Positions 1 through 54,620 of a stretch of 54,620 bases of DNA are shown here, piece after piece; within the stretch, counting starts at the first letter, position 1, and the number at the start of each line of letters is the position of its first letter. The notes beneath the pieces are model-generated. The model saw only the letters and a list, made by a program, of their open reading frames with translations. It ran no database searches and was not told the DNA's origin. Source of the stretch: Microvirga tunisiensis (GTDB lineage Bacteria > Pseudomonadota > Alphaproteobacteria > Rhizobiales > Beijerinckiaceae); contig NZ_VOSK01000019.1 of NCBI RefSeq assembly GCF_009296175.1, forward strand, positions 1-54,620, written 5' to 3'. Made by a program: the position numbers and the translations under genes.

Positions 1-217
1 GAACAAGAGCATCCGGGAGTGGACCGAGCTGCTGGCCGGCGACGAGGTGCTGGCCACGGCCATCCTCGACCGCCTGCTGCACCGAGCGCATGTTCTCAAC
101 ATCAAGGGGCGCAGCTATCGCCTGCGGGATCTGGAGGAGGCTCTCCAGCGGGCTCACGCTTGAGCCGTCGTAAAACTGGATGTCGCCTTATCTCGTAAAT
201 CTCGGTGTCGCTTGACA
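1..217 (+). mobile_element. Right end of an IS21-family insertion sequence (partial)
   Basis: The window opens inside the ATPase-helper gene of an IS21-type element. After its stop codon there is a short non-coding tail with two spaced repeats, TGTCGCC at 181 and TGTCGCT at 206, and the tail ends near 217 with ...CTTGACA. Read outward on the other strand the end begins TGTCAAGCGACA, the kind of terminal repeat with internal repeats that IS21 elements carry. The left end and the transposase IstA lie outside the window, so the exact boundary and any target duplication cannot be checked here. Confidence 0.6.
2..163 (+). CDS. istB: IstB-like ATP-binding protein, C-terminal end (partial)
   Basis: This is the last 53 residues of an IS21-family helper ATPase; the start is outside the window. 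The visible segment ([20 protein letters not shown], then [17 protein letters not shown]) matches the conserved C-terminus of IstB/DnaC-like transposition helpers, where a SYRL motif follows a HRA motif. In the family this AAA+ protein assists IstA in target capture. The P-loop part is not visible, so intactness cannot be judged. The reading frame is open from base 2 to the TGA at 161-163. Confidence 0.75.
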
Positions 218-323
218 GACATCACCAGTGCGGCGATGCGGCCGTCGTCACCGCGGTCCCATAGGCGCTTGCCTGGCTCGCGCGACTGATGGGACAATCA
301 TCCAACGATTTGGACATCGGGCG

Positions 324-1427
324 TTACTCACAATGGCCTTCGGACCGCCAGGCAGTCGGTGTCCGGCCCGACCAGCGCCGGAACGCGCGGGTGAAGGCGC
401 TCGCTTCCGAATAGCCCAGCGCCGCCGCAATCTCGCCCAGCGGCACCGTGGTGTGCTGCAACAACTGGCGTGCAATCTCGAACCGGACCTCGTTGGTGAT
501 CCCGCGGTAGCCCAGGCCACCATCCTTCAGGCGGCGGCTCAGGGTACGACGGTGCATGGCAAGCCGTTCAGCGGTGTCATCGGCCGAGCAGCGATGGCTC
601 GTCAGCCGCGTGCGCATCAGCCGCCGGACATCGTCCGAGAACTCGCATCCCGGACGACCCTTCATCTGGCTGATCCGCTCCTCCAGCAGAGCCCGCATCA
701 TCGGATCGGCCCCGGCAACCCGCCGCTCCAGATCGCGGGCCGGGAAGACGATGCTGGCGCTTTCCCGGTTGAACCGGACCGGAGCCCGGAAATGGTGCCG
801 ATACGGCGCCTGATCCGCTGGCGCGGCGCGGGGCAGCAGAACCTCGCCCGGCCGCCAGTCCGATCCGCACAAGGTCCGCAGGATGTTCACTGTCACGCCC
901 ACGGCGGCGTCGAGGATCTGCTCCACGTTCCTGCTCTCCACCTGATATGTCGCGAAGGTGAGCAGGGCCGTGCCGTCACGACTGGTCAGCGACGGCACCA
1001 CCGCCCGGTCCTGGACACTCAGGTTCGAGACGAGGGCGCGCACGGCATCGCCGATGGTGTGCGAGTGCCGCATCAGGCGGCCGACCAGGCCCAGCGACAG
1101 GGTGCTCGCCCGCCGGCCGACCAGCAGTCCGAAATGCGCGCAGCCCGAGCGCGCCACGCACAGGGTGTACAGCCGGCCCACGACCGCAAACGGGATCACA
1201 CTCATCTCGTCGTCGAACAGGCGCGGATCGAGCCCTGCGGCCCGGATGACCGGATCGGGATCGACGCCGAGTTCGCACAGGGTCGGTACGATTCCCTTGG
1301 AGACGCCGAGGTGGATGTAGCCTGGGGCAAGCGTTCGCTCGCTTGCTGCCGGGACAGTGTGGAACTCCTGGCCTGGTGGCCGGCTGTCACCCGCTGTCAG
1401 ACATTCGGTGCCATCAACCTGCTTCAT
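324..1427 (-). CDS. AraC-family transcriptional regulator
   Basis: The 367-residue protein has the two-part layout of OruR/ArgR-type AraC regulators. An N-terminal ligand-sensing domain of the arabinose-binding type spans roughly residues 35-220 (note VSKGIVPTLCELGVDPDPVI). A C-terminal AraC helix-turn-helix pair covers about residues 270-360, with the second helix signature LGYSEASAFTRAFRRWSGRT and the typical ending GRTPTAWR. It probably controls transcription of a nearby catabolic or stress gene; the effector cannot be read from sequence. It lies 9 bases downstream of a small gene on the same strand, so the two may be co-transcribed. A GGAGG-like site precedes the ATG at 1427. Confidence 0.9.
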   Translation of the reverse strand: MKQVDGTECLTAGDSRPPGQEFHTVPAASERTLAPGYIHLGVSKGIVPTLCELGVDPDPVIRAAGLDPRLFDDEMSVIPFAVVGRLYTLCVARSGCAHFGLLVGRRASTLSLGLVGRLMRHSHTIGDAVRALVSNLSVQDRAVVPSLTSRDGTALLTFATYQVESRNVEQILDAAVGVTVNILRTLCGSDWRPGEVLLPRAAPADQAPYRHHFRAPVRFNRESASIVFPARDLERRVAGADPMMRALLEERISQMKGRPGCEFSDDVRRLMRTRLTSHRCSADDTAERLAMHRRTLSRRLKDGGLGYRGITNEVRFEIARQLLQHTTVPLGEIAAALGYSEASAFTRAFRRWSGRTPTAWRSEGHCE

Positions 1428-1436
1428 GGGAACCTC

Positions 1437-1679
1437 CTAGGCATTCCGATCAAGTGTCGCCTCGATCTCGCCCGCGAGATCCCGCACCAACTCCCGGTAC
1501 TCGGCGCAGCGCTCCTCCCGCACCGGGGTGTCGGAGCGCTCCCACCGCGCGAGCGCCGCCTCCGCCTCGGGCAGGTCGGCGCACAGCAGCAGGAACTCCT
1601 CGTCCCATCGGGCCAGCTCCTCGATGGCGTGCCCGCGATCCGGGAAGTGGGCGATGGCGGCAAGCAGGCGTCGATCCAT
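1437..1679 (-). CDS. Small acidic conserved hypothetical protein
   Basis: This 80-residue protein, rich in Glu and Arg, has no recognised domain. I chose the inner ATG at 1679 (MDRRLLAAIAHFPDRGHAIE) because the upstream extension in the same frame is Pro/Arg-rich and looks non-coding. The rest has natural codon use and helix-forming stretches (ELARWDEEFLLLCADLPEAE). It is transcribed just ahead of the AraC regulator with 9 bases between them, suggesting one transcript. Function unknown; probably cytoplasmic. Confidence 0.55.
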   Translation of the reverse strand: MDRRLLAAIAHFPDRGHAIEELARWDEEFLLLCADLPEAEAALARWERSDTPVREERCAEYRELVRDLAGEIEATLDRNA

Positions 1680-1816
1680 GACAGGGCCCCACCTTGGTGC
1701 CGGAGACGGCGCGGCGCGCCGTCCCGCAAAAGCCAGCATCCTCCTTTGCCGTGGGAATCGGGAGTAGTTTACGCCGATAAGGGTGCCCTTCGGCAGCCTG
1801 GGGAAGGGGTCGGCCC

Positions 1817-3646
1817 ATGCACGGCGACAGGGGCCTCACTGTCGGTGGGCCGCCGAATGCGCAGTCGCCGCCCTCGGCTGCGGACGTGCGCGCCCAGCTC
1901 GACATCCTCCTCGCCAGCCCCGCATTCGATGTGCCCGCGCGGGCCCGCAGGTTCCTGAGTTACGTCGTCGAGGAGACGCTGGCCGGCCGCGGCGACCGCA
2001 TCAAGGCCTACGCGGTCGGGATGGAGGTATTCGGGCGGGACAAGAACTTCGACGCCCAGAACGACCCGGCCGTGCGCATCGAAGCCGGGCGGATCCGGCG
2101 CGCGCTGACGCACTATTATCTGGCCGCCGGCCTGTCCGACCCGATCATCATCGACATTCCCAAGGGCGCCTACGTCCCGCACTTCGCCTGGCGGACCGAG
2201 CCGGTCACGGACGGTCCCGCCGCAACCGGTCCGCCGCCCGAGACCCCCGCCGCATCCCTGCCGCCCATGCCGAGAAAGCGCATCATGTGGCTGGGCGCAG
2301 GCCTTGCCGCCCTTGCCACTGTCGTCCTGCTTGTCATGGTGTTCCTGATCCCGTCTCGGGACGCTCCGGTTCCAACCGCCCAGGCACCGATGCCGGGAGG
2401 GCCGACGCTGGTCGTCATGCCCTTCGCCGACCTGGGCGGGAGTCCGGAAACGAAGATCTACGCCCAGGGCCTCACCGAGGAGGTCCTGAGCCAGCTCGCC
2501 CGCTTCAAGGAATTGTCGGTGCTCGGGCGCGAGACGTCGAGAAGCATCCCGCCCGACGCCGACGCCGCCCGGATCCGCCGTGATCTCGGGGTGCGGTACG
2601 TGCTGGAGGGGAGCGTCCGGACCGCCGAGCACCAGTTGCGCGTGACGGGCCGCCTCCTCGATGCCGAGACGGGCGCCGTGCTGTGGTCGCAGGCCTACGA
2701 CGAGGACCTGCGCGTCCGCGGCTTCTTCGCGATCCAGGACGATGTGGCGCAGAAGGTCGCGACCGCCATCGGCCAGCCCTACGGCATTATCGCCCGGTCG
2801 GACGAGAGGCGCACCCAGGCCGGAGCGCCCGAGGACCTAGAGGCCTATGCCTGCACACTGCGGTTCTACGGCTACCGCGCCGCGCTGGGTCCGGCCAGCC
2901 ACGCTGCCATCCGGACGTGTCTCGAACGGGCGGTTGACCGCTATCCGAGCTATGCCACCGCCTGGGCGATGCTCTCGATGCTCTACCTCGATGAGGACCG
3001 CTTCGGCTTCAACCCACGCCTCGGTTCGCCGACGGCAACGCAGCGTTCCATCGAGGCCGCCCGGCTCGCCAACCGCCTCGACCCGGAGAACGTCCGCGGG
3101 TTGCAGGCGCTGATGGGGGCGCTCTTCTTCACGGAGCAGCCGGTGGAGGCGCTCAGGGTCGGCGAGCGGGCCGTGGCGCTCAACCCGAACGACACCGAGC
3201 TGCTCGCGGATTTCGGAGCCCGCGTGGGCCAGGCCGGCGACCACAGGCGCGGCATGGCCCTCATGGAGCAGGCCCTGGTCCGCAATCCAGGCCATTCGGG
3301 CTATTACAACGGGGTACTGGCGCAGCTTGCCTACCTGGAGCGCGACTACGAGCGTGCCCAGCTTCTGATGAGACAGGTCAGCCTGGAGAAGTTCCCGCTC
3401 TACCATTTCGTGTCGGCCATCATCTACGCCCAGCTCGGAATGAAGTCCGAAGCCGCCGAGGCGCGGGACCGTTTTCTCCAGGCGCGTCCCGCGATCTTCG
3501 AGCAGTGGGATCGGGAGATGGCCAAGCGCAACTTCCGGCCCGAGGACGCTACCCTCCTGGCCGAGGGGGCCCGCAAGGCCGGCTTCCCGGTGGCGGACAC
3601 GACGGCGGCCGAAACGGCCCTCCGGACGGCCGCTCCCCAACGCTGA
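1817..3646 (+). CDS. Membrane-anchored TolB-like/TPR protein of adenylate-cyclase-associated type
   Basis: The 609-residue protein belongs to a family common in rhizobia and often labelled adenylate cyclase, although no cyclase catalytic domain is present. Order of parts: an N-terminal cytoplasmic domain (about 20-125; ARARRFLSYVVEETLAGRGD), one transmembrane helix near 155-180 (WLGAGLAALATVVLLVMVFL), a TolB/FlgO-like segment around 195-320 (VVMPFADLGGSPETKIYAQG) and TPR-like helical repeats to the C-terminus. It probably senses or scaffolds at the membrane; the partner is unknown. ATG 1817 follows a GGGGAAGGGG purine stretch. It is followed by exported DUF1254 genes on the same strand about 160 bases away. 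Confidence 0.8.
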   Translation: MHGDRGLTVGGPPNAQSPPSAADVRAQLDILLASPAFDVPARARRFLSYVVEETLAGRGDRIKAYAVGMEVFGRDKNFDAQNDPAVRIEAGRIRRALTHYYLAAGLSDPIIIDIPKGAYVPHFAWRTEPVTDGPAATGPPPETPAASLPPMPRKRIMWLGAGLAALATVVLLVMVFLIPSRDAPVPTAQAPMPGGPTLVVMPFADLGGSPETKIYAQGLTEEVLSQLARFKELSVLGRETSRSIPPDADAARIRRDLGVRYVLEGSVRTAEHQLRVTGRLLDAETGAVLWSQAYDEDLRVRGFFAIQDDVAQKVATAIGQPYGIIARSDERRTQAGAPEDLEAYACTLRFYGYRAALGPASHAAIRTCLERAVDRYPSYATAWAMLSMLYLDEDRFGFNPRLGSPTATQRSIEAARLANRLDPENVRGLQALMGALFFTEQPVEALRVGERAVALNPNDTELLADFGARVGQAGDHRRGMALMEQALVRNPGHSGYYNGVLAQLAYLERDYERAQLLMRQVSLEKFPLYHFVSAIIYAQLGMKSEAAEARDRFLQARPAIFEQWDREMAKRNFRPEDATLLAEGARKAGFPVADTTAAETALRTAAPQR

Positions 3647-3804
3647 ACACAGCCCTCACCTACACAGAGACTACCGTAAACTACAGGCGGTCAGCGTCCT
3701 TGCTTGCTAGCGTCAGTCCAGTGCTCGTGCCGTTGTCGCGACCGGGGGTGGCCGTGGCCATACCCTGCTCGAGCGGAAGCCGTGAACCGAAAGGACATGT
3801 TCCG

Positions 3805-5244
3805 ATGCTGACGAAACGCGATCTGCTTTGCTCGGCCGCGCTGGCCGCGCTCGCCGCCACGATGGTGACGTCCATCCCGGCCATAGCGCAGGACAAGGCC
3901 GAATGGCCCAACCTCCTGGAGGCCAAGGACATCGCCGAGGAAGGATTCGTCTACGGCCTGCCGCTCGTGATGAACTATGCGGTCATGCACGAGTTCGCCG
4001 TCGACCCGAAGTCCGGCCAATTCAAGGCACCGTTCAATCGGATCGACAACATGCACCATGTCGCCACCCCGGCGGACACGGCCATCGTCACGCCGAACAG
4101 CGACACGCCATACTCCATCCTGTGGCTGGATCTGCGGGCGGAGCCGATGGTCATCTCGGTGCCGACGATCGCAAGGGACCGCTACTACTCGGTCCAGCTC
4201 ATCGACGGCAACACCTACAATTTCGGCTACATCGGCACGCGCGCCACGGGAACCGAGGCGGGCGAGTATCTGGTGGTCGGCCCCGACTGGAAAGGCGCAA
4301 CGCCCTCCGGCATCAAGAAGGTCTTCCGATCGACCACCCCCTTCGTGTTCGCCAACTTCCGGACTCAGCTCTTCACCCCTGGCGACATGCCGAGCGTCGA
4401 GACAATCCAGGCCGGCTACAAGGCGCAGCCTCTGTCGGCCTTCCTCAAGCAGCCCGCCCCGCCCGCCGCGCCGACGATCGAGTTTCTTCCTGCCACCACG
4501 GCCGGGATCAAGGACAACTTCTTCCAGTATCTCGACGCGGCCCTGCAATTCGTCCCCGAGACGCCACGGGACAAGGCGATCCGCGCCAAACTTGCGAGGA
4601 TCGGCATCGGGCCAGACAGGACCTTCGACTTCAAGGATCTGTCGCTTGAACACAAAGCCGAAATCCTGGTGGGCATGAAGCAGGGCAACGACAAGGTCGA
4701 GAAGTGGCTGGCCAACGGCAACAAGGTCATCAACGGCTGGAGCGTCGGCTCCTTCCTTGGCGATGAGGCCTTCTACAACGGCGACTGGCTGAAGCGGGCC
4801 GGAGCGGCCAGGGCCGGCATCTACGGCAACGATGCCGTGGAAGCCATGTATCCCTTTACCCGCACGACTGCGACAGGCGAGACACTCGACGCCGGCAACC
4901 ACGACTACACGATCACCTTTCCCGCCGGGCAACTCCCGCCGGTGAACTCGTTCTGGTCGGTGACGATGTACGACGGCAAGAGCCAGCTCCTGGTCAGGAA
5001 CCCGATCGACCGCTACCTCATCAACTCGCCGATGCTGCCCGGCATGAAGAAGAACGAGGATGGCTCGCTCACCCTCTACATCCAGAAAGACAGCCCCGGT
5101 GCGGACAAGGAGGCCAACTGGCTGCCTGCACCCAACGGCACGATCTACCTCGTGATGCGCCTGTACTGGCCGAAGGTCGAGGCGCCTTCGATCCTGCCGG
5201 CTGGCGAAGGGACGTGGCAGCCGCCCGGTGTCGTGGCGCAGTAA
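3805..5244 (+). CDS. Exported DUF1254/DUF1214 domain protein
   Basis: This 479-residue precursor starts at ATG 3805, preceded by an AAAGGA site. It begins with a clear signal peptide (MLTKRDLLCSAALAALAATM, cleavage expected after IPAIAQ). The mature part has an N-terminal DUF1254 domain (about 60-190; FVYGLPLVMNYAVMHEF, then TPNSDTPYSILWLDLRAEP) and a C-terminal DUF1214 domain (about 345-460; NSFWSVTMYDGKSQLLV and NPIDRYLINS). Family members are periplasmic and of unknown biochemical role, with some reports of links to envelope or stress traits. The longer frame reaching back to 3505 overlaps the preceding gene and lacks a signal peptide at its start, so I rejected it. A second paralogue follows 75 bases downstream, suggesting an operon. 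Confidence 0.88.
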   Translation: MLTKRDLLCSAALAALAATMVTSIPAIAQDKAEWPNLLEAKDIAEEGFVYGLPLVMNYAVMHEFAVDPKSGQFKAPFNRIDNMHHVATPADTAIVTPNSDTPYSILWLDLRAEPMVISVPTIARDRYYSVQLIDGNTYNFGYIGTRATGTEAGEYLVVGPDWKGATPSGIKKVFRSTTPFVFANFRTQLFTPGDMPSVETIQAGYKAQPLSAFLKQPAPPAAPTIEFLPATTAGIKDNFFQYLDAALQFVPETPRDKAIRAKLARIGIGPDRTFDFKDLSLEHKAEILVGMKQGNDKVEKWLANGNKVINGWSVGSFLGDEAFYNGDWLKRAGAARAGIYGNDAVEAMYPFTRTTATGETLDAGNHDYTITFPAGQLPPVNSFWSVTMYDGKSQLLVRNPIDRYLINSPMLPGMKKNEDGSLTLYIQKDSPGADKEANWLPAPNGTIYLVMRLYWPKVEAPSILPAGEGTWQPPGVVAQ

Positions 5245-5319
5245 TTATCCCCCCAATCCGTGACGCGTGGCGCCGGATGCGGCGTCCGCGGCTTGAACTG
5301 CCGTGAAGGATCAAACGCC

Positions 5320-6864
5320 ATGAAACGCTCCCTGAAACTGGCCGGCCCTGCGGCGATCGCCGCACGCAGGGCGAGACTGCTTTGCGCCACTGCCGCCGTG
5401 GTCCTGATGGGCTTGGGCACGGCTTCCGCACAGACCTACAAGATGACGACGCCTGTCGCGCCGGGCGTCGCCGTGCCGGACAGGATCGAATCCTCGATCG
5501 GGGCGCTGAAGCTCGATTACGGCTACCCGTCGGACGAGACCGTCGACAAGATCTACGACAACCTGGACCGCTCGCGTGCGCTCCAGGCCTACCTGCTGGC
5601 GATTCCGATCGTCAATCAGGCCGGCATGCGCGACTCCCTGCGCAAGTTCGGACCGGACAACCAGACCAACGTGATCTGGGAAAGTCTGATGGATTCCAAG
5701 ACCGTCGCGCTGACGGGCAACGACAACACGATCTACAACTTCATGTGGGTCGACACGAGCAAGGGGCCGGTGGTGGCCGAAATTCCGCCCAAGGTGCTCG
5801 GGACGGTCGACGACTTCTGGTACAAGTGGGTGGGCGACATCGGCTTCACCGGGGCCGACAAGGGTCAGGGTGGCAAGTACCTCCTGTTGCCGCCCGGGTT
5901 CGAGGGCGACATCCCAGGCGGCTATCACGTCTTGCGGCCGAGCACCTTCGGCAGCTACCTCGTCTTTCGCTCCTTCCTCGTGGACGGCTCAACCCAACCT
6001 GCGGTCGATGCGGCCAAGAAGGACCTGAGGATCTATCCCTTGGCCGAGGCCGCCAACCCGCCGCCGATGAAGTTCGTCAATGCCTCCGGCATTCCCTCGA
6101 ACTTCGTCGCACCGGGCGACTACTCGTTCTGGAGCCTGTTGAACCAGGTCATCCAGGAAGAGCCGGCGGGTGGTTCCGATCCCACGACCTTGGGGCTGTT
6201 CGCCTCGATCGGCATCGTCAAGGGCCAGCCCTTCAATCCCGATGAGCGGATGAAGAGGATCCTCACCGACGCCGCCAACATCGGTGCCGTGACGGCCCGG
6301 ACGATCGCCTTCAAGGTTCGCGCGAAGGACGCTTATTTCTATCCGGACAGTGCATGGCGCCTGCCGTTTTTGGGCGGCTACAAGTTCGAGTCAGCGCCTG
6401 GTGTCAGCAACCTGGACGGAGCCGTCTTCTTCTACTACTTCGCGATTGCCGTGACGCCGGCGATGGAGGAGAAGATGGTCGGCCAGGGTTCGCAATATCC
6501 CTGGTCGGTTCAGGATGCGAAGGGCAATCCCCTCGATGGCGGCAAGACCTACAAGCTGCGCCTGCCGCCCAATGTCCCGGTCAAGGATTTCTGGTCGGTC
6601 ATCGTCTACGACAACCAGACCCGTTCGATGGTGCAAACCGACCAGCAAGCTCCAAGCGTCAGCAGCCAGAGCAAGGGCGTCAAGACCAATGCGGATGGTT
6701 CGGTGGATGTCTACTTCGGACCCAAGGCCCCGGCAGGAATGGAGAACAACTGGGTGCAGACGATCGCGGGCAAGGGCTGGTTCACGCTCCTTCGCCTCTA
6801 TGGTCCGCTGGAACCGTGGTTCGACAAGACCTGGAAACCGGGCGAGATCGAACTCGTCAGGTAG
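5320..6864 (+). CDS. Second exported DUF1254/DUF1214 domain protein
   Basis: The 514-residue precursor starts at ATG 5320 with GAAGGA nine bases upstream. The N-terminus is a long signal peptide (cationic stretch, then LLCATAAVVLMGLGTASAQT). It shares the DUF1254 (about 60-190) plus DUF1214 (about 395-500; VKDFWSVIVYDNQTRSMVQT) arrangement with the gene before it, so the two are likely an old tandem duplication, although they are strongly diverged. The predicted site is the periplasm; the activity is unknown. The pair is followed by a hairpin about 110 bases past the stop codon. Confidence 0.88.
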   Translation: MKRSLKLAGPAAIAARRARLLCATAAVVLMGLGTASAQTYKMTTPVAPGVAVPDRIESSIGALKLDYGYPSDETVDKIYDNLDRSRALQAYLLAIPIVNQAGMRDSLRKFGPDNQTNVIWESLMDSKTVALTGNDNTIYNFMWVDTSKGPVVAEIPPKVLGTVDDFWYKWVGDIGFTGADKGQGGKYLLLPPGFEGDIPGGYHVLRPSTFGSYLVFRSFLVDGSTQPAVDAAKKDLRIYPLAEAANPPPMKFVNASGIPSNFVAPGDYSFWSLLNQVIQEEPAGGSDPTTLGLFASIGIVKGQPFNPDERMKRILTDAANIGAVTARTIAFKVRAKDAYFYPDSAWRLPFLGGYKFESAPGVSNLDGAVFFYYFAIAVTPAMEEKMVGQGSQYPWSVQDAKGNPLDGGKTYKLRLPPNVPVKDFWSVIVYDNQTRSMVQTDQQAPSVSSQSKGVKTNADGSVDVYFGPKAPAGMENNWVQTIAGKGWFTLLRLYGPLEPWFDKTWKPGEIELVR

Positions 6865-6972
6865 CCGGCGTGGCAGCGATCGAGTTGCTGCATAGCTAGA
6901 ACCAGGCCGTCGCTTGACCCTTCCGTTTGGGCAGCCGTCAGCATGTGCGTTAAAGGGTCAGAGTGTAACATT

Positions 6973-6997
6973 GGGCGGACCAAATGAAGGTCCGCCC
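6973..6997. terminator. Perfect 9-bp hairpin in a 436-base gap; possible terminator
   Basis: GGGCGGACC (6973-6981) and GGTCCGCCC (6989-6997) form a perfect stem with a 7-base loop, about 110 bases after the second DUF1254 gene. There is no T-run on either side, so termination is only inferred. The surrounding gap, 6865-7300, holds no convincing gene: a 129-residue minus-strand frame overlaps the DUF1254 coding end and has an unnatural composition. Confidence 0.4.
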
Positions 6998-7300
6998 GTC
7001 GTGCCTTTGCAGAAGTTCCGCGTACTTCCGGAACGTGCCAATTCCCGACCTCCTCAACATTCGGTGCGCTGAGTGAACGGCAGCGTTTTTGGCTTGACCG
7101 GGAACCGCAACAGGCGCATCTGGCTTTTCCATCCGCAGCCTGCTTCGGCAGACCGCGGACCCACAGGAACCCTGAACCCCATGCCAAGCGACAGTCCCAG
7201 TCGATTGACCACGCCGTTGCCGGCCCGCGCGGACGCCTGATCGCTTGATCGGCTCACCCGCCGCCGGCCTGCGACGGCTGGTCGGAACCGAGGTGAGCCC

Positions 7301-7525
7301 ATGACCCTCCTGAACCTGTTCCCGCTCCGCGCCAACGCGCGCTCGGAGCAAGTAACCTCCGACGATCGCGGCGTGACGCTGATGCTCGTCCTCCTTCTCG
7401 GGCTGGTGTTCGCGCCGATCATCGGTCTGCATATCGCCGCCGTTGCCTTCGGCCCTGAAGCCGCAGCGCCCCCGCCGGAGAACCTCGCCCATCACGCGAC
7501 GCCGCCGAAGCCCACGCGCGGCTAG
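7301..7525 (+). CDS. Small single-pass membrane protein
   Basis: This 74-residue protein has one hydrophobic segment (VTLMLVLLLGLVFAPIIGLH, about residues 25-50) flanked by a polar N-terminus and a Pro/Ala-rich tail. The ATG at 7301 is preceded by GAGGTGAG. No family recognised. It ends 24 bases before the CorA start, so it is probably co-transcribed with the transporter and may be an accessory subunit, but that is guesswork from position. Confidence 0.6.
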   Translation: MTLLNLFPLRANARSEQVTSDDRGVTLMLVLLLGLVFAPIIGLHIAAVAFGPEAAAPPPENLAHHATPPKPTRG

Positions 7526-7549
7526 TTGATCCTGCCTGAGGACTGCCCG

Positions 7550-8542
7550 ATGATGAACTTCCATGGCCTGCGCCAGGGCCGTTTCGTACGCCTGGCGCAG
7601 GACAGCACGACGCTTCCTGCCCCGTCCGACGTGCTCTGGATCGACCTCTTGGATCCCACGCACGAGGAGGAGAAGGCGGTCGAGGCGCTGCTCGGGCTTC
7701 AGGTGCCGACTCGGCAGGAGATGGCCGAGATCGAGGAGTCCGCCCGTCTGTATCAGGAGCATGATGCCTTGGTCATGACGGCCGTGATCATCAACGGCGT
7801 CGCCGAGGGCCGGCCCTCCCGCACCCAGGTTACCTTCGTCCTGACAAAGACCCACCTGGTCTCGGTGCGCTATGCCGACCCGGTGCCCTTCCGCACGTTC
7901 ATGGCCAAAAGCCAGCGCCAGCCCGAGGCCCACACCACCAGCGACAGCCTTCTGGCCTCGCTCCTGGAGAGCATCGTCGAGCGGGCCGCCGACGTGCTGG
8001 AGATGGTGGCCGCCGACCTGAACGAGGTCTCGACCCGGCTGTTCGTCGAGGACCGCAGCCCGAAGCGCCGCAAGGTCAAGCGGGTGGAGGACGAACTCCA
8101 GGCCCTTATTCGGCGGCTCGGGCGCAAGAACATGACGGTGGCCATCCTGCGCGAGAGCCTGCTGTCGCTGTCGCGGCTCATTCCCTATGTCCGCCAGGGC
8201 GCCGAAGAATGGCTCACCAACGGCAGCCCGGCGCGGCTGAAGCAGGTCGAGCGGGACCTGCGCTCGCTCTCGGCCTATGAGGGACAGCTCTCGTCCGAGA
8301 TCGTGTACCTGCATGATGCGACGCTCGGGCTGATCAACCTCGACCAGAACCGCATCATCAAGGTGTTCTCGATTGCCGCCGTGCTGTTCCTGCCCCCGAC
8401 GCTGGTCGGCACGATCTACGGCATGAACTTCGAGTTCATGCCGGAACTGCGCTGGGACTACGGCTATGTCGTCGCCCTGGTGCTCATGGTGCTGTCGGCG
8501 GTGGTGCCCTACCACTGGTTCAAGTGGCGCGGCTGGCTCTAG
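7550..8542 (+). CDS. corA: CorA-family divalent cation (Mg/Co/Ni) transporter
   Basis: This 330-residue CorA-type channel for Mg2+ and other divalent cations acts in the inner membrane. The large N-terminal cytoplasmic domain is followed by two C-terminal membrane helices (about 270-290 and 300-322) separated by the hallmark YGMNF loop, with the acidic FMPEL next to it. ATG 7550 has GAGGA upstream; a TTG 24 bases earlier is less likely. The last codon region is shared: CTAG at 8539-8542 gives this gene its TAG and the converging gene on the other strand its TAG as well. Confidence 0.93.
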   Translation: MMNFHGLRQGRFVRLAQDSTTLPAPSDVLWIDLLDPTHEEEKAVEALLGLQVPTRQEMAEIEESARLYQEHDALVMTAVIINGVAEGRPSRTQVTFVLTKTHLVSVRYADPVPFRTFMAKSQRQPEAHTTSDSLLASLLESIVERAADVLEMVAADLNEVSTRLFVEDRSPKRRKVKRVEDELQALIRRLGRKNMTVAILRESLLSLSRLIPYVRQGAEEWLTNGSPARLKQVERDLRSLSAYEGQLSSEIVYLHDATLGLINLDQNRIIKVFSIAAVLFLPPTLVGTIYGMNFEFMPELRWDYGYVVALVLMVLSAVVPYHWFKWRGWL

Positions 8543-8811
8543 CGGCCATCACTGCCAAAGGATTGCCAGGCGGGCTGCCATGCCCTGGCCCGCCAATCCA
8601 CCGCTTCGGCTCGGGCCGTCAGGCAGATCGCCTTGACCCTGAAGCGCAGCGCGATCCCCGCCAAGCGCCGTGCAGGCTCCGGACGCCCCGCTGTGGCGAG
8701 GATCTCCGCCAAGCCAAACAGACGCTCGGCCGCGCTCTCCTGTGCCACCGCCTGCCGTTTCAGGGAGCGGCGGTGCTGCCACAAGGCATAACGAAGCCGT
8801 CGTGTTGCCAT
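8539..8811 (-). CDS. Small basic hypothetical protein converging on corA
   Basis: A 90-residue, Arg/Ala-rich protein with no family recognised. I chose ATG 8811 (MATRRLRYALWQHRRSLKRQ) because it is preceded by GGCGGAGACGG; the longer frame back to 8919 overlaps the next promoter region. The middle part (SAAERLFGLAEILATAGRPE) could form amphipathic helices. Its stop codon shares the CTAG tetranucleotide with the end of corA. It is soluble and probably cytoplasmic. Confidence 0.5.
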   Translation of the reverse strand: MATRRLRYALWQHRRSLKRQAVAQESAAERLFGLAEILATAGRPEPARRLAGIALRFRVKAICLTARAEAVDWRARAWQPAWQSFGSDGR

Positions 8812-8908
8812 GTCCGTCTCCGCCGCCAACGCGCAGCCCGGGATCGCCGGGCCTGCCGAATGCCCTAGTTTCAAGGTGTAGGACGTCCTGCCTGAACGGG
8901 AGCTTAGG

Positions 8909-9731
8909 ATGATCGGCATCGCGCATGCCCTGGGCTCCCTGCTGCTGGCAGCAGGACTGGTGTTTCTGGGGGCATGGAGCGCTCATGCCGAGACCGAGGT
9001 CGATCTGGCGCTGGTGCTGGCCGTCGACGTCTCCCTGTCGATGGAGCCGGACGAGCAGGAACTCCAGCGGCAGGGTTTCGTCGACGCCTTCCATTCCCCT
9101 GAAGTGCACGAGGCCATCGGCAGAGGCATGCTGGGCCGCATTGCCGTGACGTACGTCGAGTGGGCGGGAGCCGGGTACCAGCAGGTCGTCGTGCCCTGGA
9201 CCGTGATCGAGCACCCGGCCGACAGCCATGCCTTTGCGGCGCGTCTGGCCCAGACATCCCTCCATCGTTTCGGCTACACGTCCATCTCAGGCGCCATCGA
9301 CTTCAGCCTCAAGCAGCTCCGGGAGAGCGGGGTCACACCCGTGCGGCAGGTGATCGACATCTCCGGGGATGGTGCCAACAATCAAGGCCGGGTGGTGACG
9401 GAGGCCCGGGACGAGGCGGTGGCGCAAGGGGTGACCATCAACGGGCTGCCGCTGATGCTCAAGCGGCCCGATGGCATGTGGGACATCGACGACCTCGACC
9501 TCTACTTCCGCGACTGCGTGATCGGCGGATCGGGGGCCTTCATGATCCCGGTGCGGGAGAAGCAATCCCGGTGCGGGAGAAGCACAGATTGCTCAGGCCG
9601 TCCGGACTAAGGTCGTCCGCGAGATCGCCGCGAAGCCTCAGGCCCGGTCCTTGGTCCAGCCGGCCCAGGCGGAGGAACGGGCCAACTGCCTGGCCGGGGA
9701 AATTCGGCGCCAGCAGCGGTCAGAGAACTGA
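8909..9731 (+). pseudogene. DUF1194 (VWA-like) exported protein, frameshifted near its end
   Basis: The gene starts at ATG 8909 with a signal peptide (GSLLLAAGLVFLGAWSAHA) and continues as a von Willebrand A-like DUF1194 domain: DVSLSM metal-site motif near residue 41, then VDFS/ISGDG elements (QVIDISGDGANNQGR about 148-162). At residue about 215 (FMIPVREK) the sequence ATCCCGGTGCGGGAGAAGCA is present twice in tandem (9545-9564, 9565-9584). The frame is thrown and stops at 9608-9610 as 233 residues. The expected family ending (AQIAQAVRTKVVREIA) is intact in another frame from 9582 to the TGA at 9729-9731. The duplication alone does not restore the frame when removed; one further base (AAGGCA for AAGCA) also seems to be lost. 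The protein may still fold, lacking only the last helix. Confidence 0.75.
9545..9584 (+). repeat. Perfect 20-bp tandem duplication inside a coding region
   Basis: Two adjacent copies of ATCCCGGTGCGGGAGAAGCA (9545-9564 and 9565-9584) lie inside the DUF1194 gene and displace its reading frame. It looks like a replication-slippage duplication or an assembly artefact. Confidence 0.9.
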
Positions 9732-9799
9732 TTGCCTCGCTTGGACGCCGAAGCGCCGGAAGTGCTCCGCCCCTGCAAGCCTTGGCCCTCCTGGCCCAC

Positions 9800-10192
9800 T
9801 CACGGGCGCAGCGTCCGCATCAGGTCGTGGATGTGCCCGACCAGGGTGGCCGCGTGATAGGGCTTGGGCATAAACTGCCCGTGATCTGGGATCTCGTCGG
9901 GATGCGGGCGGGCGTAGCCGGAGGAGATCAGCAGCAGCACGTGCGGCCAACGCCGATGGACCTGCTCGGCGAGTTCCATACCGTCCATCGAGCCGGGCAT
10001 GTCCACATCCGTGAAGAGCACCTGCACCTCGTCGGAGCGCGCCTCCAGCACCGCCAAGGCCACATCGGCGTTCGCCGCCTCCAGCACCTGGAAGCCCGCC
10101 TCCTCTAGCTCGTCGGCGGCCGTCATTCGCACCAACGGTTCGTCCTCGACCAGAAGGACAACGGGAGGATCCACGATTGCATCCTGTCCCAT
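9800..10192 (-). CDS. Single-domain response regulator (CheY-like receiver)
   Basis: This 130-residue stand-alone receiver domain has the acidic pocket at VEDEP (about 16-20), the phosphoacceptor aspartate in FTDVDMPG (about residue 62), the conserved Ser/Thr switch (LLISSGYA) and the Lys in FMPKPYHA (about 110). It has no output domain, so it probably works through protein-protein contact or as a phosphate sink. Its stop region is followed by nothing on this strand; the start is one base from the end of a second receiver gene upstream, so the pair form an operon with the NepR-like gene. Confidence 0.88.
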   Translation of the reverse strand: MGQDAIVDPPVVLLVEDEPLVRMTAADELEEAGFQVLEAANADVALAVLEARSDEVQVLFTDVDMPGSMDGMELAEQVHRRWPHVLLLISSGYARPHPDEIPDHGQFMPKPYHAATLVGHIHDLMRTLRP

Positions 10193-10193
10193 G

Positions 10194-10592
10194 TCACGTC
10201 ACCGGTGGCTGCGGGTCATGGATGGCCTTCTCGGCCTGGACCAGCACGTCGAGGCCACGCCAGGGCTTCGGCATGAAGGTGACGCACTCCGGCAGGTCAT
10301 CGGACGCTGCGCCGGGATCGCCCGACGTGAGCACGACCCGCACCGTCGGCCAGAGCGTGCACGCTGCCCTGGCAAGCTGGACCCCGTCCATCTCTCCCGG
10401 GAGGCGCACATCGGCGAACATCATCGCCACCTCGCCCCCACGCTCCTGAAGACAGTCCAGAGCCGCTTCCGCGCTTTCGACCTCGACCACGTCCAGCGGG
10501 GTTTCCTCCAGCAAGGCGCCCGCGAGCGCCCGGACATCGGGATCATCCTCGACGATCAGTGCGAGGTGCGGCTCAGGATGGAGTGTGTTCAT
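10194..10592 (-). CDS. Second single-domain response regulator
   Basis: A 132-residue receiver. It carries VEDDP (acidic pocket), FADVRLPG (phosphoacceptor Asp), VLTSGDPG (switch Ser/Thr) and FMPKPWRG (Lys). ATG 10592 has GGGAGA just upstream, which is why I prefer it over the longer frame. The first 20 bases overlap the end of the NepR-like gene and its end touches the next receiver, indicating translational coupling of three genes. It is a paralogue of the neighbour but diverged. The cognate histidine kinase is not in this window. Confidence 0.87.
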   Translation of the reverse strand: MNTLHPEPHLALIVEDDPDVRALAGALLEETPLDVVEVESAEAALDCLQERGGEVAMMFADVRLPGEMDGVQLARAACTLWPTVRVVLTSGDPGAASDDLPECVTFMPKPWRGLDVLVQAEKAIHDPQPPVT

Positions 10593-10770
10593 GGTCGGTC
10601 TCCCTGATTTCCATATGGCGCAGGATGGCGACGAGCGGGTCCGGCACCGGCGCGTCGAGCACGTCCCGGTAAACCTCGGCGAACGCACGGGCGATCATGA
10701 AGGTGGCAACATCCGGATGAAGGTCGTTGACATGGGGCAGGCGCACGTCGCCTGAGGCGTCGTGGGACAT
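10573..10770 (-). CDS. NepR-like anti-sigma factor (short)
   Basis: This 65-residue protein has a core (IARAFAEVYRDVLDAPVPDP, then LVAILRHME) that follows the NepR pattern of a helix ending in Y-x-x-V/L, an acidic residue, P-V-P and a short second helix L-x-x-L-L. NepR binds the general stress sigma factor EcfG in alphaproteobacteria and is removed by PhyR. Here it is encoded ahead of two receiver-only regulators rather than PhyR or EcfG. ATG 10770 has AAGGAG seven bases upstream. The match is to a short, degenerate motif, so the call is tentative; it could be a NepR paralogue with another partner. Confidence 0.5.
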   Translation of the reverse strand: MSHDASGDVRLPHVNDLHPDVATFMIARAFAEVYRDVLDAPVPDPLVAILRHMEIRETDHEHTPS

Positions 10771-10909
10771 CGGCACTCTCCTTGGGTACTGGTCTGGCGT
10801 GCCCGTCGCGGCGACTCGCCCCGCCTTGGGCTAACATACGTTAACGAAGGGAACCGCTGATCCGGCGGCGGGTTTCACCGTGACGGTAAAATAACCATAC
10901 GCCGTAAGC

Positions 10910-10964
10910 TATTTCGATAAATCCAGAAATATCGCTTGACGCATGATCCAGACACGCTCATTTT
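10910..10964 (+). promoter_or_regulatory. Putative ArsR operator and promoter of the arsR-like gene
   Basis: TATTTC (10910-10915), ten bases, then GAAATAT (10926-10932) form an interrupted dyad. The same spacing and arms recur at 11304-11326 in front of the next gene. Directly downstream are TTGACG (10936-10941) and, 17 bases on, CATTTT (10959-10964), a fair sigma-70 promoter. Only six bases separate the -10 from the ATG at 10971, so the transcript may be leaderless, in line with the lack of a Shine-Dalgarno site there. Confidence 0.5.
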
Positions 10965-10970
10965 ATTTCC

Positions 10971-11288
10971 ATGAACGTCGAACAAGCAGCCAAGCAGCTC
11001 GAAGCGCTCGGGCACGTCAGCCGGCTCCAGGTCTACCGCACCCTGGTGCGCGCAGGGGAAGCGGGCTTGGCCGTCGGGCAGATCCAGGAACGCCTCGGCA
11101 TTCCAGGATCGACACTCTCTCACCACCTCCAGCGGCTCCTGCTGACCGGACTGGTGACGCAGGAGCGGCAGGCCACGACCCTGATCTGCCGGGCCAGCTA
11201 CCCGGCGATGAACGGCCTCATCGGCTTCCTGGCCGACGAGTGTTGCGCCGACGCCGGATGCTCGACCCAGGCGGAGAACGCCGCCTGA
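10971..11288 (+). CDS. ArsR/SmtB-family transcriptional repressor
   Basis: This 105-residue winged-helix repressor has the family helix-turn-helix at about 30-75 (ERLGIPGSTLSHHLQRLLLT) and a wing ending in ATTLICRASY. A Cys pair near the end (ECCADAGC) is a likely metalloid or thiol sensor site, placed C-terminally rather than in the classical ELCVCDL helix. In the family, binding of As(III) or metal releases the operator. It is first in a same-strand operon with a DUF1127 protein, a flavoprotein and an MFS exporter. No ribosome-binding site precedes the ATG. Confidence 0.88.
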   Translation: MNVEQAAKQLEALGHVSRLQVYRTLVRAGEAGLAVGQIQERLGIPGSTLSHHLQRLLLTGLVTQERQATTLICRASYPAMNGLIGFLADECCADAGCSTQAENAA

Positions 11289-11303
11289 TAATTTTTTGCC
11301 CGG

Positions 11304-11326
11304 TATTTCTATTATACCGGAAATAT
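11304..11326 (+). promoter_or_regulatory. Second ArsR-type operator, before the DUF1127 gene
   Basis: TATTTC (11304-11309), ten bases, GAAATAT (11320-11326) repeats the arrangement found before the arsR-like gene, and half of the ten spacer bases also agree. Overlapping it, CCGGTAT (11300-11306) and ATACCGG (11314-11320) form a perfect 7-bp stem. The site sits 16 bases before the next ATG, where a bound repressor would block transcription or the hairpin could affect translation. Confidence 0.5.
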
Positions 11327-11341
11327 GAAAAGGAGAGACAG

Positions 11342-11596
11342 ATGCCAGGCTTCCTTCCCTTCATCCTCCGCCTCGCTCGCGCGGCCAAGAACCGCCGGCA
11401 GGTTGTCGCCCTCGGCGAGCTGGACGACCACCTCCTGCGCGACATCGGCCTCCAGCGGACGGACGTCCTGGCCGCCCTGGCCCAGCCCCGCTACCGCGAT
11501 CCCTCGCGGGTGCTGAAGGTCCTCTGCTGCCACGGACGCGTCTTCATCGAGCGCGTGCGTGACGGCTTCGCCCCCAAGCCCGCCTCCTGCTGCTGA
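11342..11596 (+). CDS. DUF1127 protein with Cys-bearing C-terminal extension
   Basis: The 84-residue protein has a central DUF1127 module (LDDHLLRDIGLQRTDVLAAL, about 29-48), the small Arg-rich module widespread in alphaproteobacteria. Unusually it continues for 30 residues with two Cys pairs (VLCCHGRV and the terminal SCC). ATG 11342 is preceded by AGGAGAGAC. It stands between an ArsR repressor and a flavoprotein that also ends in CC, so I infer a thiol- or metalloid-related role. DUF1127 proteins elsewhere have been tied to RNA or phosphate metabolism; function here is unproven. Confidence 0.8.
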   Translation: MPGFLPFILRLARAAKNRRQVVALGELDDHLLRDIGLQRTDVLAALAQPRYRDPSRVLKVLCCHGRVFIERVRDGFAPKPASCC

Positions 11597-11616
11597 TCCC
11601 CACAAGGAGACCTTCC

Positions 11617-13044
11617 ATGACCTCGCCCGAAAACCTTCCCGTTGCTGTCATTGGTGCAGGCCCGGTGGGCCTCGCCGCCGCTGCCCACCTGATCCAGCGC
11701 GGGCTGCCCGTAACGGTCTACGAGGCGGGCGAAACCGTCGCTGCCAACGTACGCGACTGGGGCCACGTCCGCCTGTTCTCGCCGTGGGAGTACAACACCG
11801 ACATGGCAGCCCGCGCACTGCTCCAGTCCCATGGCTGGCAGGAGCCGCCCGGGAAGGCCATGCCGACGGGATCGGACCTGTACGAGGCCTACCTCAAGCC
11901 GCTCGCCGAGACGCCCGAAATGGCGGCGGTGATCGAGACGGGCGCCGCCGTGAAGGCGATTACCCGGCTGGGCGCCGACAAGGTGCTCAGCAAGGGCCGT
12001 GAGACCAAGCCGTTCATGCTCGCCGTCTCCAATGGCAACGGCTCCATCCGGCGCGACCTGGCGCGGGCCGTGATCGACGCCTCCGGAACGTGGACGGCTC
12101 CGAATCCCCTAGGTGCGGGCGGCATCCTCGCCGAGGGCGAGGCGGAGAACGCGAGCCACATCGCCTACGGCATCCCGGATGTGCTCGGACGCGACCGCGC
12201 CGCGTACGAGGGCAGGACGACCCTCGTCGTCGGTACCGGACATTCGGCCGCGAATGTCCTCCTCGACCTTGTGAAGCTCGCGGAGCGCGATCCCGCGACG
12301 ACCATCGTGTGGGTGACCCGCGGGGCCAACCTGATGCGGGTCTACGGCGGCGGACGCGCCGACCAGCTCCCAGCCCGGGGCGAGCTCGGCTCCAGGCTCA
12401 AGGCCCTCGTCGGCAGCGGGCGCGTCACCCTAGTGGCCGGCTTCTCGGTGACCCGTATCCGCGCCGTCGGCGACCAGGTCGTCCTCGAGGGCGAGACCGC
12501 GGACGGCGTCCGGGAGGTCGGTCCCGTCGACCGGATCGTCGTCACGACCGGACAGCGCCCGGACCTGAACCTCACGCGGGAACTGCGCCTCGACCTCGAT
12601 CCGTGGCTGGAGAGCGCGAAGGCCCTCGGTCCCCTGATCGACCCGAACCTGCACTCCTGCGGATCCGTCCCGCCGCACGGCCACCGCGAGCTCGCCCACC
12701 CCGAGCCGGGCTTCTACACGGTCGGCATCAAGTCATACGGCCGCGCCCCGACCTTCCTCATGCTCACAGGGTACGAGCAGGTGCGCTCGGTCGTGGCAGC
12801 CATTGCCGGCGATCTTGCGGCAGCGGACGACATCCATCTCGTGCTGCCTGAGACGGGCGTGTGCTCGACCAACCTTGCCCCGGTCGCAGCGGCATCGTCC
12901 GGCTGCTGCGGCGGTCCCGCTCCCGTGGACGTTGACGCGTGCTGCGTCGCGGACGCGAATGCCAAGGCCGACGGCAAGTCCGGCTGCGGATGCAGCTCCG
13001 CGAATGCACCGGAAAAAGTTGCGGATCCTGTGCGCTGCTGCTGA
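11617..13044 (+). CDS. FAD/NAD(P)-binding oxidoreductase with Cys-rich tail
   Basis: The 475-residue flavoprotein has an N-terminal FAD Rossmann motif (AVIGAGPVGLAAAAHL, about 10-26) and a second NAD(P)H Rossmann site (TTLVVGTGHSAANVLL, about 203-218), the layout of flavin monooxygenases and thioredoxin-reductase-like enzymes. After about residue 425 it ends with a tail holding some twelve Cys in pairs (SSGCCGG, DACCVAD, GCGCSS, VRCC). Position between an ArsR repressor and an MFS pump suggests it acts on a metalloid or organometalloid; the tail may bind thiophilic ions. ATG 11617 has AAGGAGA upstream. The substrate cannot be read from sequence. Confidence 0.85.
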   Translation: MTSPENLPVAVIGAGPVGLAAAAHLIQRGLPVTVYEAGETVAANVRDWGHVRLFSPWEYNTDMAARALLQSHGWQEPPGKAMPTGSDLYEAYLKPLAETPEMAAVIETGAAVKAITRLGADKVLSKGRETKPFMLAVSNGNGSIRRDLARAVIDASGTWTAPNPLGAGGILAEGEAENASHIAYGIPDVLGRDRAAYEGRTTLVVGTGHSAANVLLDLVKLAERDPATTIVWVTRGANLMRVYGGGRADQLPARGELGSRLKALVGSGRVTLVAGFSVTRIRAVGDQVVLEGETADGVREVGPVDRIVVTTGQRPDLNLTRELRLDLDPWLESAKALGPLIDPNLHSCGSVPPHGHRELAHPEPGFYTVGIKSYGRAPTFLMLTGYEQVRSVVAAIAGDLAAADDIHLVLPETGVCSTNLAPVAAASSGCCGGPAPVDVDACCVADANAKADGKSGCGCSSANAPEKVADPVRCC

Positions 13045-13053
13045 GATCAGTCA

Positions 13054-14250
13054 GTGTCGAATCCGTCGAGTGTGGTCATCACCACCCTCGGGATCACCCA
13101 GATCCTCGCTTGGGGATGTTCCTTCTACCTGCCCGCCGTGCTCGCCCGTCCGATCGCCGATGACACCGGATGGTCTCTCGGCTGGGTCGTCGGCGGACTG
13201 TCCGTCGGCCTGCTCGCAGCCGGGCTGGTCGCGCCCCGGGTCGGGCGCACCATCGATGCGAAGGGTGGGCGTCCGGTTCTCGTCGCCAGCTCGATCCTTC
13301 TCGGGTCAGGCCTCGCCACCCTGGCCCTGGCCCACAGCCTGCCCGTCTACCTGATGGCCTGGCTGCTCATGGGCGTCGGTATGGGAGCCGGCCTCTACGA
13401 TGCCGCCTTCGCCACGCTGGGCCGGCTATACGGGAAGGATGCGCGACGCGCGATCACCACCCTGACCTTGTGGGGTGGCTTTGCCAGCACGGTCTGCTGG
13501 CCCTTGAGCGCCTGGCTTGTGGAGCACTTCGGCTGGCGCGGCGCCTGCGCGACCTACGCCGCGATCCAGATCCTCGTCTCGCTGCCGCTGCACGCCTTCG
13601 TCCTGCCCGGCGTCAGTACGGTCAGGCCGGATGCCAAGCCGTCGGGGAACCCCATTGAAGCCCCTGCCCCGCAAACGTTGACGGGCGCCAAACGCAACCG
13701 GGCATTCCTGCTGCTGGCCACCGTTCTGACCCTTGGGGCGGTCACCGCCTCCATGATCGGGGTGCATCTCCTGACTCTCCTGCAAGCCCGTGGATTGGAC
13801 CTCGCGGCAGCCGTTGCCCTGGGAGCATTGGTCGGTCCCTCACAGGTGGGTGCCCGGGTCGTGGAGATGGCCTTCGGCCGGTACTACCACCCGATCTGGA
13901 CCATGGTGGCCTCGGTGGCGCTCGTCGCAGGAGGAGTGGTCCTGCTCGTCGTCGGCTTCCCGATCCTTGCCCTGGCGCTGGCGTTCTATGGCGCCGGGAA
14001 CGGCATCGGCTCCATTGCGAAAGGCACTCTCCCTCTCGCCCTGTTCGGACCCTTCGGGTACGCATCGCTCATGGGACGGCTGGCGATGCCCAGCCTGCTT
14101 GCTCAGGCCTTGTCCCCCTTCCTAGGGGCAATCCTGATCGAATGGAGCGGTCCCGCTGCCGCGTTGGGCCTGCTGGCCGGACTGGCCTGCCTGAACATCG
14201 GCCTCGTCGGCTTGCTGTGGCTGACATCGCGGCCGTTCGGGCCGACGTGA
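13054..14250 (+). CDS. MFS transporter, probable metalloid-related exporter
   Basis: A 398-residue protein with about twelve hydrophobic segments and the MFS loop motif after helix 2 (VAPRVGRTIDAKGGRPVLVA). It starts with GTG at 13054, nine bases after the flavoprotein stop; no strong ribosome site, so translation is probably coupled. MFS pumps linked to arsenic operons include ArsJ and ArsK; this one is not clearly either. Context (ArsR, Cys-tailed flavoprotein) suggests export of the flavoprotein's product. Located in the inner membrane. Confidence 0.85.
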   Translation: MSNPSSVVITTLGITQILAWGCSFYLPAVLARPIADDTGWSLGWVVGGLSVGLLAAGLVAPRVGRTIDAKGGRPVLVASSILLGSGLATLALAHSLPVYLMAWLLMGVGMGAGLYDAAFATLGRLYGKDARRAITTLTLWGGFASTVCWPLSAWLVEHFGWRGACATYAAIQILVSLPLHAFVLPGVSTVRPDAKPSGNPIEAPAPQTLTGAKRNRAFLLLATVLTLGAVTASMIGVHLLTLLQARGLDLAAAVALGALVGPSQVGARVVEMAFGRYYHPIWTMVASVALVAGGVVLLVVGFPILALALAFYGAGNGIGSIAKGTLPLALFGPFGYASLMGRLAMPSLLAQALSPFLGAILIEWSGPAAALGLLAGLACLNIGLVGLLWLTSRPFGPT

Positions 14251-14266
14251 TGCTGTCGAGGAAGCG

Positions 14267-14719
14267 TCAATCCGGACGGGTGGTGATCACCGCCAGCGTC
14301 ACTGAACAGAGTGCGACGAGCATCACGACCGCATTCACCGCATGCGAGTACTCCCACTCCCGGCGCAATCCGCTCCAGTTGTCCGGCATGGCCGTCCAGT
14401 TGGCGGTCGCCTGATTGGCCGGGAACGTCCACGTGAAAAAGATCGCGAAAAAGACGACGAAGCACAGGGCAGCAGTCACGGCGAAGGAGAAGGCCAGGCG
14501 CTGCTGACGCAGCTTGATCGCCAGCACGGCGTTCATGATGAGCGCAGTCAGGTCAACGATGCCCAACCAAGCCCAGCCGGCATAGACGCCCTGAACGGTC
14601 TGATAGACATCCCGTGAAAGATCGATCTTGTTCGGCAGCTCAAACAGATGCGCTCCGGCCGGGACCAGGGCAAGAGCTGTGAACACGACGGCAAGGAACT
14701 GGATCACACGTAAGCTCAA
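14267..14719 (-). CDS. DUF1772-like small membrane protein
   Basis: The 150-residue protein has four hydrophobic segments (FLAVVFTALALVPAGAHLFE; the LGIVDLTALIMNAVLA region; FAVTAALCFVVFFAIFF; VNAVVMLVALCSVTLAVI) and the HLFELPNKI loop typical of DUF1772 proteins, a family of unknown function. I chose a TTG start at 14719 because GCGGAGGC lies six bases upstream and the sequence then begins LSLRVIQFL like family members. It converges with the MFS gene across a 16-base gap. Confidence 0.75.
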   Translation of the reverse strand: MSLRVIQFLAVVFTALALVPAGAHLFELPNKIDLSRDVYQTVQGVYAGWAWLGIVDLTALIMNAVLAIKLRQQRLAFSFAVTAALCFVVFFAIFFTWTFPANQATANWTAMPDNWSGLRREWEYSHAVNAVVMLVALCSVTLAVITTRPD

Positions 14720-14767
14720 GCAATGCCTCCGCTTACCATAACTGAGTGGAATGTCCGCATCGGGTCC

Positions 14768-14914
14768 AGCCTGTGTGAAAACGCAAACTACACTCGCCAC
14801 AGCGAACTATTTGTACAAGTCCGCACCTCGACATCGGAGATTCCACGGTCAAACAGGCCTTGCGAGACATAAAATTACTCAAAGGAGCAACCCGTCAGCG
14901 TTTTCACACAGGCT
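14768..14914. repeat. 147-bp element bounded by perfect 17-bp inverted repeats
   Basis: AGCCTGTGTGAAAACGC (14768-14784) and its exact reverse complement (14898-14914) bound a 147-bp stretch without a gene. The size and non-coding content suggest a miniature inverted-repeat element or the joined ends of a deleted insertion sequence. It sits in the 458-base gap 14720-15177 between two minus-strand membrane protein genes. I see no obvious target-site duplication. Confidence 0.55.
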
Positions 14915-15097
14915 CGGTCAAACTGAGCCGTCGGGCGTGGCCTTATGAAAGTCGGCTTACCCTATGACTACGGAAGTTCGGCTTTCGTCCGCCTCGTGCC
15001 AAGAAGCGACGCTAGAGATCGATCGCCATTGCGGGGCTGCTGTCAGCGCGGCTACTAGGATAAAGCGGCAGAGGGAAGGCTACTATCGGCAGAAGGA

Positions 15098-15115
15098 TTT
15101 CCACGAACGTGGAAA
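15098..15115. promoter_or_regulatory. Perfect 18-bp dyad, possible operator
   Basis: TTTCCACG (15098-15105), AA, CGTGGAAA (15108-15115) make a perfect dyad of 8-base arms. It lies in the gap 14915-15177, about 60 bases past the end of the DUF4239 gene. The rest of that gap shows no gene that I can support. Which regulator would bind is unknown. Confidence 0.35.
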
Positions 15116-15177
15116 GATCATGCATCCGTCCATGAGCCGTTCTACTCTGGAATACTTGCAACGAGATATATCACGGA

Positions 15178-15966
15178 TCACGGCTGAGCCTTCTCACCAA
15201 AGTCCTCCAGCACCGCCGAGAGGGCCTCCGGCTGCACCTTCACCGATCCCGCAAAAGGATGGTTCATGGCGATGATCACAAGCAGCCCGGAGACGATCAG
15301 GAAGCACAGGATCCCCGTCATCATCGCATGAACGCGCAGGTTCTCGGTGCCAAAGAAAAGCGTGAAGCCAATCGTCAGGACGGCGCCGCCGAAGAGCACG
15401 AACCAGAGCACCCCAGGGACTGCGCCGGAGGCCAGGACGAGCCTAGTGCGGCGGGCTTCGGTCAGGCCGTCAAGCTGGCGGAGAGCCTCGGCCAAAATGG
15501 CCGTTCCGCGGCCGTCGCTGGGGGTGAACGTCAGCAGGGCTGCGTAGGCGGCGTCCAGCCCGCGCGTCACCGCGTGGCTTGACCCGTTCTGCTCCATGGC
15601 AGGCCAGTCCTCGGCGATGGCTGCTCTCACGTAGCGGGTTAACCCGTCGCGGAGGGCAGCACCGGAATCACCCCCGATGCCCTCCGCCAGGCGGTAGAGG
15701 GTCGCTGCGGCGCCGGCTTCCTGGGCAGCCGCGTGCTCCGCCTCGCTGAACTTTTCCCAGACGATGATGACGGCGAAGGCCAGCAGCACGGCATAGAGCA
15801 CACCGACGGTCGCAAACGTGAAGCCGGCCACCTCGTTGTTGATCCGCAGGCGGTCCGAGCTGACGTGCCGACGAACGAAGGCGGGGGCGGCCATTGCGAT
15901 GAGCGTTGCCCCGCCGACGAGAAGGACGCCAGACAGCCATAGTGGCAGGATGGTCAGGAGTGCCAT
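15178..15966 (-). CDS. DUF4239 (bestrophin-like) membrane protein
   Basis: The 262-residue protein starts at ATG 15966 (MALLTILPLWLSGVLLVGGA). It has two N-terminal membrane helices, with a second pair near 195-250 (VPGVLWFVLFGGAVLTIGFT and MMTGILCFLIVSGLLVIIAM), separated by a soluble helical domain. The sequence NNEVAGFTFATVGVLYAVLL followed by an AEHAAAQEAG helix is the DUF4239 signature. The longer frame to 16050 adds residues without a good start. The family is related to bestrophin-like channels by fold prediction; its transport role is unproven. Confidence 0.8.
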   Translation of the reverse strand: MALLTILPLWLSGVLLVGGATLIAMAAPAFVRRHVSSDRLRINNEVAGFTFATVGVLYAVLLAFAVIIVWEKFSEAEHAAAQEAGAAATLYRLAEGIGGDSGAALRDGLTRYVRAAIAEDWPAMEQNGSSHAVTRGLDAAYAALLTFTPSDGRGTAILAEALRQLDGLTEARRTRLVLASGAVPGVLWFVLFGGAVLTIGFTLFFGTENLRVHAMMTGILCFLIVSGLLVIIAMNHPFAGSVKVQPEALSAVLEDFGEKAQP

Positions 15967-16155
15967 GTGTCGACCCGCTCCGGTCCAGTCCCATATGACG
16001 GATGGGAGCAACTGTGCGCAAGCAGCAACGGCCTTGCTGCGGGAGGCCATTGACGGCTATGCAGGAGTACCACCAAGCCGAACCGCTCTTCCAGCCCAAC
16101 TCCAGCCACACTGGCGATAAACGCCTATGCCTGAACAACCGCTCAGGGTCAGGTA

Positions 16156-16492
16156 GTGAAATTTGTTCACTGCCAGGAACGTCCGCTGTTCCTTGCTGGA
16201 GCAGACCCTCGGCTTACTTCCGAGAAGTGCCAAAAGCAGCCCTTTGCCTTTTCTGGCATGGCCTGCCGCGAAGACAGACACATCCTGGAGTTCTCCTTTC
16301 AGCCGACCTTGGTCGGCCTGACGGCCTGGTATTCCCAGCTTGTCGCAACCTTCCTGCTCACCCTGCTCATCACACTCGCCGTCTGGCGCCGCCGGCGGAC
16401 CTTGCTGAATCAGGTCGAGGCCGAGGTCGTTCGTGCGGATCTCGCACGACATGTCTCCCCCGATGTGGCCGAGGCGCCCACCAGGCATGGCG
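16156..16492 (+). pseudogene. Remnant resembling the membrane/linker part of an adenylate cyclase
   Basis: Within a frame opening at 16156, residues about 48-112 read as a membrane helix (YSQLVATFLLTLLITLAVW), a basic coil and then LARHVSPDVAEA. That matches the F/H-x-S-P-x-V-x-E linker that precedes the catalytic domain in many rhizobial class III cyclases. Nothing like a catalytic domain follows; after about 16490 the translation turns into unrelated sequence. The first part of the frame also lacks recognisable structure. I read this as a decayed fragment. Confidence 0.35.
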
Positions 16493-16495
16493 AGA

Positions 16496-16699
16496 CGGCA
16501 TTACGACTTCCGATTTCTCGGATTGATTCTCAAGATAGGCAGCATAGGCGGCGGGTGTCGTTCTGTCAGACGCAAGAAAGCGCTCGCGAGCCCACTGATG
16601 ATGGAGCGGTATAAGCTCACCGCCGAACCGACCGAGCGTCACCATGTCCGCCGAAACAGCCTAGGGGATCAGAATCTTTCCGGTTGTTTCTGTTGTCAT
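16496..16699 (-). pseudogene. Truncated gene remnant downstream of the LysR gene
   Basis: Four bases after the LysR stop, on the same strand, a start codon at 16699 opens a 12-codon frame (MTTETTGKILIP, stop 16661-16663). Sixteen bases later a second frame begins at 16645 (MVTLGRFGGELIPLHHQWAR) and runs with natural codon use to about 16496, where it meets the cyclase-like remnant. The pieces may be parts of one broken gene. No family recognised. Confidence 0.3.
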
Positions 16700-16703
16700 A
16701 GCG

Positions 16704-18689
<1,986 letters not shown>

Positions 18690-18785
18690 TCGCTTCACGC
18701 TCCATCTAACCCGGACCTCGAAACCGCGCGCCGCACAGTGGCTGGCGCGCGGTAACGGCTCCGCACGCCATCAAGGAAGACCACC

Positions 18786-19559
18786 ATGGAAATGCAATCA
18801 CTGAAGGGTCGCGTCGCCCTCGTCACCGGAGGAAGCACCGGACTTGGGTTCGGTGCGGCGAAGAAGCTGATCGAGGAGGGTGCGTTCGTCTACATCACGG
18901 GTCGTCGGCAGGCGGAACTGGACCGCGCTATTGGCGAACTCGGTTCAGCCGCTACCGCGATCCAGGCCGATGCCAGCAGCAAGGCGGACATGTTGCGGGT
19001 TGCCGCGGCCATCAAGTCGGCGCACGGCCAGCTCGATATCCTGTTCGCCAACGCGGGCGGCGGTCATGCAACCCCGCTGGAAGAACTGACCGAAGAACAG
19101 ATCGACCGCGAACTGAGCGTCAACATCAAGGGTGTGGTCCTGACGGTCCAGAGCCTGCTCCCGGTCCTGCGCAACGGCGCGTCCGTCGTCCTCAATGCCT
19201 CGATCACGGCCGACATGGGCCTGCCGGGTTTTGCTGTCTATGCCTCGACCAAGGCGGCCGTACGTTCGCTCGCCCGGAGCTGGACCACCGATCTCAAGCA
19301 TCGCAGGATCCGCGTCAACACGATCAGTCCCGGCGTGGTGCCGACCGAAGGCTATAGCCACGTCCAGAAGCTCAGCGACGATGACATCGCCAGCTACGTC
19401 ACCCGCGTTGCCACGGAGATCCCGGCCGGTCGTGTCGGTACCGCCGAGGACATCGCCGATGCCCTGGTCTTCCTGGCCTCCGACTCCAGCAAGTACATCA
19501 CCGGGATCGACCTGATCGTCGATGGCGGCATGACGCGCGTCTATGCAGGGAGGAACTGA
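18786..19559 (+). CDS. Short-chain dehydrogenase/reductase
   Basis: A 257-residue classical SDR: cofactor loop [10 protein letters not shown] (about 15-24), NAG segment (FANAGGG), catalytic Ser ([10 protein letters not shown]) and Y-x-x-x-K ([10 protein letters not shown], about 152-156). The C-terminal [16 protein letters not shown] matches the usual SDR ending, in which G-D-G-G-x lines the binding site. AAGGAAGACC precedes the ATG. It is second in the operon, 96 bases after the first gene and two bases before the next. Confidence 0.92.
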
Positions 19560-19561
19560 TC

Positions 19562-19891
19562 ATGAGGGAGGAACCGATCATAAACGCGAGAAAATCCCTG
19601 GAGCGACATATCATCTGCGAGCTTCGCTGCGAGACGGCCAACCGTGACAGGGTCCGGGACCTGATCCTGAGGTTCGTTGAACCCGCTCGGCTGGAGGACG
19701 GCTGCATCTACTACGACCTCCACCAGAGGATCGATGATCCCAACACGTTCTACATTCTCGACGGATGGACGGACCAGGCTGCCGTGGATGCCCATGCCGC
19801 CAACCCGCATGTTGCCGAGGTGATGAAAGAGCTCGGTCCCCTTCTGACCTTTGGTCCCTCGATCACGCTATGCGCCCGCGTCAGCGATTGA
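19562..19891 (+). CDS. Antibiotic biosynthesis monooxygenase (ABM/YgiN-like) protein
   Basis: A 109-residue dimeric ferredoxin-like domain of the ABM family. Visible elements are the first strand ([20 protein letters not shown]), the family core [20 protein letters not shown], and [20 protein letters not shown]. Relatives are quinol or polyketide monooxygenases without cofactor, or heme-degrading proteins; here a quinone/aromatic role fits the other redox enzymes in the operon. It begins two bases after the SDR stop, with GAGGAACTG as ribosome site inside that gene. Confidence 0.85.
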
Positions 19892-19928
19892 TCCGCCGCT
19901 CGAAGCCCTCACACCGACAGGTACAGCA

Positions 19929-20813
19929 ATGACATCGACCAATCCCCTCGTTACCTTGAACAACGGCGTTCGGATGCCAGCTCTCGGGCTCGGCGTCTTC
20001 CAGTCGAAACCGGAAGAAACCGTCGACGCTGTCGTGACCGCCCTGAACGGCGGATACCGCCTCATCGACACGGCAGCCGCCTATATGAATGAACGCGAGG
20101 TCGGAGAGGGCATCCGTCGTGCTGAGGTCGATCGCGCCGACGTCTTCGTGGAGACCAAGATCTGGATCACCGACTACGGCTTCGACAGCGCCCTTCGCGC
20201 CTTCGATGTCAGCCTGAACAAACTCGGTGTCGACTATCTCGATCTATGGCTGCTGCATCAGCCGCTCGCCAAGGAATTCGACAAGACGATCCAGGCGTAC
20301 AAGGCGGCTGAGCGTCTTTTGGCCGAAGGTCGCGTGCGTGCCATCGGCGTCTCGAACCTGGTCCCCTCCAGGCTGGAGCAATTGATATCGGAGACGGGGA
20401 TCGTCCCAGCGGTCAATCAAATCCAGGTCCATCCCTATTATACCCAGCCGGACCTGCGCGCTGCCAACGAGAAGCACGGCATCCTCACCCAGTCGTGGTC
20501 GCCTATCGGCGGAGCCTATACCTATCGCGGCAACGACAGGAATCCGCTTCTGGACCCCGTAGTCCTGTCCCTGGCGCAGAAGTATTCCAAGACCGCGGCC
20601 CAGGTCATTCTTCGCTGGCATCTCGACCACGGCTTCTCGGCCATTCCGAAGTCCGTGAGGCCGGAGCGCATCGCCGAGAACTTCGACGTCTTCGACTTCT
20701 CCCTGACCCTCGACGAAATCGCATCGATTGACGCGCTGGACACGGGCGTTCGCGGCGGCCCCGACCCGGAATCGCTCGATCTGGAGACCTACGGCTTCGT
20801 CATCCCGGATTGA
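19929..20813 (+). CDS. Aldo/keto reductase (diketogluconate reductase type)
   Basis: A 294-residue aldo/keto reductase of the AKR5-like group. It has NNGVRMPALGLGVFQ at the N-terminus, catalytic Asp-Tyr in RLIDTAAAYMNE (about 48-59), Lys in VETKIW (about 82), His in LLHQPL and the NADPH-binding IPKSVRPERIAENF near 240. ATG 19929 was chosen over the earlier in-frame start, which overlaps the ABM gene. It is not closely similar to the first AKR of the operon, so the two probably act on different carbonyls. Confidence 0.9.
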   Translation: MTSTNPLVTLNNGVRMPALGLGVFQSKPEETVDAVVTALNGGYRLIDTAAAYMNEREVGEGIRRAEVDRADVFVETKIWITDYGFDSALRAFDVSLNKLGVDYLDLWLLHQPLAKEFDKTIQAYKAAERLLAEGRVRAIGVSNLVPSRLEQLISETGIVPAVNQIQVHPYYTQPDLRAANEKHGILTQSWSPIGGAYTYRGNDRNPLLDPVVLSLAQKYSKTAAQVILRWHLDHGFSAIPKSVRPERIAENFDVFDFSLTLDEIASIDALDTGVRGGPDPESLDLETYGFVIPD

Positions 20814-20891
20814 TCATGGACGATATGTCGGGTGGGGACAGATCCACAATCGCCCCTACCGCCATTGATGTCTTATCGAAAGGAACGTTCC

Positions 20892-21659
20892 ATGAGCCGC
20901 ATCTTCGTCACAGGGTCCACCGATGGCCTCGGTCTTGCCGCTGCCCGCACTCTCATGGCCGACGGTCACGAGGTCGTGCTGCACGCCCGGTCGAAGGAAC
21001 GTGCGTCTGCGGTTTCCGCACTGTCGTCCCGGTCGGCAGGTGTCGTCATCGGCGATCTCAGCAGCGGAGCCGAAACCCGATCTGTCGCGGACCAGCTGAA
21101 CAGGATCGGCCGCATGGATGCCGTGATCCACAATGCCGGGATTTACCTTGAAGGAAGTCGCGGCAACACGCCCGAAGGACACGCCAGGACACTCGCGGTG
21201 AACACGCTGGCCCCGTATATCCTCACCGCTCTGATCGAGCGGCCGGATCGTCTTGTCTATCTCAGCAGTGGCATGCACCGGAGCGGAAGCGGCTCGCTGC
21301 GGGACATCGACTGGACGACTCGCGAATGGAGCGCCAGCCAGGCCTATTCCGAAACCAAGCTTCACGTCGCGACGCTCGCCGCAGCGGTCGCCCGTCACTG
21401 GCCCGAGGTCTTCAGCAACGCGGTCGATCCCGGCTGGGTGCCGACGAAGATGGGCGGAGCCGGAGCGCCGGACGACCTGAAAAAGGGGCACCTGACGCAG
21501 ACATGGCTTGCCGTCAGCGACGAACCCGCTGCCAAGGTCAGCGGCTTCTACTGGCACCACCGTCAGCAGAGAAAAGCCGCCCCGGAAGTTACTGACCCCG
21601 GCTTCCAGGATCAGCTCGTCGAGAAACTCACCGAGCTGACTGGCATCAGCCTGTTTTGA
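20892..21659 (+). CDS. Short-chain dehydrogenase/reductase
   Basis: A 255-residue atypical SDR. The N-terminal GSTDGLGLAAARTL is the cofactor loop, HNAG (about 80) the central motif, and YSETK (about 156-160) the active-site Tyr/Lys preceded by LSSGMH. The ending WHHRQQRKAAPEVTDP is typical of retinol-dehydrogenase-like SDRs. AAAGGAACG precedes ATG 20892. Its stop overlaps the presumed TTG start of the flavin monooxygenase. Confidence 0.9.
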   Translation: MSRIFVTGSTDGLGLAAARTLMADGHEVVLHARSKERASAVSALSSRSAGVVIGDLSSGAETRSVADQLNRIGRMDAVIHNAGIYLEGSRGNTPEGHARTLAVNTLAPYILTALIERPDRLVYLSSGMHRSGSGSLRDIDWTTREWSASQAYSETKLHVATLAAAVARHWPEVFSNAVDPGWVPTKMGGAGAPDDLKKGHLTQTWLAVSDEPAAKVSGFYWHHRQQRKAAPEVTDPGFQDQLVEKLTELTGISLF

Positions 21660-22810
21660 TTCCGAAACAGAGACCACGAAAGAACTTCGCCTTGAGCGCC
21701 GCCGCCCAGCAAGCCAGAGCTATCGAAAGCCGGAGGAGCGCCGTAATCGTCGGTGCGTCCTTGTCCGGCCTGATGACGGCGCTCGTCCTGTCGCGCATCG
21801 GTTTTGCCGTTACGGTGCTGGAGCGCTCGGACAATTCGTTCCGAACAGGTGCGGCCCTTCACGTGGACCACGGGCTGCTCGCAAGACTGACCGGAAATCG
21901 AATGCACAATCCCCTGGCACCTGGAATCCAGTCCTGGTTCACGGTCCATGCGGGCCTGCTCGGCGCTGCGCGATCCCATCCCCTGATCGATATCCGGCAG
22001 GGTATGTCGGTCGAAAGCGTCGGCCAGAACACGGAAAGCGCCTGGGTCGTCGCCGCCAACGGTCAGAGGTTCGGCGGCGATCTCGTCGTCGGAGCGGATG
22101 GCCACAACAGTGTGGTCCGGCGAACGGTATCGCCAGAAAAACCGAACGCCACGTTTGCCGGATATTCCATCTGGCTCGGTGTCGTGCAGGAATCCTCTCT
22201 CGGACCTAATGTCCGCTGGCCAAGCGAGACCGCGTTTCTCGGCGGCGGTGACGAATATCTACTGGGCTATCCTCTGCCTGGCTCCGACGGTTCGGTCGAG
22301 AAAGGACATCGCCAGCTCGGCTGGGCCTGGTACGATTCCAGCCGGAATGGTCTTTTCCGTGAGAAGGGATGCGTGGCCGGAAATGTGGTTTCGCACTCGC
22401 TGAAAGCCGCCGACGTACCGGAACAGACGCTTCGGGAAATGGCGAGCGATGCCGAACGCTGGCCTTCTCTCTGGCATGACGCCATTCTCGACAGCATCAA
22501 GCGGAAGGCTGTCATCGGCACGCCGATCACTGAATACGTTCCCGACAGGCTCGTCGAAGGTCGTCTCGCACTCGTCGGCGACGCCGCCCATGTTCCGACT
22601 CCCATGACAGGCAACGGATTCAGGGCCTCCCTGCTCGACGCCGAAGCCTTGGCTGAATGCCTTTCCGGCGAGGTGTCTGGGTCTGGTCCGCTCCAGTCGT
22701 CGCTTGTGAAATACCAGACCCTGAGACTGAACGATGTCCGCCGATTGGTTCAGTCGGGCCAGGACTTCAGCCGAAACTTTGCGGCATCCCGAACGCGCGG
22801 CCAGCCTTAG
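21656..22810 (+). CDS. FAD-dependent aromatic-ring-type monooxygenase
   Basis: The 384-residue protein carries the FAD-binding GASLSGL motif (about residue 32-38) and the second FAD motif GDAAHVPTPMTGNGFRASLL (about 308-327) of group A flavoprotein monooxygenases. An NADPH/FAD DG motif is seen in VGADGHNSVVR (about 150). The start is unsure: the frame opens with TTG at 21656, four bases inside the preceding gene, but no ATG occurs before the Rossmann fold; TTG 21692 is an alternative. Substrate unknown; neighbours suggest hydroxylation followed by reductions. Confidence 0.85.
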   Translation: MIPKQRPRKNFALSAAAQQARAIESRRSAVIVGASLSGLMTALVLSRIGFAVTVLERSDNSFRTGAALHVDHGLLARLTGNRMHNPLAPGIQSWFTVHAGLLGAARSHPLIDIRQGMSVESVGQNTESAWVVAANGQRFGGDLVVGADGHNSVVRRTVSPEKPNATFAGYSIWLGVVQESSLGPNVRWPSETAFLGGGDEYLLGYPLPGSDGSVEKGHRQLGWAWYDSSRNGLFREKGCVAGNVVSHSLKAADVPEQTLREMASDAERWPSLWHDAILDSIKRKAVIGTPITEYVPDRLVEGRLALVGDAAHVPTPMTGNGFRASLLDAEALAECLSGEVSGSGPLQSSLVKYQTLRLNDVRRLVQSGQDFSRNFAASRTRGQP

Positions 22811-22849
22811 GCTCTGCGTGCAGTTCCTACGATAACGATGGAGACGACC

Positions 22850-23542
22850 ATGTACGACCTGAAAACGATGAACCCCGCCATGGGGCGTTATGAACACGAC
22901 GTCCTGGAGAGCGATCTGTGGAAACGGCCACAGTTGTCGGCGCGGGATCGCAGCATCCTGACGGTCAGCGTACTGATCGCCCGGAACCAGTCCTTCGAGA
23001 TGACCAACCATTTTGGCCTGGCCCTCGAGAACGGCGTCACGCCTGCCGAGTTGTCTGAGATCATCACGCATCTTTCTTTCTATTCCGGCTGGGCCAACGG
23101 TACACTGGCGGCGTCCATCGCCAGCCAGGTCTTCGCGGAACGCGGTATCGGTCTCGACCAGCTCCCGGCGCCAACGGTCGAATTCCTTCCGATTGACGAG
23201 GACATCGAAGCCAATCGTGCGGCGATTGTCGACCAGACGGTAGGTCCGACCTTCCAGCCATTGGTGGACTTCACGACGAATGTCCTGTTCCGCGATCTCT
23301 GGCTTCGTCCGGGTCTCGCGCCGCGAGATCGCAGCCTTGCAACGGTGGCGGCACTGGTCGCGGCCTCGCACTTTCCGCAGGTCAGCTTCCATCTGAACAA
23401 GGCGATGGAGAACGGAATGACGGAGACTGAAGCCGCCGAGGCGATCACGCACCTCGCATTCTATGCCGGTTGGCCGAATGCCATGTCCTCAGTTGCCGTT
23501 GCCAAGGCGGTCTTCGAAAAGCGCCGGACAACCGTTTCATAA
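22850..23542 (+). CDS. Carboxymuconolactone decarboxylase family protein, duplicated domain
   Basis: A 230-residue protein built of two CMD-like repeats, each ending in a similar helix: ENGVTPAELSEIITHLSFYS (first half) and ENGMTETEAAEAITHLAFYA (second half). The redox C-x-x-C of AhpD is absent, so a decarboxylase or carrier-like role is more likely than peroxidase support. ATG 22850 has GGAGACGACC upstream and is preferred over ATG 22838. It is the last complete gene before the IS481 insertion. Confidence 0.88.
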   Translation: MYDLKTMNPAMGRYEHDVLESDLWKRPQLSARDRSILTVSVLIARNQSFEMTNHFGLALENGVTPAELSEIITHLSFYSGWANGTLAASIASQVFAERGIGLDQLPAPTVEFLPIDEDIEANRAAIVDQTVGPTFQPLVDFTTNVLFRDLWLRPGLAPRDRSLATVAALVAASHFPQVSFHLNKAMENGMTETEAAEAITHLAFYAGWPNAMSSVAVAKAVFEKRRTTVS

Positions 23543-23566
23543 TCAAAACTGAGAAGGATCGCGAAA

Positions 23567-23640
23567 ATGGCTCCGAAGCTGTTTCAGACAGGCCTCATGT
23601 GTATCGTCTCGGCAGCGTCAGGAACCTCGAGTCCTCACCC
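23567..23640 (+). pseudogene. 5' stub of the next operon gene, cut by IS481
   Basis: Twenty-four bases after the CMD gene a good ribosome site (GAGAAGGA) and ATG at 23567 open a frame reading MAPKLFQTGLMCIVSAASGT and a few more residues before the insertion sequence begins at 23641. The frame continues into the element for a dozen codons. The matching 3' part is not found beyond the element, where an unrelated gene lies on the opposite strand. The identity of the lost gene cannot be told. Confidence 0.55.
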
Positions 23641-24626
23641 TAGTTGTCTGGATGCGAGACCTCCTTGGCATGAGCGATGACCTGGAGGGCTGGCGGCAAC
23701 GCGTCTGCATCGGGTGGCTTGTAGCGGCGGTTGGCGAGCTTCGGCTCGGCAGCCAGGCGGCTTCGCACAACCTCATCCGGGGATCGCCCCTTGAGCACGC
23801 GTTGACGTCTTCTGTTATAGGCCTGATTGAAGCCCTTGAGCAGCGTCTCGAGGTCCCGATGGCTGTAGATGGTGATGCCCAGCACCTCGCGCTGCACCCG
23901 CCCGTTGAAGCGCTCCACGAGACCATTGGTCTGCGGCGTGTAGGGCTTGGTCTTGCGGTGCTCCAGCTTCAGCTGGCGGCAGGCGTCCTCGAAAGCATCC
24001 GCCGTGAAGCAGGATCCTCGATCCGTCAGGACGTGCGTGACCTTGAAGGGGAAGGCGCGCACCGCCTCTTTCAGGAAGGCGACCGCGCTGGTGGCCAGCT
24101 CATCGTCCTTGACGGCCAGGTGCACCCAGCGCGAGCAGCGGTCGATGGCCACATACAAATAGCGTTTGCGGCGCTCCCCGTCGGCGGTCTGCAGCTTGGG
24201 CAGGTGCTTGATGTCGATGTGCACGAAGCCGAGATCATAGTCCTTGAACGTGCCGCTCTTGCGCTGGCGCTGCTGCGCCGGGGGCAATCGTCCCAGACCC
24301 TCGGCCTTGAGGATGCGGTAGACGGCATCGCGGTTGAGATGCGGCAGGAAATGCGTGACGATGAAGGTCAGATCGTCGAGCGGAAAGCCGGTGGCCTGGC
24401 GCAGGACGCAGACGATGGCGCGCTCCTCGTCCGTGGCTTTCCAGGGCAGCTTGTGCGGCCGGCTGGAATGGTCCTGGCAGTCCTGGGCTCCGCGCTTGCG
24501 CCACTTGCGGATGGTCTCGGTGCTCACGCTGAAGCGCTGGGCCAGCACGCCGGTGGGCTCTCTCGAGCGGGCGATCTCCTGGCGGACAGCGGGGGTGGTG
24601 CGGGCTTGCGGATGAAGGGAGTGCAT
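23640..24626 (-). CDS. IS481-family DDE transposase
   Basis: A 328-residue transposase. N-terminal HTH (LAQRFSVSTETIRKWRKRGA, about 30-50) is followed by an rve/DDE integrase core: first Asp in FVHIDIKHLPKL (about 135), second Asp in VLTDRGSCF (about 200), Glu in NGLVERFNGRVQ (about 236). All three catalytic residues are present, so it may be active. ATG 24626 follows AGGAGGACGTG. The stop TAG at 23640-23642 is formed across the element/target junction (AAC-TAG), a feature seen when CTAG is the target. Confidence 0.92.
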   Translation of the reverse strand: MHSLHPQARTTPAVRQEIARSREPTGVLAQRFSVSTETIRKWRKRGAQDCQDHSSRPHKLPWKATDEERAIVCVLRQATGFPLDDLTFIVTHFLPHLNRDAVYRILKAEGLGRLPPAQQRQRKSGTFKDYDLGFVHIDIKHLPKLQTADGERRKRYLYVAIDRCSRWVHLAVKDDELATSAVAFLKEAVRAFPFKVTHVLTDRGSCFTADAFEDACRQLKLEHRKTKPYTPQTNGLVERFNGRVQREVLGITIYSHRDLETLLKGFNQAYNRRRQRVLKGRSPDEVVRSRLAAEPKLANRRYKPPDADALPPALQVIAHAKEVSHPDN

Positions 24627-24737
24627 CACGTCCTCCTGCGGTGAGAAGCTCGGCGTCGCAGGCCGTCAAAGCGCCAAGTGTACTCCTCAATGGCGTAACG
24701 CACCCGATCCCAACAACGTTCCGCCACCAAACAACTA
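23641..24737 (-). mobile_element. IS481-family insertion sequence, complete copy
   Basis: A 1.1-kb element with one transposase gene on the minus strand. Its termini are imperfect inverted repeats: TAGTTGTCTGG at 23641 and, read inward from the other end, TAGTTGTTTGG from 24737. Both flanks show CTAG (23640-23643 and 24735-24738), the known preferred target of IS481, so CTAG may be a 4-base target duplication and the element proper 23644-24734. The first 131 bases of its transcribed-strand end are identical to 54490-54620. Confidence 0.85.
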
Positions 24738-25055
24738 GCCCTGGATCGAATTCAGGTAGGCAATCAGGTCGTTGATCTGGGCGGGGTCGAGCTGGAACTG
24801 GGGCATGGAGGGATGGCCCGTCGTGATGCCTTCCGCAAGGGCCTCCGCCAGGTCCTCAATGGGATAGCGCGTGTGCAAGGTCCGGAAGGGTGGCGCTTCC
24901 GGAAGGGGACTGTCGCCGACACGGCCGATGGCATGGCATTGGGAGCAGTTCGTCTGCGCGAACGTAAATCCGCGCTGTGCCCGGCCCGACTGGGCCATGG
25001 CGGCCGTCGAGAGGCATGCGACGGCAAGGCAGACAAGGGTGAGCCGCTTCATCAT
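24735..25055 (-). CDS. Class I c-type cytochrome
   Basis: A 106-residue exported monoheme cytochrome c: signal peptide (LTLVCLAVACLSTAAMAQ), heme site CSQCH (about 37-41) and a distal methionine in HPSMPQF (about 82), with the C-terminal helix INDLIAYLNSIQG. It is periplasmic and would carry electrons. Its start overlaps the stop of the preceding gene by four bases, so they are coupled. The stop codon (TAG, on the plus strand CTA at 24735-24737) lies in the CTAG at the IS481 boundary, so the insertion may have trimmed a residue or two. Confidence 0.9.
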   Translation of the reverse strand: MMKRLTLVCLAVACLSTAAMAQSGRAQRGFTFAQTNCSQCHAIGRVGDSPLPEAPPFRTLHTRYPIEDLAEALAEGITTGHPSMPQFQLDPAQINDLIAYLNSIQG

Positions 25056-25456
25056 CGATGCTCCCCTGCCCTGCCGGGTTCCGCCGCCGTCACCGAAACG
25101 ACCTGGAACGTATACGGCTTGCCATCGTCGTCCTCGATGGTGACGTATTCGCCTTCGGCAAAACGGTGCTGGTGCAGGCGGTAGCCCGCCTCCTCGTCGC
25201 CGGGACGATCTTGGTTATAGTCGATCATCCAGGTCGCCCCGCCGGCCCCGCCGGGCCGATGGACCAGGACACCCTGGCGCTCGCCCTCATTGGCCCAGAA
25301 GCGGTGGACCCGGCAGCGATCCCGTTTCAGTGCCCATTCGTCCTGATCGAGATGTCCCTCCGCATCGAGCGGCACGGTAATGACATAGCCGTAACGTGAA
25401 CTTCCCTCGGGAAACTGCTTGCTGCGGGCCAGATGGAGCGTGACGTAATGGAGCAT
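25052..25456 (-). CDS. Conserved hypothetical protein coupled to cytochrome c
   Basis: A 134-residue soluble protein with no family recognised. It starts at ATG 25456 with GGGAGGAATCG upstream (MLHYVTLHLARSKQFPEGSS). Aromatic and acidic residues are spread evenly, with possible beta-strand segments (YGYVITVPLDAEG, EGEYVTIEDDDGKPYTFQVV). Transcribed into the cytochrome c gene with a 4-base overlap. A FixK/FNR-type box lies 81-94 bases upstream, which suggests oxygen-dependent control of both genes. Confidence 0.7.
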   Translation of the reverse strand: MLHYVTLHLARSKQFPEGSSRYGYVITVPLDAEGHLDQDEWALKRDRCRVHRFWANEGERQGVLVHRPGGAGGATWMIDYNQDRPGDEEAGYRLHQHRFAEGEYVTIEDDDGKPYTFQVVSVTAAEPGRAGEHR

Positions 25457-25536
25457 CGATTCCTCCCAGGATTCACGCGGGTCTCGAGCAGACCTCGACA
25501 TTGTGGCAAAGCTTAGAGACAAGCGGCGCCACGACC

Positions 25537-25550
25537 TTGATCCTGATCAA
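25537..25550. promoter_or_regulatory. Perfect FNR/FixK-type box
   Basis: TTGAT-CCTG-ATCAA at 25537-25550 is a perfect palindrome matching the FNR/FixK consensus. Its centre is about 87 bases before the ATG of the 134-residue protein/cytochrome c pair on the minus strand, a distance compatible with class II activation (about -41) and a 45-base leader. The MBL gene ends on the other side at 25578. Confidence 0.65.
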
Positions 25551-25577
25551 TTCGTCGCGGAATCAGGGGCGGGCAAG

Positions 25578-27182
25578 TCAGCCGGACTGGTCCTTGGATC
25601 CGTTCTTCAAGGCATCCCTGATGCGCCGGATGATGACCCCTTTCGCTTTCCTGTCGGCCGCCGCCTCGACGGCGTCGCTGATCTCGAGCAGCATTTCCGC
25701 ATAGTCGTTGTGCCAGTCGCGGTGCCCGGCGCCCGCAGGCGGCAGGCGCTCCTCGTGTCGCTCGATCCGGACCGCCCGATCGCCCGCCAGATCATAGACG
25801 TCGTCGATCTCAGGGATAACGGCGCCGGGCACGTGATCAAGATCGGCGAGCGACGCTTGGAGCGCCTTGAGGGGCGCATCCTCCCCATGCACGAGGAAGA
25901 CCCCGCGCCGGACCGGGAGGCGCTCGGACAGCCACGCCTTCAGCTCCGGCCCGTCCGCATGCCCGGAGTAGAGGTCGAGCGACCGCATGCGGGCGCGGAC
26001 CTTCACCTCCTCGCCGTGGATCCGCACCTTCGAGGCACCGTCCTGGAGGATGCGTCCGAGCGTGCCCTGCGCCTGGAAGCCGACGAAGAGGACCGTCGCC
26101 TCGTCCCGCCAGAGCCAGTCCTTCAGGTGATGCCGGATGCGGCCCGCCTCGCACATGCCGCTGGCCGCGATGATGATGTGGAAGCTGTGGATGCGATCGA
26201 TGGCCTTGCTCTGCTCCACGGTCTCCGTGAAGCGGACCCAGCGGGATTCAAGCGCCTGGACCAGATCGGCGCCGTTCCTGAGTTCCCCGGCATGCCGCTT
26301 GAAGATGCCGCTGGCTTTCGTGGCCAGGGGCGAGTCGATGAAGATCGGGATGTCCGGCAACTCGCCCGTTTCCATCAGTTCCATCAGGTCGACGAGAAGC
26401 TCCTGCGTCCGCTCGACCGCGAACGACGGAATGAGCAACACCCCGCTCCGATGCATCGCCGCCCGCACCTCGTCGCGCAGCAGTCCGCGGCGGCTCTCAA
26501 TGGTGGTGCCAGCGCGATCCGTGCTGCCATAGGTGGATTCCAGGAGGACGTAGTCGAGGTCCTGTGGGCCGTCGGGATCGGGCTGGAGGAGCTTGTGGTC
26601 GGGCCCAACATCGCCGGAGAACAGGAGGCGCGTCGGCTTCTCGTTACCGCCTGGCGTCACCTCCATCTCGATCGAGGCCGAGCCCAGGAGATGGCCCGCG
26701 TTCCAGTAGCGGGCGCGGAAGCCGGGGGCGACGTCCTGCCATTGGCCGTAAGCCACCGGCCGGAACTGCCCGAGGCACGCGACGGCGTCCTCCTGCGTGT
26801 AGATCGGGGATACCGTCTCCCGCCCGCGGCGGCGGTTGCGGCGGTTGAGTTGATCGACCTCCATCTCCTGGATGTAGCCGGAGTCCGGCAGCATGATGGA
26901 CGCCAGATCAGCCGTTCCGGCGGTCGCGTAGATCGGGCCATCGAACCCGGCCTTCACGAGCTTCGGCACGAGGCCGCTATGATCGATGTGGGCGTGGGTG
27001 AGGCAGAGCGCATCGATCCCTGCGGCGCGGAACGGGAAATGCTGGTAGTTGAGCTCCCTCTCCTCCTTCGATCCCTGGAACATGCCGCAGTCGACCAGGA
27101 CGCGGACCGCTTCCGTCTCGAGCATGAAGCAGGATCCCGTCACGGTTCGGGCGGCGCCGTGGAAGTGGAGGCGAAGCGACAA
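25578..27182 (-). CDS. MBL-fold RNA-processing-type hydrolase (beta-CASP/CPSF-like)
   Basis: A 534-residue metallo-beta-lactamase fold protein of the YsiA/CPSF73-like group. It has the metal motif HAHIDHSG (about 60-67), further ligands in NAGHLLGSAS and FSGDVG, the beta-CASP domain in the middle and the C-terminal RNA-specificity part with ASGMCEAGRIRHHL and YSGHAD. Members act as endo- or exoribonucleases. I chose TTG 27182 because AGGAGG sits five bases upstream (27188-27193) and the protein then begins LSLRLHFHGAARTVTGSC. It is often found with stress and low-oxygen genes, as here. Confidence 0.9.
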   Translation of the reverse strand: MSLRLHFHGAARTVTGSCFMLETEAVRVLVDCGMFQGSKEERELNYQHFPFRAAGIDALCLTHAHIDHSGLVPKLVKAGFDGPIYATAGTADLASIMLPDSGYIQEMEVDQLNRRNRRRGRETVSPIYTQEDAVACLGQFRPVAYGQWQDVAPGFRARYWNAGHLLGSASIEMEVTPGGNEKPTRLLFSGDVGPDHKLLQPDPDGPQDLDYVLLESTYGSTDRAGTTIESRRGLLRDEVRAAMHRSGVLLIPSFAVERTQELLVDLMELMETGELPDIPIFIDSPLATKASGIFKRHAGELRNGADLVQALESRWVRFTETVEQSKAIDRIHSFHIIIAASGMCEAGRIRHHLKDWLWRDEATVLFVGFQAQGTLGRILQDGASKVRIHGEEVKVRARMRSLDLYSGHADGPELKAWLSERLPVRRGVFLVHGEDAPLKALQASLADLDHVPGAVIPEIDDVYDLAGDRAVRIERHEERLPPAGAGHRDWHNDYAEMLLEISDAVEAAADRKAKGVIIRRIRDALKNGSKDQSG

Positions 27183-27258
27183 GGGAACCTCCTGGATGAC
27201 GAGGAAGCATCGAGCAGGGAGAATGGCACCTTGGTACACCCTCGTCGAGCCGTTAGGT

Positions 27259-27272
27259 TTGATCCATGACAA
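27259..27272. promoter_or_regulatory. Imperfect FNR/FixK-like site
   Basis: TTGAT-CCAT-GACAA at 27259-27272 matches one half-site fully and the other in three of five bases. It lies between the divergent MBL gene (83 bases to its start) and DUF1003 gene (25 bases to its ATG). The position is suitable for regulating the MBL gene. Weak on its own; the perfect box 1.7 kb away makes it more credible. Confidence 0.3.
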
Positions 27273-27290
27273 ACCAGCGGAACGGCGATC

Positions 27291-27986
27291 ATGACCTCCC
27301 ACGCAGCGTCATCCTCCGGCACCTGCCCGATCACGGGCAAGGCCTATCCCCAGAAGGACTTCCTTCCCATCGACCAATTACACCCGGCCCTCGCCGAGCG
27401 GATCCGCCAGGACCATCCATCGCTTGCCGCCCAAAGCCGCATCAGCCGGGCCGCGGTCGACCAGTACCGTCTGCTCTACGTGGAGGAACTCCTGCGCCAG
27501 GAGCGCGGAGAGCTGACGGAACTCGACAGGGAGGTCGCCCGCAGTCTCGCCGAGGGCAGCATGGTCTCGGCGAATATCGAGGAGAGCTACGATGAGAAGC
27601 GCACCTTGGGAGAGCGGCTGTCGGACGGGCTCGCCACCTTTGGCGGGAGTTGGCCGTTCCTCATCTTCTTCGGCCTGGCACTCGGTGTGTGGATCATTAT
27701 CAATGTCGCACGTGGGCCAGAGGCCTTCGATCCTTACCCCTACATCCTGCTAAACCTCCTCCTTTCCTGCCTCGCGGCCGTGCAAGCCCTGATCATCATG
27801 ATGAGCCAGCGGCGGCAGGAGGCGAAGGACCGCCTGCGCTCCCTCAACGATTATCAGGTCAACCTGAAGGCGGAGCTGGAAATCCGGCATCTGCACGAAA
27901 AGCTTGATCATCTCATCACGCGGCAATGGGAGCGGCTCGCCGAAATCCAGGAACTCCAGATAGAGCTCTTGCAGGAGCGTCGCTGA
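27291..27986 (+). CDS. DUF1003 inner-membrane protein
   Basis: A 231-residue protein with two central membrane helices (SWPFLIFFGLALGVWIIINV and YILLNLLLSCLAAVQALIIM, about 122-165) and the DUF1003 signature MMSQRRQEAKDRLRSLNDYQ right after the second. A short N-terminal segment (GTCPITGKAYPQKDFLPID) may be a small zinc-less beta hairpin, and the C-terminus is a coiled-coil helix. Function of the family is unknown. It converges on the P-type ATPase gene with six bases between the stop codons. Confidence 0.9.
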   Translation: MTSHAASSSGTCPITGKAYPQKDFLPIDQLHPALAERIRQDHPSLAAQSRISRAAVDQYRLLYVEELLRQERGELTELDREVARSLAEGSMVSANIEESYDEKRTLGERLSDGLATFGGSWPFLIFFGLALGVWIIINVARGPEAFDPYPYILLNLLLSCLAAVQALIIMMSQRRQEAKDRLRSLNDYQVNLKAELEIRHLHEKLDHLITRQWERLAEIQELQIELLQERR

Positions 27987-27992
27987 GCGCGA

Positions 27993-29909
27993 TCAGGACG
28001 GCTCCGGTCCCCACAAGGCCCGTAGGGCATTGAGGATCACGGCAACATCGATGGCTTCCTGGATCAGGGCTCCCTGCACCGGCGTCAGGTAGCCCAGCCC
28101 GGCCACGATCATCCCGACGACCGAAAGGCCAATCCCGGCATAAACGCTCTGAAGCGCGATGCGCCTGGACCGGCGTGCCACGCCAATGGCGTCGGGAACC
28201 TTATTGAGGTGATCGACCAGGAGAACCACGTCGGCTGCTTCCGCCGACGCGGCGGCACCTCTCGCGCCCATGGCGATGCCGAGATCGGCGGCGGCAAGCG
28301 CCGGAGCGTCGTTGACGCCGTCGCCGATCATCATGACGGGGCCGTGCGGCTTCTCCTCCTGCACGATGGCGATCTTCCGGTCCGGCGTGAGGTCGGCATG
28401 GACTGCGTCAAGGTGCAAGCCGACGGTGACGGCTTGCGCTACCTCACGGCGGTCCCCCGTCGCCACGATGATCCGGGCGATCCCCAGCCGGCGCAGACTG
28501 GCGATCACCTGAGCGGCGTCGGTTCGCAATGGATCCGCCAGGATCAGCAGCCCGGCAGGCTCGCCATCGACCGCCGCGGCGACCACAACGGACCCGGCGG
28601 GATACTGGCCTGCGGCGACTGCCCCGACGCGCGGAACACGCTCGGAGACGAACCGGATCCCGCCCACGACGACGCGTCGGCCGTCGACGCATCCTTCCAG
28701 ACCCTCGCCCGGGATTTCCTCGACTTCGGAGGGGGGCAGAAGATCAAGCCGCCTGCCCTTCGCCTCCGAGACAAGGGCATGCGCAATGACGTGCTTCGAT
28801 GCCTGGTCGAGAGATGCCGCGAGTTGGAGGAGCCTGTCGGATGACAAGCCCGCCATCGGGCGGATCTCGACGATCCGTGCATGCCCATGCGTGAGCGTTC
28901 CGGTCTTGTCGATGACCAGCGTCCTGACGCGCGTGAGCGTCTCCAGCGCCCTCCCGCCCTTCACCAGCACCCCGGCCTTCGCGGCGCGCGACACCCCGGA
29001 GACGATGGCCACGGGAACCGCCAGGATGAGAGGGCACGGGGTTGCGATCACGAGCACGGCCAGGGCCCGGATCGGATCGCCGCTCCACAGCCAGGCGCCC
29101 CCGGCGAGCCCGACGGTGAGAGCCAGGAACGCCATGGCGAACCGGTCGGCGAGCCGCGCCATGGGCGCCTTCGAGCGTTGGGCGACCTCGATCAGCCGGA
29201 CGATGCCGGCATAGGTGCTCTCGGCCGCGCGGTGCGTCGCCGAGAGATCGAAGGCATCGCCGACGTTCGTCACGCCGCTCATGACCGGCTCCCCGGCCCG
29301 CTTCCGGACAGGGACCGCCTCGCCCGTCAGTGCCGACTGATCCAGGACGGCCACACCCTCGGCCACAAGCCCATCGACAGGAACCACATCGCCCTGGCGG
29401 ACGAGCAGGCGATCCTGCGGCGCGATCACGTCGAGCGCGACTTCCTCAAGCCTCCCATCTTTATGGAGGACGGCTGTACGCGGCACACGGGCCAGGAGCG
29501 CCGTCATCTCGCGGTTGGCGCGGCGCTCGGCAAAGCTTTCGAGGTACTGCCCGCCGGCGTACATCAAGGCCACGACAACGGCGGCGAGGTGCTCCCCGAA
29601 CACGAGCGCGCCTGACATGGACAGGGCCGCAACGATGTCGAGCCCGACCTCTCCGCGCCGCAGGCTGCCAATGATCTCGATGATCAGGACGCCCAGGACC
29701 GGGATCGTCGCCGCGGTCCAGATCGTCCCGGACCACTGCCCGTCGCCCGCAACGCGCGAAGCGAAACCAAGGACCAGTCCCAGGGCCGGGACGATGACCA
29801 GGATGGGACGGGCGAGCTTGTAAAGCGCTTGCAGCGAAGGGATCCCGGGCGCCCGGGAGAGCCGGAGGGATCGGGAGGCTGACAGGCTGGCGTTCTCATG
29901 ACCGGGCAT
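27993..29909 (-). CDS. Heavy-metal P1B-type ATPase without metal-binding N-domain
   Basis: A 638-residue P-type ATPase for transition metals. Family motifs: actuator TGEA (about 196), membrane metal motif TPCPL (about 291, CPL in place of CPC), phosphorylation site DKTGTLTHGH (about 335), GDGVNDAP (about 540). There is no HMA domain; the N-terminus is a short basic tail. The CPL/SPC-type motif often goes with Co2+/Zn2+ or unknown specificity rather than Cu+. ATG 29909 opens the frame; it is not overlapped by the next upstream gene. Confidence 0.9.
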   Translation of the reverse strand: MPGHENASLSASRSLRLSRAPGIPSLQALYKLARPILVIVPALGLVLGFASRVAGDGQWSGTIWTAATIPVLGVLIIEIIGSLRRGEVGLDIVAALSMSGALVFGEHLAAVVVALMYAGGQYLESFAERRANREMTALLARVPRTAVLHKDGRLEEVALDVIAPQDRLLVRQGDVVPVDGLVAEGVAVLDQSALTGEAVPVRKRAGEPVMSGVTNVGDAFDLSATHRAAESTYAGIVRLIEVAQRSKAPMARLADRFAMAFLALTVGLAGGAWLWSGDPIRALAVLVIATPCPLILAVPVAIVSGVSRAAKAGVLVKGGRALETLTRVRTLVIDKTGTLTHGHARIVEIRPMAGLSSDRLLQLAASLDQASKHVIAHALVSEAKGRRLDLLPPSEVEEIPGEGLEGCVDGRRVVVGGIRFVSERVPRVGAVAAGQYPAGSVVVAAAVDGEPAGLLILADPLRTDAAQVIASLRRLGIARIIVATGDRREVAQAVTVGLHLDAVHADLTPDRKIAIVQEEKPHGPVMMIGDGVNDAPALAAADLGIAMGARGAAASAEAADVVLLVDHLNKVPDAIGVARRSRRIALQSVYAGIGLSVVGMIVAGLGYLTPVQGALIQEAIDVAVILNALRALWGPEPS

Positions 29910-30014
29910 CGTCGGATCCCATCCGAAGCGAAGGGATTGTCGTCCTTCGCAATGTCAGCTTCAATCTTTGCCTGCCGGCATTCCCGCACGACGGGAAAGG
30001 TCGACACGGTGCCG

Positions 30015-30599
30015 CTAGCGAGCCCTCTTGCCGAGGCGGCGCATGGCGTCGATCCATGCCGTCCGCTTGCCGTCGCTCATGCCCTCGATCATGCCGACGA
30101 GCGTGTGTCGGTTCGGGCCGATGCCGACCAGGGACAGGATGCTGCGCTTGAGGCTCCTCAGGCTGTGCGCGCCGAAGTACCAGCGATACGCGAAGGCGGG
30201 CATGCCCATGGTGATGACGATGCGGGACGACCGGCCTCTAAGGGCCGTCTTCCAGCTCGCGCCTGCCCCGGCACCGCCTCTCATGAAGGCTGGCCGCAGG
30301 GCCTGCTCCAGGAAGCCCTTGAGGAGAGCTGGCATCCCTCCCAGCCACAGAGGGTAGATGATGACGAGGTGCTCGGCCCATGCCAGTGTCCGCTGGGCCT
30401 CCGCGATGACGGCTGGCGGCGGGGCCTTGTCCCAGTCGTCTTTCGAACGCAACAGCGGGAAGTCGAGGTCGGCAACGGTGATGAACCGGACCTGATGGCC
30501 GCCCGCGAAGGCCCCTTCGGCATAGGCGTCTGCGAGCGCGTGGCAGAAATGCCCGCCGCCGGATGTGGGATGGCCCTGGATGATGGCAATATGCGTCAT
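30015..30599 (-). CDS. NAD(P)H-dependent quinone/flavodoxin-like oxidoreductase
   Basis: A 194-residue flavodoxin-fold protein of the NQO/KefF/MdaB type: IAIIQGHPTSGGGHFCHALA (FMN/FAD phosphate loop) at the start, YPLWLGGMPALLKGFLEQAL (about 80-100) and the MGMPAFAYRW segment. It would carry out two-electron reduction of quinones or related compounds in the cytoplasm. ATG 30599 lies four bases inside the end of the P-type ATPase gene, so translation is coupled. The longer frame upstream belongs to an antisense shadow. Confidence 0.88.
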   Translation of the reverse strand: MTHIAIIQGHPTSGGGHFCHALADAYAEGAFAGGHQVRFITVADLDFPLLRSKDDWDKAPPPAVIAEAQRTLAWAEHLVIIYPLWLGGMPALLKGFLEQALRPAFMRGGAGAGASWKTALRGRSSRIVITMGMPAFAYRWYFGAHSLRSLKRSILSLVGIGPNRHTLVGMIEGMSDGKRTAWIDAMRRLGKRAR

Positions 30600-33193
30600 G
30601 CGGGTGTCCGTTGCTCGTCGCGTGGCGCCCACACCGTCCGGAGTCGCCTGGCCAGCCCGAACCAGCCGCCCGCCACAACTGCGATCATCAGGGCCATCGT
30701 CAGCGATGACAGGCTCGGCGGCGAGAGACGGAGGATGGCGGCAAGCGCGGGAACGTAGATGATCAAGGCGACGATGACGGCGGCCCCGGCTCCGATGGCC
30801 CAGAAGGCGAGCCTCCTCCGGTCGAAGAAGGAGGTTCCTGGCTCCGCTGCGTCGGCGAAGGCTAGGACGAGGTTGCCGAGCACCAGGGCGGAGAACGCCG
30901 AGGCCCGCGCCTGCGTCTCGGGGACGCCGGAATTCAGCGCCCACGCATAGGGGCCGAGGACGGCTCCGAGGACGACGGCTCCCTGAATGAGCCCGAGCAC
31001 GATCTGGGAGGGGCCGAACAGCGGCTCGGTCGCGGGCCGCGGCGGCTTCTCCATGGCGTGCCGCTCGCTCGGCTCCCCCTCGAAGGCGAGCGAGCAGACC
31101 GGGTCGATCACGAGTTCCAGCAGGATCACGTGCATCGGGTACAGGATCGGTGGCAGGCCCATGACGAGCGGTAGCAGGGCCAGCCCGGCGATTGGCACGT
31201 GGATCGCCGTCACGTAGGTGAGCGCCTTGCGCAGGTTCGTGAAGATGCGACGCCCGAGCCGCACGCCGCCGATGATCGAGACGAAGCGGTCATCGAGGAG
31301 GACGAGGTCCGCGGCCTCCCGCGCTACATCCGTACCGCGTTGTCCCATGGCGATGCCGATATGGGCGGCTTCGAGCGCCGGCGCGTCGTTGACGCCATCC
31401 CCGGTCATGGCGACGACCGCGCCGTTGGCCTTCAGCGCCTCGACGAGGGCGAGCTTCTGCTCCGGCATGATGCGCGCGAAGACCCGGATCCGCAGGACCC
31501 GTTCCCGCAGGCCCTCCGGGTCGAGTGCTGCCACCTCTGTCCCGGTCAGCACGCCAGCGCCCGTGTCGATCCCGGCTTGGCGGGCGATCTCCAGGGCGGT
31601 GGCCGGATAGTCGCCCGTGATCATCGCAACCGTGATCCCCGCGCGCTTCGCCTCGGCAATCGCCTGTGGGACATCGGGCCGGACCGGATCCGCGAAGCCG
31701 ATCAGACCTTCGAACCGGAACGGAAGGCCTTCGGGAGCTATCGCGCGGTCCTGGTCATCGTGAGCGGATGCCACGCCCAGCACCCGCAGGCCGCGGCTGG
31801 CCAGCCCCGCAACCGCGGCATCCATCGCGGCCCGTTCGTCATCGCCCATGCGGCAGAGACGGAAAATCGCTTCCGGCGCGCCTTTCGCGGCATACAGAAC
31901 GCCGCCCAAGGGATCCAGCCAAACCTGGATGAACGCCAGCAACTCGGGACGGAGCGGATAGGTGCGCAGCAGGGCCTCGGCCCCAACCGATTCAGGGAGA
32001 ACCCGCATTCCCAGTATGCGGACAGCCCTGTCCATGGGATCGACCGGGCGGACGGCGGATGCGAGCAGCGCCGTCCGGAGCGGCTCGACGGCGCCGCCGG
32101 AAAGCCTGACATGGCCGCGCACATCCTGCACCTCTCCGGCCCGCCAAGCCGTGGCGAGCACCATCCGGTTCTCGGTCAATGTCCCGGTCTTGTCGACGCA
32201 CAGGAACGTGGCGGCTCCGAGCGTCTCGATGACCGCGGCGCGGCGCACCAGCACCTTGTGCCGGGCGAGGCGAAAGGCCCCGAGCGCCATGAAGATCGCC
32301 AGCACCATCGGGAACTCTTCCGGCAGGAGCGCGATGGCCAGCGTGATGCCGGACAACGCGCCGCCGATCCAATCGTCCTGCAAGACGCCGTACGCCACGG
32401 CGACGACGGCGCAGAATACGAGCGCGAGGATGCCGAGTCTGGCGATGAGAGCGCCGGTCGTCTTCTGAAGCAGCGTCGGCTCGTCCTCGATGGCGGCCAG
32501 CGAGGCTCCGATGCGTCCGAGCCGTGTCGAGGGACCGGTGCGCACGACATGGACCATGCCCTGCCCGCGCACGTTCAGGGTTCCCGCAAACAGGTACGGG
32601 GTGTTGTCTCCTCCAGGCTCGGCGTCGTCGGCTTTGTCCGTCCCGGTCGGTGCAGGTCGTTTGGACACCGGAACGGACTCGCCCGTGAGGGCGGACTCGT
32701 CGACCGTCAGAGCGTCGCCCGCGATCAGGAGACCATCGGCGGGCAGGCGTTCCCCCTCTCCGACCAGGACGAGATCGCCCGGCACGAGGTCGCGTGCCGG
32801 GACGCGCCGCTCGGTCCCGCCGCGGATCACCCGGGCAAAGGGCTCGGCCAGCCCGCGCAGGGCCGCCAGGGCCCGCTCGCTCCGGGCCTCTTGCAGCACC
32901 ACCAGGCCGATCGTCACGACGGCGCCGGCCGTCATGAACAGGCCCTCGCCGATGTCGCCGAGCATCAGGTACAGCCCTGCGGCGGCCAGAAGGAGCAGGA
33001 ACATCGGCTCGCGCAGGATCCCGCGGACGATCTCGATCAGGCCACGGGAACGCTTCCCCGCGACGGCATTCGGCCCGTGGCGCGCGAGGCGGCGCTGCGC
33101 CTCGGCCTCGTCGAGACCCGTCAGGCCCGCAGGCACGCCGGCCGCGGTGTCCACCTCATTGTTGTTCGATGCGACCCACGCCTGTACCGGCAT
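30596..33193 (-). CDS. Cation-transporting P-type ATPase (P2-like)
   Basis: An 865-residue ATPase of the Ca2+/H+/Na+-type group. N-terminal cation ATPase segment (GLDEAEAQRRLARHGPNAV), actuator TGESVPVSKR (about 160), membrane motif LLPEEFPMVLAIFMALG (PEEFP variant of PEGLP), phosphorylation site [10 protein letters not shown] (about 325), [10 protein letters not shown] (about 600) and C-terminal helices with ILLELVIDPVCSLAFE. Its specificity is uncertain; the PEEFP group is poorly studied. It overlaps the NQO-like gene by four bases and starts 33 bases after the USP gene in the same direction. Confidence 0.9.
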   Translation of the reverse strand: MPVQAWVASNNNEVDTAAGVPAGLTGLDEAEAQRRLARHGPNAVAGKRSRGLIEIVRGILREPMFLLLLAAAGLYLMLGDIGEGLFMTAGAVVTIGLVVLQEARSERALAALRGLAEPFARVIRGGTERRVPARDLVPGDLVLVGEGERLPADGLLIAGDALTVDESALTGESVPVSKRPAPTGTDKADDAEPGGDNTPYLFAGTLNVRGQGMVHVVRTGPSTRLGRIGASLAAIEDEPTLLQKTTGALIARLGILALVFCAVVAVAYGVLQDDWIGGALSGITLAIALLPEEFPMVLAIFMALGAFRLARHKVLVRRAAVIETLGAATFLCVDKTGTLTENRMVLATAWRAGEVQDVRGHVRLSGGAVEPLRTALLASAVRPVDPMDRAVRILGMRVLPESVGAEALLRTYPLRPELLAFIQVWLDPLGGVLYAAKGAPEAIFRLCRMGDDERAAMDAAVAGLASRGLRVLGVASAHDDQDRAIAPEGLPFRFEGLIGFADPVRPDVPQAIAEAKRAGITVAMITGDYPATALEIARQAGIDTGAGVLTGTEVAALDPEGLRERVLRIRVFARIMPEQKLALVEALKANGAVVAMTGDGVNDAPALEAAHIGIAMGQRGTDVAREAADLVLLDDRFVSIIGGVRLGRRIFTNLRKALTYVTAIHVPIAGLALLPLVMGLPPILYPMHVILLELVIDPVCSLAFEGEPSERHAMEKPPRPATEPLFGPSQIVLGLIQGAVVLGAVLGPYAWALNSGVPETQARASAFSALVLGNLVLAFADAAEPGTSFFDRRRLAFWAIGAGAAVIVALIIYVPALAAILRLSPPSLSSLTMALMIAVVAGGWFGLARRLRTVWAPRDEQRTPA

Positions 33194-33226
33194 GTCCTGC
33201 TCTCCAGGCGATTGGCACGGTTCGCG

Positions 33227-34060
33227 TCAATGGGCCACCAGCAGCGGTCTGTCTGCTGCGGAGAGCATGTCCCGCGTCGCACCACCGAACACCTGCTCCC
33301 TGAGACGGGTATGGCCGTACCCTCCCATGATGACGAGATCAGCGGACACGCTGCGCGCCTCGTCGAGGATGACGTCGGCGACGCGGCGGTCCTGGCTCTC
33401 GGCCGTTGCGACCTCCGCGACCACGCCGTGTCGGGCAAGATGGCTCTCCACCTCCGCCCAGGGCGTGGTGCCCGGCGGGGGGTCCACGACGAGGACAACG
33501 GTGCGCCCCGCCTGCTCGATGAAGGGCAAGCCTTCGCGCAGCGCGCGGGCGGCCTCGCGGCTGCCGTTCCAGGCGACCAGCACGGTCTGGATCGGCCCTT
33601 GCCGGTGCCGGCCGCGCGGCACGAGCAGGAGCGCATGCCCGCTGCCGAAGAGCACAGCCTCGACCAGATCCGACCAGTCGGGTGTCTCGGTCCCGCCATC
33701 GGGCCGGGTGGCGATGTATAGATCGGCGCACCGGGCCTGCTCCACCACCTTCGCCGACAGGGCGCCGTAGGTTTCGTCTAGCCGGCGCAGCTCGCTCGGC
33801 ACTTGCAGGCTGGCCAGCCGCTCGGTCAGGCGCTTGGCGGTGGTGTCGCCGTCGTGGCGCACCTTGCCGTCCAATTCGGTCAGCACCTGCATCGCGGCCG
33901 CGCCACCATCCATCGGCATGGCGATGGTGAGGTCGGGCAGCAGGTTGGTGAAAATGCCGATGAGATGGGCCCGCCCAGCGGACGCGATGGCCTGCCCATG
34001 TTCCAACCGGATCTCGTCCTCGGGACTTCCGTCGAGATGCACCATGATGTCCTTGATCAT
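33227..34060 (-). CDS. Universal stress protein, two-domain
   Basis: A 277-residue protein with two Usp domains. The first begins IKDIMVHLDGSPEDEIRLEH, the second around residue 160 (IQTVLVAWNGSREAARALRE) and ends with the ATP-binding G-x2-G-x9-G-S/T-like segment MGGYGHTRLREQVFGGATRD. USPs are induced by oxygen limitation and other stress in related bacteria, and its location between a cation ATPase and a PHA synthase fits such a cluster. It shares a divergent promoter region (34061-34234) with phaC that holds a FixK-type site. Confidence 0.92.
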   Translation of the reverse strand: MIKDIMVHLDGSPEDEIRLEHGQAIASAGRAHLIGIFTNLLPDLTIAMPMDGGAAAMQVLTELDGKVRHDGDTTAKRLTERLASLQVPSELRRLDETYGALSAKVVEQARCADLYIATRPDGGTETPDWSDLVEAVLFGSGHALLLVPRGRHRQGPIQTVLVAWNGSREAARALREGLPFIEQAGRTVVLVVDPPPGTTPWAEVESHLARHGVVAEVATAESQDRRVADVILDEARSVSADLVIMGGYGHTRLREQVFGGATRDMLSAADRPLLVAH

Positions 34061-34145
34061 CGCTCTCTCCCTCTGCGCGCCCGGACACAGCCGTTGTGCC
34101 GAAGCAACTATCGATCATCATGTGGTCGAAATCGGGGTGGATGCT

Positions 34146-34159
34146 TTGATCTGACGCAA
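34146..34159. promoter_or_regulatory. FixK2-type box between usp and phaC
   Basis: TTGA-TCTGAC-GCAA at 34146-34159 fits the FixK2 consensus of rhizobia (TTGA/C, six bases, T/GCAA). It lies about 92 bases before the USP start on one side and about 82 before the PHA synthase start on the other, so it could serve either or both divergent transcripts. Confidence 0.5.
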
Positions 34160-34234
34160 TTCGCCCGAGAACGCTCGGAATAATCTCGAGTGATCCACCG
34201 ACCTCGGCAGACGGGGTCAAGCCCGGAGGCTGCA

Positions 34235-36106
34235 ATGCCGTCCCAGACGACCGGCGCTCTCACGGGCGATCGCTTGCCGAAGGCCCAAGCCGCCCCGCCT
34301 CCTGAGGGAAGGCAGGATCGGCTTCCTGCACGAACCGTGCCTTCGCCGACCCTTCAGTCCTTACCGTCGGAGGATGAGGAACTCCACCGGATCCGGGACG
34401 CTCTCGACCATGCCGCCCATGCGGGTCTGGCGCGTCTCACGGGCGGCCTGTCACCGGCCGCTGTCGCCGATGCCTACATGGACTGGGCCGTCAATCTCGC
34501 CATCTCGCCGGGCAAGCAGGTTGAACTCGCGGTAAAGGCAGCCCGTAAATGGGCGCGGCTGGCGCAGTTCGCCTCACGTCATCCCGGTAGCGGAGGCACA
34601 TGCGAGCCGTGCATCGAGCCGTTGCCCCAGGACAGACGCTTCACTGAGGCCGAGTGGCAGCAATGGCCTTTCAATCTCATGCAGCAGGGCTTCCTGCTCC
34701 AGCAGCAATGGTGGGACAACGCCACGACCGGGATCGACGGCGTCACCAAGCAGCATCAGGCCGTGGTCGAGTTCATCTCGCGCCAGATCCTCGACATGGC
34801 ATCACCCTCGAACTTCCTCGTGACCAACCCGGTCGTGCAGCGGCGCATCCTCGAAACGGGCGGCCAGAGCCTCGTGCAGGGCTTGCGCAACTTCCTCGAT
34901 GATTGGGAGCGGATCGTCCGCTCGAAGCCTCCCGCAGGCGTGGAGGCCTTCCAGGTCGGCCGGGATGTGGCCGTCACGCCAGGCGAGGTAATCTACCGCA
35001 ACCGTCTCATTGAGCTGATCCAGTACGAACCGACCACACAAAAGGTCCGGCCGGAGCCGATCCTGATCGTGCCGGCCTGGATCATGAAATACTACATCCT
35101 GGATCTTTCCCCCGAGAATTCCCTCGTCCGCTACCTCACGGACCAGGGATTCACGGTGTTCATCATCTCCTGGAAGAACCCGACCGCGGAAGATCGGGAT
35201 TTCGGCATGGACGATTACCGGACGCTTGGCGTGATGGCGGCGTTGGACGCCGTGAACGCGGTTGTTCCCGATCGGAAGGTTCATGCGGTCGGCTACTGCC
35301 TTGGTGGCACGCTCCTCTCCATCGAAGCCTCCGCGATGGCACGCGACGGCGACAAGCGCCTGGCAACGCTCTCCCTGCTGGCAGCACAGGCCGACTTTCG
35401 GGAGGCCGGAGAGCTCACCCTGTTCATCAACGAGAGTCAGGTCCATTTCCTTGAGGACCTGATGCGCAGCCAGGGCTATCTCGACACCCGGCAGATGGCC
35501 GGGGCCTTCCAGCTTCTGCGCTCGAACGACCTGATCTGGTCGAGGCTCGTGCGGCACTACCTCATGGGCGAGCGGACGCCCCTGAACGATCTCATGGCCT
35601 GGAATGCCGACGCAACCCGCATGCCTTACCGCATGCATGCCGATTACCTGAGGCAACTCTTCCTCGACAACGATCTCGCCGAGGGACGTTTCCAGGTCGA
35701 CGGCCGTCCCATCGCCATCAGCGACATCCGGGCGCCGATCTTTTCTGTGGGGACGGAGCGCGATCACGTGGCGCCCTGGCGCTCGGCTTTCAAGATCCAT
35801 CTGCTCGCCGATACCGACGTGACCTTCCTTCTCACGACGGGCGGCCACAATGCCGGCATCGTGGCCGGAGCGAACAGTTCCAAGGGAAGCTTCCAGGTTC
35901 TGACCAGAACCGCCACGGGTCACTTCCTGGATCCCGACACCTGGACCAGGATGGCGCCTCGCTTCGAGGGCTCGTGGTGGCCGGAATGGGCACGCTGGCT
36001 CACCTCGCATTCGGGTGAGCCTGTTGCCCCTCCAGCCATGGGAGCACCAGCGCAGGGCTACCCTGCCCTATACGATGCTCCCGGCACCTACGTCATGCAG
36101 GCCTGA
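34235..36106 (+). CDS. phaC: Class I poly(3-hydroxyalkanoate) synthase
   Basis: A 623-residue PHA polymerase. The N-terminal domain (PhaC_N) includes FNLMQQGFLLQQQWWDNATT (about 150-170). The alpha/beta hydrolase core has the lipase-box-like GYCLGGT (about 350, catalytic Cys), an Asp in the D-H-V segment SVGTERDHVAPWRS (about 505) and the His in GGHNAGIV (about 535). It makes PHA from hydroxyacyl-CoA at the granule surface. ATG 34235 has GGAGG five bases upstream, so I preferred it to the GTG at 34190. The neighbours are stress genes, not phaA/phaB. Confidence 0.93.
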   Translation: MPSQTTGALTGDRLPKAQAAPPPEGRQDRLPARTVPSPTLQSLPSEDEELHRIRDALDHAAHAGLARLTGGLSPAAVADAYMDWAVNLAISPGKQVELAVKAARKWARLAQFASRHPGSGGTCEPCIEPLPQDRRFTEAEWQQWPFNLMQQGFLLQQQWWDNATTGIDGVTKQHQAVVEFISRQILDMASPSNFLVTNPVVQRRILETGGQSLVQGLRNFLDDWERIVRSKPPAGVEAFQVGRDVAVTPGEVIYRNRLIELIQYEPTTQKVRPEPILIVPAWIMKYYILDLSPENSLVRYLTDQGFTVFIISWKNPTAEDRDFGMDDYRTLGVMAALDAVNAVVPDRKVHAVGYCLGGTLLSIEASAMARDGDKRLATLSLLAAQADFREAGELTLFINESQVHFLEDLMRSQGYLDTRQMAGAFQLLRSNDLIWSRLVRHYLMGERTPLNDLMAWNADATRMPYRMHADYLRQLFLDNDLAEGRFQVDGRPIAISDIRAPIFSVGTERDHVAPWRSAFKIHLLADTDVTFLLTTGGHNAGIVAGANSSKGSFQVLTRTATGHFLDPDTWTRMAPRFEGSWWPEWARWLTSHSGEPVAPPAMGAPAQGYPALYDAPGTYVMQA

Positions 36107-36132
36107 TCGGAAGTCGTGACATCTCCCCAATC

Positions 36133-37206
36133 CTATGGGGTGATCGCCACCTTGAGTACGCCATCGCGCTGATGTCCGAACAGGTCGTAGGCCTCCTCGA
36201 TCTGATCGAGCTTGAAACGATGCGTCACAAGGGGACGCGTGTCGACCCGGCCGGACGCGATTGCACCCATGAGCCGCCGCATGCGTTCCTTGCCACCCGG
36301 GCAAAGCGTCGTCCGGATGGTGTGGTCGCCCAGGCCTGCCAGGAAGCCGTCGAGCGGGATCCTGAGATCGCCCGAATAGACCCCAAGGGATGACAGGGTG
36401 CCGCCGGGCCTGAGTACGCGCAGCGCCGCCTCGAAGGTCTCCTGCCGTCCGAGCGCCTCGATGGAGACGTCGACGCCTCGTCCGTCGGTGAAACGCATGA
36501 TCTCCTCGACGGCATCAGCGTTCGTGAAGTCGACAACGTGGTCCGCGCCCATGCGGCGTGCCATCTCCATGCGCGCGGGCACGCTCTCCACCGCGATGAT
36601 GGATGTGGCGCCCATAAACCGGGCGCCGGCCGTGGCGCACAGGCCAATAGGGCCTTGTGCGAAGACCGCCACCGTGTCGCCGATGTGGATGCGTCCGCTC
36701 TCCGCGCCGGAGAACCCGGTCGACATGATGTCGGGGCACATCAGCACCTGCTCGTCCGTGAGCCCGTCCGGCACGGGAGCGAGGTTCGCCATGGCGTCGG
36801 GAACGAGTACGTATTCGGCCTGGCAGCCGTCAATGGTGTTGCCGAAGCGCCAGCCGCCGAGCGGCTTCCAGCCATGCTTCGTGCCGGCCCCGTCCTGGGA
36901 GTGGCAGCCGCACAGGCAGGCGGCGCTGTGCCCGCTCGGCGTGATGGCACCGGCGATGACCCGCTGGCCCTCGCGGTAGCCCTGCACGGCCGAGCCGAGC
37001 TTCTCAATCACGCCGACAGGCTCGTGGCCGATGGTCAGGCCACGGGCGACCGGATACTCACCCTTGAGGATGTGGACATCCGTCCCGCAGATCGTCGTGG
37101 TGGTGATGCGCACGAGCGCGTCGAGCGGACTGATATCCGGGATCGGCTTCTCGTCGAGCACGATGCGGCCCGGCTCGACGAAGACTGCGGCTTTCATCCT
37201 GGGCAT
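36133..37206 (-). CDS. Zinc-dependent alcohol dehydrogenase
   Basis: A 357-residue medium-chain dehydrogenase. Catalytic zinc ligands: Cys in ICGTDVH (about 40), GHEPVGVIE with His/Glu (about 60-68) and a later Cys or Asp (PDIMSTGF); NAD-binding core VAVFAQGPIGLCATAGARFM (about 175-195). A Cys-rich loop (ACLCGCHSQDGAGTKHGW) replaces the usual four-Cys structural zinc lobe. ATG 37206 has GGGAGGGATGACC upstream. It converges with phaC (26 bases between stops), and may reduce aldehydes or use short alcohols in low-oxygen metabolism. Confidence 0.9.
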   Translation of the reverse strand: MPRMKAAVFVEPGRIVLDEKPIPDISPLDALVRITTTTICGTDVHILKGEYPVARGLTIGHEPVGVIEKLGSAVQGYREGQRVIAGAITPSGHSAACLCGCHSQDGAGTKHGWKPLGGWRFGNTIDGCQAEYVLVPDAMANLAPVPDGLTDEQVLMCPDIMSTGFSGAESGRIHIGDTVAVFAQGPIGLCATAGARFMGATSIIAVESVPARMEMARRMGADHVVDFTNADAVEEIMRFTDGRGVDVSIEALGRQETFEAALRVLRPGGTLSSLGVYSGDLRIPLDGFLAGLGDHTIRTTLCPGGKERMRRLMGAIASGRVDTRPLVTHRFKLDQIEEAYDLFGHQRDGVLKVAITP

Positions 37207-37320
37207 GGTCATCCCTCCCAAAGCTGGCCTTCGTTAATCCTGTCTCGGTGCGGCCCGCGTCCGCGAGGCTAAGCCCGATGTCGCCTTGCGCTCGGAGCCC
37301 CCGACATAGCGAACCAATCG

Positions 37321-37896
37321 TCAACCGGATTTCGTATCGTCGGATTGTCCCGATGTCCCGGTTTCCTGTTGTCCTCCCGTGGCACCCTGACCGGATGCAC
37401 CCTTTCCTTGAACCTGGATGCGCCGTGAGCGCTCCGGCCGCCCGGTCTTCGGCACGGTCACGGTCAGGACGCCGTTCTCGAAACTGGCTCTGACCTGCTC
37501 GGAATCGACAGCGAAGGGCAGCCTCAACGAGCGCTGGACGGTGCCGTAGGAGCGCTCGACGAAGTGGAAGCTCTCCTTGTCGTCCTTGCGCTCGAACTTC
37601 TTCTCGCCCCGGATGGTGAGCACGTCGTCGTCAAGGCTCACGTCGATGTCCTGCTCGCTGACGCCGGGCAGCTCCGCCGTGATGCGGATCTCCTTGTCCG
37701 TCTCCGACACGTTCATGCTGGCATTGACGAAGGTGCCGACATCGCCCTGGCCCTGACTGCCGGATGCGGCGGGCTGACCGACACCGCGGAAGACATCGTC
37801 GAAGAGGCGGTTCATCTCGCGGTGCAGCGACAGGAAGGGATCACCAGGAAACATGCCGCCGCCGGGGCGGAAGGGGGTCATGGGATTGCGGGCCAT
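37321..37896 (-). CDS. Small heat shock protein Hsp20
   Basis: A 191-residue Hsp20 chaperone. The alpha-crystallin domain runs from about residue 55 to 150 (EIRITAELPGVSEQDIDVSL; then GVLTVTVPKTGRPERSRRIQ with the closing I-x-V). A Gly/Gln/Ser-rich tail follows. The N-terminus MARNPMTPFRPGGG and the LHREMNRLFDDVF helix are typical. ATG 37896 has AGGAGGAACG upstream. It is cytoplasmic, binding unfolded proteins; upstream of the ADH gene on the same strand. Confidence 0.93.
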   Translation of the reverse strand: MARNPMTPFRPGGGMFPGDPFLSLHREMNRLFDDVFRGVGQPAASGSQGQGDVGTFVNASMNVSETDKEIRITAELPGVSEQDIDVSLDDDVLTIRGEKKFERKDDKESFHFVERSYGTVQRSLRLPFAVDSEQVRASFENGVLTVTVPKTGRPERSRRIQVQGKGASGQGATGGQQETGTSGQSDDTKSG

Positions 37897-37997
37897 CGTG
37901 CGTTCCTCCTCATGCGTTGCGGGATCGGGGGCGGGCCATCGTAGCGTCGCGGGCATGGGACGTCACGGCACCGGGACGGGCCTGCGCCCTGGCGCGT

Positions 37998-38261
37998 TCA
38001 GGCCGCGAAGGACTGACCGCGTTGCTGCATCCAGAGCTGGTTCAACAGGTCGACATAGGGCTGACGCCTCTCAAAGTGGGCGACCCTGAGTTTTTCCCTG
38101 ATGTACTGCTTGATTTCCTTGGCGTTGGCGCTTTTCTCGACTTTCTCCAGTTCGACCTGATGCTCGAAATCGATGTGGCCTAGCGTCCGCGCGACCTCTT
38201 TCATCATCAGGTCAAGGCTGGGCGAGTACATCCGGTACTGCTGGCTGGCGTGATTGGACAT
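37998..38261 (-). CDS. Small hypothetical protein
   Basis: An 87-residue charged protein of unknown function (MSNHASQQYRMYSPSLDLMM, then VELEKVEKSANAKEIKQYIR). It looks helical. I chose ATG 38261 because GGAGGGAAC lies directly upstream; the ATG 24 bases earlier has no such site. It is about 100 bases upstream of hsp20 on the same strand and may be part of that transcript. Confidence 0.6.
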   Translation of the reverse strand: MSNHASQQYRMYSPSLDLMMKEVARTLGHIDFEHQVELEKVEKSANAKEIKQYIREKLRVAHFERRQPYVDLLNQLWMQQRGQSFAA

Positions 38262-38274
38262 GTTCCCTCCATGA

Positions 38275-38565
38275 TTGTTCATCATTGTCTGGGGCTACGC
38301 TTATCCAAGATTTTTACGCTGTCTTGGGCCAGTATCGTTGCTGCGGAACAAAGAGAAACTCCGTATTTTTACGGAGGGGTCGCGTGAAGCTTTGCCGATC
38401 GGGAGCAAGAGTCCCACGAACCCCGACATGGACCCGATGACGATGGTGTTCCGCATCCAGGATCCGGCGGTCCTCAAGGGCGTGAAGGCTGGGGACAGGG
38501 TCCGGTTTCAGGCGGATCGCGTCAACGGGCAGCTCAGCGTCGTCAGAATCCAGAAGGGAAAGTGA
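38275..38565 (+). pseudogene. CusF-like copper-binding protein, apparently truncated at its N-terminus
   Basis: The last 56 residues match the CusF/copper-binding OB-fold: the metal motif MDPMTMVFRIQDPAVLKGVK and the ending RFQADRVNGQLSVVRIQ. Normal family members have one or two more strands and a signal peptide before the motif. Here the upstream part of the frame (from ATG 38275 or the inner ATG 38428) shows neither, and neither start has a good ribosome site. A 7-bp hairpin, CTCCGTA/TACGGAG (38359-38376), lies inside the apparent leader. I read it as a 5'-truncated cusF next to the copper ATPase; a short functional peptide is possible. Confidence 0.45.
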
Positions 38566-38642
38566 CCCTCATCGGCGGCCGCGCGTTGGCCTGGATCAAT
38601 GCCGCAATGCGCAGCCGCCGATAATCCGGAGTCTGGAGCGGC

Positions 38643-38673
38643 TTGACCTTCCCACGATGGCAAGGGCGAGCAT
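38643..38673 (+). promoter_or_regulatory. CueR-type promoter before the copper ATPase
   Basis: The -35 TTGACC (38643-38648) is followed by an imperfect dyad ACCTTCC (38646-38652), seven bases, GCAAGGG (38660-38666), which spans the spacer as in MerR-family copper promoters. A weak -10 (GAGCAT, 38668-38673) would give the long 19-base spacer typical of that class. The same -35/dyad/spacing occurs before the chaperone gene at 43313. Confidence 0.6.
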
Positions 38674-38702
38674 CCGTCCCAGCGTATCAGGCGAGGTGAG
38701 CC

Positions 38703-41108
<2,406 letters not shown>

Positions 41109-41160
41109 CCTCTGGAGGGGCGAGCCGTGGTCCTGGCCGGCCCGTCGGGAGCCACGATCA

Positions 41161-41197
41161 CGGTGCCCGCCTTTGAGGGAAGTCAAGGCGGGCACCG
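41161..41197. terminator. Strong hairpin after the copper ATPase
   Basis: CGGTGCCCGCCTT (41161-41173) and AAGGCGGGCACCG (41185-41197) are perfect complements with an 11-base loop, 52 bases past the ATPase stop. There is no T-run, so it may attenuate rather than fully terminate before the DUF2933 gene that starts at 41243. Confidence 0.5.
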
Positions 41198-41242
41198 CAT
41201 GGAGGGTCCAAGCTCGAGCTTGTTGGATCGGGAGGCCTTGCT

Positions 41243-41484
41243 ATGAGCACTACGGACACCACTCCGCACGTTCCCCCACGCCGCAGAAGAGCTGGCGTAC
41301 GGTTCTGGTCGGCACTCCACTGGGGTGGGCCATCACGCTCGCGCTGGCCGCGCTCGGCGTCTATCTGTTCGCGAACCACACGGGCCACGTCGTGGCCACC
41401 CTGCCCTACCTGCTGCTGTTGGCCTGCCCGCTGATGCATCTGGTCATGCATGGCGGCCACAGCCATCATGGATGGCGCGAATGA
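41243..41484 (+). pseudogene. DUF2933 membrane protein with an apparent +1 frameshift
   Basis: ATG 41243 has GGGAGG upstream and reads MSTTDTTPHVPP, but the conserved DUF2933 part (TPQKSWRTVLVGTPLGWAIT, then LFANHTGHVVATLPYLLLLA and HLVMHGGHSHHG) is in another frame from about 41277 to the TGA at 41482-41484. One extra C in the run CCCCC (41273-41277) would join them. Family members are small inner-membrane proteins found with copper and heavy-metal genes. The ORF either is broken or the run length is misread. Confidence 0.65.
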
Positions 41485-41720
41485 ACTTCGCCCGGCCAGA
41501 GCGCCTGCGGCTGGCCGAGCTCACGTCGGGCTTGCGCGCGGTCGTCCTGGGCGTCGGGCTCGGCGTGCTGGCTGCTGACCGCATTGATTCCTTCCGCTTT
41601 CCACTGCTGCTCGTCGGCCTGGTAGCTCACGCGTGGGGCATGTACGACAAGCACCATCTGGAGCGCGAAGCCGACGCCCCGGATGCCTGGTGGGAGCCGG
41701 TGGCTTACTGGTCCTGTTAG
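41481..41720 (+). CDS. Small two-helix membrane protein coupled to DUF2933
   Basis: A 79-residue protein with two hydrophobic segments (LRAVVLGVGLGVLAADRI and FPLLLVGLVAHAWGMYD) and a polar, acidic C-terminus (READAPDAWWEPVAYWSC). Its ATG overlaps the DUF2933 stop in an ATGA, so the two are translated together. It belongs to a small group of proteins seen next to Cu ATPases; function unknown. Inner membrane. Confidence 0.7.
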   Translation: MNFARPERLRLAELTSGLRAVVLGVGLGVLAADRIDSFRFPLLLVGLVAHAWGMYDKHHLEREADAPDAWWEPVAYWSC

Positions 41721-41838
41721 GGCCTCCTCGCAGTCCTTGCGGCTGGAGTCATGGCACGCTTGACGAGCGTGATCTGACCCTCTGCGTCGCCGGTTCGGAA
41801 TGGCCCCCGCCGGACAGCGGTGAGGGCCATGGGGCGCG

Positions 41839-42357
41839 CTATTGGTTTCCTTCCTTGGCGGCGTTCTTCTTGAGCCAGTCCTTCATCTCGGCGATTTCCT
41901 GGCCCTGCTCCTTCTTCGTTTTCTCGGCCATCTTCTTGGCCTCGGCGTTGTCGCCTGTCTTGAGGACCACGTCGGCCATGTCGATGGCGCCCTGGTGGTG
42001 GGCGATCATCCCGCAAATGAAGGCGACGTCGGAGTCCTTGATCATGTGGGCGGCCATCATCGGACCATGCATCTTCATCATGGCCTGCATGTAGCCCTTC
42101 TGGGCGTCGTTCATGTTGGCCATCATGCCCTGCATCATGCCGGACATGTCCATGCCCTGCATGTTCTGCATGTTTTGCATCTGCCCGCTGGCCTGAACCG
42201 CGGTCCGACACTCCTCCGGCAGGCTCTCGGCTGACATGGCCATCTGGCCGCCGGAGGGGTGCTGCATCTGCTGCTGCGGCTGGTTCTGCTGGGCCATGGC
42301 ACCGAAGGTGCCGACGGACACGAAGACGGCTGCAAGAGCGATCATTCGGTCGGTCAT
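41839..42357 (-). CDS. Exported DUF305 protein, Met-rich
   Basis: A 172-residue precursor: signal peptide (MIALAAVFVSVGTFGAMAQ), a Gln/Met-rich segment with many M-x-M motifs (about 20-90; GMDMSGMMQGMMANM) and a DUF305 domain (about 105-165) with the signature MIAHHQGAIDMADVVL. DUF305 proteins are periplasmic, ferritin-like in fold and found in copper gene clusters; the Met-rich stretch would suit Cu+ binding. ATG 42357 has AAAGGATACC upstream. First step downstream of the Csp gene on the minus strand. Confidence 0.88.
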   Translation of the reverse strand: MTDRMIALAAVFVSVGTFGAMAQQNQPQQQMQHPSGGQMAMSAESLPEECRTAVQASGQMQNMQNMQGMDMSGMMQGMMANMNDAQKGYMQAMMKMHGPMMAAHMIKDSDVAFICGMIAHHQGAIDMADVVLKTGDNAEAKKMAEKTKKEQGQEIAEMKDWLKKNAAKEGNQ

Positions 42358-42397
42358 GTTGGTATCCTTTCGAATGGTGTTTGGATGATGAGTGGGA

Positions 42398-42730
42398 TCA
42401 AGCTGCCATCTTCCGGCAGCTCTCGGCACAGCGGCGGCATTGGTCCACGCACTCCTGCATGTCGCCGACCTGCTCGCAGGACTTGGCGCACTCCTCGCAG
42501 ATCTCGGCGCACTCACGGCAGGTATGCCTGTGATGGGGCGTGCCGATCAGCATGAAGTGGGCCGAGGTCCGGCAGATCTCGGCGCAGGCCATCATGAGGC
42601 GGAAGTGGCCAGGCTCGACGTGCTTGCCGCCCTGCTCGAGGCAATGCGTCATCGCCATGCCGAGGCAGGTCTGGTAGCAGCGCAGGCACTCATCGATGCA
42701 GGACTGCATCTCTTTGGACATCTGGTGCAT
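42398..42730 (-). CDS. csp3: Four-helix-bundle copper storage protein (Csp, DUF326-like)
   Basis: A 110-residue cytosolic-type protein with about 16 Cys arranged in C-x3-C and C-x2-C steps along helices (CIDECLRCYQTC, then HTCRECAEICEECAKSC, CVDQCRRCAESC), plus His residues in between (GTPHHRHTC). This is the pattern of Csp proteins, in which Cys thiolates inside a four-helix bundle bind many Cu+ ions. No signal peptide, so it resembles cytosolic Csp3. It sits between two exported copper-related genes on the minus strand. Confidence 0.88.
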   Translation of the reverse strand: MHQMSKEMQSCIDECLRCYQTCLGMAMTHCLEQGGKHVEPGHFRLMMACAEICRTSAHFMLIGTPHHRHTCRECAEICEECAKSCEQVGDMQECVDQCRRCAESCRKMAA

Positions 42731-42858
42731 GGTGGTCTCCTGAATTCCAGGCGCAGCGAGTTGTCGGCCCGCAAGGGCACGGCGCCTGACGCGCCGGCGG
42801 ACCAGGTCTCATGGCGAACGGGGATCCACGCCGAGGCGTGATTGCTCCGTCCCCTGGC

Positions 42859-43218
42859 TCAGGCCTGTTTTGGTGGGCGGTCGGGTCCCAACGGAGCAAT
42901 CGGTGTCGCTCCCGGGTCGCCGGGAATCGGAATGGTGACCCACGGCAAGGGATTGCTCGCCAGATCGGCAAAGCCCGGCACGACGGCCATCACACAGCCG
43001 GGGTGACAGCAGGATTGACCCATCGCGTGGGGCCGGGCCGGAACCGCATGGTCGTGGTCGGGGGATTGCTGGCCGACCTGGGCCATCTGCCCGTGATGGG
43101 GCTGGGCGACCGCAGGCCCGTCCGCAACCTGGGCGACCGCATACAGCGGCGCGCTCGCGAGGCCGAGGGCGACCGTCACGACCAACAGGTAGCGGAGCAT
43201 GAGGCGAAGGCAGGCCAC
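42859..43218 (-). CDS. Exported hypothetical protein of the copper island
   Basis: A 119-residue precursor starting at GTG 43218 with AAAGGATGG upstream: ACLRLMLRYLLVVTVALGLA, signal peptide cleaved near AVAQ. The mature part carries a His/Gln/Met segment (PHHGQMAQVGQQSPDHDHA), a Cys pair with His (SCCHPGCVM), and a Pro-rich tail. No family recognised; the metal-binding residues and neighbours suggest a periplasmic copper-binding role. ATG 43200 is an alternative start. Confidence 0.6.
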   Translation of the reverse strand: MACLRLMLRYLLVVTVALGLASAPLYAVAQVADGPAVAQPHHGQMAQVGQQSPDHDHAVPARPHAMGQSCCHPGCVMAVVPGFADLASNPLPWVTIPIPGDPGATPIAPLGPDRPPKQA

Positions 43219-43312
43219 GGCACCATCCTTTGGGTCATGGCGGAAACGAATGCCCGCATGATGGGTTCCCGGTGCCGGAATGAGCTCCTTGGCGGTCCCG
43301 CGAAACGACCGC

Positions 43313-43343
43313 TTGACCTTGCCATCATTGGAAGGTGCATGGT
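43313..43343 (+). promoter_or_regulatory. CueR-type promoter before the copper chaperone
   Basis: TTGACC (43313-43318) overlaps a near-perfect CueR dyad: ACCTTGC (43316-43322), seven bases, GGAAGGT (43330-43336). A -10-like CATGGT (43338-43343) sits 19 bases after the -35. The leading GCTTGACCTT and spacing are the same as at 38641, so one MerR-type regulator probably acts at both. No cueR gene is in the window. Confidence 0.7.
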
Positions 43344-43377
43344 TCGAACATCGCCACCACGAAACGGAGACCAAACC

Positions 43378-43635
43378 ATGTGCGGATGCAGCACCCACCA
43401 GACCCAGTCCACCCAGACGATCGAACGTGATCCGGCCGCCCTGACCCTGCGGGTCGAGGACATGACCTGCGGCCACTGCGCCGGCACGATCAGGAAGGCC
43501 ATTGAGACGGGCGTGCCGGGCACGAGCGTCGAGGCCGATCCCGTCTCGAAGCTTGTCTCGGTCCGCGGCAGCACCGATTTGAGTTCCATCAAGGCCCTCG
43601 TGACCGAGGCCGGCTATACTCCGACCGCTGCCTGA
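43378..43635 (+). CDS. copZ: HMA-domain copper chaperone (CopZ-like)
   Basis: An 85-residue cytosolic metallochaperone: a Cys-bearing N-terminal tail (MCGCSTHQTQSTQ), then an HMA domain with MTCGHCAGTI (Cys-x2-Cys, about 30-39) and the ending ALVTEAGYTPTA. In the family it carries Cu+ to the ATPase. The ATG is 42 bases after a CueR-type dyad. A longer upstream frame was rejected as it would run through the promoter. Confidence 0.9.
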   Translation: MCGCSTHQTQSTQTIERDPAALTLRVEDMTCGHCAGTIRKAIETGVPGTSVEADPVSKLVSVRGSTDLSSIKALVTEAGYTPTAA

Positions 43636-43647
43636 AGGAAGGCTTCC

Positions 43648-44121
43648 ATGATCGACCGCCGCCGTTTCCTGACCGTCCTCGGCACCGCGGGGACGGTCCT
43701 GGCCATGAAGCCCGCCCTTGCCGAAGCGGGGCTGCCGAAGGTCGTCGTGAGCAAGGATCCGTCCTGCGGCTGCTGTTCCGGCTGGGTCGACCATATCCGC
43801 GCTGCTGGCTTCCCGGTGGAGGTTCGGGAGACACCCGAGATCAACCGGGTGAAGGTCAGGCTCGGCGTGCCCCAGGACCTCGCCTCCTGCCACACGGCCG
43901 AGGTCGGCGGTTACGTCATCGAGGGGCATGTCCCGGCGGACGCGATCAAGCGCCTCCTCGCCGAGAAGCCCCAGGCCAAGGGCCTCGCGGTTCCCGGGAT
44001 GCCTGTCGGCTCCCCAGGCATGGAGGTCGCGGGAGTCGAGGAGGATACCTACGAGATCGTGCTGTTTGGGCCATCGGGCCAGAGGACCTTTGCCCGGTAT
44101 CAAGGCTCCCGTCAGGTCTGA
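43648..44121 (+). CDS. DUF411 metal-binding protein
   Basis: A 157-residue protein with a twin-arginine-like N-terminus (MIDRRRFLTVLGTAGTVLAM, signal peptide expected to end near ALAEA). The DUF411 domain follows: VSKDPSCGCCSGWVDHIRAAGF (about 33-54), SCHTAEVGGYVIEGHVPADA (about 78-97) and a C-terminal strand EIVLFGPSGQRTFARYQG. DUF411 proteins (CopG-like) are periplasmic and copper-related. It starts 12 bases after copZ, so they form one operon. Confidence 0.92.
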   Translation: MIDRRRFLTVLGTAGTVLAMKPALAEAGLPKVVVSKDPSCGCCSGWVDHIRAAGFPVEVRETPEINRVKVRLGVPQDLASCHTAEVGGYVIEGHVPADAIKRLLAEKPQAKGLAVPGMPVGSPGMEVAGVEEDTYEIVLFGPSGQRTFARYQGSRQV

Positions 44122-44260
44122 TTGCATCCTTGAAGGAACAAGCATGGGATAGGCTTGTGCTCCGCACTCGCCCTTCCCATGTCCAGCGTAGCCTCAGGGT
44201 CCGGGCCCCTCTGGCGAGCGGGGCGCCGCTCGCGATGTCGGACGTTTTCATGCAACGCGT

Positions 44261-44542
44261 ATGCGACCGGGAAACCCGCCCATGCACTTCATCACCTTCC
44301 GGACCGTCCCCTCCTCCCCTTCTGGCGGACTCCTGACCATCCTGATCAGACTGGCACTTCTGGCCGCGGCGGGGATTGCCCTGCTGACGATGGTACTCGT
44401 CGGCTTCTTCGTCGTGCTTCCCGTGATGCTTATCGGCGGGTGCGCATCATACTTCTACCTTCGGCGTCGCATCCGACGGTCTCGGCAACACTCGCACGAT
44501 GGCGTCATCGATGCGGAATACACGATTGTCGACCGCCAATAA
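44261..44542 (+). CDS. Small membrane protein
   Basis: A 93-residue protein with one long hydrophobic region (LIRLALLAAAGIALLTMVLV and VVLPVMLIGGCASYFYL, two possible helices) and a basic, then His-bearing C-terminus (RRRIRRSRQHSHDG). The start may be ATG 44261 or the inner ATG 44282; neither has a convincing ribosome site. Function unknown. Confidence 0.5.
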   Translation: MRPGNPPMHFITFRTVPSSPSGGLLTILIRLALLAAAGIALLTMVLVGFFVVLPVMLIGGCASYFYLRRRIRRSRQHSHDGVIDAEYTIVDRQ

Positions 44543-44551
44543 GGCCCGTGG

Positions 44552-44981
44552 CTACATCCACCCCAGCGTGAGCCCGGTGACCGCGAGATAGCGGGCACGA
44601 CCAAGGCGAGGAACATGGGAAAGGTTCGCGCAGGACGCCTGCGACGATTGTGAGCGGATCGCCAATGATCGGCATCCGCGACAGCAGCAGGGACCAGCGC
44701 CCATAGCGGTGGTACCAGCCCTCCGCCTTCGCGACCTGTTCCCTGGTGACCGGGAACCAGCGTTGCCCCTCGAAGTGGGCGATGAAGCGGCCCAGGAACC
44801 AGTTCACGCACGAACCCAGAATGTTGCCGAGGCTGGCGGCGAGCACCAGCAGCCAGACCTGGTAATGCTCGGCCATCAGCATGCCGAACAGGATCACCTC
44901 TGATTGGAACGGGAATACCGTCGCCGACAGGAAGGCGGCCCCGGCCAAGCCGAGATACTCGGTGAGGTGCTCCATAGGCAT
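44552..44981 (-). pseudogene. DedA/YqaA-type membrane protein with frameshifted C-terminus
   Basis: The first 120 residues follow the YqaA subgroup of DedA/VTT proteins: YLGLAGAAFLSATVFPFQSE, SLGNILGSCVNWFLGRFIAH, WYHRYGRWSLLLSRMPIIGD, PLTIVAGVLREP. After PF at about 44618 the frame goes astray. The natural continuation (MFLALVV) is one frame over, and the family ending (ARYLAVTGLTLGWM, stop 44552-44554) is in the third. A single base loss and a short deletion of a few codons would explain this. If real, the last helices are lost. Confidence 0.6.
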
Positions 44982-45090
44982 TTGTCCCAGGCGATGGCGC
45001 CCGGGACCAGACCAACTCCTACGTCGCCATGGGGTCCCGGGGGGCCGCGTCTCCCATGTCAGCACTGCGTAATCGCCGCTGAACGGAAGA

Positions 45091-46302
45091 TCAATTCATC
45101 CCATAGAGTTGTTCGGAATAGCGCCGCACTTCGTCATCCGCCCCGTCCTCAAGCTCGCCGAGGTAAGCAAGGAACTCCTCCTGCGTGTTCAGGGAGAAGA
45201 TGCGCGCCCTCAACCTCAGGTCATCATGCAGGGGTGCTTCCCTGAGGAGGCCAGCGCATTCCTTATCGAGAAACATCGCGTCCACGTAGGGAGCGTAGGA
45301 CGCGATGGCATGCACGTCGTTCATGAAGCCTCGAGTTGGCGGCTTGCGCTGCCCTGCCACGATCTTCCTTGAGATTGCGGCGAAAAGGTACGCGGTAATC
45401 CGATGGCGAGGCTGCTCCCAGTTGCCGGGCCACTGCCAAAACTTCACTACCTCGGCCATGGCCGTGGCTTGATCCAGTCCTCCAGCCTCGAAACCGCGAA
45501 GCAGTTCCATGAATTCGCGGAATACAGGATGGCCCCCCACTTCCAAGAGGGCGAGTGGATTGCTCGATTGCTCCAACTCGTCCTTCCGGTCCAGAAGGTA
45601 ACGAAGCACGGTCACGCGCCCGGCGCCGTAGCTTTCGATCTCGCTTCGTAGGACCTCCTCGAATGGCGGACGCTTGTCCTGCCAGTACCTAACAAGGCTC
45701 GTCATCCGGTCCGCTGAACGATTGGTGCCCTTGCGGAGACCGTCCGCGAACTGGCTGTAGTCCGCGTTCACGAAGACCCGCATATCCGGGAGCCAAGTAT
45801 TGCGCCGGGTACGCAATACGTCGTCGACATCGGTTGCGAAGATTGGGCCTCGGTTCTGGCGATATGCGGTAAAGCATTCCCAGACCTGCATAAGGGTAAC
45901 CTCGTCGGTATCAATGAGCGAAGCAGTTCCACCGATGGCTTCGCTGGCGTTACGAAGGTCCTTCGGGAAAGGGGAGACGATCGTCTCACCGGAATGGACA
46001 TCCGAAGTCGGGAACACGGCTTGCTGCAACAGCAACACGCGTCGCACCTTCCCGTAGAGTTCCCGCCAGAAGCCGTCATGCGCATCGGCCCGCCGTGTTC
46101 CGGCCTTGACCTTAAAGAGTTCACTGAATGCGAACTGGTCGAGGTAGATCACCTTCTTGTTCAGAAGCGGCAACTGCTCGCTCTCCGTGTGTCGGCACTC
46201 CTTACACCGCGTGGTCAGGCTGTATTCGCTGCCATAGAGGAGGCCAAAGGACTCAGGACGACGGCAGCTTGGGCAAGAGGAGAAAGGTCGACGTTCGAAC
46301 AT
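45091..46302 (-). CDS. Zinc-ribbon plus PIN-like protein, unrecognised
   Basis: A 403-residue protein. A zinc-ribbon of two pairs (CPSCRRPE about 10-14; CKECRHTE about 33-37) is followed by VIYLDQFAFSELFK (about 51), which looks like the first strand and Asp of a PIN-like nuclease, and near the end by DVHAIASYAPYVDAMFLDKE (about 335-355), which fits the later acidic residues of such a fold. No family named with confidence. In PIN families the acidic residues bind Mg2+ and cut RNA. It is transcribed away from a region with two palindromes (46404 and 46482) and a methyltransferase stub, so a host-defence or toxin-like role is possible. Confidence 0.6.
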   Translation of the reverse strand: MFERRPFSSCPSCRRPESFGLLYGSEYSLTTRCKECRHTESEQLPLLNKKVIYLDQFAFSELFKVKAGTRRADAHDGFWRELYGKVRRVLLLQQAVFPTSDVHSGETIVSPFPKDLRNASEAIGGTASLIDTDEVTLMQVWECFTAYRQNRGPIFATDVDDVLRTRRNTWLPDMRVFVNADYSQFADGLRKGTNRSADRMTSLVRYWQDKRPPFEEVLRSEIESYGAGRVTVLRYLLDRKDELEQSSNPLALLEVGGHPVFREFMELLRGFEAGGLDQATAMAEVVKFWQWPGNWEQPRHRITAYLFAAISRKIVAGQRKPPTRGFMNDVHAIASYAPYVDAMFLDKECAGLLREAPLHDDLRLRARIFSLNTQEEFLAYLGELEDGADDEVRRYSEQLYGMN

Positions 46303-46403
46303 GTCCCGGGATTAAGGCACGCCGATCAAGAATGCTAGCTTGGGCCCGGCGGCAACTCCCCGTTTCCATTGCCGTGCATCGAACCGGACGGGCCGGTAAT
46401 ACA

Positions 46404-46428
46404 ATGTCGTGAAAAGATTTCACGACAT
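46404..46428. promoter_or_regulatory. 25-bp palindrome, putative operator
   Basis: ATGTCGTGAAA (46404-46414), AGA, TTTCACGACAT (46418-46428) is a perfect 11-bp dyad about 100 bases upstream of the minus-strand PIN-like gene and 87 bases before the methyltransferase stub. The core TCGTGAA...TTCACGA repeats at 46482-46500, so the same regulator may bind twice. Confidence 0.55.
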
Positions 46429-46481
46429 ACAGGAGAGCCTGGACAGAACCGTGGCGGGCGGGCATGAGTCCGCATGAATGA

Positions 46482-46500
46482 TCGTGAAAGAAGTTCACGA
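46482..46500. promoter_or_regulatory. Second TCGTGAA dyad
   Basis: TCGTGAA (46482-46488), AGAAG, TTCACGA (46494-46500): the same half-sites as the palindrome at 46404 with a different spacer, 15 bases before the ATG of the methyltransferase stub. Together they resemble an operator pair in a restriction-modification or toxin-antitoxin promoter. Confidence 0.5.
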
Positions 46501-46514
46501 CGGGACAGATTATC

Positions 46515-46586
46515 ATGCGGGTTATCGAGCTATTCTGCGGTGCAGGATGCGTCGACGAGCTCATTCGGGACCGTCGCCCCCTCTGA
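46515..46586 (+). pseudogene. Stub of a DNA cytosine-C5 methyltransferase
   Basis: ATG 46515 reads MRVIELFCGAG, the usual start and SAM-binding motif I of C5-cytosine methyltransferases. The match then breaks: the expected GL-S-L-G does not follow, and the frame ends after 23 codons at TGA 46584-46586. No later methyltransferase motifs were found nearby. It is probably the left end of a deleted gene. The rest of the gap, 46587-46833, shows only a hairpin at 46649. Confidence 0.45.
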
Positions 46587-46648
46587 GGAACCAGTAAACG
46601 GCGACCGCCCGAGTGAGTCGCCATAAGGACTCCTCGCCGGGTGATCCA

Positions 46649-46671
46649 CTGCCCCGGGCACCCCGGGGCAG
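46649..46671. terminator. GC-rich 10-bp hairpin in the gap 46587-46833
   Basis: CTGCCCCGGG (46649-46658), CAC, CCCGGGGCAG (46662-46671) is a perfect stem; outer bases CCACT and AGTGG can extend it with a bulge. No T-run follows. It may end transcripts coming from either side, or be the scar of a lost element. I see no gene in this gap. Confidence 0.35.
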
Positions 46672-46833
46672 CCCAGTGGCCGATCCATTCATCGTGTTCG
46701 TATGCCTGGGAAGCGGCATCGGATGGTCAGGCGGGCCAGCCCGCTCGCATACCGCCCCGCAGGAGTGTCGGGAAGGGACGTCCAGCCCTCCCTGCCGAGA
46801 TGTGATAGCTTCAGGAATGCGGCGGCTTGGGTT

Positions 46834-47931
46834 CTACGTCGCCGTTTGAGTTCCGGAGCGCTGGAAGAGTTCATGGATCTTCTCACGGAGTCGGTCGTCC
46901 ACAACGCCTTCCCGATCGACGTAGCTGATAACAAGGTCGACCTGCTCGCGTGAATTCCGTGGCAGCTTGTAGACTGCCTCGAGTTGTTCCGCAGACAGGT
47001 AGCGGTCCAGATGATCGTGCGGATCAGGTGGCCGTTCCCAGTTTAACCAGGTGCCGAGCAAGGCATGGTACATCATGCGCCGGTCGCGCTGGACCTTCTC
47101 CTGAATGATGCTGTCGTAGTCATGCAACGCGACGATACTCTCGGACTGAAGCTCTGATGTAAGCCAGTCATTGAAGCGATCCACGCGTGCAGCGTAGTCG
47201 GCGAATGTCCCACGCAAGTCAATCGAAGATGGCTGCGCTGCGATATAGGCGTTGGCTCCCGCACGCTGCTCCCTCGTCAATCCTTTCTTATTCTCGCTGA
47301 TGGTACGAGTGAGCGATTCCTTATCCAGAACGAACGAGGCTGTTTTCGTTCCGTTGCGATAGTCCGCTGTCAGATTCCAGCCTGCATCGACGACATGCAG
47401 GTGATGGAGCAGTATTCTGAGCGAGACAACGAGTTCGTGAAGGCCGTCGGTTCCAAAGCATTCCAAGCGCTTGGCGTCGTAATCCGCGATCGATGCCTTG
47501 TCCGCAACGCGTCGTGCGTGATCGACGAGCGATACTGCCGCATTGGTGCAGGTAAAAAGCTCTTTCTGAATATCCAATTCGATCTCGCGAAGGCGTTCCT
47601 CGCCCGCCGGGCCGAAGAGATTTGTTCTTTGGGCCAAAGCTTCCGCTTCGAAGCGGGAAATCATCTCCAGCAGGGTGCGAAGGCTTCGCCGCAAGATGGC
47701 AAGACTCGTGAGGTACGAATCCCGTTTCCTCGCCAGCCGGTAGCCTTCGTGGCCGCGCATGATCTCGCGCATATGGCTGTTAAAGAGGCGAACGAGGTCC
47801 GCCCTGAGATCGGGCGGCAGCGGAGCGGGACTTTCAGCCACGCGCAGGCGGATCTGCTCCCGCTGCTCCGCCTCGCGGGCGTTCTGTCGGTGCCATATCT
47901 CGTTAAATTGGGTGCGGGTCAGCTCTGGCAT
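46834..47931 (-). CDS. Hypothetical helical protein
   Basis: A 365-residue, charged, mostly alpha-helical protein (LAILRRSLRTLLEMISRFEA, LREIELDIQKELFTCTNAAV). No domain recognised. I used ATG 47931 (MPELTRTQFNEIWHRQNARE); a GTG at 47943 is possible, and neither has a clear ribosome site. It lies downstream, on the same strand, of the HTH protein gene (91 bases) and upstream of the region with the methyltransferase stub. Soluble and probably cytoplasmic; might be an accessory gene of a defence locus but nothing in the sequence proves it. Confidence 0.65.
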   Translation of the reverse strand: MPELTRTQFNEIWHRQNAREAEQREQIRLRVAESPAPLPPDLRADLVRLFNSHMREIMRGHEGYRLARKRDSYLTSLAILRRSLRTLLEMISRFEAEALAQRTNLFGPAGEERLREIELDIQKELFTCTNAAVSLVDHARRVADKASIADYDAKRLECFGTDGLHELVVSLRILLHHLHVVDAGWNLTADYRNGTKTASFVLDKESLTRTISENKKGLTREQRAGANAYIAAQPSSIDLRGTFADYAARVDRFNDWLTSELQSESIVALHDYDSIIQEKVQRDRRMMYHALLGTWLNWERPPDPHDHLDRYLSAEQLEAVYKLPRNSREQVDLVISYVDREGVVDDRLREKIHELFQRSGTQTAT

Positions 47932-48022
47932 TTGGGGGAACACATTTGTTCAATTGGCTTCGGAAAGCACTCCGGAGAACCAGCGGGGGCGGGCTCCATC
48001 CATTGAAGGAATGATCACCCGG

Positions 48023-48682
48023 CTACACCGCCATCGCGAGGGCCGCGCGCACGTTCTCGACCACCTCGGCGCCGTGGAGCGCGGCATGTCCCAGGATCGC
48101 CTCCTCGGTGATCCCGTCCCGGCAGGCGTTCCGGATGATCTCCTGCATCGGCTCGCCGAGGAGCAGCGGGTCGAGTGTGCACTCGACGACCGCCCGGACC
48201 GGATCCGAGGCGAGGAGCGTACGGCCCTGCCCGTCGACCCGTACGGACGTCGCGACCGCCGGGTCCAGGGTGCACGGCATGACCCTCACCTCGAGGGCGC
48301 CGGCGAACTCCCTCACCTGGCCCTCCTCGGCGCCGGGGACGTAGACGTTGACCTCGGACGGGGGCTGGACCGACCAGCCGTAGCAGATCGCGGCGCTCAG
48401 CCCGCCCACGTGGCCGCCCGCAAGACGGGACGCGGCCGGTGCGTCGACGCCGGACCACCGGAACCCGTCGTCGGCGCCCGGGTGAAGGTCTGTTGCCTTG
48501 ATCAGCTTCGCCGCAGCCGCGGACTGGACGCCCTCCTTCTGCCAGCGGGCGACCGTCCGGCGCGAGACGCCGAGGTAGACACCCGTCTGGGTCAAGGACA
48601 GACCCGAACGGTCCATCCAGGCACGGAATGCGGGGGCTACCAGATATACGGTTGTCACGTTTGCGGCTCTAGGTGGTGTCAT
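48023..48682 (-). CDS. HTH-domain repressor-like protein
   Basis: A 219-residue protein with an N-terminal helix-turn-helix (SLTQTGVYLGVSRRTVARWQ, about 29-48) and an uncharacterised C-terminal domain of about 150 residues. ATG 48682 starts it; -35 TTGACA and -10 TAGTGT lie only a few bases upstream, so its mRNA may have no leader, as in several phage repressors. It is probably a DNA-binding autoregulator. Its promoter overlaps the 3' end of the small gene before it. Confidence 0.7.
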   Translation of the reverse strand: MTPPRAANVTTVYLVAPAFRAWMDRSGLSLTQTGVYLGVSRRTVARWQKEGVQSAAAAKLIKATDLHPGADDGFRWSGVDAPAASRLAGGHVGGLSAAICYGWSVQPPSEVNVYVPGAEEGQVREFAGALEVRVMPCTLDPAVATSVRVDGQGRTLLASDPVRAVVECTLDPLLLGEPMQEIIRNACRDGITEEAILGHAALHGAEVVENVRAALAMAV

Positions 48683-48686
48683 GGCG

Positions 48687-48715
48687 ACACTAGGAAGCTC
48701 GCAAGTCTTTGTCAA
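48687..48715 (-). promoter_or_regulatory. Leaderless-type promoter of the HTH gene
   Basis: Reading the minus strand, TTGACA (plus 48710-48715), 17 bases, TAGTGT (plus 48687-48692), four bases, then ATG at 48682. The expected start of transcription falls at or just inside the start codon. Near the -35 the sequence GTGACAATTGTTGACA contains near-inverted TGACAA half-sites. Confidence 0.45.
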
Positions 48716-48939
48716 CAATTGTCACGGTTGGACGGGTCCGCCAGCCCATGCTCCTCCGCCAGCGCCAGTAGCCGCCGGATGTCCCCGATCGCCTTCTCCA
48801 AGTCGGCGACCTGCTCGTGTAATGTTTTCACGACATCCGCTCGGATGACGTGCACGGCGTCGAGGACTACCCACTGACGCCTCCCGTCGCCGCGTCGAGC
48901 GAGGATGGCTTCGGTATCCCCTTCCATCCCGTCCACCAT
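48712..48939 (-). CDS. Small coiled-coil hypothetical protein
   Basis: A 75-residue frame (start ATG 48939, alternative ATG 48927) that ends with a heptad-like helix (VVKTLHEQVADLEKAIGDIR, then RLLALAEEHGL). The first part overlaps the 58-residue gene that reads in another frame, which is a heavy overlap, so one of the two may be spurious in that stretch. Codon use in the latter half is natural. Function unknown. Confidence 0.4.
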   Translation of the reverse strand: MVDGMEGDTEAILARRGDGRRQWVVLDAVHVIRADVVKTLHEQVADLEKAIGDIRRLLALAEEHGLADPSNRDNC

Positions 48940-49043
48940 AGATCGGCGCTCCCGAGGATCTCGAAGTCGGGCGCCCTGAGGATTTGGGCGACGCGGTTCC
49001 GCTTGTGCTCCCGGAGGGCGTCTTCATCCCTGCTGACCGTCAT
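48867..49043 (-). CDS. 58-residue hypothetical protein
   Basis: A short frame with ATG 49043 and GGAGG seven bases upstream. It reads MTVSRDEDALREHKRNRVAQ, then ILRAPDFEILGSADLWWTGW and a short tail. Natural composition and good third-position GC support it. It overlaps the last 20 bases of the decayed gene before it. No family recognised. Confidence 0.5.
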   Translation of the reverse strand: MTVSRDEDALREHKRNRVAQILRAPDFEILGSADLWWTGWKGIPKPSSLDAATGGVSG

Positions 49044-49385
49044 GCTCGTCCTCCGCGATGCACCTGCTACGCCGCGGGTTCACGGGGTAGAACGCCTTCA
49101 TCCTCGGGTCCGTCTCCTTCGCCCGTTCGCTGGCCACCTTTCGGGTCGTCTCGCGGCCGTTGTGGGCAAACGGATTCCTCGGTCCCGGGAAGCACGCCGT
49201 CACCGACCACTGCCACACCCCTGCTCGGGGCCGTGCGGGATTTGCTGCACATTGGCGACGTAGGTGTCGCACGGCCCGTCGCCCTCGCGGTAGAATTTGG
49301 CAGGATCGAAGAGGGTGTATTGCGTCTCGGGCCGAGCGGTGTCCCTAAGAGGCGTGCGAGCTCTTCATCCAGTAGAGGTCTCCAT
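49024..49385 (-). pseudogene. Decayed gene with two or more frameshifts
   Basis: Translating the minus strand piecewise gives one sensible protein spread over three frames. LLDEELARLL is followed by RDTARPETQYTLFDPAKFYR and CDTYVANVQQIPHGPEQ in a second frame, then GVWQWSVTACFPGPRNPFAH and NGRETTRKVASERAKETDPR to a TGA at 49024-49026 in a third. One added base near 49345-49350 and one more G in the run opposite CCCC (49218-49221) would restore it. A start at ATG 49385 would need a third change. The WQWSV and GRETTRKVA motifs resemble a small family of conserved proteins of unknown role. Confidence 0.5.
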
Positions 49386-49398
49386 GACGCCCGGTGCC

Positions 49399-49890
49399 TC
49401 AGCGCCAGTCCGGCAGTGTATCGAACGTCCACGCGATCCAATGCCCCGGGATCGTCCCGATCACCTTCGTGAGGTTCGTGAGGCAATTGTTCACGTCCGG
49501 CCGCGGCACCCTGCCCTCCGCCAGCAGTTCCATGCCCGCCGCGAAGTCCCTGTACGCCGCTTCCGCCTGCCTGTGGTCTTCTGTCGGCATTGCCGGCCAC
49601 GGCATCGCCACCACCTCCATGAGCGCGGCCGACGCCGCGTGGGCTTCCGATACGAATGCCGGATCGATCACGGCTCGCAGCGGGTCGCCCGGCTGCTCGA
49701 ACAGGATCGCGGCTTGGGCGAGCGCCGTCGCCGCGCGGCATGCGGCGTCGAACAAGCCGCGATCCTCCGGTGTGACCCATTGCACTGGTATCGCGCGGAG
49801 CATGGCCAGCAGGGTCTTGGCGTCGTTGAGCCATAGCGACACGGCGAGCCCCAGCGGAGCGAGGGGCGGAACGTAGGTAGGAGACATCAT
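49399..49890 (-). CDS. Hypothetical protein, third gene of an overlapping operon
   Basis: A 163-residue helical protein (LWLNDAKTLLAMLRAIPVQW and AACRAATALAQAAILFEQPG). Its ATG overlaps the stop of the ParS-like gene by four bases (ATGA). No family recognised. Close coupling to the two genes before it suggests a shared function. Confidence 0.65.
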   Translation of the reverse strand: MMSPTYVPPLAPLGLAVSLWLNDAKTLLAMLRAIPVQWVTPEDRGLFDAACRAATALAQAAILFEQPGDPLRAVIDPAFVSEAHAASAALMEVVAMPWPAMPTEDHRQAEAAYRDFAAGMELLAEGRVPRPDVNNCLTNLTKVIGTIPGHWIAWTFDTLPDWR

Positions 49891-50924
49891 GTTGGTGGGT
49901 TCTCCTTCAATGATCGGGCCAAAGCGACGACTTCCCGGGGCCGACCGGATTGCATGGCTTCGATCGGACTCTTGAGGCCCAAGGACTCATCCGGCGTTAC
50001 GAACCATTCCAGTCTCGTCCATGGATCCCTGATCGGCAGCAAGGACAGGATCTCGCGCATCGTCAGAACGGACATCGCGTTCTTGAGCTGGAAGCCCGGG
50101 TAAATCGTCCGGCCGCCGAAGTTGACGGCAAGGACGTCCCCCGCATCGGCGTATCGGCGCAGGTCGTCGACGGGCATGTCGAGCCAATTGGCAGCCAGCT
50201 CCTCTCCCAGCCCGCCGCCGGCCTTGCGGATCAGCTCCCGCTTGTGGACGTCGGGATCGGGTGCCTCTTCCTCAAGCCACTCCACCACCATCCGACCGTA
50301 CGCCTGCGCCGTGTCGGCCGGCAGCGCGAGCGGCTTCGGCCGGGCGGCCGCCAGTGGCTCGAATTCGTCCCGCGAGGCAAGGGCGGCGAGCCAGCCCAGC
50401 GCCGACCATGCGAGTGTGCGGTCGGCGAGCCCCGGCTCCTCGCCCTTCCCTGCCCGCTCCGCGGCCGCCACGAGTGCCGCCGCGGCGTTCTCGGCGACCG
50501 CGACCTGGCTCATCCACGTCCCGAGGGAGGCGCGGTAGATCAGGCAACGGAGGCGCCCGTCCCGGTCGTCTTTCGGCAGCGCCCGCGTCAGGAGGAAGGC
50601 GGCCCCGTCCAAGGCCTCGGCTTGCTTGTGCTTCACGGCGTCCAGCAGCATCTCGAACGCTCGGAGCACCTGTAGATCGGGCACGCGGGTCCCATTGAGG
50701 CGGGTGATCTGATGGGCGGCCCACTCGCCTGCGTCAAGATAGATGCTTCCGCTGAACCACGGGTACAGGCGCAGGAGTTCGTCGGTCGTCGGGAGCGAGC
50801 GCCCGGTGAGGATATGGCCGATTCGGGCGACGTATTCGTGCTCCGCGGCCGGGCGGCGCCCGGTCAGGAAGTGCTCCGTCTGAGCGATGTGCCCAGGCTT
50901 CTCCGGCATGGGATCCTCTGTCAT
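49887..50924 (-). CDS. Protein with ParS/MbcA/Xre antitoxin-like C-terminal domain
   Basis: A 345-residue protein. The C-terminal 90 residues (VNFGGRTIYPGFQLKN, then PWTRLEWFVTPDESLGLKSP, IEAMQSGRPREVVALARS) follow the pattern of the Xre/MbcA/ParS toxin-binding domain: W-x-x-L/F, an LxLKSPIE-like turn, and a G-x-x-x-x-V-x-x-L-A ending. The N-terminal 230 residues are of unknown type. ATG 50924 overlaps the stop of the DUF6634-like gene by four bases. In ParST/RES-Xre systems this domain binds a toxin; no RES toxin is encoded in the operon, so the partner is open. Confidence 0.6.
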   Translation of the reverse strand: MTEDPMPEKPGHIAQTEHFLTGRRPAAEHEYVARIGHILTGRSLPTTDELLRLYPWFSGSIYLDAGEWAAHQITRLNGTRVPDLQVLRAFEMLLDAVKHKQAEALDGAAFLLTRALPKDDRDGRLRCLIYRASLGTWMSQVAVAENAAAALVAAAERAGKGEEPGLADRTLAWSALGWLAALASRDEFEPLAAARPKPLALPADTAQAYGRMVVEWLEEEAPDPDVHKRELIRKAGGGLGEELAANWLDMPVDDLRRYADAGDVLAVNFGGRTIYPGFQLKNAMSVLTMREILSLLPIRDPWTRLEWFVTPDESLGLKSPIEAMQSGRPREVVALARSLKENPPT

Positions 50925-51286
50925 GACAGCACCTCCGTCTCGCGCAGGCTCTCGTACGGCCGCCCCAGGCGATACCATCGGCTGAGGGTGCGCGCGCAGG
51001 AATGGTCCTCGGACATGATCCAGAGATCCGACGTCCGGATCGGGCGTCCGTTGCCAGGGAGTCGGGGATGGCCGGCGACGCCCCCAACGAGACAATCGAC
51101 GGGGAATTGCGCCCGGCTCCAGAAGTCCAGGACAGGTGCGTCCTTGAGCATGCTGTCCTCCGTCGGCACCGCGCCCACCCGGAGTGCCTTCAAGTCAGAG
51201 AGCAGCCCTTCGATCCTCCCGATCTCCTCGTCGAGATCCCGTCGGGTATCGGCTGTCAGCCCGTGGTGCCTGGTCAGTGTGAACAT
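50921..51286 (-). CDS. DUF6634-like protein
   Basis: A 121-residue protein. The core (APVLDFWSRAQFPVDCLVGG, then VAGHPRLPGNGRPIRTSDLW and ARTLSRWYRLGRP) resembles the DUF6634 family, small alphaproteobacterial proteins of unknown function common on plasmids. ATG 51286 has AAGGACG upstream. It is first in the three-gene minus operon. Confidence 0.6.
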   Translation of the reverse strand: MFTLTRHHGLTADTRRDLDEEIGRIEGLLSDLKALRVGAVPTEDSMLKDAPVLDFWSRAQFPVDCLVGGVAGHPRLPGNGRPIRTSDLWIMSEDHSCARTLSRWYRLGRPYESLRETEVLS

Positions 51287-51495
51287 GTCGCGTCCTTCGT
51301 TTCGACCCGGATTCCTATGGACGAAATCGGGGCGTTTGCCCGGAGCGGAATGTTGTGACAGTGGCGGTTTTCCCCGGAAACAGGCGGCAAGTGCCATGAG
51401 GGTCGGCAAGTGCATGCCCCCGGAAGTCGTCCTGACCTGATGACGGCGGGAAATCCATTCGCTATGGGAGGCGGATTCGATGGAACGCCAAGCGA

Positions 51496-51533
51496 GGTTG
51501 TCAGTTGACAACCCGTCTGGCCCCCTGCATATT
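51496..51533 (+). promoter_or_regulatory. Operator-overlapped promoter of the toxin-antitoxin-like pair
   Basis: GGTTGTCA (51496-51503), GT, TGACAACC (51506-51513) is a perfect 8-bp dyad that overlaps a consensus -35 TTGACA (51505-51510). A -10 CATATT (51528-51533) follows at the ideal 17 bases. ATG of the next gene is at 51551. A regulator bound here would block the polymerase, as in autoregulated toxin-antitoxin operons. Confidence 0.7.
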
Positions 51534-51550
51534 TCGAGGCACAGGACCAG

Positions 51551-51826
51551 ATGGCGAGGACTCGTCACACGGATAAGGACGTCGAGGCGGCGCTTCGACA
51601 TGCCGAGGCTAACGGCTGGCGCGTAGAGTTGGGCGGAAGTCACGCCTGGGGCAAGATCTACTGCCCCTACAACGATGATGAATGCCGATGCGGAGAGTTC
51701 TGCATCACAAGCGTATGGAGTACCCCCAGGAACGGGGGCACCCATGCGAAGCAGATTAGGCGGGTCGTCGACAATTGCACGACGCACAAGGCTGAACGCG
51801 AGAAGAAGAACGCCGAGAAGGATTGA
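51551..51826 (+). CDS. HicA-like small toxin candidate with Cys cluster
   Basis: A 91-residue basic protein. WRVELGGSHAWGKIYCP (about 23-39) resembles the HicA strand-turn with the catalytic GSH, followed by a Cys cluster (ECRCGEFC) and STPRNGGTHAKQIRRVVDNC, which parallels the later part of HicA domains. HicA toxins cut mRNA. The Cys cluster is not typical of HicA, so it is a distant or distinct family. It ends four bases before the HTH gene and follows a self-regulated-looking promoter. Confidence 0.6.
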   Translation: MARTRHTDKDVEAALRHAEANGWRVELGGSHAWGKIYCPYNDDECRCGEFCITSVWSTPRNGGTHAKQIRRVVDNCTTHKAEREKKNAEKD

Positions 51827-51830
51827 AGTG

Positions 51831-52346
51831 ATGATGGAATACACCTTCACCCTCAAGTACCGTCTCCCGGAGAACGAGACGGACATGGATTCGCTCGTGG
51901 AGCGCCTCGGCGAGGCCGGATGCACCGACGCCCTGATCGGCACCGGCACCCCCGGCCGTCTCGGACTCGAGTTCAGCCGTGAGGCGGAGACCGCACAGGA
52001 AGCCGTGCGCAGCGCGCTCGCTGACGTGAAAGCCGCCATCCCCGACGCGATCCTCGTCGAGGCCGGCCCCGATCTCGTCGGCCTCTCCGACATTGCCGGC
52101 TACATGGGCGTGACCCGCCAGAACATGCGCAAGTTCACGATCGCCAACCGCGATTTCCCGCTGCCCGTTCACGAGGGGTCTGCTGCCCTCTGGCACCTTG
52201 CCGACGTCCTCGCTTGGCTCGAGGCCCGCAAGGGCTATGAGCTGGACCAGGGCTTGCTTGAGACGGCCGCGGCTACCCTCGAGGTCAACACGGTCAAGGA
52301 AAGCCGTCGGCACTCAGTCCGGGGGCCCGGGAGCTGGAGCTCCTGA
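51831..52346 (+). CDS. HTH protein, candidate antitoxin paired with the HicA-like gene
   Basis: A 171-residue protein. Its N-terminus (YTFTLKYRLPENETDMDSLV, then GLEFSREAETAQEAVRSALA) looks like a HicB-like ferredoxin fold, and residues about 85-130 form an AlpA/MerR-type helix-turn-helix (DIAGYMGVTRQNMRKFTIAN, then LWHLADVLAWLEARKG). The combination would neutralise the toxin and bind the palindrome at 51496. ATG 51831 (or 51834) is four bases after the toxin stop. The C-terminal 20 residues look disordered. Confidence 0.65.
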   Translation: MMEYTFTLKYRLPENETDMDSLVERLGEAGCTDALIGTGTPGRLGLEFSREAETAQEAVRSALADVKAAIPDAILVEAGPDLVGLSDIAGYMGVTRQNMRKFTIANRDFPLPVHEGSAALWHLADVLAWLEARKGYELDQGLLETAAATLEVNTVKESRRHSVRGPGSWSS

Positions 52347-52603
52347 TCGCGTAGTGTCAGGCGTGTCGGGAGTGCACACACTCCTGGCACCCATAGCGGC
52401 CATCAGGCGGCGAGGAGGCCGACGTCCGACGTCCGTCGGCGGGAGGCCCAGGACCTCGGCGTCCGGGTGCAGGTCCGCCGCCAAGCATGATGCGTCCGTC
52501 GCCAGCCCTTCCAAGCTCTTGCGGATCTGTTCGTCGGTCAGGCCGGCCCTCCTTCCACAATCGCGGCAGGCGCTGGGAGTTGTCAGGACCTCGCGGCGTT
52601 GGC

Positions 52604-52648
52604 AAGGTGCCCCGAAGCAAGGCGCCCCGAAGCAAGGCGCCCCGAAAT
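52604..52648 (+). repeat. Three 15-bp tandem repeats
   Basis: AAGGTGCCCCGAAGC (52604-52618), AAGGCGCCCCGAAGC (52619-52633) and AAGGCGCCCCGAAAT (52634-52648) lie just before the ATG of the tail-anchored protein gene at 52670. The gap 52347-52669 otherwise holds no gene I can support. Confidence 0.85.
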
Positions 52649-52669
52649 CGGGGCTGATGGGGGCAATCA

Positions 52670-53602
52670 ATGGATTTACACCTGGAGCGCAGGCTGCGGC
52701 TACACACCGAGCCGGAGCACAAGAGCCTGTATTCCTGGGCGATCAACGAGTTCGACGAGCAGGGCCAGCAGATCGGTCACGACCGGATCCCCTGGGGCTG
52801 GACGCTGCGCTTCACTGCGACCGACGTCGTGCTCGGCCATGGCATCGAGATCAAGTCGGATTACCAGCCTGGGGAAGCCGCGTCGACGACGCGCGAGGTC
52901 ACGCAGCGCCAGGTCATCCGGGCGCAACTGCGGCCGGGCATCGCCCTGCACGACGGGGACTACCGCCGCATCAAGACTACCTTCTCGATGTTCGGGACCA
53001 ACCGGACCATTAAATGCTTCCAGCTCGACATCCACCCGCTCGCCGACCCCGCCGGGCAGGAGAGCTGCCGGGCATGGGGCATGGTGTCTTACACGTACGA
53101 AACGGACTTCAGGAACGAGACGACCGAGGACTGCGTCACCTTCGAGATGTTCGTGAAGCCGGAGACCTTCGCCCGCTACGCGGCGATGGTGGCCGACGGC
53201 TCGGTGGACGAGATGATCCTCAGCGTCGGGTTGGTGTCCGGCTTCTACTCGGAGTGGAGCCCCTCGATCTCCACCCACCACGTGAAGGTCCTGACCGAGG
53301 ACAAGGACCAGAGGGTTGACCTGCCGCCCGGCCTTCAGTTCGAGCCGCTTCGCCTCGGCCCCGTCGGTGATGCCACGCTGTCCGTCAATCGGATCCTCAC
53401 GATCGCCAAGCGGACGCCGGATCCCCAGCCTGTCGAGCCGACGACCAAGGCCGAGCCAGTGCCGGCCATCCCCGAGACGCCGGCACCGGAGATGGCGCTG
53501 ACGGACCCGCGGATCCTAAAGGCGTTGGGATCCCTGCGGCGGGCCGCGTGGTTCATCGTGGCCCTGTTGGCGCTGATCTTCGTCACGACGCTTTCTCGAT
53601 AA
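52670..53602 (+). CDS. Tail-anchored hypothetical protein
   Basis: A 310-residue protein: a soluble domain of about 235 residues with many aromatic and acidic residues (WAINEFDEQGQQIGHDRIPW, IEIKSDYQPGEAASTTREVT), a Pro/Glu linker (PEPVPAIPETPAPE-like, about 250-275) and a single C-terminal membrane helix (RRAAWFIVALLALIFVTTLS). No family recognised. It probably sits on the cytoplasmic face of the membrane. It ends 23 bases before the AT-rich gene on the same strand; the abrupt change in base composition is at that junction. Confidence 0.65.
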   Translation: MDLHLERRLRLHTEPEHKSLYSWAINEFDEQGQQIGHDRIPWGWTLRFTATDVVLGHGIEIKSDYQPGEAASTTREVTQRQVIRAQLRPGIALHDGDYRRIKTTFSMFGTNRTIKCFQLDIHPLADPAGQESCRAWGMVSYTYETDFRNETTEDCVTFEMFVKPETFARYAAMVADGSVDEMILSVGLVSGFYSEWSPSISTHHVKVLTEDKDQRVDLPPGLQFEPLRLGPVGDATLSVNRILTIAKRTPDPQPVEPTTKAEPVPAIPETPAPEMALTDPRILKALGSLRRAAWFIVALLALIFVTTLSR

Positions 53603-53625
53603 ACCGTTTGTACTCAAGGTGATAA

Positions 53626-54492
53626 ATGGGTGAAAAAATTTTTGAGGTAGAGAAAGATGATATATCTATCTCAAACCTAAGTGCATTCGATATACATAAT
53701 ATTCTGATCAGAACCAGAGGAAAAGACTCGCCTGAGAGTCTATGGTTCAGGGTTATGCCTGACTCAAATATTCTATATATACAACAGAAAGATTGGAGTT
53801 ATAACGATCCCGAATTCGCTATAACTTGCTATCGTGATATAGAATATTTACGTGGCATCAAAAAATACAGCGGAAGAGGATTCCGCTGGAGCATCTCAGC
53901 TAAGTACAGTACTGTAAGAAAAGATTACAGCACCATTCGTAATGATCTTTCCCTTTCTTATGTACACCGAGTAGGTGCGCTGCTTCTAATAAACAAGATG
54001 CAATGTGTTAAATTAAGCATAAATGAACGAGACAATAATCTATCAGAGTTTTCTAATTACTATCTTGGTGTTAAGGAAAATTTGAAGAACACGCAAACAT
54101 GGATCAGCGGTAAGCTAGAAATGCGCGCTGATTGTAGCTGCGGGCATTCTGGCATTGTTAAAAACACTGTATTATCAGCCTTATTTAGCCGAGGACTATC
54201 TATTGAAGATATCAAGTCTCGCCTAAAATGTGATGATTGTGGAAGTAAAGAACATTTAGAGATCATGTCTTTATACAATGAAAATACGCCTTCAGAATTC
54301 AGACATGAAATATATTGGCCTAATGATAAGCGTCCGAGATCTGGAAGTATTCTTGAATCTAGTAAAATATTTTCTCATCGCAATCCTGAGCTCGAAGGAA
54401 TGTACAAAAATCTAGGCGGCGATGGAGAAGGTCCAGTTTATCTCGGGGACGGGGCTTACCTGTCCTCATCCGGTGAGGTATTCGATGATTAG
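53626..54492 (+). CDS. AT-rich zinc-finger protein, probably horizontally acquired
   Basis: A 288-residue protein in a stretch of about 38 % GC, far below its surroundings. It has a C-x-C-G-H (DCSCGHSG, about 164-171) and, 30 residues on, CDDCGSKEH, a possible zinc-binding pair with a helix (LSIEDIKSRLKC) between. Codon use is AT-biased (ATA, AGA) apart from the last 20 codons, which read DGEGPVYLGDGAYLSSSGEV and are GC-richer. The stop TAG at 54490-54492 coincides with the first three bases of the IS481 copy, so the end may be made by the insertion. No family recognised. Confidence 0.6.
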   Translation: MGEKIFEVEKDDISISNLSAFDIHNILIRTRGKDSPESLWFRVMPDSNILYIQQKDWSYNDPEFAITCYRDIEYLRGIKKYSGRGFRWSISAKYSTVRKDYSTIRNDLSLSYVHRVGALLLINKMQCVKLSINERDNNLSEFSNYYLGVKENLKNTQTWISGKLEMRADCSCGHSGIVKNTVLSALFSRGLSIEDIKSRLKCDDCGSKEHLEIMSLYNENTPSEFRHEIYWPNDKRPRSGSILESSKIFSHRNPELEGMYKNLGGDGEGPVYLGDGAYLSSSGEVFDD

Positions 54493-54620
54493 TTGTTTGG
54501 TGGCGGAACGTTGTTGGGATCGGGTGCGTTACGCCATTGAGGAGTACACTTGGCGCTTTGACGGCCTGCGACGCCGAGCTTCTCACCGCAGGAGGACGTG
54601 ATGCACTCCCTTCATCCGCA
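54490..54620 (+). mobile_element. Second copy of the IS481 element, 5' end only
   Basis: From TAG at 54490 to the window edge (131 bases) the sequence is identical to the reverse complement of 24607-24737, including the terminal repeat TAGTTGTTTGG, the AGGAGG site and the first codons MHSLHPQ of the transposase. It reads on the plus strand, opposite to the copy at 23.6 kb. The rest is outside the window. Confidence 0.9.

Follow-up and report, generated by a model that had tools for sequence, protein, structure and literature searches.

A PDC-M06 gene pair of Microvirga tunisiensis as a candidate toxin-antitoxin module with a HicA-like protein, a differently built partner and a recurrent palindrome over its promoter

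The locus and its family

The window, that is, the whole 54,620-nucleotide stretch of Microvirga tunisiensis contig NZ_VOSK01000019.1 analysed here, contains two adjacent genes on the + strand, gene A (51551–51826; 91 aa), encoding a putative HicA-like toxin, and gene B (51831–52346; 171 aa), encoding a putative antitoxin and autorepressor. They are separated by 4 nt (51827–51830) up to the first ATG of B, and a second ATG follows at 51834. Ahead of A lies a perfect 8+2+8 dyad, GGTTGTCA-GT-TGACAACC (51496–51513, no strand assigned), a putative operator of the pair, whose right half provides the −35 box of a sigma-70-like promoter on the + strand (TTGACA, 17-nt spacer, CATATT; 51505–51533); the same −35 layout is found in relatives. 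The dyad is unique in the window at up to three mismatches (shuffle mean 0.13, with at least one match in 11 of 100 shuffles), and the promoter-like site is unique on both strands of 51300–52700 (shuffle mean 0.3). The window and promoter scans thus bear out the preliminary description of this DNA, which had reported a perfect dyad over a consensus −35 box with a 17-base spacer, and a four-base gap before a larger helix-turn-helix (HTH) protein. Rfam gave no match in 51000–53000, and no terminator-like site was found in the locus scan.

Two further ORFs were noted in the window. The ORF at 53626–54492 (+) has a GC3 of 0.33, against 0.6–0.9 for most of its neighbours, possibly indicating foreign DNA near the window end. 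The ORF at 48023–48718 (−) encodes a 231-aa HTH protein with a weak likeness to AbiEi antitoxins (PADLOC AbiEi, E 7e-5; Pfam AbiEi_1, E 0.0024, below the cut-off); ORFs near it had no Pfam match.

In PADLOC, A matched PDC-M06A (E 6e-50) and B matched PDC-M06B (E 1e-72), both nearly over their full length and in adjacent genes, while Pfam and NCBIfam gave no useful match for either. PDC-M06 is listed as a phage-defence candidate, distant copies of the pair match it too, and to our knowledge it is only a catalogue entry. The string 'PDC-M06' was absent from the main texts of the open-licence literature searched, in which we also met no functional study of the pair. Relatives in the protein collection numbered 1073 for A and 2562 for B at E ≤ 0.001, and the source names among the listed B relatives include 'helix-turn-helix transcriptional regulator'. 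The phage-plasmids Cyrano (CYRAN_51/50) and SSU5 (SSU5_055/054) carry a pair of the same PADLOC families in the same gene order, but their A has two His and no Cys cluster in the loop discussed below, their B has a longer HTH loop, and the dyad is of the other type. The Cyrano genes carry the labels 'HicA toxin protein' and 'putative antitoxin HicB'; each is tabled above the local prophage background in the lysogen, at 30 (HicA) and 14 (HicB) (PMC9928086). Because of the PADLOC entry and this printed HicA-HicB relative, the pair is not new, contrary to what had been proposed.

Predicted structures of A and B

HicA has a double-stranded RNA-binding domain (dsRBD) fold and RNase activity, with a catalytic His in a G-S-H motif. 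The AlphaFold2 model of A (mean pLDDT 84) has the order helix-strand-strand-strand-helix, which is the alpha-beta-beta-beta-alpha order of HicA, and HicA chains were among the best structural rows for it, all at low Z. HicA-like viral rows also occurred among the structural matches; 7lw0 is a terminase small subunit. A gave no match to PF07927 (HicA) at E ≤ 1, and the host genome had no PF07927 match at E ≤ 0.001. Profile-profile comparison was weak: the expected register with HicA appeared in one run only, at 16%, and in the other two the best local register paired the N-terminal HPxKEI of A with the late HPxKDI of HicA, against the expected order. One distant A gave a weak PADLOC 'HicA-like' match (E 0.009). 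RuBisCO_small, the best Pfam match of the distant A of locus L020 (E 0.003, below the cut-off), was taken as chance and rejected as its identity. The HicA likeness first suggested for A therefore holds for element order and weak structural matches, but Pfam, NCBIfam and PDB sequence searches do not confirm it. A also differs from HicA in length (91 aa against 58 model positions in PF07927) and in a probable metal site in its loop.

The small protein had further been described as having a GSH motif and a Cys cluster. The window A does carry GGSH and the cysteines C38, C45, C47 and C51, as well as C76. The motif as such is not kept in divergent members, which retain His-x-(usually W/F/Y); its His, H31, is invariant in 117 aligned A proteins and is also present in 21 divergent ones. 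The Cys cluster is likewise not universal, some members having His or fewer Cys in the loop. A metal-site pattern, which ends in the late Cys and so demands it, was placed in 210 of 235 A proteins. Position 38 was Cys in 209 of these 210 and Phe in L019, and the loop between beta2 and beta3 contained at least two Cys/His in all 210 (196 had three or four Cys, 7 had two His and no Cys, and 7 had other mixes). The 25 unplaced proteins deviate from the pattern chiefly at its HA or WSTP letters and, by eye, still have the Cys cluster; P0053, among them, has Tyr in place of the late Cys. An exchange of Cys for His at one place is as expected of a structural zinc site. C38, the loop ligands and C76 thus probably form a structural zinc or other metal site in A, which we infer from the sequences, the beta2-beta3 loop being modelled with low confidence.

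HicB combines a partial RNase H-like N-terminal fold with a DNA-binding domain and, like B, is encoded beside its toxin. The AlphaFold2 model of B (mean pLDDT 90.5) comprises a ferredoxin-like N-terminal domain (approximately residues 1–81), a winged HTH (approximately 81–135) and a long C-terminal helix; the N-terminal order is beta-alpha-beta-beta-alpha-beta, and the structural rows are ferredoxin-like folds. In hhalign, B against 18 HicB proteins gave 1.1% over 36 columns, and PF15919 (HicB) had no match in the host genome at E ≤ 0.001. The identification of B as HicB-like was rejected on this profile comparison; the predicted ferredoxin-like fold agrees but alone excludes nothing. As to the proposed C-terminal AlpA/MerR-type HTH, a winged HTH is predicted, and Pfam AlpA (PF05930) gave no match at E ≤ 1. 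B shares with the AlpA/MerR-type excisionase-regulators this winged HTH and a match to phrog_2620 (E 2.6e-21), labelled 'excisionase and transcriptional regulator' in the PHROG library, but differs from them in its additional N-terminal domain. The final approximately 10 codons of the window B (52300–52346) read in a different frame from that of relatives such as P0122; this tail lies after the conserved part (PADLOC match to residues 2–162) and has low pLDDT.

Pairing of the genes and genomic setting

The gene pair was surveyed in 398 genomes of the phylum of the window, which we take from the named relatives to be Pseudomonadota, and in 14 control genomes. At E ≤ 0.001, A was detected in 26 and B in 33 of the 398 genomes, and neither in the controls. 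At E ≤ 1e-10, every one of the 23 A was followed downstream by B on the same strand, and A accompanied 23 of 27 B (Fisher 2e-34). The spacing was within 50 nt in 22 of the 23 pairs and 287 nt in genome G262, where A is in two pieces. No A occurred alone at this threshold, whereas B occurred alone four times (two nearly full length; the one in G257 at a contig end; the DNA ahead of the one in G142 read by eye only). A further three A hits, weaker (E 3e-5 to 4e-4) and with no B hit nearby, were dropped from this count.

A genome scan gave at least 424 confirmed relatives of B, and the best 80 were analysed as loci; close relatives (59–70% identity) dominate this set because it was chosen in that way. 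An A ORF lay directly upstream in all 80, usually 3–4 nt before the B match, and was split in L088. The absence of co-occurrence elsewhere, named at the outset as an argument against the pair, is therefore not what was found, and A and B are an operon-like pair with strict co-occurrence. Among five viral loci found with B, A was present in two and absent in L145–L147. In these three, B is reduced to the N-terminal domain without the HTH (L145:5739–6243, L146:839–1126, L147:5959–6222), and in L145 the ORF just ahead of the short B has an end that resembles the C-terminal part, and no other part, of A. Such HTH-less proteins may be copies in decay, or neutralisers that act on their own. In L098 (8580–9411), two more ORFs resembling degenerate N-terminal B domains by eye follow a complete pair near guaA.

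The neighbour clusters in the 80 loci, each identified by Pfam from one representative, included a tyrosine integrase (45 loci), guaA (32), guaB (29) and an antisense AlpA gene (33); the counts are lower bounds because some contigs are short. The integrase lies upstream of A, with its stop codon 52–65 nt before A in 29 of the 45 loci and 77–209 nt before A in a further 15; in the remaining locus the distance is greater. By eye, 19 loci outside the integrase cluster had guaA upstream (L094 and L098) or varied genes, and no integrase was present upstream of the window pair among the Pfam-tested ORFs in 45–51 kb. A was also found in 52 plasmid records and three phage records, two of which are the same phage. 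The SSU5 pair region had matches in 26 of 5426 E. coli genomes, all of them located on plasmids, and only two of the matches covered at least 80% of the query. This integrase, plasmid and phage-plasmid setting agrees with a role of the module in stabilising mobile elements.

The dyad, its two types and its outer arms

The dyad over the promoter recurs family-wide. In 83 upstream regions (the window, 80 genome loci and two viral loci), GTTGTCN4GACAAC was found upstream of A with at most two mismatches in 80 (none in 75, one in 2, two in 3) and with more than two in 3, mostly starting 45–60 nt before A. Complete arms were present in 79 regions, and 52 non-redundant dyads remained after removal of those at least 85% identical; the right half reads TTGACA in all of them except L078. 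In distant loci the half-site is symmetrically changed to TTGACA..TGTCAA, and the −35 box shifts to the left half. A tally of 116 rows, which are not independent because several loci recur between two genome sets, was made of dyad type against the HTH loop of B, using a loop pattern written after inspection of the data. The TTGACA..TGTCAA type occurred with at most one mismatch in all 16 rows with the longer loop; the 94 rows with the short loop had TTGTCA..TGACAA in 86, TTGACA..TGTCAA in 1 and neither by threshold in 7; three of these seven were Methylobacterium dyads with changes in both halves. Six rows without a called B were all of the first type, TTGTCA..TGACAA. Because the dyad type changes with the HTH type, B appears coupled to the operator site, although the link may be one ancestral switch.

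No convincing second operator of the family was found in the host genome, where TTGTCANNTGACAA occurs perfectly at three places, one in the window and two by replication/partition-like ORFs (by eye). In L160 (G000:C344), two TTGTCACCTGACAA palindromes at 2261 and 3668, 1.4 kb apart, lie by replication/partition-like plasmid ORFs (by eye), and these are probably partition sites, not operators of the A-B family. Eight loci (L128, L129, L131, L132, L134, L136, L139 and L140) share a long second palindrome approximately 107 nt before A, and there are downstream neighbour clusters of eight loci each, presumably the same eight; perhaps they represent one recently spread island.

Beyond the core, the outer arms of the dyad vary and tend to remain inverted repeats. 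In the 52 non-redundant dyads, positions 10–13 from the centre were complementary in 140 of 208 cells (permutation mean 69, maximum 94), with all four pair types at positions 11 and 12 and three types at positions 10 and 13. Over positions 9–14 (six pairs), 72.8% were paired, against 51.3% in shuffles (0/500 as high), and the covariation score was 0.53 against 0.21 (0/500 as high) and at most 0.19 when slid, with the caveat of the tool that related sequences may exceed shuffles without structure. Two of the five arm measures were not above shuffles (pairs changed on both sides, 180/500; further pair types, 234/500). The window copy itself has no extended arms (3/7 pairs). G-U occupied 7 of the 208 cells at positions 10–13 (permutation mean 21), with 13 against 24 for the equivalent on the other strand, and made up 10% of the non-Watson-Crick cells against 15% expected by permutation. 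Since G-U is not enriched, the arm symmetry was taken as DNA-level, and the reading of the dyad as an RNA hairpin was rejected on this and on the absence of an Rfam match and of a terminator-like site. A role as integrase terminator was also rejected, as no T-run was seen and extended arms are only slightly more frequent where an integrase lies upstream (4.48 against 3.21 of 7 pairs).

Where B is nearly identical, the arms can still differ between loci, each set of arms remaining largely paired; for example, L111 and L121/L138 have B proteins 95–96% identical, yet a change on both sides, far out in the approximately 20-bp arms, sets them apart. The similarity of the outer arms rises with B identity (Spearman 0.28), the left arms sharing 5.3 of 6 bases above 95% identity, 2.8 at 90–95% and 1.6–1.8 below 80%, and the right arms 1.6–2.4 below 80%. 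Coevolution of the arms with B specificity is a weakened explanation, but given this rise still a conceivable one. The plainest one for the co-varying arms is template-switch correction of quasipalindromes, a mechanism treated in PMC7202029. The symmetry may arise from such repair, from selection on symmetry, from changes in B specificity, or from several of these together. We tentatively entertain the idea, which we hold to be possible but not probable, that the operator extends beyond a protein-binding consensus, with a nearly invariant core and outer arms that drift yet tend to stay inverted. If the symmetry were selected, the module would recognise the shape of the DNA (a cruciform or hairpin at the promoter of the pair) or rely on a symmetry-reading B complex; no control of toxin-antitoxin operators of this kind was met in the open-licence literature searched.

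Interpretation of the pair

The strict pairing, the recurrent dyad over the −35 box, the switch of dyad with HTH type and the frequent integrase, phage-plasmid or plasmid setting are computational observations. The reading that we favour for them, with a probability of roughly 0.6, is a type II-style toxin-antitoxin module, in which a HicA-like toxin is combined with a non-HicB antitoxin, and which is autoregulated and stabilises mobile elements. The genes are small, adjacent, co-oriented and co-occurring, as in type II systems, and sequence and model point to a DNA-binding antitoxin with an operator over its own promoter. A dimer of B would bind the dyad via the winged HTH and repress the operon, probably more effectively in complex with A, and its ferredoxin-like domain would bind and mask A. 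A itself would adopt a HicA/dsRBD-like fold, held together by a metal ion bound to C38, two Cys/His of the beta2-beta3 loop and C76, and may act on RNA by means of its invariant His31. If the element were lost, or an attack reduced the amount of B, A would be released and growth would stop; the freed toxin would thereby ensure that the cell retains mobile islands and phage-plasmids, and it may also abort infection by phages.

It is unlikely, though compatible with a toxin-antitoxin mode of action, that the pair is primarily an anti-phage system with A as effector and B as sensor or repressor, and not a maintenance module. The PADLOC listing of both proteins as a phage-defence candidate and the AbiEi-like ORF approximately 3 kb away speak for this, but the phage-plasmids SSU5 and Cyrano themselves carry the pair, and the commonest neighbours in the 80 loci, grouped as sequence clusters, are integrase, guaA/guaB and AlpA, which leaves room for defence genes among the other neighbours. 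We regard as improbable a non-toxic regulatory couple, in which A would be a metal-binding co-repressor or sensor for B; the conserved Cys/His ligand set of A and the matching of dyad type to B type would suit such a couple, but the host genome offers no other convincing site for the core dyad, and the occurrence of lone B and no lone A fits a toxin-antitoxin pair better. That B is an excisionase, directionality factor or regulator of the adjacent integrase, with A as an accessory and no toxin, seems quite improbable in spite of the phrog_2620 match and the integrase that commonly ends 52–65 nt before A. Outside the integrase cluster lie 29 of the 52 non-redundant operators (at least three of them contig-limited, and at least one, L094, with an integrase-like fragment by eye), no integrase is listed in the annotated 8-kb regions around the SSU5 and Cyrano pairs, 33 of the 80 loci contain AlpA as a gene distinct from B (one representative by Pfam), and the dyad overlaps the promoter of A. 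An ordinary HicAB module, as the Cyrano annotation (PMC9928086), the weak HicA-like match of a distant A and the HicA structural rows would have it, already fails on sequence, given A without a Pfam HicA match, a host genome without PF07927 or PF15919 matches and a 1% profile comparison of B with HicB, and is hardly credible; the predicted N-terminal fold of B also speaks against it.

To the catalogue entry this analysis adds the logic of the operator, a predicted architecture for the antitoxin, a probable metal site and the setting on mobile islands. For a pair that is widespread (at least 424 confirmed relatives) and rides guaA islands, plasmids and phage-plasmids, the toxin-antitoxin reading offers a concrete model, with a HicA-like toxin, a differently built antitoxin, a two-type operator and named residues (H31, C38/C76 and the loop ligands). 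The drifting yet inverted arms of the operator raise a separate question, namely how such palindromes are kept.
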